Shown one piece after another: positions 1 to 64,000 of a DNA stretch of 64,000 nucleotides. The notes beneath the pieces are model-generated. The model searched no databases. It saw only the letters and a program-made list of their open reading frames with translations, and was not told the origin of the DNA. The stretch is from the NCBI GenBank assembly GCA_020628165.1, contig JAHDFM010000003.1:1-64000 (forward strand), in the 5' to 3' direction. The DNA is from Bdellovibrionales bacterium. Its GTDB lineage: Bacteria > Bdellovibrionota > Bdellovibrionia > Bdellovibrionales > UBA1609. The position numbers and the translations under genes are program-made. Numbering within the stretch: the stretch's first letter is position 1; every line of letters begins with the position of its first letter.

Positions 1-361
1 CAGTTCCAATGGCAACAATTTGTCTACAGTTGTATTTTGTCATTTCTGCTTTGACTTGTAGATCACTAAGTTCACCAACTATATTTATACACAGCCAATC
101 GTTGGGCTTATTTTTATTTGTTAAAAGAACCATATTTTGTTTTTTGTCGACAGTTTCTCTATAACCATCTTTAAACTTAAGTGTCTGGTAAAGATCTTGA
201 GCTGTATCCCCTTGTATCCATAGTACTTTTTTGCCAGACTCAATCAGTGTTTCGATATGAGTAACACCATCTGAGGTTGTCTCCCATGCAAATGCACGTG
301 AGCTTGTTAGAAATAAACAGGCACAAATGGCTAAGGTATTGATTATAAATTGTTTTTTCAT
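1..361 (-). CDS. Exported protein of unknown function, cut by the left window edge
   Basis: The reverse-strand frame is open from an ATG at 361 to the window edge, giving the first 120 residues. It begins with a signal peptide (basic start MKKQ, hydrophobic stretch, SSRAFA cleavage region), so the protein is exported. An AAGGAG ribosome binding site lies a few bases before the ATG. The visible mature part has two Cys (in WLCIN and YNCRQ) that could form a disulphide. I do not recognise a family. The gene is divergent from the TIGR02147-type regulator at 479 and shares a short promoter region with it. The C terminus is outside the window. Confidence 0.75.
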   Translation of the reverse strand, partial: MKKQFIINTLAICACLFLTSSRAFAWETTSDGVTHIETLIESGKKVLWIQGDTAQDLYQTLKFKDGYRETVDKKQNMVLLTNKNKPNDWLCINIVGELSDLQVKAEMTKYNCRQIVAIGT

Positions 362-440
362 ACTTTTTCTCCTTATTTATGTATGTGTTTAATGCAGTAT
401 GTCACATCCTTGGTGGCAGCGATAGATTAACTTAATTAAT

Positions 441-478
441 TTGTATTGTTTAAATTAACAATTTTGTTAAAATAAACT
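441..478 (+). promoter_or_regulatory. Palindromic operator/promoter candidate between divergent genes
   Basis: Positions 455-470 form an inverted repeat with 7-base arms (TTAACAA and TTGTTAA) and a 2-base centre. It ends 8 bases before the GTG start of the regulator at 479. A weak -35-like TTGTAT (441-446) and a -10-like TTAAAAT overlap it. No Shine-Dalgarno sequence is visible before the GTG, so a very short leader is possible. Autoregulation by the adjacent DNA-binding protein is inferred. Confidence 0.35.
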
Positions 479-1279
479 GTGAATATTTTTGATTACAATG
501 ATTACCAAAGTTATTTAAAGGACTTATGTTTAGCTAAGGGGCAGCGGAGTGGTTATAAAACAAAGCTTGCTTCAGCAATAGAGGTTCAGGGAGCTTATTT
601 ATCAAGAGTTTTAGCTAGAAAAGTGAACTTAAACTTAGAACAGGCTTTCAGGTTATCAAAATTTCTTGCATTAACAGAAAAAGAAAGAAGTTTTCTATTT
701 TTATTAATTGAAAAAGAAAGAGCTGGCTCATTTGAGTTACAGGAATATTTTAAAAAGAAAATTGAAACAGAGATTAATAACTATAATAAAATTCAAACGC
801 GTTTAAGTAATGTCAAAGAACTCACTGATGAAAGCAAAGCTCAATATTATTCTAATTGGTATTATTTAACGATTCACTTGATGGCAGAGATGGATCACAT
901 CAAAAGCGCAGAAGACTTATCAAACAAACTCAACCTAAATTTAGAAACAGTCAATGAAGTGCTTAGTTTTTTACAAAAGCACTCTTTGGTTGAATATGCT
1001 GAAAATAGAATAACTGCAACAGATGTTTCTGTGCATCTTCCTGGGGACTCTCCATTGGTGACTCAGCACCATCGCAACTGGAGACTCAAAGCTATGCAAG
1101 ATGTGACCAAAACAAATGATGATCACTTACATCTATCAGCTGCCACGACTATTGATTTTGAGACTTATTGTAAAATAAGGAAGATGATTTTAAAAACGAT
1201 AGAAGAAAGTGTGAAGCTTTTTAAGGAATCTCCAATTGAAGATGTCTACGCCCTAAATATTGATTGGTATAGAATGTGA
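479..1279 (+). CDS. TIGR02147 family protein, probable transcriptional regulator
   Basis: This 266-residue protein starts MNIFDYNDYQSYLKD, close to the usual opening of TIGR02147 proteins (about 270 residues, frequent in Bdellovibrio and Fibrobacter). Residues about 20-65 form an HTH-like segment (LASAIEVQGAYLSRVL). The middle is charged and helical, and a winged-helix-like region near 130-180 (LSNKLNLNLETVNEVLSFLQK) precedes the family's C-terminal half. It has no signal peptide and should be cytoplasmic. The GTG start is supported by the family-like N terminus rather than by a ribosome binding site. Its targets are unknown. The neighbouring exported protein and the lipoprotein at 1476 are the obvious candidates. 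Confidence 0.85.
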   Translation: MNIFDYNDYQSYLKDLCLAKGQRSGYKTKLASAIEVQGAYLSRVLARKVNLNLEQAFRLSKFLALTEKERSFLFLLIEKERAGSFELQEYFKKKIETEINNYNKIQTRLSNVKELTDESKAQYYSNWYYLTIHLMAEMDHIKSAEDLSNKLNLNLETVNEVLSFLQKHSLVEYAENRITATDVSVHLPGDSPLVTQHHRNWRLKAMQDVTKTNDDHLHLSAATTIDFETYCKIRKMILKTIEESVKLFKESPIEDVYALNIDWYRM

Positions 1280-1475
1280 CAAAAATTGTAAGGCTGTCAT
1301 AATTTGTCACTAGAGAAAACGTCAATCAAGTAAATGAAATTTTATCATTAAATACAGTAGGGGTTTTCGCTAAATTTTTACCACTGGCAAGAGTAAATTT
1401 TAAAATCACTTAAAAATGTGTTGGAGCAAAATTTGCAAAACAAATTTTGAATGTTTTAAAACTTAAGGATTTTCA

Positions 1476-2876
1476 ATGAAGTTGCTACTCTTATTTTGCA
1501 TGATTACTCAGTTTACAATCCTTGGGTGTAAGCAAGATAAAAAGGTGCGAAATCAAGGTCTCAATACGTCAACTGTAAATAGTTTAAAAAATCAACAGTT
1601 AAACACAAGCTCTGGTTCTGACGAAGTTTTGGAAGAGGGTGGGTACTCTGGAGGAGGAGGAAATGTTAACTCCTATAGCTCTGAAGAATTTAAAACGATT
1701 TTTCAAGAAACTGTTGAAGTCGCCAAGAAGATGCATTTGTCTATTCCTTTTTATTTATTGTTTTTAAAATTTGATAATAAATTACCTGCACAATTTGAAG
1801 TTATACTAGATAAATCGTTGAGCGTTGGTGAAGGAAGTGTTGGTGTTATTAAAAATATTGAAATTAAGTTTGATTCTTATTGCCAATCCGAAAACAGCAC
1901 ACACAACCACGCATCAGTGAATTATTCATTAGACTCAACTGTTTGTATTTCTTCAAAATCTCTTGAGCTTATGTCAAAAACGGAGCTCAAAAGAAAATTA
2001 TTGGCTTTAATTTCTCATGAATATGTACATATGCTTGGAATTAAAGATGAAGACTTAGCAAATGAGTATCAAACACTTATTTATAATAACTTTTATATGA
2101 TAGACAGCACTTATTTCAGTGCGTCTTACGTTATGTCTTTGCGATTCGCTTATGAGAGCATTTATTACTTTTTTTATTTAGATTGTGTGCTCAATGATTT
2201 ATGTTCAGATGTATTGAGTTTATCGGCTGAGAGGTTGATAGATTTAAAGAAAAATAAGCCTAAAAGATCTGAGCTTTTGTCTATTCTTAATTTGATAGAG
2301 CATCAAATTAAGAATGTTAGTGCAGCCTTTCGAGGGGCCTATTTTTCGGTGGGTGCATCATTGATAGATTCAAACATATGGAAGTTGACAGACGAGTACT
2401 TGTACACAGATTACCCTCATAGTCGGGCCTTTTTGATTTTAAAAAAATACATCACAAGTAACAATACGATCGATGAGGATATTCTTCGTAAATTATCCGT
2501 AAATTTTGTAAGGTCATTTTTTAAATTGAACTTTATTGATCGAATGAATCAAGTGAATCTTGTGAGTAGAAATTTATTTTTTAACTATTGCTATAGGTCT
2601 GTACCGATGTATTCAAGTGTTACAAATGATCTTTTAGATGACTTCTTTATGGTTTCAAATTTTTCACATAAAAATATTGATGATTATTTGAAAAAATATA
2701 ATGTATATACAATTTATTATCAGAATGAGGTGATATATTTACCTCATAATCGCATGTGTTCAGAAAGAAATATTAAAATACCTGCTATGGAAGGTAAGCC
2801 TACATCTCCTGTTCAAGATACTGATGTCCCATTAGAAGACTGGTCTCAGTACTATAAAGTTTATATTAAAAAATAA
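1476..2876 (+). CDS. Lipoprotein with a zincin-type HExxH motif
   Basis: The 466-residue product has a lipoprotein signal (MKLLLLFCMITQFTILGC, lipobox ILGC, Cys18). A low-complexity Ser/Gly-rich linker containing GGYSGGGGN follows. At H181 there is an HEYVHMLGIKDED sequence, which fits HExxH followed by a Gly and an acidic residue as in zinc metallopeptidases. The rest of the chain is unrecognised, rich in Tyr and Phe, with no further membrane span. Translation starts after an AAGGA at a usable distance. It is probably an envelope-anchored peptidase or a non-catalytic relative. The assignment rests on the motif alone. Confidence 0.7.
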   Translation: MKLLLLFCMITQFTILGCKQDKKVRNQGLNTSTVNSLKNQQLNTSSGSDEVLEEGGYSGGGGNVNSYSSEEFKTIFQETVEVAKKMHLSIPFYLLFLKFDNKLPAQFEVILDKSLSVGEGSVGVIKNIEIKFDSYCQSENSTHNHASVNYSLDSTVCISSKSLELMSKTELKRKLLALISHEYVHMLGIKDEDLANEYQTLIYNNFYMIDSTYFSASYVMSLRFAYESIYYFFYLDCVLNDLCSDVLSLSAERLIDLKKNKPKRSELLSILNLIEHQIKNVSAAFRGAYFSVGASLIDSNIWKLTDEYLYTDYPHSRAFLILKKYITSNNTIDEDILRKLSVNFVRSFFKLNFIDRMNQVNLVSRNLFFNYCYRSVPMYSSVTNDLLDDFFMVSNFSHKNIDDYLKKYNVYTIYYQNEVIYLPHNRMCSERNIKIPAMEGKPTSPVQDTDVPLEDWSQYYKVYIKK

Positions 2877-3131
2877 CTTAAAACTATATATGGCAAACTT
2901 ACTGAAAAATTCATACGGCTGATGAGATAATTTTATCACTTATAGTAGCTGCAAAATTTTGGTTCAAAATACTAACTCGTTGAAAGCATATTAAACTAAA
3001 GTTTTAAGACCAAGAAAATGCTAAAAAAGGACTTGTTTTGATGACCCTTCGACCAGTCCAGTAGCTCATTTTTGTTTGTAATTCTCATTTTGAAACATCA
3101 TTTTTACCAAAATTTAGTCAGAAAATAAAAC

Positions 3132-3158
3132 TTAAGTCTTTATTCAATAAGCCGAAAA
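3132..3158 (+). promoter_or_regulatory. Possible FliA (sigma-28)-like promoter before the fibre gene
   Basis: TTAAGTCT (3132-3139), 11 bases, then GCCGAAAA (3151-3158) resembles the sigma-28 consensus TAAAGTTT-N11-GCCGATAA with correct spacing. It ends only 6 bases before the annotated ATG at 3165, so the transcript would be nearly leaderless, which argues against it. The rest of the 2877-3164 gap shows no gene or clear terminator. Confidence 0.3.
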
Positions 3159-3164
3159 GAAAAT

Positions 3165-6100
3165 ATGGTAGTACGTCTTTTGCGACTTTATATTGTGATT
3201 ATATTTTCACTTTTTAGCTTTGTGGCTAGTGCACAAGGGCTTTTGACCTATCACGGCCGAATCATAGCGCCAAACTCTTACCCATTAGAAGAATCTAATG
3301 TGACATTCACTTTACAGGTGTACTCTCCTGGAACTGAACAATGTGTGCTCTACGAAGAAACGCAAACCCTAGACTTAACCAATAGCCAGGGTTTGTTCAG
3401 CGTTAATATTGGTCAAGGTACGGTTACTGTCGATGACCCTGGCCTTGGTTTAACTGGCGCAATTGATAATCATCAAACCAAATCAGGACTTAACTGCAGT
3501 GTGGGCAGCTCTTACACCCCACTGACTGGGCACGGTAGAAAGCTACGAGTAACTTTCGACTATCCAGGTAGTACAGGGCCTGTCACTATCACTCCCGATG
3601 TGGCGATCAATTCAACGCCTTATTCTTATTATGCCAGTCGCTTAGGTGGTTTGGAAAAGAACCAGTTCTTACAAGTGAACAGTGGTGGGTCTCAGCTATT
3701 AAATCAAGCTAACTTAGAATCTATTTTTACAACCACGAATTATCCGCTATTAATGTCAGCCGTTGACGGCACCCATCCATCTTATGCCAGCGCAAGTGAC
3801 TTGCCTGTGACTGGTGGAACTTTAGACATGTCAGGCGGCGGGCAAGACATCATAGTCAACGACACGCCCCCAACGAGTAACTCTGCAGTGAATCAAACCT
3901 ACAGCGATACTCACTTAGGTGGCAAACAAATTGACTCTTCAAGCATCACTGGGCTGACAGGCTCCGCTGGTGATGGTTATGGTTTGATGTGGGATGAAAC
4001 GACACAAACATTCGTAGCGGGACCACTATTCGCAACAGATAGTTCTAAATTACCGCTGGCCGGTGGCACCATGACAGGAGCCATTGAGATGAGTGACAAC
4101 AACATCACAGGCATCGGTGACCTCACTGGAATTAACAACATTGAACTCGATGGCAGTGGACAAGCTGATTTTAACAGCGCTAACTTAATTGAGTTAGGTT
4201 ATATCACAATAATGCCAGAAAGATCTATTCATTTGGGGTCGTTCACTAACGCACAAGAATCCACTTACACAGCCACACTTGGAGCTTTAGACGCTGGTAA
4301 GTTTTGGTACAACTTTGATAGCAATGAGGTTAAATACTGGAACGGTACTAGTGCGGTGACTTCGGGGGTGCAAATAGGAACGTCCGCCGGGCTTGCTATG
4401 GGAGCTGATGCAGTCCCTAATTGTTTATCTTCACAAAAATTACAAATGAGCCCAGGGCCAACGTTTACGTGGAGTTGTGTGACAGACAATGAAGGAGAAG
4501 TGAACACGGCTAGCAACCAAGGTGCGTCGGGTGTCGGTTTATTCGATACAAAAAGTGGCGTTGATCTTCAGTTTAAAAATATTGATGCTGGTTCAACACG
4601 AGTGGTGATCACCAACGATGCCGTTAACAAAACAGTAGATATAGATATCAATCCAGCTGTCATCGATCACGACAGTTTGTTTAACTTTTCTGCCAATGAG
4701 CACATTGATCATTCGGCTGTGAGCATCACAGCTGGTGACGGCTTGTCAGGGGGTGGTGATTTGACAGCCACTCGCAACCTAGCAGTGAATGTTGACAATA
4801 TCACTATTGAAACAGCTAGTGACGCCTTAAGAATTAAAGATGATGGTGTGACCTCAGCAAAGATTGCTCCTGATACAATTGTGGCTGCAGACATTGCAGC
4901 TGGAGCAGTGGGTTCCAGTGAAATTTTAGACGAGAGCATTGTTTCAGCTGACATCGATGATGGTGGTATCGCCACTAGTGACCTTGCTGATGGCAGTGTC
5001 ACCGATGTAAAAATAGGAACGGTTAGTGTCGATAAAATCATAAGCGGCGCTACAAGGTATTTTACTTATCAACCAGCCAACACTGCTTGTGCCAATAATG
5101 ATGTGTTAAAGTGGGACAACACAAACACCCGTTGGGTCTGTGGCAGTGACGATACAGGTGTGTCAGATCATGGATCATTATCTGGTTTGACAGATGATGA
5201 TCACACTCAGTACGCCTTGCTAGCTGGGCGAGCTGGTGGGCAAAACCTAACAGGTGGCACTGCCGCAAACGACAACTTAACTTTAGAATCCACAAGCAAT
5301 GCTACAAAGGGTGATATTGTATTAAACCCGAATGGTGGGTTTGTCGGTGTTGGAACCGCGACACCTGCAAGTGTTTTGGAAGCAAAAACCTCTTTAGAGT
5401 CTGGAGATGTTGTCAATGTGACTGCTGATTCATTCACGGGGGTGTCCTTAGGTGTAGATAGTTCGAGTGTTAATCATCAAATTGGTCGAATCAATTTAAC
5501 AGGTTCTACAAATGTTAGTGGCGACAGAGGCATTGGTGGACGAATCACAGCCAATTCTTTAAATGATATTTATCAAAATAACGATGCAATTATGCAATTC
5601 AATGCAACATCGTCTGGTGGCAGTGTTACAAATGCAAACCTTTACAGTTTCAATGAAAATGACATTGCTCAAATGGTGATTGATTCAAATGGAAATATGG
5701 GTGTAGGAGTGAATGCTCCCTCTTCAAAACTGGATGTGAATGGTGATATTAACGTTAGGGAGTTGGCATCGGCTCCTGCTGTTTCCTCATCAGATCAAGG
5801 GCGTATATATTTTGATGCTGCTGCCAATAAATTCAAAGTTTCAGAAAATGGTGGAGCCTATGTTGACCTCATTGCAACCAGCGGAATTGGTTCTGGTGAT
5901 TTCTTAGCCGATGGATCTGTTGCTATGACTGGCAATCTTCAGTTAAACGACAATTGGTTGAGTAATGATGGTGGCAATGAAGGAATTCGCATTGATAACG
6001 CTGGCAATGTCGGTGTTGGTACATTAGCACCCTCTGCACGATTAGATATAGTGACAAGTTCAGTGACTGACCCTGCGTTCAATGTAGAGCCGGGTGATAG

Positions 6101-9100
6101 TGGGTATTATACGGCTCAGATTAATAACAATGTTTACTTATCAACTTATCCTGCAGGTGGCTCCAATTTAGAATTGCATGCCTATACTGGTCTTGGAAGC
6201 TCAAGAAGTATGCTTGAGTATGCAAACACAGCTGATGGTACCAACCCTGATCTCATCATAGTTAAAGATGGTGGCAATGTTGGTATTGGTGAAACAAGTC
6301 CAAGTGCAAAGCTAGACATTGTTTCCTCAGTGAGTGGCGTGAGTGGCGTTAATATATCAGGACAAGGTGCTGCCGACACAGCACATGACTTGTACATAGC
6401 AAGAAGTTCTTCGGCATCGACCAGAGCAAATGGTCCAAACATTCGTCTCGATGATGGAACTGTAAGTAACAGTATGTTGATTCAAAACTCTGAAGGGGCT
6501 TTGACTTTTTGGAACTTTGGCAACGGTGGTTCTTGGGCAGAGCACATGCGTATTGCTAAAGATGGAAGTGTTGGTGTTGGAACCGTTAATCCATCTTCTG
6601 TGTTAGATGTTGACGGTGATTTTAATTTGAGAGAAATGGTAGCACCAGGTTTATCTTCATCTGATCAAGGTCGCATTTACTTTGATTCCACAGCAAATAA
6701 ATTTAAAGTGTCTGAGCACGGTGGTGCTTACGTTGATTTGATTCCGACATCAGGTAGTGGAGCCGGTGATTTCTTAGCAGATGGTTCAGTGGCTATGACA
6801 GGCAACTTGCAATTGAATGACAATTGGTTAAGTAATGATGGTGGGAGCGAAGGCATTCGCATCGACAATGCCGGTAACGTTGGAGTGGGAACATCGGCCC
6901 CATCAACAAAACTAGAAATTTATGAGTCAACAGCAACGTCTGTATATTTAAAAGCACAAAACTCAGTTGGAGATGTTGATTTTGGAACAAACTCTGCGGG
7001 GCTAGGAACTGTTTGGAACCGCAATAATTTAGGTTTACAGTTTGGTACTAACGATACGAGTCGTATGGTCATCGATGAAGATGGAAATGTCGGTATTGGA
7101 GCCTCTACGCCATCGGAATTATTACATGTCAACTCAATAGGTGCCACAACGATGTTACTTTCGAGCTCTGGAGCTGGAGCCACTCATGGAGCTACTATGG
7201 TCATGACGAATGACACTCCAGCAAGTGCAGCCGTTTCAATGAGATCATCAGGATATTCCGTGCCTTTAAGAGCTAATAAATTAGATGTGTTTGCGTCGTC
7301 TGCCTCTGACGGAATTGCAATTGGTAGTTCAACGACAGATCCAATACTATTTTATCAAAATGGAGCCACAGAACGCATGCGAGTTCATAACAACGGTAAT
7401 GTTGGTATTGGAACTCCGACACCGGAAGCTCTACTTCATGTTAATAACGGGAATAATTCCATTGGTTCAATTTTAGCAAGTACAAGTCAATTTCACCTTG
7501 TCACAGAATCTTTTGACGACACAGTAAATAGCTCTGTTTTTCGTTTAGGGTTTAATTTTAGCACTCCTGATGCAGCAAATGGCTATATTGATTTCATCCG
7601 TGGATCAGGTGGTGGAAATGGTTACCTTGGATTTGGAACATCGAACACTGAAAGAATGAGAATCGACACGACCGGGAACATTGGTATTGGAACTGTGATT
7701 CCATCTTCGAAACTGGATGTGAATGGTGATATTAATATGATGGAAATGACAGCTCCATCAGTTTCATCATCTGATCAAGGTCGCATTTATTTTGATTCAA
7801 CAGCTAATAAATTCAAAGTGTCTGAGCACGGTGGTGCTTATGTTGATTTGATTCCAACATCTGGGAGTGGTGCTGGTGATTTCTTAGCAGATGGTTCTGT
7901 CGATATGACGGGTAACTTGCAGTTGAATGGCAATTGGTTAAGTAACGATGGTGGCAACGAAGGTATTCGTGTAGACAACTCAGGTAATGTTGGTGTCGGA
8001 ACCTCTGCACCAGATGCTTATTTGCATGTTCAAAATGGAGATTTAAGACCAAGTATATTACTTGAGGGAGCGACAAAAGATATCGCAGTTCCGCATGACC
8101 AAATCTTACAATTCGGTCATTGGAATAAAAGTTCTGATACTTTCACGGAAAGAATGAGGATTGATACGTTAGGAAATGTAGGAATTGGAGCTGCTTCACC
8201 AGGTGATGCTCTACATGTGAACGCAGGAAACCGAGGTATGATCCTTCGTGATGATGATAGCAACACGGCAACTCTTGCCTCTGTTTATTTAGAATTTCAA
8301 GACAGCACCGGTACTCGAATGGGTTATATTGGAGATGGTTCAGCTGGTAGCGATAACATGACCCTTAACTCTGATACGGGTGAGGTGCTTATCAATACAG
8401 CGTCGTCTAACTCAATTCACTTAAGAACGGCAAGTACAACTCGTTTTTCCGTCAACGGCGCTGGTAATGTCGGAATTGGAAACCCATCTCCTAGTGATAA
8501 ACTTCATGTTTACTCAAACAGTGCTTGGGTGACAACAACCATAGAAGGTGTTGGCGCTGGTAATGGAGCTAGTTTAAATATTTATGGCGATGAAGACCAG
8601 TCTAGCCTTATTCGTTTAAAAACAAAGAACGATGAAACCAATCATTGGGACATTTTGGCTCGCGGTGATCAGCACACAAGCACCACCGAACAAAATGATT
8701 TATTGATTCAAAAAAGATATGGTGGTGTTTTCACTACACCATTTATGATCGACGGTCCAACTGGCAACGTGGGTATCGGAACATCTAATCCAGGTGAAGA
8801 GCTTGAAGTGAACGGTGATGTTAAAGCCGTGTCATTCATTATGACTTCTGATCGACGTTTAAAAAGAGACATTGCTACAGTGCCGGGGTTAGAGGCGATC
8901 TTAGATCTCGGCGGATATAGCTATGATTGGGTCAAAGACGGAACAACGGCTTATGGTGTGATTGCACAGGAGGTTGAAGAGGTTTTGCCACACGCTGTGC
9001 ACACCGATGAAAACTCAGGCTTTAAGGGTGTGAATTACAGTGCACTCATCGCCCCTATTATCGAAGCGATAAAAGAGCTTTATCATATGTTCAGTGATGC

Positions 9101-9203
9101 CAATGAAGAGATTCAAACTTTACAAAATCAAGTGGACAAATTACAGTCCGAAAACGATGACCTCAAGAAACGTTTGGAAAAGATAGAAGAAAAAATACGG
9201 TGA
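3165..9203 (+). CDS. Giant trimeric-fibre-like adhesin with C-terminal S74 chaperone domain
   Basis: A signal peptide (residues 1-24) is followed by an N-terminal domain (YHGRIIAPNSYPLEESNV..., to about 160). A long shaft and head region then contains many short GNVGIGT-x-P-type repeats and three long near-identical repeats. At about 1890-1985 is a peptidase S74/intramolecular chaperone domain: S1895-D-R-R-L-K1900 matches the Ser/Lys dyad spacing of endosialidase chaperones, followed by YGVIAQEVEEVLP. Residues about 1978-2012 form a heptad coiled coil. Such domains drive trimerisation of phage tail spikes and of Bdellovibrio mosaic adhesive trimer fibres. The product is probably a secreted or surface fibre that binds prey or surface glycans. 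The next gene starts 4 bases after the stop, so the two are likely made together. Confidence 0.85.
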   Translation: MVVRLLRLYIVIIFSLFSFVASAQGLLTYHGRIIAPNSYPLEESNVTFTLQVYSPGTEQCVLYEETQTLDLTNSQGLFSVNIGQGTVTVDDPGLGLTGAIDNHQTKSGLNCSVGSSYTPLTGHGRKLRVTFDYPGSTGPVTITPDVAINSTPYSYYASRLGGLEKNQFLQVNSGGSQLLNQANLESIFTTTNYPLLMSAVDGTHPSYASASDLPVTGGTLDMSGGGQDIIVNDTPPTSNSAVNQTYSDTHLGGKQIDSSSITGLTGSAGDGYGLMWDETTQTFVAGPLFATDSSKLPLAGGTMTGAIEMSDNNITGIGDLTGINNIELDGSGQADFNSANLIELGYITIMPERSIHLGSFTNAQESTYTATLGALDAGKFWYNFDSNEVKYWNGTSAVTSGVQIGTSAGLAMGADAVPNCLSSQKLQMSPGPTFTWSCVTDNEGEVNTASNQGASGVGLFDTKSGVDLQFKNIDAGSTRVVITNDAVNKTVDIDINPAVIDHDSLFNFSANEHIDHSAVSITAGDGLSGGGDLTATRNLAVNVDNITIETASDALRIKDDGVTSAKIAPDTIVAADIAAGAVGSSEILDESIVSADIDDGGIATSDLADGSVTDVKIGTVSVDKIISGATRYFTYQPANTACANNDVLKWDNTNTRWVCGSDDTGVSDHGSLSGLTDDDHTQYALLAGRAGGQNLTGGTAANDNLTLESTSNATKGDIVLNPNGGFVGVGTATPASVLEAKTSLESGDVVNVTADSFTGVSLGVDSSSVNHQIGRINLTGSTNVSGDRGIGGRITANSLNDIYQNNDAIMQFNATSSGGSVTNANLYSFNENDIAQMVIDSNGNMGVGVNAPSSKLDVNGDINVRELASAPAVSSSDQGRIYFDAAANKFKVSENGGAYVDLIATSGIGSGDFLADGSVAMTGNLQLNDNWLSNDGGNEGIRIDNAGNVGVGTLAPSARLDIVTSSVTDPAFNVEPGDSGYYTAQINNNVYLSTYPAGGSNLELHAYTGLGSSRSMLEYANTADGTNPDLIIVKDGGNVGIGETSPSAKLDIVSSVSGVSGVNISGQGAADTAHDLYIARSSSASTRANGPNIRLDDGTVSNSMLIQNSEGALTFWNFGNGGSWAEHMRIAKDGSVGVGTVNPSSVLDVDGDFNLREMVAPGLSSSDQGRIYFDSTANKFKVSEHGGAYVDLIPTSGSGAGDFLADGSVAMTGNLQLNDNWLSNDGGSEGIRIDNAGNVGVGTSAPSTKLEIYESTATSVYLKAQNSVGDVDFGTNSAGLGTVWNRNNLGLQFGTNDTSRMVIDEDGNVGIGASTPSELLHVNSIGATTMLLSSSGAGATHGATMVMTNDTPASAAVSMRSSGYSVPLRANKLDVFASSASDGIAIGSSTTDPILFYQNGATERMRVHNNGNVGIGTPTPEALLHVNNGNNSIGSILASTSQFHLVTESFDDTVNSSVFRLGFNFSTPDAANGYIDFIRGSGGGNGYLGFGTSNTERMRIDTTGNIGIGTVIPSSKLDVNGDINMMEMTAPSVSSSDQGRIYFDSTANKFKVSEHGGAYVDLIPTSGSGAGDFLADGSVDMTGNLQLNGNWLSNDGGNEGIRVDNSGNVGVGTSAPDAYLHVQNGDLRPSILLEGATKDIAVPHDQILQFGHWNKSSDTFTERMRIDTLGNVGIGAASPGDALHVNAGNRGMILRDDDSNTATLASVYLEFQDSTGTRMGYIGDGSAGSDNMTLNSDTGEVLINTASSNSIHLRTASTTRFSVNGAGNVGIGNPSPSDKLHVYSNSAWVTTTIEGVGAGNGASLNIYGDEDQSSLIRLKTKNDETNHWDILARGDQHTSTTEQNDLLIQKRYGGVFTTPFMIDGPTGNVGIGTSNPGEELEVNGDVKAVSFIMTSDRRLKRDIATVPGLEAILDLGGYSYDWVKDGTTAYGVIAQEVEEVLPHAVHTDENSGFKGVNYSALIAPIIEAIKELYHMFSDANEEIQTLQNQVDKLQSENDDLKKRLEKIEEKIR
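5720..8011 (+). repeat. Three long intragenic repeats in the fibre gene
   Basis: Units of roughly 310 bases lie at about 5720-6030, 6590-6906 and 7700-8011. Each encodes the series LDVNGD, SSDQGRIYFD, ANKFKVSE-x-GGAYVDLI, GDFLADGSV, MTGNLQLN, NWLSNDGG and GNVGVGT. Units 2 and 3 are the most alike. They are separated by different, non-repeated sequences, as in a mosaic of shaft repeats and inserted head domains. Confidence 0.85.
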
Positions 9204-9207
9204 TGGA

Positions 9208-12200
9208 GTGAAAAGTCTTTTAGTTGTTGCAGCCTTACTGTTCTTTTCGCCGCAAGTCTTCGCTGTTTGCACAGCCCCCAGCGGAGTGGCTGGGCAAATG
9301 ACTCTGGTTGGAGGAGTGATCAATTATTGTGATGGGACTCTTTGGCAAGATTTGTTTGTTAACGTTCAAGCGGCTTGCGGCGCCGGTGATGTGGGCCGCG
9401 TGCAATATGTGGCCGGTGATGCTCAAATATGTAACGGCACCTCCTGGTTCAGCATCAAGGGCACCATTGTTGAAGCTTGCACGATTGCTGAAATTGGCAC
9501 TCTTACCTGGCGCAATGTTCATGACGGTCTACAGTATTGTGATGGGGTGAATTGGCATGTCACTTACAATGCAACAGCCCCGCAGGTGACTTCCTTTGAA
9601 ATTAATGGTGGAGCTGCGACGACGATAAATAATAATGTATTAACGGATCTTGACGCGTCTGCCACTGACGGAAAGTCTTTACTGACGCATTTTTGTTACA
9701 AGTACTCGACCAATGCAACAGTGCCGACTGCGCCCTTAGTAGACGATACTTGTTGGCAAAGTTATGCAGCAGCATCTCCTGGGTTGACTCCTGGGGTAAC
9801 TATGAGTTTTACCGGTCACTATTCATTATTAGGTTTTGCTGAAACGACTTACAATGTTTATGCTTGGGTAAAAACAAACGCCGGATTGATTTCAACATTG
9901 ACCAATTCAGGCAACGGAACTGACGGTGTCGACAAAAAAACAATTGAGTACGATCCGAACCCTCCACCGATTGTGGTTAATGTTCTTTCGGCTTCAACAG
10001 ATGCAGCAACTTTCCCATTGAGCCCATCAGACATCACTGTTGCTGCTGGCTCTACTGTTTACATTAAATGGAACGCTTCTGCGATCAGTGGTTTTGGAGC
10101 CACTCCGATTGACCTTTACTACACTGAAGATGAAACCAATTACACCTTAATTGCTAGTGATGTGAGTAACTCTGCAAATACTGGGTGCACCGTCGACGGT
10201 TCCACGTTTACGGGTTGTTACACCTGGACCAATGGGTCTCCAACTTCTAGTTATTTTCGAATCCGCGTTGATGCGACTGACTCGGCTGGAATTCTTGCCT
10301 ATAGTAGTGGCCCAGGTATGAACGTGAGTACCTTTAACACCCTGGCCGGGAACACAGACACCGGTTTAAATGGAAACGCCAATAGTGCAATTATTTTTAA
10401 CAACACTGGCTCTAGTGTTGTTGATGTCGATGGCATGAGTTTTGTTGTGACCGATGCTGGTGATTTTTATATTCGCGATATAAAGCGTGGAATTCTAAAA
10501 ATGGATGTCAATACTGGTCTATTAACAGAATATATATCACATACAGGAAGTCATACTGATGGTCCTGTTGCAACAGCGACACTAAGATCTTTACAAACAC
10601 GTATGACCTTAGACTTTAATGGCGACATTATTTTGTATGACTATGACCGTATTAAAAGAATTGATTTAGACACGGAAACAGTGACCACTATCATAGGCGG
10701 TGGTGCAACAGCAGCTAATGATACAGCAGCCTTAGATTTTTTAATGGGCGGTTGTCAATCAACTCGTAGTTACACTTGTCGTCTGGTTGTTTTGCCCAAC
10801 GATGATATTTATTTCTTAAGGCGAGGAGCTCATGCATCCACGCCCGGTGCAGGTGAAGCCATATGGCACTATCAAGCATCTAACCAAAGAGTTTATTCGA
10901 TGGTGCCTTCAGGAACAGGAACAGAACAGAACGCCACGCGCGACATAGCGACCTCTAAACTAGGTGGGTTCATTCTTGATTTTGACAGTGTGACTTCAAA
11001 TATAGATCATTTTTTTGGAACGTTTCAACGGCAACCGTGTAGTGGTTGTGGTCCACATCAAGAGTCAGCAGAGCTCAACCAAACCACTTGGGCTTCATTG
11101 GGAAGTGGTTACCCACTGCCAGGTGGTGGGTATTACTACAGTCAAGTGACATCGTTGGACGGGGAGCTTTACGTTGTTAGTAATGTAAAAGGTTTGTACA
11201 AGTATGATGAGGTTGGAAACACTTGGACTCATGTTGTTGGATCTGGAACGCGTGGCAGTTGTGTCGACGGCACTCCAGCAACCAGCTGTGACATGAACCT
11301 TCGTGATGCCTTTGTCACAGCTCAAGGAAATATTTATTTTATGGACAACGGACAGATGCGTGCCGTAGATGCCTCTGGCAATGTTATCACGGTCTTCGGT
11401 CAAAAGTTTGATTTTGGTGATGGCGGCCTTGCCACATCGGCCAGGTTTGGTGGGATCCACGCCATTGATGAGTCTGCCAGTGGAAAAATTGCTGTTCTAG
11501 ATTTTGTTGAGAACAATCTGCGTGAATTCACCGACGGTGGAAATATTAATAAACTGATTGGAAACCACAAAACAACTGGCTCAGTGTCAGGAAGTCCTGG
11601 GGTCACACAGCCAATCAATGGTCATTGCTCGTTTGCGAAGTGTCGTTTCTTTTACGATGATGCCAACGATGATATTTTTTATGTCACTCAATCGCGTATT
11701 TTTCGTTATGACCGAGCGTCAGGCAATATAGTCCTTGAATTTGGACAAGGAAGCAATGACTTTGCCACCTCAGATGGGTTAGTTGGCTCCAGTATAGATA
11801 TTGGAGGTTACAGTCCAAAGATTTATGGCTTTAACGGAACTCATATTGTTGCCGGCAGTAACTGGTGGAATGGTACATTTCATGAGCGGGGCTTTATAAA
11901 GCTGTATGATAAAACTGATTCATGGAGACAGTCCTCGTTTATGGGTGTTGCTGGAGCTACTGTTAGCTCTTTTCCTTCAGATGGGTCAACACTTGCGACC
12001 AGTGCAATACCTCGTCCTCACCAATTTGGTGAAGCCATCTGGGACAGTGCTACTTCTGCTTGGTACTTTAAGCAGTCTAATTTGATAAGATCATTTCCAC
12101 CTGGTGGAGTGGCTGGAACATTAGTCACTTTGCCGAGATCTATCAGCGCAGGTTGGACAATGGTTCAAAACGGAAGCTCAGAGTGGGTCATATATTATTG

Positions 12201-12384
12201 CTCTTCATCAAGAGTGTATAAATACAACGTCACAACAACAACAGAAACAGCACTTCCTTGGCCATCGTCAACCATCTCTTGTGCTGGAAATGCCTTGCAC
12301 TACAGTGCCACCAGACAATCTGTAGTCTTTCCGTATCAGCAAAACTCCATGTGGGCGGTCGGAGAAATTTTAGATACGCCTTAA
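9208..12384 (+). CDS. Large secreted protein with Cys repeats, Ig-like regions and a propeller-type C terminus
   Basis: The 1058-residue product has a signal peptide ending at FSPQVFA (residue 19). Residues 20-125 hold three short Cys-containing repeats with the pattern YCDG-x-x-W or ICNG-x-x-W. Residues about 127-375 look like Ig/fibronectin-type strands. From about 385 onward there is a series of NHL/kelch-like blade sequences (for example GDFYIRDI, GDIILYDYDRIKRIDL, GNIYFMDNG), suggesting one or two beta-propellers. It starts with GTG 4 bases after the fibre gene stop, with GGAG immediately upstream, and is almost certainly co-transcribed with it. Its role may be as a partner, receptor-binding or anchoring subunit of the fibre. 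No enzymatic motif was seen. Confidence 0.75.
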   Translation: MKSLLVVAALLFFSPQVFAVCTAPSGVAGQMTLVGGVINYCDGTLWQDLFVNVQAACGAGDVGRVQYVAGDAQICNGTSWFSIKGTIVEACTIAEIGTLTWRNVHDGLQYCDGVNWHVTYNATAPQVTSFEINGGAATTINNNVLTDLDASATDGKSLLTHFCYKYSTNATVPTAPLVDDTCWQSYAAASPGLTPGVTMSFTGHYSLLGFAETTYNVYAWVKTNAGLISTLTNSGNGTDGVDKKTIEYDPNPPPIVVNVLSASTDAATFPLSPSDITVAAGSTVYIKWNASAISGFGATPIDLYYTEDETNYTLIASDVSNSANTGCTVDGSTFTGCYTWTNGSPTSSYFRIRVDATDSAGILAYSSGPGMNVSTFNTLAGNTDTGLNGNANSAIIFNNTGSSVVDVDGMSFVVTDAGDFYIRDIKRGILKMDVNTGLLTEYISHTGSHTDGPVATATLRSLQTRMTLDFNGDIILYDYDRIKRIDLDTETVTTIIGGGATAANDTAALDFLMGGCQSTRSYTCRLVVLPNDDIYFLRRGAHASTPGAGEAIWHYQASNQRVYSMVPSGTGTEQNATRDIATSKLGGFILDFDSVTSNIDHFFGTFQRQPCSGCGPHQESAELNQTTWASLGSGYPLPGGGYYYSQVTSLDGELYVVSNVKGLYKYDEVGNTWTHVVGSGTRGSCVDGTPATSCDMNLRDAFVTAQGNIYFMDNGQMRAVDASGNVITVFGQKFDFGDGGLATSARFGGIHAIDESASGKIAVLDFVENNLREFTDGGNINKLIGNHKTTGSVSGSPGVTQPINGHCSFAKCRFFYDDANDDIFYVTQSRIFRYDRASGNIVLEFGQGSNDFATSDGLVGSSIDIGGYSPKIYGFNGTHIVAGSNWWNGTFHERGFIKLYDKTDSWRQSSFMGVAGATVSSFPSDGSTLATSAIPRPHQFGEAIWDSATSAWYFKQSNLIRSFPPGGVAGTLVTLPRSISAGWTMVQNGSSEWVIYYCSSSRVYKYNVTTTTETALPWPSSTISCAGNALHYSATRQSVVFPYQQNSMWAVGEILDTP

Positions 12385-12600
12385 TTTTTTATGTGCACTA
12401 CGAGTTAGTAATATAATCTCAGCTTTGCCAAAATTGTTGTTCAAATTAAAAATTCTTAATGCTCCTGTAGATAATTTTAAGAAATTAAGTTTTTAAATCA
12501 CAGACTTCAGTAAATTTAAGTTGAATACATATGCAACTTGTTCAACCCTATTGTTCGCGTGTCATATTTATAGAAGGTTATCAATCACAGGGAGGAGATG

Positions 12601-13173
12601 ATGATAATGCACCTAAAAGTTTTTGTGTTGCTTATACTGTTTTTTATAGCAAACACACTAGCAGCTCACGACCTTAATAAAGGCAATGAAATCGTCGCCA
12701 ATTACTTAGAATCTACCGAATTGGCTCGCGTCAAAACCTACTGCATTCCTGAAAAAGATGATTGTCGCACACTTTATCAAAGAAAAAATAAAAAGACAGG
12801 AGAGCTCACAAAGTCTTTCTATGACAAATTCACCTCAAGAGAAAGAGGAGCGGAGAGTGTTTGTTATGTAATTTTTAATGAAGAAACTAACAAGTTTGAG
12901 GTCTTTTCTGATTTAACCCCTGATGGAATTGTAGAAATTGATCAGCACCTGCCACAGAACAAATCCGTCTCAGTGACATTTGATGAAAATTTTTATCCAA
13001 CAGCTGAAAATATAGTTTTGAGTCGTTTAGGTACAAAAGTTGGTTTGAAGGGGACTATGAAATTCACCAGTAAGCTATCTTTCATAGATGGTCATGTTGT
13101 GCCTTTAGATAATATTGATGACCTCGGACAAAGAGTAAAAATAAAATATTTATCAATCAGTGAAGAATTTTAA
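12601..13173 (+). CDS. Small exported protein of unknown function
   Basis: The product is about 190 residues with an N-terminal signal peptide (LKVFVLLILFFIANTLAA) and a hydrophilic mature domain with three Cys. Three in-frame ATGs lie close together (12598, 12601, 12607) just after GGAGGAG (12591-12597). The first is too close to that site, so 12601 or 12607 is the likelier start. I recognise no family. It is followed 17 bases later by another small exported protein and may form a two-gene unit with it. Confidence 0.7.
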   Translation: MIMHLKVFVLLILFFIANTLAAHDLNKGNEIVANYLESTELARVKTYCIPEKDDCRTLYQRKNKKTGELTKSFYDKFTSRERGAESVCYVIFNEETNKFEVFSDLTPDGIVEIDQHLPQNKSVSVTFDENFYPTAENIVLSRLGTKVGLKGTMKFTSKLSFIDGHVVPLDNIDDLGQRVKIKYLSISEEF

Positions 13174-13190
13174 AAATTAAGGAGATGAGT

Positions 13191-13610
13191 GTGTTTGTAT
13201 TATTAAGTGTTTTTTTAAGTTATGCCATGGCTTCAGAGTGTCCCAACTTTGATTATTCTCATTTGAGCTGTGTGAACAGTCGAACTGCCGAAAGAAGTTA
13301 TCTTACTCAGTTTAAAAAGATCGAGCGACCTACCTACGACGTGGTTGTTTTTGAACAAGGATCGCGTTTGAGGACTCTTGTTCTGCCTTTCACTCAGTAT
13401 TATCCAAATGGAATTGTCTACAGCCTTTTTTGTGAGAGTGGTGTTCTTAAAACTAGTCAAACTTTAGGTGGTAGAACACTCGAATCTCAGTTTGAGTTTA
13501 ACGGACATCAAGTGATTCAATCAGGACAAATTTTTGAAAGCGAAGCTCCTGGGTCTGAATTATTGGTGCCGAGACCTTTTGAAGTGATCTGCGAAACTAA
13601 CACGCTTTGA
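13191..13610 (+). CDS. Small exported Cys-containing protein of unknown function
   Basis: About 139 residues with a short signal peptide (FVLLSVFLSYAMA) and five Cys in the mature part, which suggests disulphides outside the cytoplasm. An ATG at 13185 directly abuts the AAGGAG at 13179-13184. The in-frame GTG at 13191 has a normal spacing of 6 bases and is preferred. It follows the gene at 12601 closely on the same strand. No domain was recognised. Confidence 0.65.
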   Translation: MFVLLSVFLSYAMASECPNFDYSHLSCVNSRTAERSYLTQFKKIERPTYDVVVFEQGSRLRTLVLPFTQYYPNGIVYSLFCESGVLKTSQTLGGRTLESQFEFNGHQVIQSGQIFESEAPGSELLVPRPFEVICETNTL

Positions 13611-13704
13611 TTATGACTTAGGTCTGAAAAAGCAGGGCAAATATATAGAATGATTTATGAATCAATGAGAAGTTGGCATCTGTTCGTTTATAATAATAAG
13701 ACAG

Positions 13705-15486
13705 ATGACTTCTTTGAGACTAACACAATCTATTTTATTTAATGTAATTCTATTTTTAATTGTTGTTTTTAATGTCAGTCACGTTGCACAAGCGCACCAA
13801 AGTGACAAATTCTTCCAAGACTATATTTCAACTTCACATAGTAACGATCGTCTCAGTTTTAAAGAGCTTATTTCTGATGAGAACTATAGGATGGCATTGG
13901 TTCAATCTTATTATTATTTGTTTAAGTACGATGAAGAGAGTCAAAAAATCTTAGAAAGTTGTATTGCTGGTTCTGATGCTTGTTTTGATGTGGTCAATCT
14001 CTCGACTTATAACAAATTAAGGGCATATCGTTCTTATCTAGAAAATATTGAGCACAAAATGGAGCAAAGTTTTTTAAGGCTCATTGATGTTTACGAAAGT
14101 TTTGAAAACAAACATGCGTTGGTTCTCACAGATAATGTTACTTTTTTAAATCATTTGGACCAACTTCAACAAAACCACGTGATTAAAAATGTAGAAAAAA
14201 CGATAAATCAACTCACAATATATTTTAAAGAGTTCTCAAGCGATAGCTCGTTTTCACACTTTATTGAATTCACTCTGTCATTGCACATACTCAGAAATTT
14301 ACACCTTAGCTTTGAGAACTATCAAGAAAGCTTTTCAATTCGGTTTAATAAACAATGGTCCAAGGACTCTTCCAAAATAGCCAGTCTTTATTTTATGGAT
14401 GAAGAGTTCTTAGACAACTATGAGCAAATGTACTTGCAGTTTTATAGGAGCCATAAAGAGCAGTTGCAAAAATCAATAGCGTCCTCCTTGTTAGTGTTAG
14501 AGCCTGCAAGTGTGCTTGCAATGTATGATAAAATCATTAATCAACATCACACCTCACCACTAGATTTCACGGGGAAAGGCTTTGCAGATGGAGATTGGGC
14601 ATTAACTTATGACGACGGACCTCATTCAAAATATACTGATAAAATTTTGGAAACCTTGAGCGACTATAATACTCACGCCACTTTTTTTTGGCTGGCTAGC
14701 AAAGTAGAAAAATACCGCAATGAAGAGGTTGTTGAAAATGCAAAACAACTTAGTATGTCCATAGGAAACCACTCTTACCATCACGGCAATTTAAACAAAC
14801 CCGATGCCGATTTAGACACAGAGATCCTCGGCGCTAAATATAAAATTGAACATGTGATCGGTGATTTCTTGAATTACTTTCGCTTGCCCTACGGCAGTGG
14901 GCGCAAAAATAGCGATATCAAAAAGAGGTTGCAAGAAGGGCGTTTATATCATTTTTTTTGGACCGTAGACAGTCTTGATTGGAAAGATCCCGACCCAGTC
15001 AGTGTGTTTGAGCGCATCGATCGTCACATGCAAAAACAAAAGCGAGGGATCATTCTTTTGCATGACATACAACGGGTCACTGTTAAAACAAGTGAGTTGT
15101 TACTACAGCATGTGCACAATGAGGGTATCAAGATTCGTCCATTGACCAATATCATGCAAGAGCTTGGGCGAAAACCAGCCAATTACAATTTGAGACCACA
15201 ATCCATCTATGATGATGAGTTTTCTTTAAAGAAAGTGTTTCCTCAATACAGACAAGTGACAGTCAATGCCTTAAATGTGCGTTCAAGCCCTAGTATTGCT
15301 TCAGATAACATTTGTGGATATTTGCCAATCAACTCAGAGATAAGGGCTTTAGGTCATAGTGAAAATAAAAAGTGGTTTTTGTTAAATTATAAAAAAAACA
15401 AGATCATCAAAAAAGCGCAATCCAAATGCGATCAAACTTCTGTAGGCTTTGTCAGTACGGGTTCAAGATTTTCCCGCAAACGTTAG
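13705..15486 (+). CDS. Exported NodB-type polysaccharide deacetylase with C-terminal SH3-like domain
   Basis: The 593-residue protein has an N-terminal signal or signal anchor (SILFNVILFLIVVFNVSHVAQA). A helical N-terminal region of about 270 residues follows, then a NodB domain: TYDDGP (D303, D304), HSYHH (H356, H360), RLPYGSGR, SLDWKDP and LLHDIQ. These are the catalytic base, metal ligands and later motifs of carbohydrate esterase family 4. Near residues 515-560 an SH3b-like segment contains VNALNVRSSPS. The likely reaction is N-deacetylation of GlcNAc in peptidoglycan or a surface polysaccharide, outside the cytoplasm. Bdellovibrio is known to deacetylate prey wall with exported enzymes of this class. 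Whether this one acts on prey is inference. Confidence 0.85.
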   Translation: MTSLRLTQSILFNVILFLIVVFNVSHVAQAHQSDKFFQDYISTSHSNDRLSFKELISDENYRMALVQSYYYLFKYDEESQKILESCIAGSDACFDVVNLSTYNKLRAYRSYLENIEHKMEQSFLRLIDVYESFENKHALVLTDNVTFLNHLDQLQQNHVIKNVEKTINQLTIYFKEFSSDSSFSHFIEFTLSLHILRNLHLSFENYQESFSIRFNKQWSKDSSKIASLYFMDEEFLDNYEQMYLQFYRSHKEQLQKSIASSLLVLEPASVLAMYDKIINQHHTSPLDFTGKGFADGDWALTYDDGPHSKYTDKILETLSDYNTHATFFWLASKVEKYRNEEVVENAKQLSMSIGNHSYHHGNLNKPDADLDTEILGAKYKIEHVIGDFLNYFRLPYGSGRKNSDIKKRLQEGRLYHFFWTVDSLDWKDPDPVSVFERIDRHMQKQKRGIILLHDIQRVTVKTSELLLQHVHNEGIKIRPLTNIMQELGRKPANYNLRPQSIYDDEFSLKKVFPQYRQVTVNALNVRSSPSIASDNICGYLPINSEIRALGHSENKKWFLLNYKKNKIIKKAQSKCDQTSVGFVSTGSRFSRKR

Positions 15487-15525
15487 AGCTTGAACTGCCC
15501 TGTTCAGGGTTGTAAATATGAACGT

Positions 15526-16089
15526 ATGAAAAAAGTTTTAATTAGTGGCAATCCGAAAGAGGGGCTCGCCTACAGTTTAGCAAAAGTGTTTCCACAAGGG
15601 GAGTTTGTCAGTCGTCACAACGACTTTGAGCTCACACAAAAAAAGTGCCAATTGCAGCTTGCAGAAAAGTGCTTAAACTATGATGTGTTCGTTAACAATT
15701 CCGCTTTGTGGAAATTTCAACAAACTGTTTTATTAGATGCCATTTACAAAAAGTGTGCAGAACGCAGCCATAACATACATATTGTGTGTGTGGGCAGCAC
15801 CACCGATCGTGTGAAGAAGGGCGGAGCCTGGCTTTACAATGCTGAGAAAAAAGCTCTGCGCGACTATTGCAACACCTTAGCCATTAACGGAGTGTGGTCA
15901 AAAGGGCCAAAGATCAGTCTGATCAGTTTTGGAACGCTTACAAACAACCAGGAAAAACATCCTGACAGAAAGTGTTTGGATATTGATAAAGCGGCTCAGT
16001 ACATTAAATGGCTGGTGGATCAGCCTTTGGATATCAATATCAATGAAATCAGCATCGACCCTATGCAGGGAGAGCACTGGTATGAATAA
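15526..16089 (+). CDS. Short-chain dehydrogenase/reductase-like protein
   Basis: Translation most likely starts at ATG 15526 (MKKVLISGNP), giving 187 residues. The frame extends up to a TTG at 15490 but without a plausible N terminus. A Rossmann beta-alpha start carries a modified Gly-rich loop (GNPKEGLA). NNSA matches the NNAG position. A Ser lies in CVGSTTD and YNAEK gives the YxxxK catalytic pair, so an NAD(P)-dependent SDR is likely. It is shorter than typical SDRs (about 250 residues) and its substrate is unknown. It overlaps the methyltransferase gene by 8 bases, which suggests translational coupling and a shared pathway. Confidence 0.7.
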   Translation: MKKVLISGNPKEGLAYSLAKVFPQGEFVSRHNDFELTQKKCQLQLAEKCLNYDVFVNNSALWKFQQTVLLDAIYKKCAERSHNIHIVCVGSTTDRVKKGGAWLYNAEKKALRDYCNTLAINGVWSKGPKISLISFGTLTNNQEKHPDRKCLDIDKAAQYIKWLVDQPLDININEISIDPMQGEHWYE

Positions 16090-16819
16090 AGAAGAATACA
16101 ACAAAAAAGCTGAAAACTTTGAAGACAATTGGTTTTTTGATGAAAATTATAGGCCAACTCTTGTTCAGTATTTGAAAGAGGCTTTGCAAGTGAAACCAAC
16201 GGATAAGTTTTTAGACCTTGGGTGTGGCACAGGTGTCTTTACTAATGCTGTTATTAGTGAAAGTCATAACACTCTCGTGCACGGAGTTGATGTGAGTGAT
16301 AATATGATTGCCATGTTCAACCATAAAAACGAAAACTTCCGCGGAGTTGTTTGCGGGCTTGATGATTATGCTAAGCAAAATAAAAGTGAAACTTTTGATG
16401 TGGTATTGATCAAAGAAGTAGTTCATCATATCAAATATAGAAAGCAATTTTTTAGTCGTATGAAGAATCAGTTAAACCCAGGTGGACAAATTGTCATTGT
16501 CACTCGACCCCAAGAAGTTGAGTTTCCCTTTTTTAAAGAAGCTCTAGCTGTTTTTGCAAAACAACAAATGTCTGTAGAAGAATTATGCGTCGACCTTGCA
16601 AAGGCCGACTTTAAAACCAAAGTGGAGAAGAAGTCCATTTCTGTGAGTCTTCCAAAAACACGCTTGTTAAAAATGGTTAAAGAACGTTTTATGTCGACCT
16701 TTGATTACTTTGATGATGAACAACTTGCGAAGGGATTGAAAGAATTAGAAGTTAAATATCAAAATGAAGACGCAATTCATTACAAAGATCATTTACTTTT
16801 TGTAAAGGTGACTCACTGA
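16082..16819 (+). CDS. Class I SAM-dependent methyltransferase
   Basis: The frame is open from further upstream, but the methyltransferase begins at ATG 16082 (MNKEEYNKKAENFEDNWF), inside the end of the SDR gene. It has 245 residues. The SAM-binding motif I is FLDLGCGTG, followed by an acidic motif II (HGVDVSDN) and a motif IV-like DVVLIKEVVHHI, a methyltransferase 11/25 pattern. It is cytoplasmic. The 8-base overlap with the SDR gene points to a joint small-molecule or lipid modification pathway. The substrate cannot be read from the sequence. Confidence 0.85.
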   Translation: MNKEEYNKKAENFEDNWFFDENYRPTLVQYLKEALQVKPTDKFLDLGCGTGVFTNAVISESHNTLVHGVDVSDNMIAMFNHKNENFRGVVCGLDDYAKQNKSETFDVVLIKEVVHHIKYRKQFFSRMKNQLNPGGQIVIVTRPQEVEFPFFKEALAVFAKQQMSVEELCVDLAKADFKTKVEKKSISVSLPKTRLLKMVKERFMSTFDYFDDEQLAKGLKELEVKYQNEDAIHYKDHLLFVKVTH

Positions 16820-16879
16820 TCAACTAGTTTCAACACTTAATTCATATATGATCAAAAAATATTACTGACTCTTGTTATA

Positions 16880-17704
16880 TTATGAAAACAGCTTTTCTTT
16901 GGAAAACATCATTTTTTCATCCACCTGTATAAGTTCACCTGGCAGAGTTGGGTACCACAAGTTGATTCCTTGCAAAGGCTCACTGGAGACAATTAAGTGG
17001 TTTACTTGTGAGTTATTGTCGCTTTTTTGCTCGCACGAATCATTGAAGAAGTTGCAGGTGTCGCGTTCTGGGCAGCGACTTTTGTGGGTGGAATAGTGCA
17101 ATGTCTTGCCCCCATTGAAGGCGAGCATGCTGCGACCGTTGGTTAAAATGAATGATAAGAAGGTGTGAATATTCTCTTTATCATTGTCGCGTTCAAAATC
17201 ACCAACAACTTTAGTGACGGCTGAGATGGCTTTGGCCACTGCTAACTTGTAGTTCGAGTTTTTAGTGATTTCAGTTAATAGAATAAAAAACAACACTTCG
17301 CTGTCTGTAGTTCCTAAGATAAAGCGAATGAACCGGGGAGCAATCAGCATCATGAGTGCCGTTTTGTGTTCCTTAAAATCTTTAATGTTGCCGTTGTGAG
17401 CAAAAACCCAAGGTCCATACTGAAAGGGATGAGTGTTTAAAACACTTTTTTCTCCGAGAGTAGCATTTCTAACGTGCGCAAGAACGGTGTGTGACGACAC
17501 CACACCTGAAACTTTTTGAAAAATTTTATCTTCAATGGCTTTGTTGGCTGATTTTATAATGTGTGGTGAGTTCTCAACGTAGTAAGCAACGCCCCAGCCA
17601 TCGGGGTGCTCTTCACTGAGCTTACCTATGGCGTTGTCGGCGCTCACGAGGCTTTCGTGAATATGACTTTGTAATACTGACTTAAACCCAAACAAACGAC
17701 ACAT
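16880..17704 (-). CDS. Class II glutamine amidotransferase (GATase_4 type)
   Basis: A 274-residue protein starting MCRLFGF, so Cys2 is exposed after Met removal as the N-terminal nucleophile. HPDGWGVAYY, HVRNAT, NTHPF and FAHNGN are the standard Ntn-hydrolase signatures of YafJ/EgtC-like amidotransferases. It would hydrolyse a glutamine amide (or a gamma-glutamyl bond) in the cytoplasm. No synthase domain is attached and no acceptor partner is adjacent. A C-terminal segment has clustered Cys (SRCPERDTCNFFNDSCEQ) not usual for the family, possibly a metal site. It is divergent from hemA. Confidence 0.85.
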   Translation of the reverse strand: MCRLFGFKSVLQSHIHESLVSADNAIGKLSEEHPDGWGVAYYVENSPHIIKSANKAIEDKIFQKVSGVVSSHTVLAHVRNATLGEKSVLNTHPFQYGPWVFAHNGNIKDFKEHKTALMMLIAPRFIRFILGTTDSEVLFFILLTEITKNSNYKLAVAKAISAVTKVVGDFERDNDKENIHTFLSFILTNGRSMLAFNGGKTLHYSTHKSRCPERDTCNFFNDSCEQKSDNNSQVNHLIVSSEPLQGINLWYPTLPGELIQVDEKMMFSKEKLFS

Positions 17705-17907
17705 AATTTAGTATCGGCGTATAACTTGAAACTGCTAAACTGTCTTTACCAGGCTAAAAATGGCTCATGGTATCAAACTTGAGCTGTGTACTGTAAGTAT
17801 CTGCTTTTACTTATTTAATTATAATATACATTGTTGAAATATAAGTTGTCTTATGTTGATACAAGCCGAAAGCCCTTTTTTTATGCACAAACTCTAAATG
17901 AAAGCTA

Positions 17908-17925
17908 TGTGACAAAACTGTGACA
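17908..17925 (+). promoter_or_regulatory. TGTGACA direct repeat upstream of the haem operon
   Basis: TGTGACA occurs twice, at 17908-17914 and 17919-17925, with an 11-base period (one helical turn). That is the arrangement bound by dimers of OmpR-type regulators, and an OmpR-family regulator is encoded in this operon. The repeat lies between the GATase and hemA genes, 33 bases before the preferred hemA start. A TATAAT lies further upstream at 17820-17825. The operator role is inferred. Confidence 0.4.
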
Positions 17926-17958
17926 CATATAGAGAGCAACTCAGGTAGTCTAAAAGAG

Positions 17959-18825
17959 ATGGAATTAGCTCATTTGACCTTTATTCATATAAACTCGCAG
18001 CAAAGAGGCGAGATCCCAACTTTTTATTTTGAAAGTGAGTGGAAAACCTGTTTAAGGTCTATTTATTTTGGGGTCAGTCGTGAGCATGTTCCGGAAAATT
18101 GCGATTTTTATCAGGGAGAGAAAGCTTACGAATTTTTACTGCAAGTTATTTGCGGTTTAAAGTCACCCATGATTGGCGAGACCGAAGTCTTCGGTCAGTT
18201 TAAAAACTACGTCGATCAGATCATGAAAGATGATTTTTTTGATGGGCAGTTAAAACAAGTTTTGATCGATGTGCGAAACACCGCAAAAAAAATCAGAGCC
18301 AAGCACTTAGTCAATTTAGGCGCTCAAAGCTATGGTTCCCTTCTTAGAAAAAAACTCAATTTTAACAAAGAGATTCACATCATAGGTTCCGGGCAATTTG
18401 TTGAAGAAATTGTTCCCTGGTTAGAGAAAAGATCTGATGAGATTTACATTCATTGCAGAAATACTGAAAAAGCCAAAAAGAGTGAGAAATTGTCCCATTT
18501 AAAAATTATGGACCTGAATGAAAATAAAGATTTTACGGGTAGCCTTATTATTGCAGCTCCACTCAATAGTGATGACTTAGCTCCATACACCAAAGATAAC
18601 ACTTTGGAGGAGATCTTTGATCTGCGCGGTGACTCACAAGATGACCCTGTTAGCAGTTCAAGCAAAGTCACTTCTCTCAAAAGTTTTTTTGACCTTATTG
18701 AAAACAACAAATCGAGCATTGCCAGCAAAGTTGAAAACGCGAATGTTGAGATTCAAATATGCACTCAACAAAAACTGGCCTCACAAAAACTGCACCCCTT
18801 TGGTTGGGACGATATATGCGCCTAA
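17959..18825 (+). CDS. hemA: Glutamyl-tRNA reductase, lacking the C-terminal dimerisation domain
   Basis: This protein reduces glutamyl-tRNA to glutamate-1-semialdehyde, the first step of C5-pathway haem synthesis. The start chosen at ATG 17959 gives MELAHLTFIHINSQQRGE, which lines up with the family N terminus; an upstream GTG at 17920 is also open. The catalytic Cys is kept as KTCLRSIYF (C31; usual form STCNRTEIY). GLKSPMIGETEVFGQFK matches the GLDSxxxGExQxxGQ region. An NADPH-domain-like segment follows (HIIGSGQFVEEI). At 288 residues it ends where the helical dimerisation domain should begin; family members are about 420. It overlaps hemC by 10 bases. It may be a shortened functional form, since the pathway genes follow intact. 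Confidence 0.8.
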   Translation: MELAHLTFIHINSQQRGEIPTFYFESEWKTCLRSIYFGVSREHVPENCDFYQGEKAYEFLLQVICGLKSPMIGETEVFGQFKNYVDQIMKDDFFDGQLKQVLIDVRNTAKKIRAKHLVNLGAQSYGSLLRKKLNFNKEIHIIGSGQFVEEIVPWLEKRSDEIYIHCRNTEKAKKSEKLSHLKIMDLNENKDFTGSLIIAAPLNSDDLAPYTKDNTLEEIFDLRGDSQDDPVSSSSKVTSLKSFFDLIENNKSSIASKVENANVEIQICTQQKLASQKLHPFGWDDICA

Positions 18826-20294
18826 AAATGGCGTCACGTAAAAGTGACCTCGCAAGAATACAATTACATACAGTCGGTGAGTTTTTACAAAAAAAAATTA
18901 ATATTCAACCTGAATACATTTACCGAGAATCCTTTGGTGATAAAAACTTAGACATTGATCTGTCGGGAAGTGAAAACAAAGGCTTGTTCACGCAAGACTT
19001 TTATCAAGCCTTGCTTGATAAAGAGGTGGATCTTGTTGTGCACTCTTGGAAAGACCTTCCTATCGAAGACAAAGAAACAACCATTGTGATGACTTTGGAA
19101 AGAGAAGATGTTCGCGATGTGTTGCTTGTTAAAAAAAAACATCTACAACAGATCAAGCAATCGCAAAAAATCAATATTTTGACGTCCTCTCCGCGCCGTG
19201 AGTATTTTTTAAGTGAGCACTTAAACAAGTTATATCCAGTGGATTTAAAGAGTGTTGAGTTCACCGCCATTCGCGGTAATATCCCAACTCGACTGAGCAA
19301 GTTGCTAGCTAGTGAGGCCGATGCGTTGGTGATCGCTAAAGCGGCGCTTGACAGAATGTTGAGTGTTGAAGACTCTGAGTTCACACCAATAAAAACAGAG
19401 ATTAGAAATGCATTAGAGCAGTGTCAGTTTATGGTTCTTCCTTTAAATTACTTTCCTTCGGCGGCGGCTCAAGGGGCCTTGGCTGTAGAAGTGCTCAAAG
19501 GCACCGAGATTGAAAAAACATTACGCCAGTTAAACTTCAGTGATCAGTTTGAACTGATCAAAAAAGAAAGAGCCACCTTAAAAAAGTATGGAGGTGGCTG
19601 CCATAGTAAACTTGGGATCAATTATTTAAGTCGCTCTTATGGTGAGCTAAAGTTTTTTTCTTATGAAGATAAAAGCAATGAATTTGTTCATCAGGTTGAG
19701 TTAGGGCTACCCACTCAGTTTCCCAAAGTGAATGCGAAATTACTTTGGCCACAGAAGGGTGAGGTTCCCGCATCGAGGAGCTCCGTCGACGTGGACTTAA
19801 TCGCTTTGAAAAAAGAGGCTGCATTGTGGGTGACTAAGGAGTCAGCCTTTCCAACTGATTATCAGCCGGCTGACGAGCAGTGCGTTTGGACCAGTGGTCT
19901 GATCACCTGGCAAAAGCTTGCCAAAAAAGGAGTTTGGGTGAATGGCAGTGCTGAGTCGTTGGGCGAAAGAGAAGAAATGCGCCTTGAGCACCTACTGGGC
20001 TCTGACTTGATGTGGGCCAAGTTGTCGCATGTTGACGGAGCACAAACTGAAAAAAAATTAATTCCAATTTATAAGGTAAAATGGAACTTCACTACAGAGA
20101 CTTTTAAGGGGGCCGAGCATTTTTATTGGATGAGTGGGGAAATGTTTAAACAAGCCATGGCAGTGGCACCAAATATTATCGATAAACATCATTATTGTGG
20201 CCCCGGTCATACGTTTGATGAGATTAAAAAATATGTTAATAACTTAACTGTTTGTTTGAATTACAATCAGTGGTTAAAGGATATATCTCAATGA
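18816..20294 (+). CDS. hemC: Hydroxymethylbilane synthase with a fused, divergent HemD-like C terminus
   Basis: The first 300 or so residues are porphobilinogen deaminase: MASRKSDLARIQ (substrate binding), VVHSWKDLPI with the catalytic Asp, and GGGCHSKLGI with the Cys that carries the dipyrromethane cofactor. The start at ATG 18816 gives MRLKMASRKSDLA, which fits the family, and 492 residues in all. The extra 190 or so C-terminal residues (CVWTSGLITWQKLAKKGV, then VNGSAESLGE and HYCGPGHTFDEI) resemble uroporphyrinogen III synthase in order and pattern, though weakly conserved as that family is. No separate hemD is seen in the operon, which supports a HemCD fusion. It overlaps hemA by 10 bases and hemL by 4. 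Confidence 0.85.
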   Translation: MRLKMASRKSDLARIQLHTVGEFLQKKINIQPEYIYRESFGDKNLDIDLSGSENKGLFTQDFYQALLDKEVDLVVHSWKDLPIEDKETTIVMTLEREDVRDVLLVKKKHLQQIKQSQKINILTSSPRREYFLSEHLNKLYPVDLKSVEFTAIRGNIPTRLSKLLASEADALVIAKAALDRMLSVEDSEFTPIKTEIRNALEQCQFMVLPLNYFPSAAAQGALAVEVLKGTEIEKTLRQLNFSDQFELIKKERATLKKYGGGCHSKLGINYLSRSYGELKFFSYEDKSNEFVHQVELGLPTQFPKVNAKLLWPQKGEVPASRSSVDVDLIALKKEAALWVTKESAFPTDYQPADEQCVWTSGLITWQKLAKKGVWVNGSAESLGEREEMRLEHLLGSDLMWAKLSHVDGAQTEKKLIPIYKVKWNFTTETFKGAEHFYWMSGEMFKQAMAVAPNIIDKHHYCGPGHTFDEIKKYVNNLTVCLNYNQWLKDISQ

Positions 20295-21580
20295 ATTCAA
20301 ATCAGTTGTTTGAAAAGTCCTATGCAGTCACCCCTGGTGGCGTACATAGCCCCGTTCGATCATTTAAAATGATGGAGTGTGACCCTGTCTTTTTTTCAGA
20401 AGGGAAAGGCGCTTACATCACCTCAGTAGAAGGGAAAAAGTACATCGATTTTTGTCAAAGCTTTGGCCCTAACATTCTTGGCCACAGAGATCCTGACGTT
20501 CAAGGTGCCGTCTGCAAAGTATTTAATAAAGTTTGGACACTGGGGGCTTTAGACCCATATTCAGTCGAGCTTTCTAGTTGGCTTGTAGAAAAAATTCCTT
20601 TTATAGATAAATTGCGTTTTGTGTGTTCTGGCACAGAGGCAGTGATGACGGCTTTGAGGCTTGCCCGCGCCTACACTGGTCGTCAAAAAGTACTAAAGTT
20701 TGAAGGTTGTTATCATGGGCATGTCGATAACATGTTGGTCAAGTCGGGCAGTGGCCTTGCTGGAATGGCTGAAAGTAGCAGTTTGGGTGTTGAAGAAAAA
20801 ATCGTTGAAAACACATTGGTCTGTGGCTTGGGTGATTTAAATCATGTCGAAGACATTTTTAAAAAACATGGTGATGATTTATCCTGTGTGATCTTAGAAC
20901 CACTACCTGCTAACTATGGTTTGTTAGTTCAAGAAGAAGAATACATCAAAGCAGTTTACAATTTGGCAAAAAAATATGGAGCCTTAGTGATCTTTGATGA
21001 AGTGATCTCAGGACTGCGCGTAGGTTTTACGGGCATGGCAGGCCGTTTGGATTTAACTCCAGACATTGTAACGTATGGCAAAGTGATTGGCGGAGGTTTT
21101 CCAGTAGGGGCTTACGCGGCTAGAAAAGACATTATGGCTCATATGGCTCCTGAAGGTGGAGTTTATCAAGCGGGAACACTTGCGGCCAACCCCATTGGTA
21201 TGGTTGCTGGTCTCACCACACTTAAAAAATTAGAAGAGCACAACGTGCAACAAAGATTAGAAGAGCGAACTACAAGATTTGCAGCCACAATCAACGAGCA
21301 CATTGCAAAACACAATTTGCCATGGCAAATGATCCACTACTCGTCGTTGTTTTGGTTAGCACCTAAAACAGAGCAGCCAATTAAGTCTCCGCGTGACTTT
21401 CCAGACAACATGACACAAACGTTTGCTAAATATTTCAGAGCTTGTTTAAAGCGAGGCATGTACCAGGCTCCGAATGCTTATGAAGTTGGTTTTATGTCTT
21501 GGGCCCACGATGACAACGTACTTGCAGCGGCTCAACAAATCATTGTCGAATCTTTAAAGGAAGCGAGTGAAACTCACTAG
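20291..21580 (+). CDS. hemL: Glutamate-1-semialdehyde 2,1-aminomutase
   Basis: This PLP enzyme converts glutamate-1-semialdehyde to 5-aminolevulinate. The start ATG 20291 overlaps the hemC stop as ATGA, so the two are translationally coupled. The protein has 429 residues, typical for the family. Visible signatures are TPGGVHSPVR at the N terminus, GTEAVMTALRLARA, YHGHVDNMLV, the Asp of VIFDEVISG and the PLP-binding Lys in TYGKVIGGGFPVGAY. It is cytoplasmic and uses the product of HemA. hemB (porphobilinogen synthase) is the one early-pathway gene not present in the window. Confidence 0.95.
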   Translation: MNSNQLFEKSYAVTPGGVHSPVRSFKMMECDPVFFSEGKGAYITSVEGKKYIDFCQSFGPNILGHRDPDVQGAVCKVFNKVWTLGALDPYSVELSSWLVEKIPFIDKLRFVCSGTEAVMTALRLARAYTGRQKVLKFEGCYHGHVDNMLVKSGSGLAGMAESSSLGVEEKIVENTLVCGLGDLNHVEDIFKKHGDDLSCVILEPLPANYGLLVQEEEYIKAVYNLAKKYGALVIFDEVISGLRVGFTGMAGRLDLTPDIVTYGKVIGGGFPVGAYAARKDIMAHMAPEGGVYQAGTLAANPIGMVAGLTTLKKLEEHNVQQRLEERTTRFAATINEHIAKHNLPWQMIHYSSLFWLAPKTEQPIKSPRDFPDNMTQTFAKYFRACLKRGMYQAPNAYEVGFMSWAHDDNVLAAAQQIIVESLKEASETH

Positions 21581-22430
21581 TGGCTGGAAGTTCACTTTAT
21601 CAATCTCATGGTTGTTGTTAACCATTGCTTTTGCTGTTTGGTGGTTGATTAACAGTTTGCACCTCATTAACTTGAACAGCAGTTTTTCGGCTCAAGAGGT
21701 CAGTCGCTACCGTTTTATGCTAATCAGTGAAGGCGTGGCTTGGGTGATCCTGCTTTTAATAGGTGGCTGCACTCTGATTTACTTTGTTTATAAAGAAATG
21801 ACAAAAAATGAAGAGACGCGAAACTTTGTGGCTTCCTTCAGTCATGACCTTAAAACATCCATTGCAAGCCTAAGGTTGCAAGCTGAAAGCTTGCAGGAAG
21901 ATGTTAAAGATGCCGACTCACAAGTTTTACTCAAAAGATTGGTCGATGACAGTTTGCGCTTACAGATTCAATTAGAAAACTCTTTGGAGTTTGCTAGTCA
22001 AAATCGCATGAAATTACATCTTGAACCAGTGAACATCAATCATTTGATCTCGAGCTTAAGTTTCCACTGGCCGGATATTAATTTGCAACTAGACAATAAA
22101 GAGGCCGAGGTCGTCGCAGATAAAAGAGCTATAGATATTATCATGAGAAATATCATTTACAATGCTAAGGTTCATGGCGATGCAAAAACCATTTACCTCA
22201 ATGTTAAACAGAAGGGCGATGGCCAAGTTATCGAGATCAAAAATGATGGCTCCGCTTTTAAGGGCGAAGTTGAAAAGTTAGGCTCACTTTACTACCGACA
22301 TAACCCAAGCAGTGGAAGCGGCTTGGGTCTTTACATAGTGTCTTCGCTTATGAAAATGATGTCGGGCCATATTGAGTTTGCCAATGACCCGTTCACCATT
22401 CAGCTTCACTTCAAAGGAGCGGCATCGTGA
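21567..22430 (+). CDS. Membrane sensor histidine kinase inside the haem operon
   Basis: The 287-residue protein has two transmembrane segments (residues about 10-31 and 52-75) around a short periplasmic loop of about 20 residues. The HisKA H-box is FSHDLKTSIASLR with H93, and a compact HATPase domain has N-box NIIYNAKVHG and GSGSGLGLYIV. The GTG start lies within the last 14 bases of hemL. The stop overlaps the response regulator start as GTGA. With so small an external loop, the signal may be sensed in or near the membrane. The location suggests control by or of haem synthesis, which is inference. Confidence 0.88.
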   Translation: MKLTSGWKFTLSISWLLLTIAFAVWWLINSLHLINLNSSFSAQEVSRYRFMLISEGVAWVILLLIGGCTLIYFVYKEMTKNEETRNFVASFSHDLKTSIASLRLQAESLQEDVKDADSQVLLKRLVDDSLRLQIQLENSLEFASQNRMKLHLEPVNINHLISSLSFHWPDINLQLDNKEAEVVADKRAIDIIMRNIIYNAKVHGDAKTIYLNVKQKGDGQVIEIKNDGSAFKGEVEKLGSLYYRHNPSSGSGLGLYIVSSLMKMMSGHIEFANDPFTIQLHFKGAAS

Positions 22431-23080
22431 ATGTACTCCTGTTAGAAGATGACAAAAGTTTAGGAGCCACCTTAAAAAGTCGCCTTGAAAAAGAGGGCTT
22501 AACAGCGCACTGGGTGAGCACCATTCAAGATGCCAAACAGCTGGTCGACGAACAAACCTTTCAATTGATCATTTTAGATGTGGGTTTGCCAGATGGGTCA
22601 GGTTTTGCCTTTTCTAAATACGTTCGCCAAAAAACCAATTGTCCATTTATTTTTGTAACTGCTCAGACGAGTGCTGAAGATCGTTTGCAGGGTTATGAGC
22701 TAGGTGCCGTTGAGTTTATTCCAAAACCCTTTCACCTCAAAGAGTTTCTGATTCGTGTGAAAAACACCATTCAGTTGCACGGCAGTGATGAATTTGTGAT
22801 GGATGATTTAAAAGTGAACTTCAATACGTTGACGGTCGAAATCAATGGTCAAAGTTCTGAGTTTAACTTAAAAGAAGCTGCAGTGTTGAAAATGCTCATT
22901 AACTTAAGCCCCAAGGTTGTGAGTCGTGATCAACTTTTAGATCATGTGTGGGGAGAGGATCAGTTTCCAAGCCAACGAACCGTGGACAATGTCATTGTGA
23001 GCTTGCGCCAAAAGTTGGGCAGCTACTCGGTGCTGATTCACTCAGTGAGGGGTGTTGGTTATGTTTTTAAAAAGAATTAA
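22427..23080 (+). CDS. OmpR-family response regulator
   Basis: A 217-residue protein with a receiver domain (acidic pair E7/D8/D9, phospho-acceptor D51 in IILDVGLPDG, T78, K100 in IPKPF). A winged-helix DNA-binding domain follows, from about 125 to 217 (LKEAAVLKMLI, QRTVDNVIVSLRQKL, IHSVRGVGYVF). It overlaps the upstream kinase gene by 4 bases and is its evident partner. It is followed after 30 bases by hemE. The paired TGTGACA repeat upstream of hemA is a candidate site for it. Confidence 0.92.
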   Translation: MNVLLLEDDKSLGATLKSRLEKEGLTAHWVSTIQDAKQLVDEQTFQLIILDVGLPDGSGFAFSKYVRQKTNCPFIFVTAQTSAEDRLQGYELGAVEFIPKPFHLKEFLIRVKNTIQLHGSDEFVMDDLKVNFNTLTVEINGQSSEFNLKEAAVLKMLINLSPKVVSRDQLLDHVWGEDQFPSQRTVDNVIVSLRQKLGSYSVLIHSVRGVGYVFKKN

Positions 23081-23110
23081 TTTATAAAATAAGTAGTAAG
23101 GATAAAAAAT

Positions 23111-24133
23111 ATGTACAACGAAAAGTTCAATAATGTTTTAAACGGTGTTCAACAGGCAGTGCCACCCATTTGGTTTATGCGTCAAGCAGGACGCTATCAC
23201 AAGCATTACCAGGGAATGCGTCAGAAGCACTCGTTTGTAGAGCTTTGTAAGAAACCAGAGCTAGCAGCTGAAACAGCCCTTGGTCCCATTCGCGATTTTG
23301 ATTTTGATATTTCTATTTTGTTCAGTGATTTATTATTTCCATTGGAAGCTTTGGGGATGGGACTTGAATACAACCCAGGCCCAATTCTCGATAGAAAATT
23401 AAATTCTGATAACATCAAGGATTTAAAGCCTGTCGATGAGGCTATTGAGTTTATGAATTTTCAGTCTGAGGCTGTAAAAGCAACTCGCGAGCTGCTGCCA
23501 AAAAGCAAAAGCTTAATTGGCTTCGTGGGAGCACCGTGGACGCTATTCACTTACGCTGTCGAAGGCTCTCATAAAGGTGGGCTCAATCAAGCTAAAAGTC
23601 AACTTGAGCTTTTTAGTGCTTTTAAAGAAATCATGGAGCCTTTTTTGATTAAAAATATTCAGTTGCAATTAGATGCTGGGGCTGAACAAGTCATGGTTAT
23701 GGACACAGCTGCTGGCGAGTTGAGTGAGAGTTTGTTTAAAGCCTTAGTGGTGCCGTCAGTTCAAAAATTTGCGAAAGCCTTTCCTAAGAAATTGGGTTTT
23801 TATTCCAAGTACACTCATTTCAGTTACTTTTCAGACCTTCTTAACGATGAAAATTTATCAGGCTTAGGTTTCGATCATCGCGTGAATTTGAAAACAGCTT
23901 TAACTTCATCACGCAAAACTTTTTTGCAAGGTAATTTTGACAACAACCTTTTATTTTGTGATCAGCCGACAGTGAAGAAGTGGTTGATCGATTTGTTAGC
24001 TCCTATTAAAGACCTTGATGCTAAAGACAAATCCAATTGGGTGTTTGGTTTAGGTCATGGAGTTTTGCCAAAAACTCCAGAAGACAACGTTAAGTTTGTC
24101 GTCGATTTCACGCGGGAGTATTTGGGTGGATAA
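23111..24133 (+). CDS. hemE: Uroporphyrinogen decarboxylase
   Basis: This enzyme removes four acetate carboxyls from uroporphyrinogen III to give coproporphyrinogen III in the cytoplasm. The 340-residue protein has the hallmark PIWFMRQAGRY and the catalytic Asp region SILFSDLLFP, then GFVGAPWTLFTYAVEG and a C-terminal GLGHGVLPKTPEDN. The start ATG 23111 follows AGTAAGGA at good spacing. The last 8 bases overlap the start of hemN. Confidence 0.96.
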   Translation: MYNEKFNNVLNGVQQAVPPIWFMRQAGRYHKHYQGMRQKHSFVELCKKPELAAETALGPIRDFDFDISILFSDLLFPLEALGMGLEYNPGPILDRKLNSDNIKDLKPVDEAIEFMNFQSEAVKATRELLPKSKSLIGFVGAPWTLFTYAVEGSHKGGLNQAKSQLELFSAFKEIMEPFLIKNIQLQLDAGAEQVMVMDTAAGELSESLFKALVVPSVQKFAKAFPKKLGFYSKYTHFSYFSDLLNDENLSGLGFDHRVNLKTALTSSRKTFLQGNFDNNLLFCDQPTVKKWLIDLLAPIKDLDAKDKSNWVFGLGHGVLPKTPEDNVKFVVDFTREYLGG

Positions 24134-25481
24134 CTTTACCAAACTTCTTAATAAATACGATTTACAGGTGCCGAGGTACACAAGTTACCCAACTGTGCCA
24201 TACTGGTCGGACTCACCAACTCCTGATGAGTGGGTGCAATCAATCAACACATATATGGCAAAAGACAAAGCGTCTTGGTCTATGTATATTCACATTCCGT
24301 TTTGTGAAACCTTGTGTTCATTTTGTGGCTGCAATACGAGCATCACTCGCAACAAAGAGCGCGGTGTTGGCTACGTCGATGTGTTGCTTTCGGAGTGGAA
24401 TAATTACTTGTCAAAAGTGAAATCTTTGCCCTCGAAACAGTTGAAACAAATTCATTTAGGTGGAGGCACGCCTAACTTTTTATCTCCTGCTAGCATGGAG
24501 AGCTTGTTAAAACCTATTTTAGATAACTGCACTATCGACAAAAGTGAGTTCGAAGCCTCTATTGAGGTCGACCCTCGCCGCTGTACGGATGAGCAGCTAA
24601 AAAAATATGTCGAGTTAGGTTTTAATAGAATCAGTTTAGGAGTGCAGGACTTCAATATTGAAGTGCAAAAACTTATCAACCGAGTGCAAAGTTACGAGTC
24701 GGTGGAAAAGGTGACTCAAACCTCAAGAGACTTGGGCATCACATCGGTGAATTTTGATCTCATTTATGGTTTGCCAAAGCAGACCATGGATCTATTTAAA
24801 AAAACAGTGGAGCAAACATTAAAGTTAAAACCAGAACGAATTGCACTGTACAGTTTGGCCATCGTTCCTTGGATCAAGCCGTCGCAACGCTTATTTAAAG
24901 ATGAAGACTTGCCAATGGGAGCTGAAAAGAGAGCCCTCTATGAATACGCTCGCAAAGTTCTTATCGCTGAAGGTTATATAGAAATAGGTATGGACCACTT
25001 TGCATTGCCAGAGGATAGCCTCGCTGAAGCCATTCAAAACCACACTCTTCACCGCAATTTTATGGGCTACACTTGTAAGACCTCTGATGTCCTTCTTGGG
25101 TTAGGGGTGAGCAGCATTTCTGAAACGCCCGACATGTTTCACCAAAATGAAAAGGTGCTCACACTTTACCAAGAAAAAGTGGAGCAGAAGCAAGTGCCAA
25201 CACTAAGGGGGCATAAGCTCACACAAGACGACATTTATTACCGCAAAAAAGTGTTACAGTTTATGACCGAGCTTGAAGTAGTCATCGATGATGAATCTCA
25301 GGAGCAAGACATCGTGAGCTTTTTAAACGAAATGATCTCTGATGGCCTTGTAGTTGTTGAAGATAAAAAATTAAAGTTAACCGACAAAGGGCACCCTTTC
25401 ATCCGCAACGCCTGCTTAGTGTGGGACAAGCGTTTGCGCGATAAAAAGCCTGATGCAAAAACATTTTCTAAATCTATTTAA
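24126..25481 (+). CDS. hemN: Oxygen-independent coproporphyrinogen III dehydrogenase
   Basis: A radical SAM enzyme that oxidatively decarboxylates coproporphyrinogen III to protoporphyrinogen IX. The preferred start is GTG 24126 (MDNFTKLLNKYDLQVPRYTSYP), giving 451 residues; the longer open frame into hemE lacks family features. The 4Fe-4S/SAM cluster motif is CETLCSFCGC, the CxxxCxxCxC pattern diagnostic of true HemN rather than HemW. LGGGTPNFL and a C-terminal HemN region with YYRKKVLQFMTEL follow. It overlaps hemE by 8 bases. Its pairing with an oxygen-dependent type oxidase downstream is common. Confidence 0.95.
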   Translation: MDNFTKLLNKYDLQVPRYTSYPTVPYWSDSPTPDEWVQSINTYMAKDKASWSMYIHIPFCETLCSFCGCNTSITRNKERGVGYVDVLLSEWNNYLSKVKSLPSKQLKQIHLGGGTPNFLSPASMESLLKPILDNCTIDKSEFEASIEVDPRRCTDEQLKKYVELGFNRISLGVQDFNIEVQKLINRVQSYESVEKVTQTSRDLGITSVNFDLIYGLPKQTMDLFKKTVEQTLKLKPERIALYSLAIVPWIKPSQRLFKDEDLPMGAEKRALYEYARKVLIAEGYIEIGMDHFALPEDSLAEAIQNHTLHRNFMGYTCKTSDVLLGLGVSSISETPDMFHQNEKVLTLYQEKVEQKQVPTLRGHKLTQDDIYYRKKVLQFMTELEVVIDDESQEQDIVSFLNEMISDGLVVVEDKKLKLTDKGHPFIRNACLVWDKRLRDKKPDAKTFSKSI

Positions 25482-25499
25482 TAATAAGTTAGTGATTTT

Positions 25500-26708
25500 A
25501 TGCAGAACAAACACATTCACATAGTTGGTGCCGGTTTCTCAGGATTGTGCTTGGCCTATTATTTCAATAGAGCCAATTTTCCTGTGACAGTGTATGAAAA
25601 GGCCGAGCGCCCAGGTGGCTTGTTGACCTCGCCCACTTCTGAGTTTGGACTGATCGAGCAAGCGGCCAACGGCATGGTTTTGAACCAACAATTACTGCAA
25701 CTGTGTAATGAAACAGGGGTCGACTACATTGCCCCCGATCAGCTTGCAAAGAATAAATATTTGTACAGTGATAACAAAAAAACAAAATGGCCTTTTGCCT
25801 TTTGGCAAACGGTTGCTTTGGCTTTTAAAGTTCTTCTCATAAAATTAAACCCTAAAAAGTATTCACCCAAACCAGGCGAAACTTTGCGAGCTTGGGGAGA
25901 GCGTGTCTTTAACCCAAGAACGGTCAATGAATTGATAGAGCCCGCTTTTCAAGGGGTGTATGCCACAGGAGCTGCCAACTTAAGTGCAAGGCTGGTGACA
26001 AAAAACTTTTTTCAAAAAAGGCAAAAAAGCAAAAGCACCAAAGTGAAGCGACAAACGGTGAGTTTTTCTGGAGGCATGCAAGGGTTCTGTCAGAGTTTGA
26101 GTGAGCATCTGGAAAAACAGGGTGTGAATTTTCATTTTAACAAAAAGGTCGAACAGCTACTGACTGATGAAATAACTTATGTTTGTACAGACCCAAGAAC
26201 TGCAAGTGATCTACTTAAACAACAAAACCCAAAGCTCAGTGATCAATTAAAAACGTTAAAGAAAGTTTCCATAGCCAAAGTGGCTCGTTTCACCGAAGAA
26301 TTGCCTTCGGATGGCTTCGGATGTTTGTTTCCAGCGAATAGTAAAATAAACAGTATGGGTGTTCTTTTTGATTCCAATTTGTTTCCCGGGCATGTGCAAA
26401 ATAAAAAGCTGCAAACTTGGATTCTTGCAGCTAACGATGATACTAGTGATGACAGGCTCAAAAATCTGGTCGACGAGGATATGAGCACTTTTTGGGGACA
26501 AGAGTTAGAAGTTGCTAGTGAAGATATAAAAATTTGGAAACAAACACTGCCTTGTTATAACACTGATCTAGAATCTTTATTAAACACCTATGATATGAGC
26601 CAGCCAGTGGCTGGTGACTCAACCTATTTGTTCGCCAATTACTGTGGCGACATCGGCCTTTCACAAATTTTAATTAAAGCACAACAACATGTGGAGAGAA
26701 TGCTATGA
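25500..26708 (+). CDS. hemY: Protoporphyrinogen oxidase (HemY/HemG FAD type)
   Basis: A 402-residue FAD-dependent oxidase that converts protoporphyrinogen IX to protoporphyrin IX. The N-terminal dinucleotide-binding fold is IHIVGAGFSGLCLAYYF, followed by VYEKAERPGGLL. The flavin/substrate region includes PAFQGVYATGAANLSARL. The C-terminal DIGLSQILIKAQQ replaces the usual closing motif. It is somewhat shorter than the usual 450-470 residues. The stop overlaps the hemH start (ATGA). Some databases name this oxygen-dependent form hemG. Confidence 0.9.
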   Translation: MQNKHIHIVGAGFSGLCLAYYFNRANFPVTVYEKAERPGGLLTSPTSEFGLIEQAANGMVLNQQLLQLCNETGVDYIAPDQLAKNKYLYSDNKKTKWPFAFWQTVALAFKVLLIKLNPKKYSPKPGETLRAWGERVFNPRTVNELIEPAFQGVYATGAANLSARLVTKNFFQKRQKSKSTKVKRQTVSFSGGMQGFCQSLSEHLEKQGVNFHFNKKVEQLLTDEITYVCTDPRTASDLLKQQNPKLSDQLKTLKKVSIAKVARFTEELPSDGFGCLFPANSKINSMGVLFDSNLFPGHVQNKKLQTWILAANDDTSDDRLKNLVDEDMSTFWGQELEVASEDIKIWKQTLPCYNTDLESLLNTYDMSQPVAGDSTYLFANYCGDIGLSQILIKAQQHVERML

Positions 26709-27748
26709 CTAAACCAAAGAAATTATTACTGCTCGTTAATTTAGGATCTCCCAAATCGCCGCAGCCAGATGACGTAGGGACTTTTTTAAATGAGTTTTTG
26801 ATGGACCCTTTGGTCATTAATATTCCTAAACCCATTCGTTGGTTACTGGTGAAAAAACTCATCGTTCCAAGGCGTAAGTTCACCTCAGCAGAAGCCTACC
26901 AATCGATCTGGATGGGAGACAATGGTTCTCCTTTGGTTTATTACACTGAGAAGTTCAAAAACAGTTTGTCATCGGAGCTCAAAGACTTCCACGTTGATTT
27001 TGCCATGAGATACAACGGGCCCTCCATTCAAAAAGTGCTAGACCACTACAAAGACTTTCAAGAAGTTTACTTATTGCCAGTCTACCCTCAGTACGCAGAG
27101 TCTAGTTCCGAGACCGTTCTTGTTGAAGCCAGGAATTATGTGCGCGAGCAAAATCTTAAAACAAAAATTTATAAATTGGACTATTTTTATAACTCTGAAG
27201 ATTACATTGATTGCATGGTTCAACACATTGAAACGCACTTGCAAGATAGGGGCATAGAGCACATTCTTTTTAGCTATCACGGTTTGCCCGAAAGTCACTT
27301 AAGAAAACTTGGGCCGGAGTATAAAAAAAGCTGTTTGCAGAAAGACTGTTGTCCAAAAAAATTTGGTAAAAAGCACCTTTGTTATCGATCACAGTGCTTT
27401 GAAACAACTCAGTTAATCAAAGATAAACTTAACTTTAAAGATGTCACTTATAGTACAAGTTTTCAGTCACGCCTTGGTCGGGCTGAGTGGGTTAAACCTT
27501 ACACAACAGAGCATGTGCCAAGCTTAGTGAATAAACATAATGTTAAAAAGTTAGCTGTCGTGAGCCCTAGTTTTGTAGCTGATTGCTTAGAGACTTTGGA
27601 AGAGATTGATATGGAGTTGCGCGAGCAATTTGAAGAGTTAGGGGGCAATGATTTTTATTATGTGCCTGCTTTGAATGATTCTGAGGCCTGGGTTAAGAGA
27701 TTTGCTCAGTGGGTGAGTAAGTCCCACAATCAATGGGACTTGCTCTAG
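26705..27748 (+). CDS. hemH: Ferrochelatase
   Basis: The terminal haem synthesis enzyme, which inserts ferrous iron into protoporphyrin IX. The 347-residue protein contains LVNLGSPKSP, the catalytic His region SYHGLPESHL (H192), STSFQSRLGRAEWVKP and SPSFVADCLETLEEI. Cys210, Cys215, Cys216, Cys226 and Cys231 are grouped in an insert (pattern C-x4-CC-x9-C-x4-C), which may hold an iron-sulphur cluster or structural metal as reported for some ferrochelatases. It ends the haem operon. An 8-bp hairpin at 27719-27741 overlaps its 3' end but has no T-tract, and the next gene is convergent 12 bases away. Confidence 0.96.
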   Translation: MTKPKKLLLLVNLGSPKSPQPDDVGTFLNEFLMDPLVINIPKPIRWLLVKKLIVPRRKFTSAEAYQSIWMGDNGSPLVYYTEKFKNSLSSELKDFHVDFAMRYNGPSIQKVLDHYKDFQEVYLLPVYPQYAESSSETVLVEARNYVREQNLKTKIYKLDYFYNSEDYIDCMVQHIETHLQDRGIEHILFSYHGLPESHLRKLGPEYKKSCLQKDCCPKKFGKKHLCYRSQCFETTQLIKDKLNFKDVTYSTSFQSRLGRAEWVKPYTTEHVPSLVNKHNVKKLAVVSPSFVADCLETLEEIDMELREQFEELGGNDFYYVPALNDSEAWVKRFAQWVSKSHNQWDLL

Positions 27749-27760
27749 AGGGAATTTTAA

Positions 27761-28288
27761 TTACATAACGTCAATGACTGGAAGTATTTTCTTTACAGGT
27801 GAAGCTTTGAAAATTGATTTAATGCTTGGCGCTCCACTTTGAGCCGCTGTTTTTCTAAATGAGGACGCGTCAAAAACAGATGTGGCTTCACCGTTTTCAC
27901 CAAAAGTTGAGTACACAAGTTTTACAGGGAAGAGAATGCTTGGCTCTTTACAACCTTCTTCTTCACTGTTTGAAAGAGTTTCGTCTGTTAAAACAACATA
28001 AAAGTCATCTTGATCAGATTCATACTTTATTACACCACAGTTGTCCGTGTTCACATCTGTCACAGGGAACTCAAAGATCATTTCTTTTGGCTCGTTGGGG
28101 GCTGCCTGGTTTAAAAATAAAGACATTTTAATCAAAGTTTTGTTGTCTAATAGTTCAATCAAACCACTTTTGAATTTAGTGATGTCTAAATGCTCAGGGT
28201 TGGCTTTTGATCTTAAGATATCAGCTGTGTCTGCAATGGCTGAAAAAGAAAAAAGAAGTGTTAAAATTAAAATGGTTGTTGCTTTCAT
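27761..28288 (-). CDS. Exported protein of unknown function
   Basis: 175 residues with a signal peptide (MKATTILILTLLFSFSAIADT). The mature part is acidic in its first half, with two Cys (DNCGVI and EGCKEP) that could pair in the periplasm. The C terminus is basic and Ser/Ala-rich. No domain was recognised. Its ATG at 28288 is preceded by GGGGG on the reverse strand. It is convergent with hemH and does not belong to the haem operon. Confidence 0.7.
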   Translation of the reverse strand: MKATTILILTLLFSFSAIADTADILRSKANPEHLDITKFKSGLIELLDNKTLIKMSLFLNQAAPNEPKEMIFEFPVTDVNTDNCGVIKYESDQDDFYVVLTDETLSNSEEEGCKEPSILFPVKLVYSTFGENGEATSVFDASSFRKTAAQSGAPSIKSIFKASPVKKILPVIDVM

Positions 28289-28562
28289 GAATTCCCCCGT
28301 TTGTTATTTACAGAAAGATTTATGCCATCATTGATCAATAAATAAAAATTAGTCCTTGTAATAAAAATGCATTAGAAATAGTGATGATTTCACATGAAAC
28401 AAGATCAGTTTGACTTATACATAGGCATTTGGAAAGGCTGTATTTATAGATATTTAGGAGAGTGAGCCCCCTGAATTCCCGCGTCAGTGAATTGGCATTT
28501 ACTTCCCATTTTAATTGAGATAGGCTTTGCTCATTAAATTAATCAATCAAAAAGAGGCCCAA

Positions 28563-29519
28563 ATGAACACGTACGAAAATATTTTGCACACCATTGGAAA
28601 CACACCCTTAGTTAAGTTAAATAAGGTTGGCAGTGAGCTAAAGTGTAATTTGTATGCAAAGTGTGAATTCATGAACCCAGGTGGGTCTGTAAAGGATCGC
28701 ATTGGTTTTCGTATGGTTGTTGATGCCGAAAAATCTGGGAGAATAAAACCAGGTGACACTTTGATCGAACCAACCAGTGGAAATACGGGCATTGGGATTG
28801 CTCTCGCAGGAGCTGTGCTCGGTTACAAAGTGATTATAACTTTGCCAGAAAAAATGAGTCATGAAAAACAAGTTGTTTTAAAAGCTCTTGGAGCTGAAGT
28901 GGTGCGTACTCCGACCGAGGCTGCTTTTGATTCACCAGAAAGTCATATTGGTGTGGCTAAAAAATTAGAAAAAGAACTTCCGAATGCTCACATTTTAGAT
29001 CAGTACGCCAACCCGTCAAATCCACTGGCGCACATCGAAGGCACAGCGGTTGAAATTTTGAACGACTTAGACAACAAAGTGGATATGATCGTGATGGGAG
29101 CAGGAACGGGTGGAACTATTTCGGGTGTTTCCAAAAAAGTGAAAGAAGTGAACCCTAACACCATCATTGTTGGCGCCGACCCTGAAGGGTCTTTGCTTGC
29201 CGGCCCTGAACCTATTAAATCTTATCACGTTGAAGGCATAGGTTATGACTTTATTCCCGATGTTTTAGATCGCTCTCTTGTCGATCGTTGGGTGAAAACA
29301 AATGACAAAGCCTCTTTTCAATTGGCGAGACGCTTAGTGAGAGAGGAAGGTTTGTTGTGTGGTGGGTCTTGTGGCTCGGCCATGCAGGCAGCTATGCAAG
29401 AGGCCGCCACTTTGGAAGAAGGGCAGAATTGTGTGGTCATTTTGCCAGATAGCATTCGCAACTACTTAACAAAACATATTGATGACAGTTGGTTAGATAA
29501 AAATAACTTAATGACATAA
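28563..29519 (+). CDS. Cystathionine beta-synthase / cysteine synthase family PLP enzyme
   Basis: A 318-residue fold-type II PLP enzyme. The start ATG 28563 ([19 protein letters not shown]) follows AAAGAGG; the upstream extension is not family-like. The PLP Lys is in [24 protein letters not shown] and [15 protein letters not shown] bind substrate and phosphate. The later sequence ([27 protein letters not shown]) is closer to cystathionine beta-synthase cores than to CysK. No regulatory CBS-domain pair is attached, so the length matches the catalytic core only. It condenses serine or O-acetylserine with homocysteine or sulphide; which substrate is used is not decidable here. Confidence 0.9.
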
Positions 29520-29616
29520 GTATTTATAACTAGCTAATTTAACTGATCTACTAGAGAGAGTTGGCAAAACTATAGACTGTGAACTCTCTTCTAATTCTTT
29601 GAAATATTTTTTAGAA

Positions 29617-29650
29617 CTGTCGTTTTTCATTGCACGACAGAGTGCTTTTG
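29617..29650 (+). terminator. Weak terminator-like hairpin after the cysteine synthase gene
   Basis: A 7-bp stem (CTGTCGT at 29617-29623, ACGACAG at 29634-29640) with a 10-base loop is followed by a T-rich but interrupted tract. A second longer-loop repeat (AGAGAGTT at 29555-29562, AACTCTCT at 29582-29589) lies nearer the stop. Either could end transcription. Both are weak. Confidence 0.35.
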
Positions 29651-29757
29651 CTTAATTTTCGAGCTTATATATTTAGGCAAGAAAACTTACTGAAATTAAA
29701 ACAACATATTTAAAAATAAGCCCCAGTTTTTATCATAGCCTAATTTAAAAGGACTTT

Positions 29758-30660
29758 ATGAAAATTGTAGCGTTGTGTTTTTTTGTAATCGTATGTTTTA
29801 ACATTCAAACTTTGCCGGCCAAAAGCGTATCCATCGCAGAAGAGGTTATTTACTCCAATTGTTACAAAAAAAGAAGAGTAAAAAATAAAAGTAAAGAGTT
29901 TCCTTATACAAACCCTTATATCGATCAAGTTCTTACAGAAGATAGATTTAAAATAAATTACTCTCAGAATAATTCGGACTCAATTTCCATATCGTATGGT
30001 GAGTATAAAAATAAAAATACGAACACTGAAGAAATAAAAAACGTCATCATTTATTTTCATGGGACAGGCCAAACTTGGGAGTCTGTGAACAAAATTGGTA
30101 TCAATCCGTTGCCAGAAAATGCTGTAATAGCTTCATTGAGCTACCCTTGCTTTGGCCAATCCGAAGGAGTGCCAAGCCAAGACTTAATAACAAGCCTAGC
30201 TGTTAGTTTCGTTCATTTGATGGGTAACAAATATAAGGGTGCAAATATTTATTTTTGGGGTTTTGATTTAGGTTCAGCTGTGGCTTTAGAAGTATTTCAT
30301 CAATTAAAATATACAGAGAGCAGCTTTAAACCCAAAGCTCTTGTTTTGTATTCCCCTTGGACAAATACCCAAGATGTTTGCTCTGGCTTAACTCGTATTA
30401 AGAGAATTTGTAGAATTGAAAAACTTGAAAACAATTTATACGACTCCCTAGCGATAGCTCCAGATATTGATGTGCCAACGCGAGTTGTCTACACTAGCAG
30501 CGATGGCTTAGTGCCAGCTAACACCACTGAAACTTTTATGGAAACATTGTCAGAAGGTGTCTTGCAAAGTTTTCGTTCATTGCGGGGGCTAAAACACAGA
30601 GAGTTATTGTCGGAACCTCAAGTTGCCAATGAGAGTCTTGGTTTTTTACTAGATCGTTAA
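29758..30660 (+). CDS. Exported alpha/beta-hydrolase-fold protein with Asp in the nucleophile position
   Basis: The 300-residue protein has a signal peptide (KIVALCFFVIVCFNIQTLPA). The core follows the alpha/beta hydrolase plan: IIYFHGTGQTW (oxyanion region), ASLSYPCFGQSEG, then FWGFDLGSAVALEVF at the nucleophile elbow, where the usual G-x-S-x-G reads G-F-D170-L-G. A strand with a downstream acid is RVVYTSSDGLVP, and a His candidate is in GLKHRELL. An Asp nucleophile is typical of epoxide hydrolases and haloalkane dehalogenases, but the rest of the sequence looks like serine esterase/BAAT relatives. It may be a changed mechanism or an inactive form. The next gene starts one base after its stop, so they are likely co-transcribed. 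Confidence 0.75.
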   Translation: MKIVALCFFVIVCFNIQTLPAKSVSIAEEVIYSNCYKKRRVKNKSKEFPYTNPYIDQVLTEDRFKINYSQNNSDSISISYGEYKNKNTNTEEIKNVIIYFHGTGQTWESVNKIGINPLPENAVIASLSYPCFGQSEGVPSQDLITSLAVSFVHLMGNKYKGANIYFWGFDLGSAVALEVFHQLKYTESSFKPKALVLYSPWTNTQDVCSGLTRIKRICRIEKLENNLYDSLAIAPDIDVPTRVVYTSSDGLVPANTTETFMETLSEGVLQSFRSLRGLKHRELLSEPQVANESLGFLLDR

Positions 30661-31773
30661 ATGTCGAAGACTATGCTTCTAAAAAGTCTCCTTACTTTAT
30701 GGTTCGTTTTTTCTTCATTTTTTGTGACAGCACAAAATGTGACTACAATCATTGAAATTTCAACGCAAGTTGAAGACATTCGAACAAGTTTAGGTTTAAA
30801 AAAACAAAATGTGTATATTTATGGGGGCACAGCCATCGCGGTGCTTGAGAACTTAATGTATGCAAAACCTCTCAGCGTAAAAGACACTGACGTTGTGTTT
30901 GTGGACACATCGATATCTGAAAACAGAGCTCAAATGCTCAGCGCTCAAATGAACCGAAGTGATGTTTTTCAGGAGAAACAAGTGGTGCCAAAATCTTGGG
31001 TTTCTGGGTGGGGTTTTTTTCACGTACATAAAAAAACAAATTCTTTAATTGATATAGCTATTGTGCCGTCAGTAGATAACTTAAGTAAAAATGGAATTCT
31101 CAATATAGAGATGGTTTCAATTCAGCTAAAAGCTAGTGAGTCTCTTATATCGTGGTCCGAAATTTTTTTAATGGAGCTGCAACAAGTTTCAAAAATAAAT
31201 CCAGTTGTCGGGCAATTGTATGGTGTCAATGATGATTACAACGGGTTAAATAGCTGGAGAAGTAAGACACCTGTTATTATCAATCACGCAGAGTTGAAAT
31301 CATCGCCGGTGATGGCAGCTATGAGGTTAATTAGATCGCACATTAAAATAGATGCGGCTCTCGGTGAAGAATTGCATTCGTCACTAGCAAGCAGCCTAGA
31401 AAAACCACCTAACAAATTAGATCGCACAAGAGCGTCTCGGCACTTTTCATATTTTTTTGGCGATGACAGATTAGTTGATGAACTTATTTTTGCAGAAAAA
31501 ATTGGTTTGTTAAAATTAATTTATCCATCTGTAGCTCAATTAGTGAAAAAGTCGACTGAAGATCAACTAACGAAGCTGTTAATCCGAGCAACAGATCAGG
31601 ATTTATCTATTGAGGAAAGAAGACTTGCAAGACTAAAAAGGCTCAGCCAGAAAATGTCTATTTCAGACAAATTTAAAATGCAAGAGGAGCTTAGCATTTA
31701 CTATAAAAAGCTGTTGGCAGAACCTTTGTTTCCTGAAGCCTTATCTTGTAGTCACAAAATCAAAGCCAGTTAG
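30661..31773 (+). CDS. Exported nucleotidyltransferase-like protein (poly(A) polymerase/CCA-adding fold)
   Basis: The 370-residue protein starts with a signal peptide (LLKSLLTLWFVFSSFFVTAQ). Next comes VYIYGGTAIAVLENL (GG at 55-56), then KDTDVVF with D75 and D77. That is the G-G plus D-x-D arrangement of pol-beta superfamily nucleotidyltransferases such as PcnB and the CCA-adding enzyme. Near residues 252-290 the sequence LDRTRASRHFSYFFGD and IGLLKLIYP resembles the RNA-binding helical region that follows the head domain in those enzymes. Those relatives are cytoplasmic, so an exported version is unusual. It directly abuts the hydrolase gene. The family call is by pattern, not by search. Confidence 0.6.
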   Translation: MSKTMLLKSLLTLWFVFSSFFVTAQNVTTIIEISTQVEDIRTSLGLKKQNVYIYGGTAIAVLENLMYAKPLSVKDTDVVFVDTSISENRAQMLSAQMNRSDVFQEKQVVPKSWVSGWGFFHVHKKTNSLIDIAIVPSVDNLSKNGILNIEMVSIQLKASESLISWSEIFLMELQQVSKINPVVGQLYGVNDDYNGLNSWRSKTPVIINHAELKSSPVMAAMRLIRSHIKIDAALGEELHSSLASSLEKPPNKLDRTRASRHFSYFFGDDRLVDELIFAEKIGLLKLIYPSVAQLVKKSTEDQLTKLLIRATDQDLSIEERRLARLKRLSQKMSISDKFKMQEELSIYYKKLLAEPLFPEALSCSHKIKAS

Positions 31774-31781
31774 TTTTTAAA

Positions 31782-32657
31782 TTAATAATGCCAAGGAAAC
31801 TTAGAAAAATCTCTCGGACGTTTTTCTAAAAAGGCATCTTTGCCCTCGGTGGCTTCATCTGTATCGTAGGCCAGGCGAGTGGCTTCGCCGGCAAACACTT
31901 GCTGACCAACCATGCCGTCATCAGCGAGGTTAAAAGCAAACTTCAACATGCGGATGGCTGTGGGGCTTTTGCTATTGATTTCTCGACACCATTCAAGGGC
32001 TCTGTCTTCAAGTTCTTTGTGCTTAAAAACAGCATTGACCATTCCCATTTCATAAGCTTCCTGAGCGGAGTAGTTCTTACCGAGAAAGAAAATTTCTCGT
32101 GCCTTTTTCTGACCAACCATTTTAGCGAGGTAAGCAGAGCCATAACCTCCATCAAAGCTGGCTACATCCGCGTCGGTTTGTTTAAAAATAGCGTGTTCTT
32201 CACTGGCAATGGTCATGTCGCAAACAACATGCAAAGAGTGACCGCCGCCTACAGCCCAACCTGGCACCACACAAAGAACAACCTTAGGCATAAAGCGTAT
32301 AAGTCTTTGCACCTCTAATATGTGCAAGCGACCATGGCTAACAACATCTCCGTATTTGTAGCCGGAGCGCCCACGCATTCTTTGGTCACCACCAGAACAA
32401 AACGACCAGCCGCCATCTTTAGGGCTGGGACCATTTCCGGTGAGAATCACTGTACCAACATCTCGCAACCCTCTAGCATGATCCAGAGCTTGGTAAAGTT
32501 CATCAACAGTTTGCGGACGAAAGGCATTGCGCACTTCTGGGCGGTTAAATGCAATTCTAACCGTGCCTTGTTCAAGAGCTTTGTGATAGGTGATGTCGCT
32601 GAATTGAAAATCATCGACAGATGCCCATAACGACGGATTAAAAATTTCACTGCTCAT
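31782..32657 (-). CDS. menB: 1,4-dihydroxy-2-naphthoyl-CoA synthase
   Basis: A crotonase-fold enzyme of menaquinone biosynthesis that closes the second ring of o-succinylbenzoyl-CoA. The 291-residue protein shows the MenB-specific features RIAFNRPEVRNAFRP, FCSGGDQRMRG, VPGWAVGGGHSLHVVCD (oxyanion hole), KQTDADVASFDGGYGS and the C-terminal FLEKRPRDFSKFPWHY. It is cytoplasmic. No other men genes lie next to it. It is convergent with the preceding exported proteins. Confidence 0.96.
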   Translation of the reverse strand: MSSEIFNPSLWASVDDFQFSDITYHKALEQGTVRIAFNRPEVRNAFRPQTVDELYQALDHARGLRDVGTVILTGNGPSPKDGGWSFCSGGDQRMRGRSGYKYGDVVSHGRLHILEVQRLIRFMPKVVLCVVPGWAVGGGHSLHVVCDMTIASEEHAIFKQTDADVASFDGGYGSAYLAKMVGQKKAREIFFLGKNYSAQEAYEMGMVNAVFKHKELEDRALEWCREINSKSPTAIRMLKFAFNLADDGMVGQQVFAGEATRLAYDTDEATEGKDAFLEKRPRDFSKFPWHY

Positions 32658-32824
32658 GGTTCACCACCTTATAAATTGATCAAAACATAATGTAAAATCG
32701 CTGTAACAATTACACAGCTCATTTAAAAATACACAAATAGAACTAACTAAAATAAGTCATAATTTCAAGTCGATAACACATAAGCATTGCACAACAGTCA
32801 GTGTGAGAAAGTCTGGGGGAAACT

Positions 32825-33139
32825 ATGTTAAAGGTTTTTGCATTTTTAAGTTTATTCTTTTTGGCAAGTTTGACAAAAGCGGACGTTAAAATCTATGAAC
32901 CCAGCCCGAATTTTATTTGCCAGGTGTATGCCGATTTTATGGAAGGTGTTTGCAACAGCGAAGACAATCCAAGGCCAAAAGATGTCTGCTTGAATGAAGG
33001 TATGCAACAACAAGATTTCATTTTGGGTCAAGACTATGTTATTGACTCCGACTCAACCATCGTATGCTTTTCGAAAAAGTTATTTCCATTTAAACATGAC
33101 GATCGTCTAGATTTTTGGTTTTGGCAAAATTCATTATAA
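32825..33139 (+). CDS. Small exported Cys-rich protein
   Basis: 104 residues with a signal peptide (LKVFAFLSLFFLASLTKA) and four Cys in the mature 85 residues, which suggests two disulphides. GGGGGAA precedes the ATG at a usable distance. It is divergent from menB. No family was recognised. It may be a small envelope protein. Confidence 0.65.
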   Translation: MLKVFAFLSLFFLASLTKADVKIYEPSPNFICQVYADFMEGVCNSEDNPRPKDVCLNEGMQQQDFILGQDYVIDSDSTIVCFSKKLFPFKHDDRLDFWFWQNSL

Positions 33140-33440
33140 AAATCAGTTAAGTATCAACAGTTTTTATTTAAAAACTATGAGGGTTTACTCTAGGGTTGTT
33201 GGGTAAGCCTTATAAATGTTTATTATTTTTGTAAGTTTCCCCATGATGGCTGTTTTAGTGACAGCCATTTCCAGTTTAAAATTCATAAAAAACTTAGACA
33301 CAATTTTGTCAAATCTGTTTAATTTTGATTTTGTATCATAACGAGACCTATAAAAAAGTCCAGGGCAAGTAACAGCTCTAAATAACTGGACTTTTCTAGT
33401 CATTTTTATCTGCATACACTGGCAATAGCTGGTTTGTCTG
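33140..33440. other. Non-coding gap before the giant TSP1/anchor-D gene
   Basis: There is no convincing gene here. A 90-codon reverse frame lies in it but has no ribosome binding site and no protein-like features. The region holds a long-stem hairpin (33354-33395) and leads into the sigma-28 promoter at 33441. Confidence 0.5.
33354..33395. terminator. Ten-base-pair hairpin, terminator-like
   Basis: AAAAGTCCAG (33354-33363) pairs perfectly with CTGGACTTTT (33386-33395) around a 22-base loop. A-rich and T-rich flanks allow it to act in either direction. It lies about 215 bases after the small exported protein gene and 45 bases before the sigma-28 promoter, so it could insulate the giant gene. 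The long loop also allows a small RNA end. Confidence 0.4.
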
Positions 33441-33467
33441 TAAAGTTTTTGAGACAACTGCCGATTA
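33441..33467 (+). promoter_or_regulatory. FliA (sigma-28) promoter of the giant lipoprotein gene
   Basis: TAAAGTTT (33441-33448), exactly 11 bases, then GCCGATTA (33460-33467) differs from the established sigma-28 consensus TAAAGTTT-N11-GCCGATAA at only one position. The expected transcript start near 33475 leaves a leader of about 80 bases before the ATG at 33555, which has AGGGGAC upstream. Confidence 0.75.
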
Positions 33468-33554
33468 ATTATGAGTCAGCAAAGTCTAGCAATGAGATAG
33501 ACCAGTTAAACAAAATACTTAAAATGAGATTAGGGATATAAATAGGGGACTCGA

Positions 33555-36500
33555 ATGAGTAAGTATATTGCAATAGTAACGATCATGATATCAACGGCTT
33601 TTGTAGCCTTTAACTTCCAAAACTGTGCGAAATCAAGTTTTCAGTTAAGAGATGCACTTGATAGTAATGGAGTGACAGGTTTAACAGCGTTTCCAACCTC
33701 TTGTCGAGAGTACTATGAAAATGGATCCTGCCAAGATGGAGTCTATAAAGTAGATCCTGATGGCAATGGCATCGGCATGGAACCTTTCGATGTCTATTGT
33801 GATATGACTAATTACGGACGAACGCTTTTGATCAATGCTCCTGAAGCCAACTACACAAACATCCCTGAACTTCAAGAAGTGAAATCAATGACCACTTTAG
33901 GTCGACTCCCTGACAGTAAAATAGCTATCTTTTTAAACCTCACCCAAAACTCTCAACACAACAACGTAGTGGTTGACTTAGCAACGGGCCAAGACAATCA
34001 CACAGTGTCCTTAAACTCAAACTCTACATCCACTCAAGGTCAGTATGTCATTATGGACACTGCCAATGATCTTTGTGATGCTTACGATACGGGAGTGGAC
34101 GGAGCAGCTTATACGCAAGGGAATTATTGGCAATTTGGTAACGGTTCAGGCGACGGTTTCATCGGTTACCTAGATAACCAAACAGGAAACAACCCTTATA
34201 CTGGTTTCACTGTTGAGTTGCCAACAGGTACAGATAAGGCATGTAATATGGTCGGCCCAAAACAAGCGGCCACTTATTTAAAAGGATCTATGTGGATCGT
34301 TGAAGATCCAAACCCACACTCAGCGTGTGAGCAGCCACCGACAGCAGTGAATGGTGGTTGGACAGATTGGGCTCCGTGGACAGATTCAACAACTTGTGAT
34401 TCCGACTGTAATAAAACACAAAGTTCAGTGAGAACATGTACAAATCCGGAACCTGCCAATGGCGGTTCCGATTGTTCGTTATTGGATGGTGGTAACGCTA
34501 TTAAATATCAAACTACATCGTGTCAGCCGGGAGAAGGCCAATGTACAGCTCCGCCACAACCTGTCGATGGTAACTGGACCACTTGGAGCGGTTGGACGGA
34601 TACAAATACTTGTGATGTTTACTGTAACAAAACACAAAGTTCTACTAGAACTTGTACCAACCCTACACCTGTCTACGGCGGCAATGACTGCTCAGGTTTA
34701 GATGGTGGCAACTCTTCAAAAGTTCAAATCGTTCAGTGTCAACCGGGTGAAGGCTTATGTGCTCCACTTCCAATTCATGGCGGATGGACGTCATGGTCTG
34801 GTTGGGTTGATGATGGTCAATGTGATGCTTCTTGTTTGAAGCCACAAAAAAGAACACGTGAGTGTACAAACCCAACACCACAAAATGGCGGGAACGACTG
34901 TGCCCAGCTTGATGGTGGTAACGATACAGACACTAAAGTAGCTTCATGTCAGGATGGAGAAGGGCTTTGTAATGCCAACCCTCCTATCGATGGTAACTGG
35001 ACAGCGTGGTCACTATTTGCGCCACACACTCCTTGTACAGCTGATTGTACTAAAGAAGTCATTCAAGTAAGAACGTGTACTAATCCAGCTCCAATGAATG
35101 GTGGTAAAGACTGTTCAGATCTTGATGGTGGTAACGCACAAAATATTGAAGTTAGAAACTGTCAATATGGAGAAGGTTTATGTCAACCAGATCCGATCGA
35201 TGGTGGTTACACCCCTTGGACAAGTTGGACGCCAGTGGGTCAGTGTGATCAATACTGTAAACAACACTTTTCATCTTCAAGATCCTGTACAAACCCATTG
35301 CCACAATTTGGTGGTAAAGACTGTTCAGCTCTCGGTGACAGCATCAAATCATACGTTAAAGATTGTGATGTTGGAGAAGGCCTTTGTAATGGTTTAGCTA
35401 AAGTTATTATCTTAGGAACGAACCCAGAAAATTTTGGTGAGTTGAACCCTGGTAATGCTGGTGAGAGAGTTATCACTTACAAAAATGTGGGTGGGTTGGT
35501 TGCAACCAACTTACAACTTTCTGGCTTAGACAATCCTTTTGATTTCAAAGGTGGAAACCCGCCAGATGGATCTGATGGATCATGTCAGCAAGGTGGTTCT
35601 TTACAGCCAAACTCAGTCTGTACTGTCACTGTGAGTTTTGTTGAAACAACACCTGGTGAATATGATGACACATTGGTGTTAGATTATAACGACGGTCAAG
35701 AAGATGGTCAGTTGACTCGTGACTTAGTCGCGAAGGTCAAAGACGGCGTTGCTCCTGGTGAGTTGAATGTCACATTGATTGGTCCGGGTGATTTTGGAAC
35801 GACCCCTCCGGGCTCTCCAGTTCATCTTATAGTTAAAGTTAAAAATGAAGGTTCATTGCCAGCTGCGAATTTAGATGTTCCAGCCATTAACGAAATGTTC
35901 TACTTGAGAAATGGCAACGATCCAAGTGCTCCAGGAACCTTCCCAGGCACAGGTGGAACCTGTGATGAGAAACTTGCCGTAGGTGCAGAGTGTACAATTG
36001 CACTCACTTACAATCCACCTGAAAAAGGCACGCACACAGCAACACTCAACCTCACTTATACAAGTGATACCACAGACGCTATTCCACAAGCGGGAACGTC
36101 ACAACTTCCTTTGATTGGACGTGCTGATGAGAATTGCCCAACTTGTCCGATCGACGGTCAGTGGAGTCCATGGACGTCGTGGACGAAAAAAGGTGAGTGT
36201 GGACCTGACTGTAAAAAGCTATCGAAAAGATATAGACAGTGTAACAACCCTGCACCACAAAATGGTGGGAAAGACTGTGAAGGCCCTGCTGAAGAATCAA
36301 AAAACGAAACTTGTCAGCCAGGAGAAGACTTCTGTCCGCTTTTAGCGAAACTTGAAATTGATGGTAATAAGCAGTTTGGCACATTAACAGTAGGTGAGAC
36401 ATCTCCGAATCATACGTTCACGGTTAAAAACGTGGGTGGTCGCGATGCTACCAATGTTCAGCCATACGTCGTTCAAACGTTGCTTCCAACTTATTTCAAC

Positions 36501-39500
36501 TTAGTGGGCGGCACTTGTGACACTGTGAATACCTTGGCTCCAGCTGAAACGTGCACACTTGTTTACAACTATAAACCTGAAGCCAGTGGCACACATCAAT
36601 TAGAAATTGGTGCTACTTATAATGATGGTCAAGATGACCTTGAAGTGAAAACAACCATCGTAGGCTCTGCCAACGATAAGCCAGCAGCTCTTGAGATTGT
36701 TGGTAACGGTGACTTCGGTGAGCAAGAAGTGAACGGTTCAACTAAGAGAACATTCACATTAAGAAATATTGGTCAAAGACCAGCAACTAATATTAAGTAC
36801 AACGGTGTTGAGCTGCCATTCACAAGAAGTGGCGGAAACTGTACAGCCACTCTTAATGTGGGACAGAGCTGTACATTGATTTACACTTATTCTTCACCAG
36901 TCCCAGGTGACGATAAAGACATTTTAGAAATTCCATATAGCGATGGGGTTGCTAGCCAACAAATCACACAAATGTTAAATGGTAAAACAAAAGTGGATCC
37001 AGCTGACATTAAAATGGTTTGTATCCCGAAAAACGTGGGCAGTGTGCCAGTAGGTCAGAAAAAGACAGTGACTTGTACATTGAGCAATGTTGGTGGAGCA
37101 CCAGGTTCTGGCTTTACTTTAGCTCCATTAGGAGCTCCTTGGGCTCACACGGGTGGAAGCTGTGCCGCCGGTACAGTGCTTGCTCCTAAAGCGCAAAAAG
37201 ATCCACTACCGAAGCCAATGGTTAGAACATGTAACTATGTCTTTACATTTGCTCCAACACAGCCGGGTGATTATCCAGGTGTGGTGAACATCACTTACAA
37301 CAATGGTGATGGCAACTCTACAGTTGCAGATACGTTGAATGGTTCAAGCCCGAAACTTGCTCCAGCAAAACTGACATTCAATGGAGTGTACAACTTTGGT
37401 AACTTAACTTTAGGTACAGATCCTGCGAAGGTGCACACTTTCACAGTTAAGAACGTTGGCGGCTCAACAGCCACTGACTTGAAGCTTACAGATGTGAACG
37501 AGCCATTCAAAGTGGTGGGCGGAACTTGTAAATCAACTTTAGCTAAACAAGAAAGCTGCACTTACTTAGTTCAGTTTGAGCCAACTGAGTCGGGCACATA
37601 CCAAGACGATATTATCTTCAAATACAACAACGGTCGCAGCACTGTGAAGTTAGTGAAGAGATTGTCTGGAAGTGCCGACTACAACTTGGCCGCCTTGTCA
37701 GCTCGAATCAACCCAAGCAGAAACTTTGGTTTGGTCGATGTCGATACGAGCAAGCGTCATGTTGTCACAGTAACAAACCATGGTGGAGTTCCTGCAACAA
37801 ACATTGTGATCAGTGGTCTTGATTACCCGTATACACAAGTAGGAACTTGTCCGAGCACATTGGCTCCAGGTACAAGCTGTAGCTTCAACGTTGACTTCAA
37901 GCCTACAGAAGGTGGCACGTTCAACGATGAAATCATTATCGATTACAACAACGGTAAGCAAACACGTAAATTCACGTTCCCAATTGTCGGCCGCGCTAAA
38001 GAAAAGCCAGCTGAGCTCATGGTGAACTGTGAGTCGAACTTTGGTAACTTAACTAAAGGTCAACATGCAGACCGTACATGTACAATCACGAACATTGGTA
38101 AGCAAACAGCGAATACCATAGTTTACAACGGCTTTAAGTCGCCACCGTTCTACCCAGGAAAAGGGCAAGGCCTTTGTGGTCCAACTCTCGAAGCTGGCGA
38201 AACGTGTAACTACTACATTAGATACAAGTGTTTGAAAGATGGTGTCGACAATGACAAGTTCACAGTCAGATACCGTTCAGGTGCCAACAAGAAGTTGATC
38301 ACAGTTGTAAGAACTATTGTTGGAACTTGTAAAGCTGGTCCGAAACCAATCGATGGTGGCTGGACAAAGTGGAGTGGTTACGTCAAGCACGGTGGTTGTG
38401 TGAATGGAGTTCAGAAGTACAAGTCTTATAGAGAATGTACAGATCCAGCTCCATCTCATGGTGGTAAAGAGTGTAAAAAACTCAACGGCCAGTATGACCT
38501 TATCGAGTATCGTTATGATAAAAAAGAGTGTGGTAACTTAGGTCAGTGGGGCACTTGGAGTCCATGGCAGAAGCACGGAGCTTGTAAAAATGATAAGCAA
38601 AAGTACAAGCGTTCGCGTCAGTGTACGCCAGCGGGTAAACTTTGTAAGACTGCCTCTGGACAGCTAGCCACGTCTGAAACAACTTACGAAACGAGAGATC
38701 AGCAGTGTAGCACAGCAAAAGCCGTTCTTAAGTTCCAGTCTTGTGACAGCGAGCTTAAAGAAGGTGGGCAAGAGTTGTGTGGCATTAAGAATGTCGGTAA
38801 CTGTAAAGCGACCAACTTGAGATTGAGTGTGGGCGCTCCGTTCTTATACGGTCAGCCAGCAAGCAGTGCTTGTGGTCAAGGTGGATACTTAGATAAAAAT
38901 GTTGCCTGTAACATGAAGATCAGTTGTCCAAAACCATTAGGTTCTAAGGCAGCGACCTCATCGATCACTGTGAAGTACAATGATTGTAAAGGTGAGCAAG
39001 TTCTCAAAAAGTCTGTGAACTGTAAAGCTGACAATCCACCAGTGATACCTACTTGGGGAAGCTGGACAGCGTGGGAAGGTTCTGCGTGTGTGAATGGAAA
39101 GCGTAAGCAGTATAGATGGCGCATGTGTTTGCCAAACGGTCAAAAGTGCACGCGCAAAGATGGCAGCAAAGGAGCTAAAGAAGACGAAAGTCGCTTGATT
39201 AACGATCCAAAATGTCATGTGGCAGCTGAGTGTACAGTTGAGCCGTCCATCGGTACGGCCTTGCCGCCAGCAAATGTGGTGCAAGCTGAGTTTTCGAAAA
39301 GAACAGGTCGACCGTTCCATAAAATGTACTTACCACAAACGGGCAACCAGTTAACGCAAGCGTCTTACTCGCAGTGGAAGCAGTTCATCAAGTTTGAGAA
39401 GTGTAAATTCCCAGACGGTAAGATTGAGTGGAAGGTGAAAGACTACGTTACTCCAGTCAATAAGTGTAATGCTTATATGAAAAACGACAAGACAGTTCCA

Positions 39501-40562
39501 TGTTTGTTAGACAAATCGGGAAAGTGTATTAAAACTTGGTTAGATGGTATCAACCACGGTTACAGCTCTTGTATGTACAGAGTTCACAATGGTGGTGGAT
39601 TGCCACCAAAGGCGGGTACAAAAGTAATCAATGGTCAGAAACTTCACTTCTGTGATTTAGAAGCTTGTTTTGGAAGAAACCCAGCTTCTGAGTGCACAGG
39701 AACTTGGGGGAGTTGGTCAGACTATGGCTGTAACAAAAAAGGTTACAAAGCTAAGTGGCGTAAGTGTCCAGCTGGAAAAACATGTTGGGATGCTGTTAAG
39801 AAGCAATGTACGACTTCAATGGATGAGCACTCAACCACTGAAAAGTGTAACTCGACGGCACAGTGTGGTGGAGAATGGAAGCCTTGGAGTTCATGGAGTT
39901 GTGCCAAAGGTGGTTACTTTGCAAGATGGAGAAAGTGTGAGGACGGAAAGAAATGTTTGTCTGAATATTCAGCTCCAGGAACATGTCGTACGACAGAGGA
40001 TGATCACAAGACAAAAAGGAACATGACTTGTTCTCCGAACGTTACTTGTGGATTCCAGAAAGTGAACGACAAACATGTTTACATTCAGGCTGAGTGTTAC
40101 AACGAGATCAAAGCTGCTGGTGGTAACGAGTGGAAAATGATCAATAAATCAGGTGCATCTGCAGGGAAGGCCTTACAAGCTTTACCTGATAAGGGCACAC
40201 TAAGAAATGATAAGAGCAATTCACCAAGCATGATGTACAAGATTATGTTCCCTTCAGCGGGAAGATGGTATGTGTATGTAAGAGGTTGGGGTGATGCTGA
40301 TGGTTCTGGAAAGTCTAGAAACAAAGACAACACCAATGGTGAAGGAAAACGTGACAGTGTGCACGTAGGGATCAATGGCAACTTGTCGACAGCCAAAGCC
40401 ATGGATCACTTTCCAGCCAACAAATGGTTCGCCTCAAACGACCGTCGTGGAACAAATGCTAAAGCCTATATCGACGTTCCAAGTGCTGGTAAACATATGG
40501 TTTGGGTCTACATGAGAGAAGATGGTTTCATCATCGATAGGCTTGATTTTAAGAAGCCATAA
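33555..40562 (+). CDS. Giant surface lipoprotein: fibrinogen-like, TSP1-like, anchor-D and carbohydrate-binding-like modules
   Basis: A 2335-residue protein. The N-terminal signal ends in FQNC (Cys about 23), a non-classical lipobox. Residues about 46-100 resemble the first part of a fibrinogen-like domain (SCREYYENGSCQDGVY, then FDVYCDMT). Five thrombospondin type 1-like modules follow at about 266-610 (W-x-x-W, R-x-C-T-N-P, GG-x-x-C-x-x-L). Two HYDIN/choice-of-anchor-D modules, a sixth TSP1, six more anchor-D (about 929-1592), TSP1 7-8, anchor-D 9 and TSP1 9 come next. A unique region (1891-2045), TSP1 10-11 and a CBM-like beta-sandwich (about 2166-2335, YIQAECYNE... to FIIDRLDF) complete it. 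The product is probably an adhesin exposed on the cell or flagellar sheath surface. The upstream sigma-28 promoter suggests expression with motility genes. Confidence 0.85.
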   Translation: MSKYIAIVTIMISTAFVAFNFQNCAKSSFQLRDALDSNGVTGLTAFPTSCREYYENGSCQDGVYKVDPDGNGIGMEPFDVYCDMTNYGRTLLINAPEANYTNIPELQEVKSMTTLGRLPDSKIAIFLNLTQNSQHNNVVVDLATGQDNHTVSLNSNSTSTQGQYVIMDTANDLCDAYDTGVDGAAYTQGNYWQFGNGSGDGFIGYLDNQTGNNPYTGFTVELPTGTDKACNMVGPKQAATYLKGSMWIVEDPNPHSACEQPPTAVNGGWTDWAPWTDSTTCDSDCNKTQSSVRTCTNPEPANGGSDCSLLDGGNAIKYQTTSCQPGEGQCTAPPQPVDGNWTTWSGWTDTNTCDVYCNKTQSSTRTCTNPTPVYGGNDCSGLDGGNSSKVQIVQCQPGEGLCAPLPIHGGWTSWSGWVDDGQCDASCLKPQKRTRECTNPTPQNGGNDCAQLDGGNDTDTKVASCQDGEGLCNANPPIDGNWTAWSLFAPHTPCTADCTKEVIQVRTCTNPAPMNGGKDCSDLDGGNAQNIEVRNCQYGEGLCQPDPIDGGYTPWTSWTPVGQCDQYCKQHFSSSRSCTNPLPQFGGKDCSALGDSIKSYVKDCDVGEGLCNGLAKVIILGTNPENFGELNPGNAGERVITYKNVGGLVATNLQLSGLDNPFDFKGGNPPDGSDGSCQQGGSLQPNSVCTVTVSFVETTPGEYDDTLVLDYNDGQEDGQLTRDLVAKVKDGVAPGELNVTLIGPGDFGTTPPGSPVHLIVKVKNEGSLPAANLDVPAINEMFYLRNGNDPSAPGTFPGTGGTCDEKLAVGAECTIALTYNPPEKGTHTATLNLTYTSDTTDAIPQAGTSQLPLIGRADENCPTCPIDGQWSPWTSWTKKGECGPDCKKLSKRYRQCNNPAPQNGGKDCEGPAEESKNETCQPGEDFCPLLAKLEIDGNKQFGTLTVGETSPNHTFTVKNVGGRDATNVQPYVVQTLLPTYFNLVGGTCDTVNTLAPAETCTLVYNYKPEASGTHQLEIGATYNDGQDDLEVKTTIVGSANDKPAALEIVGNGDFGEQEVNGSTKRTFTLRNIGQRPATNIKYNGVELPFTRSGGNCTATLNVGQSCTLIYTYSSPVPGDDKDILEIPYSDGVASQQITQMLNGKTKVDPADIKMVCIPKNVGSVPVGQKKTVTCTLSNVGGAPGSGFTLAPLGAPWAHTGGSCAAGTVLAPKAQKDPLPKPMVRTCNYVFTFAPTQPGDYPGVVNITYNNGDGNSTVADTLNGSSPKLAPAKLTFNGVYNFGNLTLGTDPAKVHTFTVKNVGGSTATDLKLTDVNEPFKVVGGTCKSTLAKQESCTYLVQFEPTESGTYQDDIIFKYNNGRSTVKLVKRLSGSADYNLAALSARINPSRNFGLVDVDTSKRHVVTVTNHGGVPATNIVISGLDYPYTQVGTCPSTLAPGTSCSFNVDFKPTEGGTFNDEIIIDYNNGKQTRKFTFPIVGRAKEKPAELMVNCESNFGNLTKGQHADRTCTITNIGKQTANTIVYNGFKSPPFYPGKGQGLCGPTLEAGETCNYYIRYKCLKDGVDNDKFTVRYRSGANKKLITVVRTIVGTCKAGPKPIDGGWTKWSGYVKHGGCVNGVQKYKSYRECTDPAPSHGGKECKKLNGQYDLIEYRYDKKECGNLGQWGTWSPWQKHGACKNDKQKYKRSRQCTPAGKLCKTASGQLATSETTYETRDQQCSTAKAVLKFQSCDSELKEGGQELCGIKNVGNCKATNLRLSVGAPFLYGQPASSACGQGGYLDKNVACNMKISCPKPLGSKAATSSITVKYNDCKGEQVLKKSVNCKADNPPVIPTWGSWTAWEGSACVNGKRKQYRWRMCLPNGQKCTRKDGSKGAKEDESRLINDPKCHVAAECTVEPSIGTALPPANVVQAEFSKRTGRPFHKMYLPQTGNQLTQASYSQWKQFIKFEKCKFPDGKIEWKVKDYVTPVNKCNAYMKNDKTVPCLLDKSGKCIKTWLDGINHGYSSCMYRVHNGGGLPPKAGTKVINGQKLHFCDLEACFGRNPASECTGTWGSWSDYGCNKKGYKAKWRKCPAGKTCWDAVKKQCTTSMDEHSTTEKCNSTAQCGGEWKPWSSWSCAKGGYFARWRKCEDGKKCLSEYSAPGTCRTTEDDHKTKRNMTCSPNVTCGFQKVNDKHVYIQAECYNEIKAAGGNEWKMINKSGASAGKALQALPDKGTLRNDKSNSPSMMYKIMFPSAGRWYVYVRGWGDADGSGKSRNKDNTNGEGKRDSVHVGINGNLSTAKAMDHFPANKWFASNDRRGTNAKAYIDVPSAGKHMVWVYMREDGFIIDRLDFKKP

Positions 40563-40587
40563 AATAACATTTAAAACTGTTTAAAAT

Positions 40588-40623
40588 AAAAAACCGCAAG
40601 TAGAAATGCTTGCGGTTTTTTTT
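40588..40623 (+). terminator. Rho-independent terminator of the giant lipoprotein gene
   Basis: A stem AAAACCGCAAG / CTTGCGGTTTT with the 8-base loop TAGAAATG (40601-40608) is followed by a run of eight T. It begins 26 bases after the stop codon. This is a strong intrinsic terminator, and its A-rich left side may let it serve the convergent gene as well. Confidence 0.9.
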
Positions 40624-40738
40624 GATCATAAAGTAATAATTTGATTTAGAGATTTTGACCAAAATCATTTTGGCTTTATTTTTTTTTTGCCGTATGTCGC
40701 TTGGTTCTAAAAAATAGTCCAAACACCAATCAACCTAT

Positions 40739-41248
40739 TCAGCGAGTAAAAAGCCAACCAACTACAATCGCGGTAAGGAGACCTGTAATGATGTTTTCAA
40801 ATGTACTTTTACCTTCTTGTTGTTTTTCTTCATTTAGTTTGATGATTTGTGTTAACGCATCGGTCGTTATGTCATTTGGGTTTTGAATGGCGTTAGTTAG
40901 ATAATTAGAAATTCCAAGTTCTACGATTAATGGTTTCGACAAAAAAGCATTTTCAATATGAGTAATATTAACTCCAGATGATTTAAGACTTTCAAAGACA
41001 TCTGAGTTTTGAAAGTTTTTTGTAAATTCAATTATGTCGAGTTCATCTCCTGATAAAGATTCTTCGATCAAAATTTCTACAAACTCATTAGCTATTTCTT
41101 GAGGCGGCTGCTCAAAGTTTAAAGATTCATATATGTTATGACTTGTAGATTGAGCATACAAAAAAGTACTACTCATACTAGTGGTATTTATTACTACTAA
41201 TAGCAAATTCAAAATGAATTTAAATTTTTTTGGAATAAGATAAGTCAA
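40739..41248 (-). CDS. Exported small protein with a C-terminal membrane segment
   Basis: 169 residues, starting from TTG at 41248 after an AAGGA at normal spacing. The N terminus is a signal peptide (FKFILNLLLVVINTTSMSSTFLYAQ). The mature part is acidic and helical. The last residues (FENIITGLLTAIVVGWLF) form a membrane segment ending in Thr-Arg. It has no Cys and no recognised domain. The C-terminal anchor could hold it in the inner membrane facing the periplasm. It is convergent with the giant lipoprotein gene and shares its terminator region. Confidence 0.65.
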   Translation of the reverse strand: MTYLIPKKFKFILNLLLVVINTTSMSSTFLYAQSTSHNIYESLNFEQPPQEIANEFVEILIEESLSGDELDIIEFTKNFQNSDVFESLKSSGVNITHIENAFLSKPLIVELGISNYLTNAIQNPNDITTDALTQIIKLNEEKQQEGKSTFENIITGLLTAIVVGWLFTR

Positions 41249-41832
41249 AATTTAATCCTTTAACTAAGAGGTATAATGTACAATTTGATTAATTAATAAG
41301 CACTTTTTGGATATTTTCAAATCAATATTAAAAAAATGAAACTTTTATAAGGTTGAGTTCTCAAAGGGTACCTTTTACTGCTCAAAGACTCCAAAAGTAC
41401 GAGGCTTAATAGTCAGTGCTCTTTCTTATAATGAGCAACTTTATAATTTTTGTGACAAAAATATTTTTTAGAAACCTAAAAATTATAGTTATTAGTCTGC
41501 AATTACAAAATTAGATTTTAAAAGAGAGACTTTAATCCTCAATAAATCTTTAAGTTTTGTTCTGAAGAATCACCTAATAAGATCCTTAAATGTCTAACTG
41601 TTTAAATATATGTTTTATTTTAATGGGTGTTGTTGAAATTTGTGTGTTGAAACTCATTTCATTATAAGCCGTTGCAGTTGACCTACTTTTGCAGTTTTTT
41701 CTGTTTTTTGAATAAAATGATGAAATGAATTTTCATGAGTCACCGTTTATGAAAATTGCCAAATGATCTTAGATGTTTAAGTCGTAAACTTTACAGCATT
41801 AAGTGCTTGATAAATAAGCATATTTAGGCCTC
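41249..41832. other. Long AT-rich regulatory gap with an inverted repeat
   Basis: This divergent 584-base gap has no credible gene. At 41728-41757 a 9-base inverted repeat (AATTTTCAT and ATGAAAATT, 12-base centre) lies about 75 bases before the HTH regulator gene and may be an operator. TTGCAGTT and TTGACC occur near 41670-41690 as possible promoter parts. No sigma-28 motif was found. Confidence 0.45.
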
Positions 41833-42795
41833 ATGTTACGCGTGAAACGCTTTTTTGGACTTCTTTTTGATCTCATTTCACATGAAATACCTGATTGTGT
41901 TATCAATACTCATCTATCGGGGGAGAGATTGAATATAGAGCCAGATAACAATCAGCGCCAATTACGAGCAATGCCAGTTGTTAACAATGTGCATGAGCCT
42001 CTTTACCAAGAGCTAAAACTCTTAATTGATGCGTACAAGGGTGGCATCGCCTCACTCAGTCTTAAAATACAAGTTTCAAAGCCGACACTCTGGCGATGGG
42101 CCAAACTAAAAAATAGACGAGCTCCAAACCCAGGCAATGTGCTCGCAATGTTAAAGTATTTAAAAAAAGAAAATGATTTGCAAAAACTCATTCATATGTG
42201 TTCTCCGCAAATCAGTCAGTTCTTAAAAGAGTCCTATCAACTTGAGTTACAACGTCAAAAATCATCTCAAATTTCAGAACAGTTGAATGAGTTATTCAAG
42301 GACTTTTACCTTTATTTCATCTACCGTCTTATTATAACAGAAAAAAAAGTAGATCGTGAATTTATTAAAAAAGTTGTTGGAATTTATAATTTAGAGCAGT
42401 TGGGTTTGACTATCGAAGATGAGTCTATCAGTGATTCTTACCTCAAAGAATTAGGTGTTATTGCTGATCACAAAATAAACTTACTTATTAGTTACGGTGT
42501 AGTAGTTGAAAGCTCTGGTCAGCTCATTGGTCAAATTAAAGAACCACAGATTCATATTAGTATAACTAAAAAACATATTCCAAAGTTGTTTAGTTTTTTT
42601 AAGGAATATAACCTATCAAAAAATAATAATATGCTCTATCTTTACTATGAGTGTATTAATAAAGAGACTTTAAAAAAAGTAATGCGTATACAGTATGACG
42701 CTTTTAAAAAATGTTACGAAATTATGGACGCTGAAAAATGTGAAGACGGTGAAGTTTATTTATTAAACACATTTGTAGAATCGATAAGTAATTAG
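41833..42795 (+). CDS. HTH-containing probable transcriptional regulator
   Basis: 320 residues without a signal peptide. Residues about 62-95 (LKLLIDAYKGGIASLSLKI, then QVSKPTLWRWAKLKNRR) form a helix-turn-helix with a Trp-Arg-Trp recognition helix and a basic tail. The larger C-terminal part is helical and reminiscent of the two-part plan of the TIGR02147 regulators, but the similarity is too weak for a family call. The start is uncertain: ATG 41833, TTG 41929 after GGGGGAGAG, or ATG 41971 are all in frame. It is followed 6 bases later by an exported protein, which it may control or be expressed with. Confidence 0.65.
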   Translation: MLRVKRFFGLLFDLISHEIPDCVINTHLSGERLNIEPDNNQRQLRAMPVVNNVHEPLYQELKLLIDAYKGGIASLSLKIQVSKPTLWRWAKLKNRRAPNPGNVLAMLKYLKKENDLQKLIHMCSPQISQFLKESYQLELQRQKSSQISEQLNELFKDFYLYFIYRLIITEKKVDREFIKKVVGIYNLEQLGLTIEDESISDSYLKELGVIADHKINLLISYGVVVESSGQLIGQIKEPQIHISITKKHIPKLFSFFKEYNLSKNNNMLYLYYECINKETLKKVMRIQYDAFKKCYEIMDAEKCEDGEVYLLNTFVESISN

Positions 42796-42804
42796 GGGAA
42801 AGTG

Positions 42805-43452
42805 ATGATATTTAGTTTTTATAAGAAATCGTGGGTTATGCTTTTGATACTGCCCTTGTTTTCATTTGCCGGTCCTATAGAAGGAGGCGGTGGTCCAGGA
42901 GCTCTGTCTGTATTTAAAGATACCGGACTAAAGCGAGAAATTCCGTTAAGACAACTAAATCTTGTTTTGCGAAACCATAATTACACAGCTGATGTTGAAA
43001 GACATCCATCATCACGCCTTAAGCTTTTTGATTCTTGCGTGAGAGACAATCGCATTGAGTCCATTTCAAAAGCTCCGCGCACACATTGCGTCGACTGGGT
43101 TGAAGAAAATGTCTTAGTCAATGGAGTTGAGCAAAGTAAACTCACTTGTCGTTATTGGTCGAAAATGCGGCTGAAGAATGCCTTAAGATATGCAAAGAAG
43201 AACCCTAAAGAGTGTAAAATTGTATTTGGTATGGATCATCCAAATCAAAGCCTTTACGGTAGCCGTCCAAATGAGGAGGTTCCTTTGTGTAATTACAATA
43301 AAGAGTTGGACGATTTTAAACAGACTCAACGAGTAGAGGTTTATACCATGAATGATTTCGCTTCAGATAAGATCTATATTAGAGATATTGATAAAGATAG
43401 AGCGAATCCAGGCTACATACGCTATAATTATACATTACCAAAGTGTCAGTGA
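42805..43452 (+). CDS. Exported protein with a Gly-rich N terminus
   Basis: 215 residues from ATG 42805 (an in-frame GTG at 42802 is closer to the AGGGG site). A signal peptide ends near LFSFAG and the mature protein opens with GPIEGGGGPGA, similar in style to the GGYSGGGGN stretch of the lipoprotein at 1476. The mature part has six Cys and many basic residues. It follows the HTH gene by 9 bases and is probably in the same transcript. The function is unknown. Confidence 0.7.
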   Translation: MIFSFYKKSWVMLLILPLFSFAGPIEGGGGPGALSVFKDTGLKREIPLRQLNLVLRNHNYTADVERHPSSRLKLFDSCVRDNRIESISKAPRTHCVDWVEENVLVNGVEQSKLTCRYWSKMRLKNALRYAKKNPKECKIVFGMDHPNQSLYGSRPNEEVPLCNYNKELDDFKQTQRVEVYTMNDFASDKIYIRDIDKDRANPGYIRYNYTLPKCQ

Positions 43453-43463
43453 GTAAATTTGAA

Positions 43464-43486
43464 GAGTGGTTCTTAATGAACCACTC
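43464..43486. terminator. Hairpin between convergent genes
   Basis: A 9-bp perfect stem (GAGTGGTTC at 43464-43472, GAACCACTC at 43478-43486) with a 5-base loop lies between the exported protein and the convergent acyltransferase gene. No T-tract follows on either strand, so it is terminator-like rather than a clear intrinsic terminator. Confidence 0.45.
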
Positions 43487-43540
43487 AAAAAACCAACTAA
43501 ATTTAATTCCAAAATGAAGCCAAGATTCTATGGCGCAAAA

Positions 43541-45478
43541 TTACTTTAATGTTTTTCTAAGAAAGTTCGCCTTTTTCCTTATAATAAAGGGGCGAAGATG
43601 AGAACCGTCCCAGTAATATGGGTCACCATATTGATTGATGAGGTTTATATTGCCTGATGAGTCTAAGAAAAGACTTTTTGTCTTAATAAGTTGAACTTTT
43701 GGCTCTTTGACCAAATCATTTATAAAATAATACTTATCATTGATAATTTGGTTGTAATGCTTACCAACGTAATTTTGTGATGCTTTTACTTTATCTTGAT
43801 CAAAATACTTTGTGAAAACCCCTCTTGTGATGTACCTATTGGGATTGATATGATAGTCATCGGTTGGAATTGGCTCTAAAATATATAAAGTGTCTGTGAA
43901 CGAATTTAAATGTGTGATTGTTTGTCGAAAATCTTTGGCAAATTCAATTTCAAAATTTTTGCCATAACCATAGCTATAATCTTTTAAATGATTATTAAGG
44001 TACAGACTGTATGAAATAGAAAAAATAATGCTGTCTATTTTTTTTGAGTTTTCAAATAAAAATTTATATGTGTTTTCGGTATTTTTTTGGCAGTGTTTGT
44101 GAGTGGTCTCCATGTTCATTAATAATGAACATCCAGGCTCAGAGATGACATAGACAGTATTATTACTTTCAGGATTTATACTAAAATATTCGTCAAACCA
44201 ATGTTGATACATCCCAGAGTGACTGTCGCCAAGCAATACAATGATGTTTTCACCCTGTCCTATGATTGTTTGATTTAAGGTGCCGTTGAATTTGATATAT
44301 TTTGGCTGGCTTTTTAAAGGGGTGGGTTGGAAATCATAGGAGGCCTTACTGATGGCTTGAAATTGCCGGTTGGGGACTAGCCCCTGACTCAATATATTAA
44401 TATGTAAAGTTGGAAAAATCAAAAATGCAAGAGAAACGATGAGAATCAAAGGAGTAAAAGATTTTTTTAGGCTCATTCTTTTTGAAGGCTTTTCAATAAG
44501 TTCATAACTAAAAATAGCTAACAACACAGAAATAAGTAATAGCCACAAGTTGGCTGAAATATTGTATTGATAATTATTGAGGTAGTAACTAATAACTAGT
44601 AATGGCCAGTGAATTAAATAAAGTGGGTAGCTGATTTTACCCAAATAAACTAACGTTCTTTGTGATAGTAAAAATTGATTCGCAAAATGTCCTTGGCTTA
44701 AAATAAAAATCATAGCTCCAAGAGAGGCAAATAGAGAGTTCACTGGTGTGTTTAATAGTTTAAAATCTGCGATGAGAGCGAGTGAAATAAACAGAAATCC
44801 TAGGCTGGAAAACCCTTTAAAAATATACTTCTTTTGTGAGGTCACCTGTGAGAGTAAAGCTCCTACTCCAGTCTGCCAAAACCTATGAAGCGGGCTATAG
44901 TATTTAATGCTGTCTGAATAAAACTCTCCAGAATAAAAAGTGACAAAGCTAATAATTGTGACAATGAGAGTGATGAAAAAAATAGTTGTCTTGTTTCTGG
45001 CTACCAAAAATAAGAGAGGCCATAATAAATAAAACTGTTCCTCCACAGCTAAAGACCACGTATGCAATAAAAAATTTTTTTTGGCTTGCAAATCAAAGTA
45101 ACTGGCCTCTTCCATATTGCAAAAGTTGGTAATGAATAAAACAGCACATTTAACCTCCTTTTTAAGAGGTATGTACTCAACTCTATAAAGGTAGAAAGCT
45201 GCTAACAACACGGTTAAAGCAAGGGTGAAAATAAGTGATGGGAACAAGCGTACAATTCGACGTTGGTAAAATTGAATGAGGTCTTTTAAGTTGAAGTTTT
45301 GAAAAGATTGAAGTTTTGCTGTAATTAGAAAACCAGAAAGGCAGAAGAAAATATCAACACCGATGTAACCGTGTTTTAAGGTGCTTGGAAAAAAATGATA
45401 GAATAGAACAAACAGTATAGCCCAGCCCCTAATTCCGTCGAGATCTTTGCGGTAGTTTAATGGGTCTTGAGTTGGCAT
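43541..45478 (-). CDS. OafA/YrhL-type membrane acyltransferase with C-terminal SGNH domain
   Basis: A 645-residue protein. The N-terminal 360 or so residues form an acyltransferase-3 domain with about ten membrane spans: DLDGIRGWAILFVLFYHFFP holds the conserved His, followed by GYIGVDIFFCLSGFLI and a periplasmic-side WSLAVEEQFYLLWP. After the last span comes an SGNH hydrolase-like domain: GDSHSG (Ser nucleophile block) near 420 and YYWDGSHLRP (Asp/His) near the C terminus. Such enzymes transfer acetyl groups to O-antigen, peptidoglycan or other envelope glycans. The target here is unknown. It stands alone on the reverse strand. Confidence 0.92.
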   Translation of the reverse strand: MPTQDPLNYRKDLDGIRGWAILFVLFYHFFPSTLKHGYIGVDIFFCLSGFLITAKLQSFQNFNLKDLIQFYQRRIVRLFPSLIFTLALTVLLAAFYLYRVEYIPLKKEVKCAVLFITNFCNMEEASYFDLQAKKNFLLHTWSLAVEEQFYLLWPLLFLVARNKTTIFFITLIVTIISFVTFYSGEFYSDSIKYYSPLHRFWQTGVGALLSQVTSQKKYIFKGFSSLGFLFISLALIADFKLLNTPVNSLFASLGAMIFILSQGHFANQFLLSQRTLVYLGKISYPLYLIHWPLLVISYYLNNYQYNISANLWLLLISVLLAIFSYELIEKPSKRMSLKKSFTPLILIVSLAFLIFPTLHINILSQGLVPNRQFQAISKASYDFQPTPLKSQPKYIKFNGTLNQTIIGQGENIIVLLGDSHSGMYQHWFDEYFSINPESNNTVYVISEPGCSLLMNMETTHKHCQKNTENTYKFLFENSKKIDSIIFSISYSLYLNNHLKDYSYGYGKNFEIEFAKDFRQTITHLNSFTDTLYILEPIPTDDYHINPNRYITRGVFTKYFDQDKVKASQNYVGKHYNQIINDKYYFINDLVKEPKVQLIKTKSLFLDSSGNINLINQYGDPYYWDGSHLRPFIIRKKANFLRKTLK

Positions 45479-45759
45479 AATAAATAAATTCTGTGATTCA
45501 TGTTGTTTTTTTATAGTGTTTGTCTTGCATCAATTTTACTTGAACTCAAAATTATAGTGTAGAACTAATTGACACAAATAAAGAGTTATAAAATAGCAAT
45601 AATTACAGTAGTTTATACTGGCAAGGGAATGTTCAACCCTGTAATTAATATCTGTACAAATAGTTACAGTGTGAAACAATTCACGGCGGTGTTATAACTG
45701 TTATACAAACAGATAAGAATTAAAATAAAATTTCGGTTACTTTGAATGGAGAAGAGTTT

Positions 45760-46128
45760 ATGGTGATAAAGAGTTTGTCTGCAATATTAGCTTTAATGAT
45801 GTTTTCACCAATAGCATTTGCAGAAATTTCGACTCTGGACATGCCAGGCTTTGGTGCATTGCAGGCAGACGAACTTTGCAAACAAGAAGCTGATTTAGAT
45901 TTTTTTGTTTTTAAGAGGACTGTTTTTGAAAGTTTAACAGAAGATCGAAGCATTTCATTAGATTGTCAGAATATCAATGATGAGTCAGTCAATGCTAGAA
46001 CAACTGATGAACTAAATAATGCATGTCTGACTCACCCGAACCTAAAAGTGATAGGCTACGTTATAGACACTTTATACACCGATGAAGAAAGAACTTTTAT
46101 TGAAAATGAAGTTCCCTATTGTGATTAA
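45760..46128 (+). CDS. Small exported protein of unknown function
   Basis: 122 residues from ATG 45760, preceded by GGAGAAGAG. The signal peptide is VIKSLSAILALMMFSPIAFA. The acidic mature part has four Cys. No domain was recognised. Its stop codon overlaps the end of the convergent gene by 4 bases, with no room for a terminator between them. Confidence 0.65.
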   Translation: MVIKSLSAILALMMFSPIAFAEISTLDMPGFGALQADELCKQEADLDFFVFKRTVFESLTEDRSISLDCQNINDESVNARTTDELNNACLTHPNLKVIGYVIDTLYTDEERTFIENEVPYCD

Positions 46129-47711
46129 TAATAATCAACATCACAAGTTAAATAATCCGTATTAAAACATCCAGACGTGATCATACTGAAATCTTCAAAA
46201 TCCAAGATTGAATTTAAAAAGAAATCTATAATCTCACCGTTGTGTTCGATATAAACTTCATAGTTAAATTGATATTGACCAACCGATTCAGAAGCGGTTT
46301 TTTTGGCCTTAGCTTTTGCTTTAGTTTTAAGGTAAGAGAGCAAATTCTCTTTGAAAGAATCTAAAGACTCACGGCTCAATGAAAAGAATTGTGATCCTTT
46401 TGAGATCGTCCCTGTTACTAAAGGCTGTCCGTAAAAGAAAGTCATAATAAGATTTGAAACATATTCGCTATTGTGATCAATGATGCTTTGGTAGTGCTGC
46501 AAAGAACCTAACCAGTAGCCTGTGTTGCGTTCAATGGCTTTTGCAGCCGCGTTAGTGTCCATCGCAGACATAGTTAAAAAACCAAAGGTGAAGGCATGCG
46601 CTATAGCTTTAGGGACCGGTAATGCGAAAGTTGTGACAAGACTAGCAGCGCCGAGTGCATATGAAAAAATATTTTTAACTGACTGTTGCTTTTTTTGAAT
46701 TTTTTTGAGAGTGACTATTAGCTCATCCCATTCGCTGTCACTGGCAACAGAACGCTCTGGGTTTTTTCTGTCATCTACTTTTTTAATATCATCGTAAATC
46801 AGTGCAAGTTCAGCAAGAGAATTAAAGTCAGTCACTTCACGCAGTTTATCAATTCTTTGCATAAGATAGTTATTGTAATGCTCATAAGCTGTGATCAAAC
46901 TGTCTAGAGTTAAACGTCGACTATTGATAAACAATAATATAGGTTCTCTAGAAATCATCAGCATGACTTCATAGCTGTAGAAGGCATTGAGCTCTTTATT
47001 TTCTTTTTTAGCGTATATACTAAAACCGTCGGATCTAAGAAGTTGTTTGTCAGTTTGGTCTTTGCGTTCAAAAAAAGTAGGAAGGCCTAAAGAGTTATAA
47101 ATTGCGTAACCATTTATGTTCTCATGAAACATAGTCTTTTTATACTTTCTTAAAATTTGCAATTGATTGATGTTGTACTTATGAATGATGTTGTCACGCT
47201 CTCGTCCTTCATAGGTGAGTTCTCTAACATTTAAATGGCCTCTTGATTTGTCGGTCAACATATGGGCTCTGTAACCACCTTCGCTGTTCACTTGCACGAA
47301 CGGAAACTTAAGCCCCCATTTGAGCTCAGGGTTGCGGTAGTAAAAGACCTTGCTGATATTAATTAAACCAGTTAGTCGTCTATACTTGGAATTGAGTTGT
47401 GAAAGGTAAGTGTGCCTTGAAATCAACTCTTCTTTTTGAAAGTTTTCACACTCATTAGTTAAGTTTTTATCGGCCAACATTTCGAGGCAGAGTTTATCAT
47501 TGTTAATGAGAGTTCTTAACTCTTCTACTTTTTCAATGGAAAGCTCTTTGACCTCTAAGAGGATGTCTCTTTGCTCGTCTGTGAGAATTTCAGATTGCTC
47601 CATGTAAGCAGAGTGAGGCATTACATACTTTGCATAAGCAATGTTTACAGGCAGTATTAATAAAATTATAAGTGGCTTTATTAAGTTTTTCACATAAGCA
47701 CTACGTTGCAA
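46125..47711 (-). CDS. Large exported protein of unknown function
   Basis: 528 residues with an N-terminal signal peptide or anchor (IKPLIILLILPVNIAYA). The mature part is helical and charged up to about 370. A hydrophobic, Ala-rich segment (FSYALGAASLVTTFALPVPK, then AHAFTFGFLTMSA) could insert in a membrane, and the C terminus has acidic Tyr-rich residues with two Cys. This arrangement (soluble helical part plus one internal hydrophobic hairpin) is compatible with a secreted effector or a membrane-associated protein, but nothing specific is recognised. It is divergent from the next gene. Confidence 0.7.
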   Translation of the reverse strand: MQRSAYVKNLIKPLIILLILPVNIAYAKYVMPHSAYMEQSEILTDEQRDILLEVKELSIEKVEELRTLINNDKLCLEMLADKNLTNECENFQKEELISRHTYLSQLNSKYRRLTGLINISKVFYYRNPELKWGLKFPFVQVNSEGGYRAHMLTDKSRGHLNVRELTYEGRERDNIIHKYNINQLQILRKYKKTMFHENINGYAIYNSLGLPTFFERKDQTDKQLLRSDGFSIYAKKENKELNAFYSYEVMLMISREPILLFINSRRLTLDSLITAYEHYNNYLMQRIDKLREVTDFNSLAELALIYDDIKKVDDRKNPERSVASDSEWDELIVTLKKIQKKQQSVKNIFSYALGAASLVTTFALPVPKAIAHAFTFGFLTMSAMDTNAAAKAIERNTGYWLGSLQHYQSIIDHNSEYVSNLIMTFFYGQPLVTGTISKGSQFFSLSRESLDSFKENLLSYLKTKAKAKAKKTASESVGQYQFNYEVYIEHNGEIIDFFLNSILDFEDFSMITSGCFNTDYLTCDVDYY

Positions 47712-47922
47712 ACCTGTGACCTGCGCTAAAATGCTTTGCGAAACCTGTTTTCATACATTTAGGTTAGAAACAAAAAAAATTTACTAGATAATTTTTTCAA
47801 AGTGCTGACAAAAAATGGCACCGAAATGTCAACAAATTTTGTTACTTAAAAGATCGGTAATAGGTCAAAAGATCATAGAGACTCTGTGGTATGGCACCTA
47901 TATTGCTTTTCAATTACTAGTT

Positions 47923-49023
47923 ATGATGAGAGTAAGTTTATTTACGTTAGGTTTTATGGCTCTGCTTTATGCACCTAGTGCATGGTCAATGGCTTGTCAT
48001 GACGTTATGCCACCAGACTATTTACAAACCTACCTGAGTGGTAAAACCTCGATCCGTTACTTTAAAACAACAAATGGTCAAGATGTGACGGTGATTGGTT
48101 CTGAACAAGACTTTAAGAATCCTAAAAACATTAAAGCTATACATAGAGTCAGTGAATTGGTTGACAGTATCAATCAAAGAGTGACTGAGGATTCTTATTC
48201 ACACTTTTATGACTATGGCTTATTGATTCTTTTATCAAAAGGTCATGTTGGTTTTAAGGATAGTGATCGTGAAAGAACAAATCCATCTGTAGTGCATAAT
48301 GGAAAGTACTATTTAAAAAACAATTATTTTCATTTGTCTTTTAGTTACGAAAATATTGTCTCTTTACCCGTTTACTCATATTTAGATCAGAGTGATGAGA
48401 AGTTAGAGGAGGTTCTGGCTCACGAGGTTGCTGGCCACTTAACAGAGATCACTTCTCTTAGAGAGTTCTCAAGTAAAAGACCTTTGTCACGGGCACTGAA
48501 AAGAACTTGGCAAGAGTTTAGAGCTTATACTTTACAAAATTATTATACAACCCAAGTTGCAGGTGATAGTGCTCCAAGTGATGAAAACGTCTTACCCTTA
48601 GATTTAATTCCACTGCATTACTTACTAGCGTTTCGTCTTTTAAGTCATACGGATGCCATATTATTGAATTCAACTATGTTAAACTTATCAACTGTATTTA
48701 ACCAGTTAGATAAAAAAATAGTTGGTTGGCTGAATAACATAGATGATGGCTCGTTAAGTCTTCCTGAAATTTATAAAACTCAACAGGCAGCGGATCAATT
48801 TATAGCTGATATGAGTGAAGACAAAAGAATGCAAATTTTCTATCAATATTTTGGTGAAAGTATTTATGACGAACAGAAGCTTAATTCTTTAATCAATGAT
48901 TTTTTTAAACTAAGAATTGTCATACTTGAAGAACTCAAGACGATACTTCTGGAGCTCAATGTTTCAAGTGAAAGAGTAAATCTAGTGGACAGAGTGATTC
49001 ATTCATTAAGTCACTCAAATTAA
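47923..49023 (+). CDS. Exported protein with a HEVAGH metal-binding-like motif
   Basis: 366 residues if translation starts at ATG 47923 (or 47926), where a signal peptide begins (VSLFTLGFMALLYAPSAWS). A longer open frame back to ATG 47815 would place 36 odd residues before it. Near residue 167 the sequence EEVLAHEVAGHLTEITS gives HExxxH, with a possible third ligand in WQEFRAYT. HExxxH is not the classic HExxH but occurs in some metallopeptidase clans. The rest is unrecognised. It may be an exported peptidase divergently arranged with the 528-residue protein. Confidence 0.65.
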   Translation: MMRVSLFTLGFMALLYAPSAWSMACHDVMPPDYLQTYLSGKTSIRYFKTTNGQDVTVIGSEQDFKNPKNIKAIHRVSELVDSINQRVTEDSYSHFYDYGLLILLSKGHVGFKDSDRERTNPSVVHNGKYYLKNNYFHLSFSYENIVSLPVYSYLDQSDEKLEEVLAHEVAGHLTEITSLREFSSKRPLSRALKRTWQEFRAYTLQNYYTTQVAGDSAPSDENVLPLDLIPLHYLLAFRLLSHTDAILLNSTMLNLSTVFNQLDKKIVGWLNNIDDGSLSLPEIYKTQQAADQFIADMSEDKRMQIFYQYFGESIYDEQKLNSLINDFFKLRIVILEELKTILLELNVSSERVNLVDRVIHSLSHSN

Positions 49024-49112
49024 TCTGCAGGTAGTTTTTTTATCAAATCATTTAAATAGGCCAAAAATGATCCTTTTTTACTGCTCGAATAAATCGTTTT
49101 TCTGTAGGTCGA

Positions 49113-50252
49113 TTAAAACAATATAAATCCGAGACTGACAAAAATATCGATCAGGCTATTATCAGCAAGGTCGTAGTTTTGTTGCTCATAATTCAAAGAT
49201 ACATTAGTGAATAACTTTGTTCCTTTGAACTGGTAATTAAGCCCAGAATAGATTCCAAAGCCAGAATCGTACTCAATATTGCCCAGATCAAATGAGTTAA
49301 TAAAGTAAGGACGGAACGTGAGATTGAGATCTTTTTCTGAAGTAATTGTGAATGGCAGTGTCACGTTCAAGCCAAACTTGATCGCGTTTTCATCACTGAC
49401 GTTAATTAAGTTAGGTGTCACTAGTTGCGAGCGTGCAGTTTGTGCAAGCTCTGCAAAAATTCCTAACATTAGTTTTTCAGTCACTACGCCAAGCTCCAAT
49501 CCATAAGATAAAAACAGGTCAGTGTCTTGTGACAACCCTAAGTTGATTGGCTCTTTGTATTTGCGGTGATCACCGTAAATATAAATTTGCGTATACAGGG
49601 AAGACTCCATGAGATAACCAAAGTTGGCACCAAACTGAAATGCAAGGTCAGTATTTAACTCTGTGGTGGTTGTGCTTGGTGTGTCGTCATTACTATTTTG
49701 ACTAAAACCAACACCCCCCCAAACAATCATATTGAAACGACCTTGCTTTTCAGTAGACGTCGTATCTTTCACGATTTTTTCTTGAGTTTTGACGGGAAGT
49801 TGTGGCTGATTATTGTAACTTGAATTGTTAGACTGTGCTGACTTCAAAGAGTTGAGAGGGTTTAAAGCTTTGTGCTTTTTACTTTCAATGTGTTTAAAAC
49901 TAGTGATTTCAGATTTGAGTTTTGAGAAACCAGAACAGTCTTTTAAAGACTCGAGCGGTATTTCAATTTCAGAGCCCGAGTTAATAATGGCTCCCTTTTT
50001 GTCAATTTTATCGGGGTTGGCTTTGTGCACGCCGCTCACCCAAGTGCGCTTGGACCAGTTGGGCTGCAAGCCAAGCTCTCGAATGATTTGACCTAACCCA
50101 TCAGATGGCTTGGTCAATGTTTTGAGTGAAACTTTTGCGTTGTCTTCAATGATCACTCGAAACCTATCTTTAAATAATTTTGTCGATTCTGCACCTACTG
50201 TGGTCGAGGTGATAAAAAGAGCCAATGCCAAAAATAATTTGAATTTAAACAT
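49113..50252 (-). CDS. Outer-membrane beta-barrel protein with an N-terminal periplasmic domain
   Basis: 379 residues with a signal peptide (FKLFLALALFITSTTVGA). Residues about 25-110 form a small domain (SDGLGQIIRELGLQPNW, then GAIINSGSEIEIPLESL) resembling a LysM- or Ig-like insert. After a Ser/Asn-rich linker, about 190 residues show alternating amphipathic strands and end in GFILF with a C-terminal Phe, the outer-membrane assembly signal. About eight to ten strands can be counted. It is probably an OmpA/OmpW-class barrel. The substrate or role is unknown. Confidence 0.75.
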   Translation of the reverse strand: MFKFKLFLALALFITSTTVGAESTKLFKDRFRVIIEDNAKVSLKTLTKPSDGLGQIIRELGLQPNWSKRTWVSGVHKANPDKIDKKGAIINSGSEIEIPLESLKDCSGFSKLKSEITSFKHIESKKHKALNPLNSLKSAQSNNSSYNNQPQLPVKTQEKIVKDTTSTEKQGRFNMIVWGGVGFSQNSNDDTPSTTTTELNTDLAFQFGANFGYLMESSLYTQIYIYGDHRKYKEPINLGLSQDTDLFLSYGLELGVVTEKLMLGIFAELAQTARSQLVTPNLINVSDENAIKFGLNVTLPFTITSEKDLNLTFRPYFINSFDLGNIEYDSGFGIYSGLNYQFKGTKLFTNVSLNYEQQNYDLADNSLIDIFVSLGFILF

Positions 50253-50374
50253 AGATTAATCCTTAAGTACAAATTTCAAAGTGTTGAATTGTTTCTCATT
50301 TTAAATCAAATAGAATTATACAATGTATTAGTAATATAAATTCTAATCAAAGGTCTAGCCAAGGAAGGTGCTCC

Positions 50375-50536
50375 GTGAAAAAGCTTTTTTGCGTCTTATT
50401 ATTTATATCTTTTTGTTTTTTGAGTCTCACGTCCTGTGACTCCACTCATAAAATCAATTCTGGAGATTCAAGCTCTTTATTTTCGAATGTTCTCTTTGGT
50501 CCGAGAGCTGATTGCAGAGGTTCATCATGCCTTTAA
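50375..50536 (+). CDS. 53-residue lipoprotein coupled to the giant anchor-D gene
   Basis: From GTG 50375, with AAGGAAGG 6 bases upstream, the frame encodes a signal sequence (KKLFCVLLFISFCFLSLTSC) with a good lipobox LTSC. A mature peptide of about 33 residues ends in CRGSSCL. Its stop lies 10 bases inside the next gene, so translation is probably coupled. It is too short for a domain call. A tiny lipoprotein next to a secreted giant protein may serve as its outer-membrane tether or exit partner. Confidence 0.7.
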   Translation: MKKLFCVLLFISFCFLSLTSCDSTHKINSGDSSSLFSNVLFGPRADCRGSSCL

Positions 50537-53500
50537 GACACTTGTTTTATTTGATCTTAGCATTTTTAATCTCTTTGAGTACTCATCAGGCAATGGCTGC
50601 AGATGCCACTGACCCAGCTAATCGTGCACGAGCTCTTTATTACTACATAGTTGGTCCTCCGGCAGGTGGATATCCTGCAGGTCATACTGGGCCGGCTACG
50701 GGTTTGTTTGCAAAGTTCAATCAGCTTATTTTTGACACCACTGTGGACACTGCATTTCAAGCAATGAATGTGACCCAGTGTTCAGATATTCCAAGCACTG
50801 GCTTTATGTCATTGCCGGCTCACTCACTCGGCAGTTTAAATTTTGAATTTTTAGCAGCTAGAAAAACAGTGCCAACTTTTTTCACTAAAAACTCAGGCAG
50901 TAACTTTCAAAAAGGAATACGAGTTCTCAATGGGCCAACTCAAATTGCCAATTTAGAATTGAACTGCCCAGACTCAGCTGGAACAGTCAGTGGTTATATG
51001 TCCACTCAAGATGGCACTCGCAACATTGAAGTGTTCTTTCAATATGAAGTGAATGGGTTGAGACGCCAAATTGAAGTGTTCTCAACAGACATTGGTGTTA
51101 ACACTGAAAAGTTTGTAGCCCGCATGGAAACAGTGAATGGCAGGGACTATGAAATGTGGAGTGTAAAAACATCGGATGATCCTTCTGCAGAATCTTTTGG
51201 AGTGGCAATTTCTGGAAGCACGCAAACTCAAAGAGCCAACATCAAAACAGTGAAAGACACAGACACAACTCCAGATAACACAGTTCCTGTGGATGAGGGG
51301 ATCTTAGCGTGTGTGAATTTACAAAACAATCAAACTGATGACACCGTATCAGCTTGTCCTGCCAACATTGAAGACCCTGTGGCCGACAGTAAGGGCGGAG
51401 ACTTTTCTATCAAATCGACAAGTGATGTTGTCGTCACTGTGGCGGAGCAGTTGTTAACGGATCAAAATATTTATGACTTTGGCGACTTACCAATGTCTAC
51501 TTTGGCCACACAAATCATTCAAATCACCAATAGCAACGCAGTTGATTCGGCAGCAAGTGTACAAGCACTGAACTTAACAGGGCCTTTTGAGTTCACAGGT
51601 GGCACTTACCCTGGAACAGGTGGTACATGCACGACGACATTAGCCGCTGGCGCATCTTGTTTAATAGAAGTATCAGTTATGCCGTTCACCGCTGGTGAGC
51701 AGTTTGGTTTTTTTGAACTTGCTTATGACATCACTTCAGCGCCGGTGCAGTCGTTTGTGACCACAGTAGCAATGCGAGTGAATGCAGTGAGCACGACAAG
51801 TGGAGCTTTGCTGGTCTTGAGCGAAGCTGACCCTTTTGACTTTGGCAGTAGAGCTATTGGCACGAGCAACCAACACACATTCACATTGTCAAATATAGGC
51901 AGTGCACAAGCTACGAACTTAACGGCCAGTGGTTTAACAAATCCTTTTAGTTTTGCAGGTGGCAGCTTCCCAGGAGCCGGGGGCACCTGTGGTGTTGTGG
52001 TTGCAGCAGGGACATCGTGCACACTTGTGTTAGAATTTATCCCGATCATTGCTAATACATACAACGCAACACTCACTCTTAGCTACTCCGGAAATATGAC
52101 AACTTTAACTAGAGCATTGCAAGCAACTGCTGCAGCAACTGGTTTTCTTGAAATCACAGACGCTGGCAATGTTGACGCTCACTTTGGTTCGGTCACAGTG
52201 GGTGGCTCTGTCATTAAATCTTTAACGGTCACAAACCTGGGTGGCACAAGTGTTACTAGCCTCGCAGATTCCGGTGGACTCACTGAGTTTGATTACTTGG
52301 GAGGGGCATATCCCGGAACGGGTGGTGACTGTGGAATCACTCTAGCCGGTGGTGCTAGTTGTACTTTGACAATGGTGTTCAACCCAACCTCAGTTGGTGT
52401 TAAGTCAGAACTTTTGACTCTTAATTATAATGATGGGGCTGTTGCAACCAGTGCCAGCATTGCTCTTATGGGAGATTCTACCACACCTGCGGTTCTTGCG
52501 TTGAGTGATCCGAACCCTTATAGCTTTGGCGGTGTGGCCACGTCGTTATCAGCCAATCGAATATTCACATTGGCTAACTTCGGAACGGCAACGGCAACAG
52601 CAATTTCTGAAGTGGGTTTAGCGGCCCCTTTTGCATTTACAGGAGGGGTGTTCCCAGGAGTTGGCGGGACATGTACAACACTTCTTGCAGCAGGAGCCAC
52701 GTGTTTGCTCGATATTGAGTATGCTCCGACAACCGTAGGTTCTTTCACAGATGATATTGACATCAGTTACAACGATGGTTCAACAACTGTGAATTTCACT
52801 CACACTCTTGCAGGAGACTCTGGCACGGCTGTGCTGACTTTATCAGATGTGAGTTACGACTTTGGTTCAATGTCGGTGGGCTTTTCAGGTCAACACGTGT
52901 TTGTAGTTTCGAACACTGGACTGATCGATGCAACAGCTATGACAGCTTCTGGTTTGGCAGCACCGTTTAATTACGTTGGTGGCACCTTCCCAGGCACTGG
53001 GGGAACATGCATACAAACTTTAGCAGCTGGTGCAAGCTGTACGATCAGAGTGCAGTTTAGCCCAACTGTTAATGGCACATTTTCTGATAATTTAGATATT
53101 AATTACAATGATGGGTTGAACGCACAAACTGTGTCTGCCAGTCTTGTCGGGACGGCAACTTCGGCGGCAGCCCTACAGTTTGCAGCGGCCAATCCGTATG
53201 ACTTTGGCAGCGCTGGTGTTGGAGCTGTTGTCAATCAAACTTTGACGGTGACCAATGCCGGTTCATCAGCAGCAACCTTGATTTCAGACAGTGGCTTAAC
53301 TCCTCCATTTTCATTCACAGGTGGTGCTTTTCCCGGAACAGGTGGAACCTGTGTAACTTCGTTAGCAGCAAATGCCAGCTGCACCCTTGCAATCAGTTTC
53401 AGTCCAACAGCTGCTGGTTCTTTCACTGACATTTTAACACTGAGTTACAACGACGGAGTGACGGCGCAGAGCAGTTCTATTGATTTTGTTGGTGCTGCCG

Positions 53501-55557
53501 CTGGGCCAGCTCTGTTAACACTTTCAGACACAGACCCCTATGACTTTGGCAATGTCGTTATCGGCACAACTCAACAACACACCTTCACCATGACTAATTC
53601 GGGAAACACCATTGCTAGCAACATTGCATCAACTGCCCTGACAGCTCCATTTGCTTTTAAAGGAGGGAGTTACCCAGGGGTAGGTGGCTCTTGTTTTACG
53701 AATCTAGCTGCTTTAGACACATGCACTTTGGTGGTGGATGTCAGTCCTGCAGCTGCAGGTGTTCTTAATGACACCTTAACTTTATCCTACAACGATGGCG
53801 TTGGCTCAGTGAGCTTGACCAAAAGTCTCACTGTCACCGGTGTTAATAGTTCTGTTCTCACCATTTCAGATGCCGACCCTTATGATTTTGGAGGTGTGAT
53901 TGTTGGAGCAACAACGACTCACATTTTCACTTTAACAAACGCAGGAACCACTGCGATTAGTTCTATTTCTGTGACAGGTTTAAGTGGTGACTTTAGTTTT
54001 ACAGGTGGGTTTTATCCTGGAACTAGTGGAACTTGTGGCACCACTTTAGCAGCGTCTTCGTCTTGTACGATAGATGTTCAGTTCTCACCAATTGCTCCAA
54101 GTGCAATAACAGCTACAATGACTGTGAACTACTTCAATGGATCGACGTTTCAAACAGCAACTAGAAGTTTAGTGGGAACTGGTGCAACTCCTGCAGTTCT
54201 CACCATTTCTGAGGCAGATCCTTATAATTATGGGTCTGTTGCTGTGGGCTCTACAACATCCCACACATTTACAGTGACAAATTCAGGGGGCGTATCGGCA
54301 ACGAGTATGAACGGTTCGGGCCTCGCGGCTCCTTACACATTTACTGGGGGAGTCTTCCCCGGTACAGGCGGGACTTGCTCAAGCACACTTGCAGCCGGCA
54401 CAACTTGCACATTAGTGGTTGAGTTTGCTCCAACAGTTGCCGGTGTGGCGTCTGATCAAATTGAAATCAATTACAATGACGGTGCTACTGCACAACTTGT
54501 ATCACGAGGAGTGACGGGTGGTGGTGTTGTGCTGGCATTGTTGTCTATTTCTGACGGACCTATTTATGATTTTGGCACTGTGGCTGTGAGTGCGACAGGC
54601 ATTCATACGTTCACTGTCAGTAACATAGGTTCAGGTACAGCCGTTTCTATGAGCGCTTCTGGTTTATCAGCTCCTTTTAGCTTTCAAGGGGGAGCTTACC
54701 CGGGAACAGGTGGAACGTGTACAACCACTTTGGCTACCTCGGCTTCATGCACAGTTGTAGTGGAGTTCTCGCCGACGGTATCTGGCACTTTCACTGCTGG
54801 TTTGTCTATGCAGTACAACGATGGTTCAGGGGCTCAAGTGGAAGTGCGTGACATGACTGGTGCGACCTCTGCTGTGGCTTCTCTATCAATCAGTGAGTCT
54901 GAGCCATTTAACTTTGGAAATCACACTATTGGCTCAATCACAACTCATACCTTCACCGTCACGAACTCTGGTTCGGGTGTGGCAACCACTATCAACGAAA
55001 TTGGCTTAGCTGCACCTTTCACTTTTGCTGGAGGTGCTTTTCCAGGGTCGAGTGGGACTTGCACCACCAACCTAGCAAGTGCCGCGAGTTGTGATATTGA
55101 AGTTGAATTTAGTCCAACGAGTTTAGGAACTTTCAACGACACTATTGAAATTGCTTACAACGATGGGATTGCTGCGCAAACAGCCACTCGAGGTGTAACA
55201 GGTCAAGGTGTTGCACCGGCATTATTAGTGATCAGCGAGGCGAACCCATATGACTATGGATCGATTTCTATGGGTTCAACCCAATCACACACCTTTACGA
55301 TCACTAACACTGGTGGCGCGACAGCCACGACTCTTTCGGGAACTGGTTTGGCAGCACCTTATTTATTTCAAGGAGGCTCCTACCCAGGAACGGGTGGAAC
55401 CTGCAGCCTCACTTTGGTGTCGAGCTCAAGCTGTACTGTCGTTATCGATTTTTCACCGACGACGACTGGAACCTTCACCGACACATTTGAAATGAATTAT
55501 AACGACGGCGGCAGCGCTCAGGTAGCGAATAGAGATCTCACGGGGCTTGGTATTTAG
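50527..55557 (+). CDS. Giant exported protein with twelve tandem anchor-D (HYDIN-like) modules
   Basis: 1676 residues from ATG 50527; a TTG 15 bases upstream is also open. The signal peptide is RHLFYLILAFLISLSTHQAMA. Residues about 25-310 form a unique N-terminal region with several Cys. From about 311 to the end lie twelve tandem modules of about 110 residues. Each contains Y-D-F-G, H-T-F-T-V-T-N, a Pro-Phe pair, GG-x-x-PGTGGTC, LAAG-x-SC and Y-N-D-G. Each module carries two Cys that probably pair. There is no C-terminal anchor, barrel or sorting motif; the protein ends at the boundary of the last module. It is likely a long rod-like extracellular protein, perhaps an adhesin or filament. Confidence 0.85.
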   Translation: MPLRHLFYLILAFLISLSTHQAMAADATDPANRARALYYYIVGPPAGGYPAGHTGPATGLFAKFNQLIFDTTVDTAFQAMNVTQCSDIPSTGFMSLPAHSLGSLNFEFLAARKTVPTFFTKNSGSNFQKGIRVLNGPTQIANLELNCPDSAGTVSGYMSTQDGTRNIEVFFQYEVNGLRRQIEVFSTDIGVNTEKFVARMETVNGRDYEMWSVKTSDDPSAESFGVAISGSTQTQRANIKTVKDTDTTPDNTVPVDEGILACVNLQNNQTDDTVSACPANIEDPVADSKGGDFSIKSTSDVVVTVAEQLLTDQNIYDFGDLPMSTLATQIIQITNSNAVDSAASVQALNLTGPFEFTGGTYPGTGGTCTTTLAAGASCLIEVSVMPFTAGEQFGFFELAYDITSAPVQSFVTTVAMRVNAVSTTSGALLVLSEADPFDFGSRAIGTSNQHTFTLSNIGSAQATNLTASGLTNPFSFAGGSFPGAGGTCGVVVAAGTSCTLVLEFIPIIANTYNATLTLSYSGNMTTLTRALQATAAATGFLEITDAGNVDAHFGSVTVGGSVIKSLTVTNLGGTSVTSLADSGGLTEFDYLGGAYPGTGGDCGITLAGGASCTLTMVFNPTSVGVKSELLTLNYNDGAVATSASIALMGDSTTPAVLALSDPNPYSFGGVATSLSANRIFTLANFGTATATAISEVGLAAPFAFTGGVFPGVGGTCTTLLAAGATCLLDIEYAPTTVGSFTDDIDISYNDGSTTVNFTHTLAGDSGTAVLTLSDVSYDFGSMSVGFSGQHVFVVSNTGLIDATAMTASGLAAPFNYVGGTFPGTGGTCIQTLAAGASCTIRVQFSPTVNGTFSDNLDINYNDGLNAQTVSASLVGTATSAAALQFAAANPYDFGSAGVGAVVNQTLTVTNAGSSAATLISDSGLTPPFSFTGGAFPGTGGTCVTSLAANASCTLAISFSPTAAGSFTDILTLSYNDGVTAQSSSIDFVGAAAGPALLTLSDTDPYDFGNVVIGTTQQHTFTMTNSGNTIASNIASTALTAPFAFKGGSYPGVGGSCFTNLAALDTCTLVVDVSPAAAGVLNDTLTLSYNDGVGSVSLTKSLTVTGVNSSVLTISDADPYDFGGVIVGATTTHIFTLTNAGTTAISSISVTGLSGDFSFTGGFYPGTSGTCGTTLAASSSCTIDVQFSPIAPSAITATMTVNYFNGSTFQTATRSLVGTGATPAVLTISEADPYNYGSVAVGSTTSHTFTVTNSGGVSATSMNGSGLAAPYTFTGGVFPGTGGTCSSTLAAGTTCTLVVEFAPTVAGVASDQIEINYNDGATAQLVSRGVTGGGVVLALLSISDGPIYDFGTVAVSATGIHTFTVSNIGSGTAVSMSASGLSAPFSFQGGAYPGTGGTCTTTLATSASCTVVVEFSPTVSGTFTAGLSMQYNDGSGAQVEVRDMTGATSAVASLSISESEPFNFGNHTIGSITTHTFTVTNSGSGVATTINEIGLAAPFTFAGGAFPGSSGTCTTNLASAASCDIEVEFSPTSLGTFNDTIEIAYNDGIAAQTATRGVTGQGVAPALLVISEANPYDYGSISMGSTQSHTFTITNTGGATATTLSGTGLAAPYLFQGGSYPGTGGTCSLTLVSSSSCTVVIDFSPTTTGTFTDTFEMNYNDGGSAQVANRDLTGLGI
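51463..55554 (+). repeat. Twelve tandem repeats of about 330 bases encoding anchor-D modules
   Basis: Consecutive units begin at the YDFG-type strand of each module and continue to the end of the gene. They are well conserved at the protein level (PGTGGTC and YNDG in nearly every copy) but diverged at the DNA level, so they are old duplications rather than recent slippage. Confidence 0.85.
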
Positions 55558-55583
55558 ATTCATTTTAGAAAATTTATTTTTTA

Positions 55584-55619
55584 GCAAAGAGCCAAGTTAG
55601 AAATGACTTGGCTCTTTGC
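55584..55619 (+). terminator. Fourteen-base-pair hairpin after the giant anchor-D gene
   Basis: GCAAAGAGCCAAGT (55584-55597) pairs perfectly with ACTTGGCTCTTTGC (55606-55619) across the loop TAGAAATG. It begins 26 bases after the stop codon, the same distance as the terminator at 40588, which has the same loop. No T-tract follows, so it may act as an mRNA 3' end stabiliser or processing site as well as a terminator. Confidence 0.7.
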
Positions 55620-55812
55620 ATTTAGAGCGTATGTACAACTTATTGACAGGTCATTGATTTTTTTCCTTATCTTCGTCTCATGTCAGTTCGTTGAAATAAT
55701 TTCATACAAGAGGGCTCACTAACAGGAAGATAAAGTTATTTATGTAAAGAATTCTATGAGACAGATGTTTCTTATGGCACTTAAATTGCTTATATTCTTT
55801 TAGTTCTAATAA

Positions 55813-57024
55813 TTGTTAAACAGTGTGGGTCTTTGTATTTTTAAACTTTTACTTCTTCTTTTCTTTGTCCTGGAAAACCAAGCTGTTCATTCGCAGCAAA
55901 GGGTTCGAGATTGGTGCTGGGCACAGGTGCCTGGTGTCTCGGGAAGTTCTATTGCTCTTTCGAATGAAAGTATTCACAGAGACACTAACGAGACAAAAGA
56001 ACCTAAAGCGGCTTTAGTGCTTGAAGCAGTTATTGGTGATGAGATTGTTATAGAAGGTGATCTTTTAGCAAAAGCGACTCAGTTGATCGATGATCTTCCT
56101 TTTTCAGCTTATGATTATGAGTTGAATCCAATGAGTGTTGGCATTGAAGTTGAAGCGGCATTGCCATATGATTTTAGCCGTGCAGAAGCAGCAAAGTTTA
56201 TTTTATCAGAAGAGTTAAGCAAAAACAGACAATCGTTAGGTGATGACTTTTTCAGGAGGGCAAGGACGACTTCTGTATTTATTGATCCATTTCAAAAAGC
56301 GACGGGAGCTGATGAGTATTATGTCATCAATACTGTGACTGGAAAAAACACAGGTGTTTTGTTTGAGACTGACGTTGAGATCAGCGAACCAGAATTATTT
56401 CAAGGTGCTGAGATCACATCACCCATTATAGAGAACGTTACTGAATATACTGAATTTAAACGTCTTTTGTTACAGCTGAAAAGACAAGGAATGAATGTGA
56501 ATAAAGGTATCATTCAAAAAGCTGGCTTACATGTTCATGCAGATATGACGGGGTATTCTCAAGAAGAACTTGTTGTTTTATTGCTAGTTTACAGTTTGTA
56601 TGAAAATCAAATTTTTAAATACTTTAATCCAGATCAAGATCGCTTTTATCAAATTATGCCTTTTGCTGAAAGGTTTTTTCAATTTATGCAAGACGGGGAC
56701 CCATTAACTAAAACTTTTATCGATGAAGACGGGCGCATCCCTTATTTTGATGTTAGGTACTCTACATCAATTGGTTTTTTTAGTTTGGTTATAGGTAATA
56801 ACATTAAAGGGAGCACCTTAGAGTTGCGCGTTGGTAATACAAGCCTTGAAAGTGATGATATTGATAAACTCGTTTATTTCTTTGCTCACTTCGTAAAGGC
56901 GATTCGCTCAAAAGACATTGTTTTTTTTGAGATCGTAAAACGTCAGCTAAATGATAAGCAGTTAGATTTAACTGAAATTATATCTTACTTCGAAACTTTA
57001 GGTCAGCCACTTAAAAGCCAATGA
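55813..57024 (+). CDS. Exported amidoligase-like protein (COOH-NH2 ligase fold)
   Basis: A 403-residue frame. The start is uncertain (TTG 55813 or GTG 55825, no clear ribosome binding site) but the N terminus is a signal peptide (LCIFKLLLLLFFVLENQAVHS). Residues 108-116 read SVGIEVEAA, then EISEPELFQGAEITSPII near 190-206, GLHVHADM at 238-245 and LELRVGNTSLE near 333. These follow in order the G-x-E-x-E, g-x-E-x-x-SP, H-x-H and E-x-R motifs of the putative amidoligase family (glutamine-synthetase-like fold). Such enzymes join carboxyl and amino groups using ATP. An exported member is odd, since ATP is absent outside the cytoplasm. No partner enzyme is adjacent. Confidence 0.7.
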   Translation: MLNSVGLCIFKLLLLLFFVLENQAVHSQQRVRDWCWAQVPGVSGSSIALSNESIHRDTNETKEPKAALVLEAVIGDEIVIEGDLLAKATQLIDDLPFSAYDYELNPMSVGIEVEAALPYDFSRAEAAKFILSEELSKNRQSLGDDFFRRARTTSVFIDPFQKATGADEYYVINTVTGKNTGVLFETDVEISEPELFQGAEITSPIIENVTEYTEFKRLLLQLKRQGMNVNKGIIQKAGLHVHADMTGYSQEELVVLLLVYSLYENQIFKYFNPDQDRFYQIMPFAERFFQFMQDGDPLTKTFIDEDGRIPYFDVRYSTSIGFFSLVIGNNIKGSTLELRVGNTSLESDDIDKLVYFFAHFVKAIRSKDIVFFEIVKRQLNDKQLDLTEIISYFETLGQPLKSQ

Positions 57025-57191
57025 TAAAATATGTTGTGTTAAAAACTTTTAAAATCTATTCGCGTGTATTGGGTCAAGTGCTGAGTACAATTTTTTTGTT
57101 CAAGCATAAGTTATATTTATAGAGCTACATTTATTATTCAGGTGAGTAAAATAAAATGTTCTCTCTTAACCAAATGAGATAAATTAAGTAC

Positions 57192-57548
57192 ATGAGTATA
57201 TTGCGGGGATCATTTCAATTCGTAGTTTTATTTTTTTGCACGCACGCTTTTGCCAATTTTAATTGCAATCATCAGTTTGCAGATGGCACAAAATACTTAG
57301 TCGAGTACAAAGAGGGGAGTCTTTGCCTTAAGTATGAGTATGCTGAAGGTGAGTATGAAAAAATAGATCTATTTCTGACCTTTGACTACGAAGATCAGGG
57401 GCAAGTTTTGATTTATAATGACGATAAAAACTTTGCTTTAAGAGTTCCACAAGTTCCGCTATCAAAAGCTGTTAATACCGATATTCAACATACGGCAGAG
57501 GATGGTGTTTCTGTTGAGTCTGCAAAAACTCTGTGCGAACCATTGTGA
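57192..57548 (+). CDS. Small exported protein of unknown function
   Basis: 118 residues with a signal peptide (LRGSFQFVVLFFCTHAFA). The mature part is acidic and Tyr-rich with three Cys, and probably forms a small beta domain (GTKYLVEYKEGSLCLKYEY). No family was recognised. It sits alone between the amidoligase-like and M64 peptidase genes. Confidence 0.65.
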   Translation: MSILRGSFQFVVLFFCTHAFANFNCNHQFADGTKYLVEYKEGSLCLKYEYAEGEYEKIDLFLTFDYEDQGQVLIYNDDKNFALRVPQVPLSKAVNTDIQHTAEDGVSVESAKTLCEPL

Positions 57549-57737
57549 TTTTCATGAATGTACTTATTTAAACTGTTATTTGTCCATGTTTTTTCGAATG
57601 CAAGTGCTCTTGCTGACAAGTTTAGATCAACTGTTTGCAAACTACGAAAATAACAAAAAGATTATTAAAATTAAGAAGAATTAAGTATTTTTATTTTTTA
57701 GCTTATACTACGTTGTCATCTGTTAGCGGGGGCAGTG

Positions 57738-59507
57738 ATGAGTGTTTTAGTTCGTAGTTTAATAGGTGTTTTTTTAACTGTGTCTTTTTTGACTACATCC
57801 TGTACGAAAAAAAACAATCAACCCCCTCTCATTACACCTAAAGCCAACGGTAAAGTGGCTCAGTCATCACAACAAGAAGTTCCTCAGACAAGGCTTCACT
57901 TTGCTTTTGACCAAAAAGGGTTTCGTTTTCTGGGGAGGGAAAAAGTGAGCTCCTTTGCGACCGTTAATCCAATTTCTTTGCCAAAAGAGCTTTATGCAAA
58001 ATATCAAGGGTTCGTATTGGTTGATTCTGATAATAATTCTTTATTTGAAATTATTAAAAAGAATTTGATTCACTTTGAAAGTGAGTTTCACTCAGATTAT
58101 TCAGTCTATCAATACAAAGGCTATTTCTTTTTGGATGTTCCTGACAGTGTTGAACTTTCAAAGGTGGTAAAGCTGGGGATTCAAAATTTAGAAACCCAAC
58201 AAATGGAATACGTGATTGCAATTGATGATATAGAACGAATTCACGTTCCAAAAAATGAAGAAAATGATTGGGATGGAAAGTACAAGGTGTTTAAAGTTTT
58301 AGGGGATGATACTCCTGAAAGTTCTTACGATGTGGTCATATTAGCTGACGGGTTTTCAAGAGATGAAATTAGTCTCGCCTCAAAGTCAAAGATGTTTCAA
58401 TCAGTATTTGGTAAAAAACTTAAAGATTTAGTGTTACCGGCCTTTCAAACAGAGCCCTTTGTATCGATGTCCAATAATTTAAATGTCTGGGTTGTTGCGA
58501 CAGCATCTACAGATTCTGGAGCTGACTTGCCTAGTGAAGGGGTGTTTAAAAAGACCATATTTGACTCTACCTTTGATACCTACTGCAGTCGACGAAGTCT
58601 GACGGTCAAAAATCAAGAGAGAGCTTTACAAATGGCCGCCAAAACTCCTTTTGATCAAATCATAGTTATGGTCAATAGTGATATATATGGAGGGCAAGGT
58701 TCTGATATTTCAACCTTTAGTTTGAATGAACGAGCAACATATCTTATTCGCCACGAGCTGGGCCACTCTATTGGTTTGCTTGCTGATGAGTATAGCTTTT
58801 TTAGCGATAAAGAAAATCAAACTGATTGTGAAGACACTCAAATCGTTCAATACGCATACCATAAACATAAAACATGGGGTCGGAATCGCTTATTTGATAA
58901 GGATAATTTATTAGCCCCCAATTTAACTTTACATAGTAATGTTCAAGATGCTAAGTGGTCATACCTTTTGGACTCTAAATCTCCTATCATTTACTTTGAT
59001 TACCCAACAGATTATAATAAAATTACATTTTCTGATCCAAACTCCATGACTGTGAGTTCAAATTATCAATTGCAACACAATCAAAAGGATTTGATTTTAA
59101 TGTTTGGCCCAAAAGATAATATCAATGAGTTTACAAGATACACTCAAAGTGTATCGATCAATGGCCAACCTATTGATTTTTCGTTAGTTAAGACAAAGCA
59201 TCTATATTTTATAAAAACAAAAAGCACCAAGTTTGAACAAGGTGATAAGTTAAACGTTGTGATCAGGTTGAAATCGGATAAGCCTTTTAAAGAAGGCCGG
59301 GAGAGTTACTACAGCTCGAGTCAACACTTCTTAACCATTGCTAGTGATACCTTTGCAGGAGGAAGTGAGATAGGTTTATTTCAAGGTGCTATTCAAAGTA
59401 TGACTGAGGTTTTTAGATCATCTTACAACAGTATCATGAACGGTGGGGATGAGTTTGATCAATTACAAATTGATTCCTATGTGTCTTTGATGGAGTACTA
59501 TAAATAA
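57738..59507 (+). CDS. Lipoprotein peptidase of the M64 (IgA peptidase) family
   Basis: 589 residues from ATG 57738 (an in-frame GTG lies just before it). The signal ends in a lipobox TTSC at about Cys22. An N-terminal beta-rich region precedes the peptidase domain. That domain starts near 195 with DVVILADGFSRDE, has FNVWVV-like strands (NLNVWVVATASTDSGAD), and at about H339 the zinc motif HELGHSIGLLADEY. This matches the M64 pattern HExxHxxxxLxDEY. A C-terminal Ig-like region follows. It is probably a zinc endopeptidase anchored in the envelope and facing outward. Its target (prey or self proteins) cannot be told. Confidence 0.85.
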   Translation: MSVLVRSLIGVFLTVSFLTTSCTKKNNQPPLITPKANGKVAQSSQQEVPQTRLHFAFDQKGFRFLGREKVSSFATVNPISLPKELYAKYQGFVLVDSDNNSLFEIIKKNLIHFESEFHSDYSVYQYKGYFFLDVPDSVELSKVVKLGIQNLETQQMEYVIAIDDIERIHVPKNEENDWDGKYKVFKVLGDDTPESSYDVVILADGFSRDEISLASKSKMFQSVFGKKLKDLVLPAFQTEPFVSMSNNLNVWVVATASTDSGADLPSEGVFKKTIFDSTFDTYCSRRSLTVKNQERALQMAAKTPFDQIIVMVNSDIYGGQGSDISTFSLNERATYLIRHELGHSIGLLADEYSFFSDKENQTDCEDTQIVQYAYHKHKTWGRNRLFDKDNLLAPNLTLHSNVQDAKWSYLLDSKSPIIYFDYPTDYNKITFSDPNSMTVSSNYQLQHNQKDLILMFGPKDNINEFTRYTQSVSINGQPIDFSLVKTKHLYFIKTKSTKFEQGDKLNVVIRLKSDKPFKEGRESYYSSSQHFLTIASDTFAGGSEIGLFQGAIQSMTEVFRSSYNSIMNGGDEFDQLQIDSYVSLMEYYK

Positions 59508-59539
59508 AAAATGAGCCTATTGCCTGTAATCACTATAAG

Positions 59540-60022
59540 TTATAACTGCACAAATAACTTAGGCGGCACCTTCCATTTGAGCTTTGGGGTTGCTGATGCG
59601 AAATCTTGAATGAGAGCGACCTCTCCTTTTTTAAAAGTTAAGTCACAATCTACATTTAAAGACTGGCCTAAAAAGCACCCTAAATCAGGCTCATGCCCTA
59701 CAATTGCGACGTGATTGGCATTCAAGTTCAAAATGAATTTTGTCAACTTGTTGAGGTTGCCATCAGGAGCAAGGTGCGAGCAAGTGACAACTTCGGGTGT
59801 TTTATATATTTCTTTGAGAATATCAACGGTCTGTTGCGAGCGAGTAAGAGGGCTTTGAATAAGTATGTCTATAGGAGTCTGTAAGCTATGTAACTTACTT
59901 GCAATTTTTATAAATCGCTTTCGCCCTTTTTTAACGAGGGGTCTGAGGTCATCATTAGGGCTTTGTTGTAGCCAATTGTAGCGGTCTTCAGCAATAGCGT
60001 GGCGGATAAATAGTAAATTCAT
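59540..60022 (-). CDS. sixA: SixA-type phosphohistidine phosphatase
   Basis: 160 residues from ATG 60022, where the sequence MNLLFIRHAIAED begins. The open frame extends 7 codons further without family features. RHA with catalytic His8 is at the same position as in E. coli SixA. SPLTRSQQTVDIL and VGHEPDLGCFLG complete the histidine phosphatase superfamily signature. It would remove phosphate from phosphohistidine in signalling proteins in the cytoplasm. It is divergent from yghU and convergent with the M64 gene. Confidence 0.9.
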   Translation of the reverse strand: MNLLFIRHAIAEDRYNWLQQSPNDDLRPLVKKGRKRFIKIASKLHSLQTPIDILIQSPLTRSQQTVDILKEIYKTPEVVTCSHLAPDGNLNKLTKFILNLNANHVAIVGHEPDLGCFLGQSLNVDCDLTFKKGEVALIQDFASATPKLKWKVPPKLFVQL

Positions 60023-60172
60023 ACACTTTATATAACAGTTCACTGTGGCTGGAAAAAGAGAAATTTAACGAATGGCTATTGATGCGCCTTCTGTTGTCAT
60101 TCAGCAATAGGGTCTGATACTTTCAAGGCTTAATTGTATTCACCTAAACTTAATTCAATTGAGAGGTTAAAA

Positions 60173-61006
60173 ATGTACACACCAGATAATGTTTGGAAAT
60201 GGGAAGGAGACCAAGGCGGCAAGTTTGGGTCGTTGAACCAACCCACGGCAGGAGCCAGGTTTGAAAGAGATTTGCCTGTTGGCGAGCACCCGTTGCAGTT
60301 GTACTCGTTAGGCACCCCCAACGGTGTTAAGGTCACAGTTTTACTTGAAGAGTTGTTAGAGCTTGGCATAGATGAGGCTGAGTACAACGCTCACCTAATT
60401 AATATTATGGAACAAGATCAATTCTCATCTGGTTTTGTGAAACTCAACCCTAACTCTAAAATTCCTGCTTTGTACGATAAAAGCACCGAAGTGCGAGTTT
60501 TTGAGTCGGGCTCAATTTTGCTTTACTTAGCGGAAAAACATCAGAAGTTTTTGTCAAAAGATTTAAAGAAGCGCACGGAAACTATGAATTGGCTTTTTTG
60601 GCAAATGGGGTCTGCCCCATACCTCGGTGGTGGCTTTGGGCATTTTTATGCCTATGCTCCAGAAAAAATCAAGTACGCGATTGATCGTTTTTCTTTAGAA
60701 ACGAAAAGGCAACTCGATGTTTTAGATAAGCACCTACAGGATTATGAGTATTTAGCTGGAGATGAGTACAGCATTGCTGATATGGCTGTGTGGCCTTGGT
60801 ATGGAGCTTTAGTAGAGGGGCGTTTGTACAGCGCTGAGGAATTCTTGGACGTGAAGTCTTATGAAAATGTAGTCAGGTGGTCTGCATTATTAAAACAGCG
60901 CCCAGCTGTGAAACGTGGAAGTGTTGTGAATAAAACTTGGGGAGAAGAGGGGCAGCAGCTGAAAGAAAGGCATTCTAAAAATGACTTTGCAAGCCTAAAA
61001 TTATAA
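60173..61006 (+). CDS. yghU: YghU-type glutathione S-transferase
   Basis: 277 residues from ATG 60173 (MYTPDNVWKWEG) after GAGAGG; the upstream extension is not family-like. An extended N-terminal arm precedes a thioredoxin-fold domain (LQLYSLGTPNGVKVTVLLEEL, LNPNSKIPALYD, ESGSILLYLAEK) and an all-helical domain (EYSIADMAVWPWYG). This is the Nu-class layout, in which the enzyme binds glutathione and reduces organic peroxides or disulphides. It is cytoplasmic. Confidence 0.93.
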   Translation: MYTPDNVWKWEGDQGGKFGSLNQPTAGARFERDLPVGEHPLQLYSLGTPNGVKVTVLLEELLELGIDEAEYNAHLINIMEQDQFSSGFVKLNPNSKIPALYDKSTEVRVFESGSILLYLAEKHQKFLSKDLKKRTETMNWLFWQMGSAPYLGGGFGHFYAYAPEKIKYAIDRFSLETKRQLDVLDKHLQDYEYLAGDEYSIADMAVWPWYGALVEGRLYSAEEFLDVKSYENVVRWSALLKQRPAVKRGSVVNKTWGEEGQQLKERHSKNDFASLKL

Positions 61007-61255
61007 GTTTTAATTCAGGGATTGTTCATTCTTTCATTTTCTTTGATAGCTCGTCATAGAGTTGATAGTAAGAGTTCAGTTTGAGATTTCAAACTTTAAT
61101 CATTTAATTTTGATCAAAAATTTTTTTTGGTTTTTTGTTTTTATAATTAATAACTGAGATGTTTTTTATCCAATTACACAAGAATAAATTTAGGTTCTTT
61201 GTAACAGTTAAAAGTACAGATGCAGTTGTGCATACAACAACTGCAAATGCCAAAC

Positions 61256-61444
61256 ATGAAACTAAAATGGTCCAACTGTCGTACATGGTTCTCCAAGTTT
61301 AAGTTTAAAAAAGTGAGCCCCTTTAATGAAGACTTCGGTAAGAGAGAGCCTGTCTTACTAAAGGGGCCAAACATCCTTGTCATATTTTCTCAACATCCGT
61401 GTCGAGCTTATATTTTTGATGAAATTGAGAGGCTGTTCGGTTAG
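61256..61444 (+). CDS. Possible small protein, 62 residues
   Basis: An open frame from ATG 61256 (MKLKWSNCRTWF) to a stop at 61444 in a 612-base region without other genes. The product is basic at the start and ends PNILVIFSQHPCRAYIFDEI, which looks protein-like. There is no clear ribosome binding site and no recognised family. The flanks (61007-61255 and 61445-61618) show only AT-rich sequence, a short 6-bp inverted repeat at 61482-61498 and a TTGACT at 61548 that could serve the tRNA gene. Confidence 0.3.
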   Translation: MKLKWSNCRTWFSKFKFKKVSPFNEDFGKREPVLLKGPNILVIFSQHPCRAYIFDEIERLFG

Positions 61445-61618
61445 AAAAATCTATTTAGCCTATCTATAGCAAAATGTTATGCCTCAAGTTATTTGAGGTA
61501 AAGACCTGAAATCATGACATATAGCTCATCTGGAACCAAAGGGGAGGTTGACTTTGTTATAGGAAAGAATTAGCCTAACGTCCTGTTTTTACTTTTGAGG
61601 CTAAGCCTTAAATTTCAT

Positions 61619-61705
61619 GCGCCAGTGCTGGAATTGGTAGACAGGCCAGGTTGAGGGCCTGGTGTGGGCAACCACGTGAAGGTTCAAGTCCTTTCTGGCG
61701 CACCA
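61619..61705 (+). tRNA. tRNA-Leu (anticodon GAG)
   Basis: The 7-bp acceptor stem GCGCCAG/CTGGCGC is perfect, with discriminator A and encoded CCA at 61703-61705. The anticodon stem CCAGG/CCTGG encloses the loop TTGAGGG, giving anticodon GAG, which reads CUC and CUU. A long variable arm (TGGGCAACCACG region) and GGTTCAAGTCC T-arm confirm a class II leucine tRNA. T-rich sequence follows. Confidence 0.95.
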
Positions 61706-62077
61706 TCTTTTTTCAGTTTTTTTGGCTGCTTTTTAAAAACCAAAACAATAACCATACCTTAACAGATTTGAACTGAGAGTAATTTTTAAACATTAGTATT
61801 ACACGAAGTTTTAGCACATTTCATAATGTGAAGTCTTTTCAAAACCAAGAATTTATAACTCTATAGCTTTCTTTTTTCTTATTAAAAACAAACCAAAAAA
61901 AGAAGGAAAATATGGGTTTTATAAAATCAGTAATGAACTGAGTAACGTTTTTTATTATGTTTGGTACGGGAGTGGTAGGGCTCTAGCTCGTAATTTAGGA
62001 GCTGAAAGGTGAGCTATAAAAGCTAATAAAAGAGGTATGATGAGTTTACAGAAATGGAATTAGCGAATGCATAAAAA
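61706..62077. other. Gap after tRNA-Leu with a possible decayed small gene
   Basis: No intact gene is seen. At 61912 an ATG with a strong AGAAGGA opens a frame that stops after 9 codons. The same frame then continues in hydrophobic, protein-like sequence (VTFFIMFGTGVVGL) interrupted by TAG, TAG, TAA and TGA codons. It may be a remnant of a short membrane protein, or chance. Confidence 0.3.
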
Positions 62078-62815
62078 TTAGATGAGAGCAGAAGCAGCCA
62101 TAACTATAGCCATAATAATCATTATTAAGTTTTCAAATAAAGTGACGTAGGTCATTGGCAAATTGAAAATAGTTCCAAGGCAAGCGCATTGAATGGATTG
62201 TTTTTGTTTTAAGACTTGAATTACTCCAAGAGATGTTGAAGTTAAAATTAATATAACAGCAATGTTTAAAGTTAAGTTTAAAGGATTAAATAGATAAATA
62301 AGCCCTGCTGTTAGCTCTAAGAAGACATATAAATATCCATAGTTTGTCCACTTTTTAGCGAATGGGTCATAGGTTTGGAAGGCTTCAACAAAGCCTTTTA
62401 AGTTCAATAATTTAAAAAAAGAAAATACAATAAAAAAACCACCCATATAATGAGACATCAAGCTATGCATTGAAAAGTTGTTATTAATAATAGCTACGGT
62501 TAAAGTAACTAATATTAAATATCCAAAAATTAAAAATAAAGGATACAGTTTTTTACAAAAAGATAAAATATCGCCTATCAAGCTTTTTTTGTAAGTCGCT
62601 ACAGAATATTTAGCTAAAGATTTTTGACTAAATATAATTTTGAATTGTTTTAAATCGATATCTTGATTATTTTTGAAACTAACTAGGGAGTTGTTTAAAG
62701 AGACATTTATATTTGAGATGTCTAGTGGAGAGTTTTTTAAAGCTGCACTTATTTTTTTCACACATTTTGTGCAAGTCATGCCACTAACTTTATATTGAAA
62801 ACTACCCATATTCAT
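62078..62815 (-). CDS. HMA-domain membrane protein with a MauE/DoxX-like region
   Basis: 245 residues. The N-terminal 70 residues form a heavy-metal-associated domain with the metal motif GMTCTKCVKK. Four or five membrane spans follow (from about residue 92), including YLYVFLELTAGLIYLF and the later IQCACLGTIFNLPMTYVTLFEN. The CxC plus Leu-Gly arrangement recalls MauE/DoxX-like redox membrane proteins. It probably binds or moves copper or another soft metal, or handles thiols, at the inner membrane. The start ATG overlaps the upstream gene by 4 bases, placing it in the ECF sigma operon. Confidence 0.8.
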   Translation of the reverse strand: MNMGSFQYKVSGMTCTKCVKKISAALKNSPLDISNINVSLNNSLVSFKNNQDIDLKQFKIIFSQKSLAKYSVATYKKSLIGDILSFCKKLYPLFLIFGYLILVTLTVAIINNNFSMHSLMSHYMGGFFIVFSFFKLLNLKGFVEAFQTYDPFAKKWTNYGYLYVFLELTAGLIYLFNPLNLTLNIAVILILTSTSLGVIQVLKQKQSIQCACLGTIFNLPMTYVTLFENLIMIIMAIVMAASALI

Positions 62816-63330
62816 AATCCATCATATTGAGAATTTAAGTTGATTTTAGTTAAAAATATTTTTCTATGCAGAGAGTAAGAAAATAAAGCAACACCAAGCC
62901 AACCAATAGTGTACAACATAGAGAACTCTGTAATAGAAAAATATGGAGTCATTGAAAATGCAAAGAAAGTAGACATTAAAATAATAGGGATATAGCCCAG
63001 GTTATTTAAGATAAGAACTCTTTCATAGTGATTCAAAATATAAATGGAAACAAGGTGAGTTGTTATAAAAAAAACTGCACCACAATAGAGTCCACAAACT
63101 AACAAGTTATTGTGAAAAATATGGTGATAAATTGGAAAATTTTCTCTTAATAAGCCGACTCCATTTTGTGGGCAAATAACTAAGCTAATAAAAATTGAAA
63201 AAATAAACAAAACAGCATATTTTAATAAGACTCTTATTGTGGGTGGCTCAATAAAAACTTTAGAGTCCGCAAGTATTTTTTTTGAAACTGAACTAGAGAC
63301 CTTTAAGGGTTGAATAGTATTAAAATCCAC
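62812..63330 (-). CDS. Four-span membrane protein, candidate anti-sigma factor
   Basis: 172 residues. A cytoplasmic N-terminal tail of about 35 residues is followed by four membrane spans (about 36-56, 72-97, 105-127, 135-155). The start GTG shares one base with the stop of the sigma factor gene, with GGAGGATAT upstream. ECF sigma genes are usually followed by their anti-sigma gene in this way, so that role is inferred from position. No zinc anti-sigma motif is seen. Several His and Cys lie near the second span (YHHIFHNN, CGLYCG) and might bind metal or haem. Confidence 0.6.
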   Translation of the reverse strand: MDFNTIQPLKVSSSVSKKILADSKVFIEPPTIRVLLKYAVLFIFSIFISLVICPQNGVGLLRENFPIYHHIFHNNLLVCGLYCGAVFFITTHLVSIYILNHYERVLILNNLGYIPIILMSTFFAFSMTPYFSITEFSMLYTIGWLGVALFSYSLHRKIFLTKINLNSQYDGL

Positions 63331-63848
63331 TACATATCCTCCATTGCCTGTTTTTTTAAGAAGTTCCGACCTCTAGACAAGATTTTTCTCACATTTACAT
63401 TAGTCAAAGACATTTTTTCAGCAATTTCTTTGGTGCTAAAGCCATCAACATACTTTAATGTTAAAACCTCTTTATAAGGAGAACTTAAATTATCTAAATC
63501 TAATTTTTCAATTAAATTTGAGTTATCTAATTGCGGCTCCTTTGAAATGTTTGTTTGATCAAAATGATCATTTTGTTTTGACTGTTTTCTAAAAAAGTCA
63601 TTAACAGAGTTTGTAGAGACAGTAAAAAGCCATGTAGAAAATTTTTGATTTGCATCAAATTTGTGTGCAAATCGATACACTTTCTCCCAAACGAGTTGAA
63701 AGATTTCCTCGCTGGTTTCATGGTTTTTAACTTTAGAATAAATGTAGCCCATGACTTTACTTTTATACCTCGTGTAAATAACCTCAAATGCATTTGAGCG
63801 GCCTTTAGTGATTTCCTTAATGAGTTGTTCATCAGTCATTTCTTGCAT
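63330..63848 (-). CDS. ECF-family RNA polymerase sigma factor
   Basis: 172 residues with the two ECF regions. Sigma2 has the core-binding stretch (NAFEVIYTRYKSKVMGYIYS, SEEIFQLVWEKVYRFAHKFD, FSTWLFTVSTNSVNDFFRK). Sigma4 has a helix-turn-helix (YKEVLTLKYVDGFSTKEIAE, then NVRKILSRGRNFLKK). It has no signal or other domain. It heads a three-gene operon with the membrane protein and the HMA protein. The promoter upstream (63867-63902) matches one in front of the divergent gene, which suggests autoregulation. Confidence 0.93.
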   Translation of the reverse strand: MQEMTDEQLIKEITKGRSNAFEVIYTRYKSKVMGYIYSKVKNHETSEEIFQLVWEKVYRFAHKFDANQKFSTWLFTVSTNSVNDFFRKQSKQNDHFDQTNISKEPQLDNSNLIEKLDLDNLSSPYKEVLTLKYVDGFSTKEIAEKMSLTNVNVRKILSRGRNFLKKQAMEDM

Positions 63849-63866
63849 TTTTGTTTAATTCTCTCA

Positions 63867-63902
63867 GATAATAGTACGTAAAATTTTTAAAAAATGTGAC
63901 TA
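63867..63902 (-). promoter_or_regulatory. ECF-type promoter for the sigma factor operon
   Basis: On the reverse strand GTCACA, 16 bases, then CGTA followed by CTATTA. The same elements at the same spacing lie on the other strand at 63921-63956. TGTCACA-N16-CGTC-type motifs are known for some ECF groups (for example ECF41). The start of transcription would fall about 20 bases before the ATG at 63848. Confidence 0.65.
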
Positions 63903-63920
63903 TAAATAAAAAAATAATAA

Positions 63921-63956
63921 TTGTCACAAAACTCAATTTTTTTACGTATTATTAGG
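63921..63956 (+). promoter_or_regulatory. ECF-type promoter for the divergent exported protein
   Basis: GTCACA (63923-63928), 16 bases, then CGTA (63945-63948) and TTATTA. Aligned with the reverse-strand copy, 24 of the 36 positions match, including every element base. It ends one base before the ATG at 63958, so the transcript would have almost no leader, or the true start is further right. Confidence 0.6.
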
Positions 63957-63957
63957 C

Positions 63958-64000
63958 ATGAAAAAGTTTATATTATTACTAATCATCATTTTATTTCCAC
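63958..64000 (+). CDS. Exported protein, cut by the right window edge
   Basis: The frame from ATG 63958 encodes a signal peptide start (MKKFILLLIIILFP) and is open at the window end. Only 14 residues are visible, so no family can be named. It is probably controlled by the adjacent ECF sigma factor through the shared promoter motif. Confidence 0.6.
   Translation, partial: MKKFILLLIIILFP

Follow-up and report, generated by a model that had tools for sequence, protein, structure and literature searches.

Since ATP is cytoplasmic, the enzymes that use it to form amide bonds are assumed to be so too, and the gene studied here raised the question of whether a bacterium exports such a ligase with an intact active site and, if so, what would power it. 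The gene lies in the window, that is, the whole 64,000-nucleotide stretch that was analysed (positions 1 to 64,000 of contig JAHDFM010000003.1, assembly GCA_020628165.1) from a Bdellovibrionales bacterium. The Bdellovibrionota include predators of bacteria. A sequence-only reading of the window had described the open reading frame at 55813-57024 as an amidoligase with a signal peptide. Proteins of the Amidoligase_2 family (PF12224) are reportedly glutamine synthetase (GS)-like carboxylate-amine ligases of phages, bacteria, and fungi. The features of the gene were as follows; E1 is the clade of closest relatives described below.

55813..57024, + strand: open reading frame of a putative exported PF12224 amidoligase (clade E1), 403 aa (ORF call and profile scores)
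55813..55893, + strand: Sec signal peptide, residues 1-27, predicted cleavage between VHS and QQ (rule-based scan and inspection)
55894..56112, + strand: linker, residues 28-100, pLDDT mostly <50 (AlphaFold2 model)
56113..57021, + strand: predicted GS-like catalytic domain, residues 101-403 (structure comparison)
56140..56154, + strand: GIEVE (G110, E112, E114), predicted metal-binding strand, invariant in 16/16 E1 proteins (E1 alignment)
56407..56424, + strand: AEITSP (E200, P204), invariant in E1 (E1 alignment)
56524..56538, + strand: GLHVH, with H242 invariant and H240 in at least 90%; HxH motif shared with glutamine synthetase (E1 alignment)
56818..56844, + strand: LELRVGNTS, with E337, R339, and N342 invariant and T335 directly ahead of it; ExR motif shared with glutamine synthetase (E1 alignment)

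Family assignment and predicted fold

The protein matched PF12224 at residues 108-355 (E 1.9e-6, 28.4 bits versus a cut-off of 22). All four motifs of the family (GxExE, ExxSP, HxH/QxN, and ExR/HxR) were present in order, as GIEVE at 110-114, AEITSP at 199-204, GLHVH at 238-242, and LELR at 336-339, and the same order and spacing appeared in 0 of 20,000 shuffles of the protein, so that the family claimed by the sequence-only reading was upheld. An NCBIfam search assigned the protein no name, and a PDB sequence search returned only chance matches, to gingipain. The AlphaFold2 model, built with 15 relatives, had a mean pLDDT of 69.8, rising to 80-92 over most of the catalytic core, and a pTM of 0.69. 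Its domain best matched glutamate-cysteine ligase (Z 12.9, 240 residues aligned, rmsd 4.1), followed by YbdK (Z 11.5), glutamine synthetase (11.1), Dop (10.8), and PafA (10.7), and each of the best 50 structural matches listed came from the GS superfamily. Foldseek with the same model was marginal (best E 9e-4, glutamine synthetase). The fold predicted for the catalytic domain is that of the GS superfamily, in agreement with what the earlier reading had proposed to check. Glutamate-cysteine ligase, YbdK, and glutamine synthetase have this fold and the HxH and ExR motifs in common with the window protein, but they are cytoplasmic and only 9-15% identical to it in sequence. PafA and Dop, the Pup ligase and depupylase, also have the GS fold, and Dop is proof that it can hydrolyse amides; both are cytoplasmic and bound up with Pup and the proteasome, unlike the predicted exported protein.

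Amidoligase clades in the Bdellovibrionota

PF12224 matches were found in 68 of the 369 genomes of the phylum that were surveyed. The proteins sorted into four clades (cyt, E1, E2, and E3) and a set of helicase fusions, all recovered by the tree. The cyt clade consisted of 11 ordinary paralogues, mostly with QxN and HxR motifs and without signal peptide. E1 held 16 proteins, including that of the window, with HxH and ExR; E2 held 13, mostly with QxN and ExR, and E3 held three. In the tree, E1 and three helicase-fused proteins formed a supported set (98/92). These three (L027, L034, and L035) carry the PF12224 domain behind a DEAD/ResIII helicase and have no N-terminal export segment, although one is truncated there; the match of the signal-peptide rule in L035 was internal and false.

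An E1 profile built without the window protein scored it at 128.5 bits (E 1.6e-41), whereas a phage PF12224 profile gave 30 bits and the profiles of all other clades gave <16. The protein was the most divergent E1 member, with a best identity of 26% and a long branch, and was the single PF12224 copy found by profile search of its genome. The distribution of E1 among relatives was patchy: one of the three congeners searched had an E1 protein, in an 812-aa form. Collection scans were run with a five-row E1 alignment, the 16-row alignment being too diverse, and the nearest named records were uncultured Bdellovibrionales and Bacteriovoracaceae MAGs.

Weak similarity to the PF12224 domain (IELVTPK, GGHIN, AEFRxFN) was seen at residues 540-880 of about 24 long proteins, of 890-2140 aa, encoded at the following loci.

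L046, L048-L052, L054, L056, L057, L059-L065, L068-L075: long proteins with a weak PF12224-like domain

Most of them had a signal peptide or lipobox, with about one per genome in one family, and they possibly represent a fourth exported group. A first guess that those of about 1000 aa were DUF2126 proteins found no Pfam support.

Conservation of the active site

The residues invariant across the 16 E1 proteins, which are about 20% identical to the window protein, were G110, E112, E114, E200, P204, H242, F271, R277, T335, E337, R339, and N342, with H240 nearly so. They fall in motifs that we take, from motif order and not from a bound structure, to be those binding metals and nucleotide in glutamine synthetase. 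Invariant metal/ATP-site residues in proteins whose remainder has diverged down to ~20% identity are the pattern expected from selection on catalysis. The alignment thus indicated that E1 as a clade has retained the putative metal/ATP site, and the loss of site residues that would have spoken against the sequence-only reading was not found.

Export signals

For the window protein and its relatives alike, signal peptides were identified with a rule-based scan together with visual inspection. The window signal peptide, MLNSVGLCIFK-LLLLLFFVL-ENQAVHS followed by QQ, has one Lys, an 11-residue hydrophobic core with a mean Kyte-Doolittle value of 2.9, and a V-x-S cleavage site; the same scan and inspection found no lipobox in this N-terminus. 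The start codon is TTG, right behind an in-frame TAA, and an alternative GTG start lies 4 codons downstream; the signal sequence is kept with either. An export-type N-terminal segment was present in 16/16 E1 proteins, in every E2 and E3 protein, and in four further proteins found with the E1 profile (L308, L309, L310, and L311). Both the Sec-type signal peptide itself and its conservation in relatives, which the earlier reading had put forward as a check, were therefore borne out by these calls. Apart from L005, an E1 member that looked more like an uncleaved anchor, the segments of the three clades were of type I or had a lipobox, the latter in six or seven of the 16 E1 proteins; the signal peptide of L067 was called by eye because its end falls right at the domain.

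In contrast, no signal peptide was found in the 11 cyt paralogues with all starts tried, in 79 of 80 phage PF12224 loci (the remaining one being doubtful), or in 76/76 PF12224 loci on genome contigs outside the phylum. These controls start close before GxExE, with a median of 6-8 residues ahead of it, which leaves no room for a signal peptide. Nor was one found in 20 PF12224 loci of the phylum to which a Lentisphaerae genome belongs, although in a few the conserved start was preceded by a hydrophobic stretch. The rule is lenient, since 46% of neighbouring ORFs pass as well, in part because membrane proteins are also marked. With one fixed start per gene, it was passed by 21 of 24 exported-clade proteins versus 100 of 215 neighbours (p about 1e-4). 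Single calls are therefore weak, and the weight rests on the contrast with the non-exported paralogues. Export of amidoligases, as predicted from these N-termini, is a phylum-wide trait with three exported clades, E1, E2, and E3. A phage origin of the export signal was unsupported: a viral scan gave many phage PF12224 genes and no exported clade.

Twin ligases and their partners in clade E2

The E2 amidoligase was usually fused to a C-terminal R2K-type ATP-grasp ligase domain (seven sampled cases), and exported BPL_N/GATase1-like genes were found next to three E2 loci, a fourth lying 2.4 kb away from an E1 locus in a genome (G029) of the same family as that of the window.

L249 7320-9716; L252 7143-9602; L253 5859-8357; L254 3840-6155; L255 304-2649; L248 6068-8347; L250 6424-9951: exported amidoligase and R2K ATP-grasp in one chain
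L239 4379-5107; L249 9755-10510; L252 9855-10679; L254 3083-3856: exported BPL_N/GATase1-like proteins

The R2K ATP-grasp assignment was above the Pfam cut-off in two proteins, and the landmarks of the domain were conserved, including IESNPxGNS. An AlphaFold model of one E2 fusion (mean pLDDT 82) had a GS-like fold at residues 33-351 (Z 11.0) and, in the same chain, an ATP-grasp fold at residues 383-720, which matched LysX/ArgX (Z 12.5), as well as RimK and D-Ala ligases (Ddl). In genome G098, an exported ATP-grasp-like gene adjoins a short exported amidoligase. The BPL_N/GATase1-like protein carries a Cys elbow (GFCAGA in L239). The G029 E1 locus also encodes two more exported proteins: one at L239 5360-7555, whose IucA/IucC match of 23 bits falls below the cut-off of 25, and one of 971 aa at L239 8735-11647, which the E3 profile matches at 31.9 bits.

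Members of the R2K clade of ATP-grasp ligases (CDC123, R2K_2, and R2K_3; PMC4431377) thus supply a second ligase domain fused to or beside the exported amidoligases of E2, whereas the window protein lacks such a domain and an R2K_2 search of its genome gave none; this absence is weak, since the R2K_2 search matched nowhere. Other pathways are known in which peptide ligases of different folds are linked (PMC4431377); what is unusual in the E2-type systems is the export of all parts. The gene picked out by the sequence-only reading is not one odd gene: by their predicted signals and domains, its relatives form a phylum-wide set, some of them joined physically to an exported ATP-grasp ligase.

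Proposed activity and source of ATP

We favour the reading that the window gene encodes a secreted, catalytically intact GS-like amidoligase, an extracytoplasmic carboxylate-amine ligase, with a probability of about 0.5. Its parts differ in strength. That the protein is an exported GS-fold protein with an intact site is very probable, whereas the chances that it works extracellularly as an ATP-dependent ligase are about even, and its target may belong to prey, which we suggest only tentatively. After Sec export the protein would fold in the periplasm or outside the cell. By analogy with the family, ATP-Mg would activate a carboxylate as an acyl phosphate, which an amine would then attack; likely targets would be extracellular peptides, proteins, or wall peptides. 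Since Sec exports unfolded chains, a nucleotide would not be carried along, and ATP must be met outside. It would come from another opened cell, such as prey cytoplasm or lysed neighbours, and not from the cell's own cytoplasm. Such a supply is conceivable where a bacterium opens other cells or has lysing cells around it. A literature search on ATP in prey gave nothing direct, and no report of exported amidoligases was found in the open-access literature searched.

A narrower form of the favoured reading holds that the protein is a secreted predation effector, acting in opened, ATP-rich prey by tagging prey proteins or wall peptides. Export, the patchy distribution, as in conflict genes, the nearest named relatives from a lineage with known predators, and the precedent of R2K ligases as predicted conflict effectors (PMC4431377) all speak for it, but Sec alone reaches only the cell's own periplasm or the outside, and several E1 relatives are lipoproteins held on the membrane, so that we regard it as a possibility well short of even odds. 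Those lipoproteins would sit on the cell's own envelope, as would suit a role in synthesis or editing of its own surface, in amide cross-links or a peptide coat made with ATP that has escaped from this cell or its neighbours. A glutamine synthetase has been linked to the poly-glutamate/glutamine of mycobacterial walls (PMC3852478), which also favours such a role; however, the window gene has no wall or capsule genes next to it, and we consider this unlikely, more so than an effector.

The remaining alternatives concern the activity itself. The amide hydrolase Dop has the GS fold and needs a nucleotide as cofactor. Dop and PafA were among the structural matches, and hydrolysis of an amide needs no ATP supply; the protein could thus be a Dop-like amidase or deamidase that runs the reaction in reverse, or without net ATP use, with a bound nucleotide or another phosphate donor. 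The cofactor of Dop is itself an obstacle, as the unfolded chains of Sec cannot bring a bound nucleotide, and the ATP-grasp ligase fused in E2 argues for synthesis, leaving this reading rather improbable. Loss of the reaction with the fold kept, in a binding protein or pseudoenzyme, would fit the scarcity of ATP outside cells and the fact that no exported member has a known activity, but exactly the metal/ATP-site residues are invariant in proteins otherwise so diverged, and we judge it somewhat less probable still. Least likely, and by a clear step improbable, is that the N-terminal segment is a mere membrane anchor on a cytoplasmic domain, with nothing unusual about the protein. The calls by rule and the anchor-like L005 would allow this, whereas positive residues before the hydrophobic core put the domain outside by the positive-inside rule, and cleavage sites and lipoboxes recur in relatives.

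With the secreted ligase as the favoured reading, it may be, though we hold it to be doubtful, that Bdellovibrionota make amide bonds with ATP outside the cytoplasm through exported GS-like and ATP-grasp ligases, drawing the ATP from other cells and modifying prey or extracellular peptides. Repeated export, within one phylum, of ATP-dependent ligases of two unrelated kinds, their active sites intact and the two sometimes in one polypeptide, would imply that extracellular ATP is available for use or that the reaction is powered in a new way. If true, this would yield a testable prediction on the use of prey ATP and would add a new class to the modifications of extracellular proteins and peptides.

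Neighbourhood of the window gene

Partners of the E2 type (R2K ATP-grasp and BPL_N) were not among the neighbours of the window gene. Profile searches of its genome gave no match to BPL_N and none to the ATP/ADP translocase family PF03219, although the latter search matched nowhere and so says little. The only neighbour common to the window and other E1 loci was a glutathione-transferase-like gene, recurring once, 3 kb away, which was judged to be chance. Gaps of 167-255 bp separate the amidoligase gene from its + strand neighbours, which gives no clear operon. Just 5' of the gene, at 55755-55802 on the + strand and in a different frame, lies a 15-codon frame, MRQMFLMALKLLIFF*, probably by chance. 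Downstream come the genes of an exported protein of 118 aa and of a lipoprotein peptidase of M64 type, the latter at 57735-59507 (+) with an M64 (IgA peptidase) domain at 106 bits. Upstream, 50512-55557 (+) encodes an exported protein of 1681 aa built from repeated ASH/HYDIN Ig-like domains, and 33555-40562 (+) a 2335-aa exported protein with, by eye, many thrombospondin-like and ASH-like repeats.
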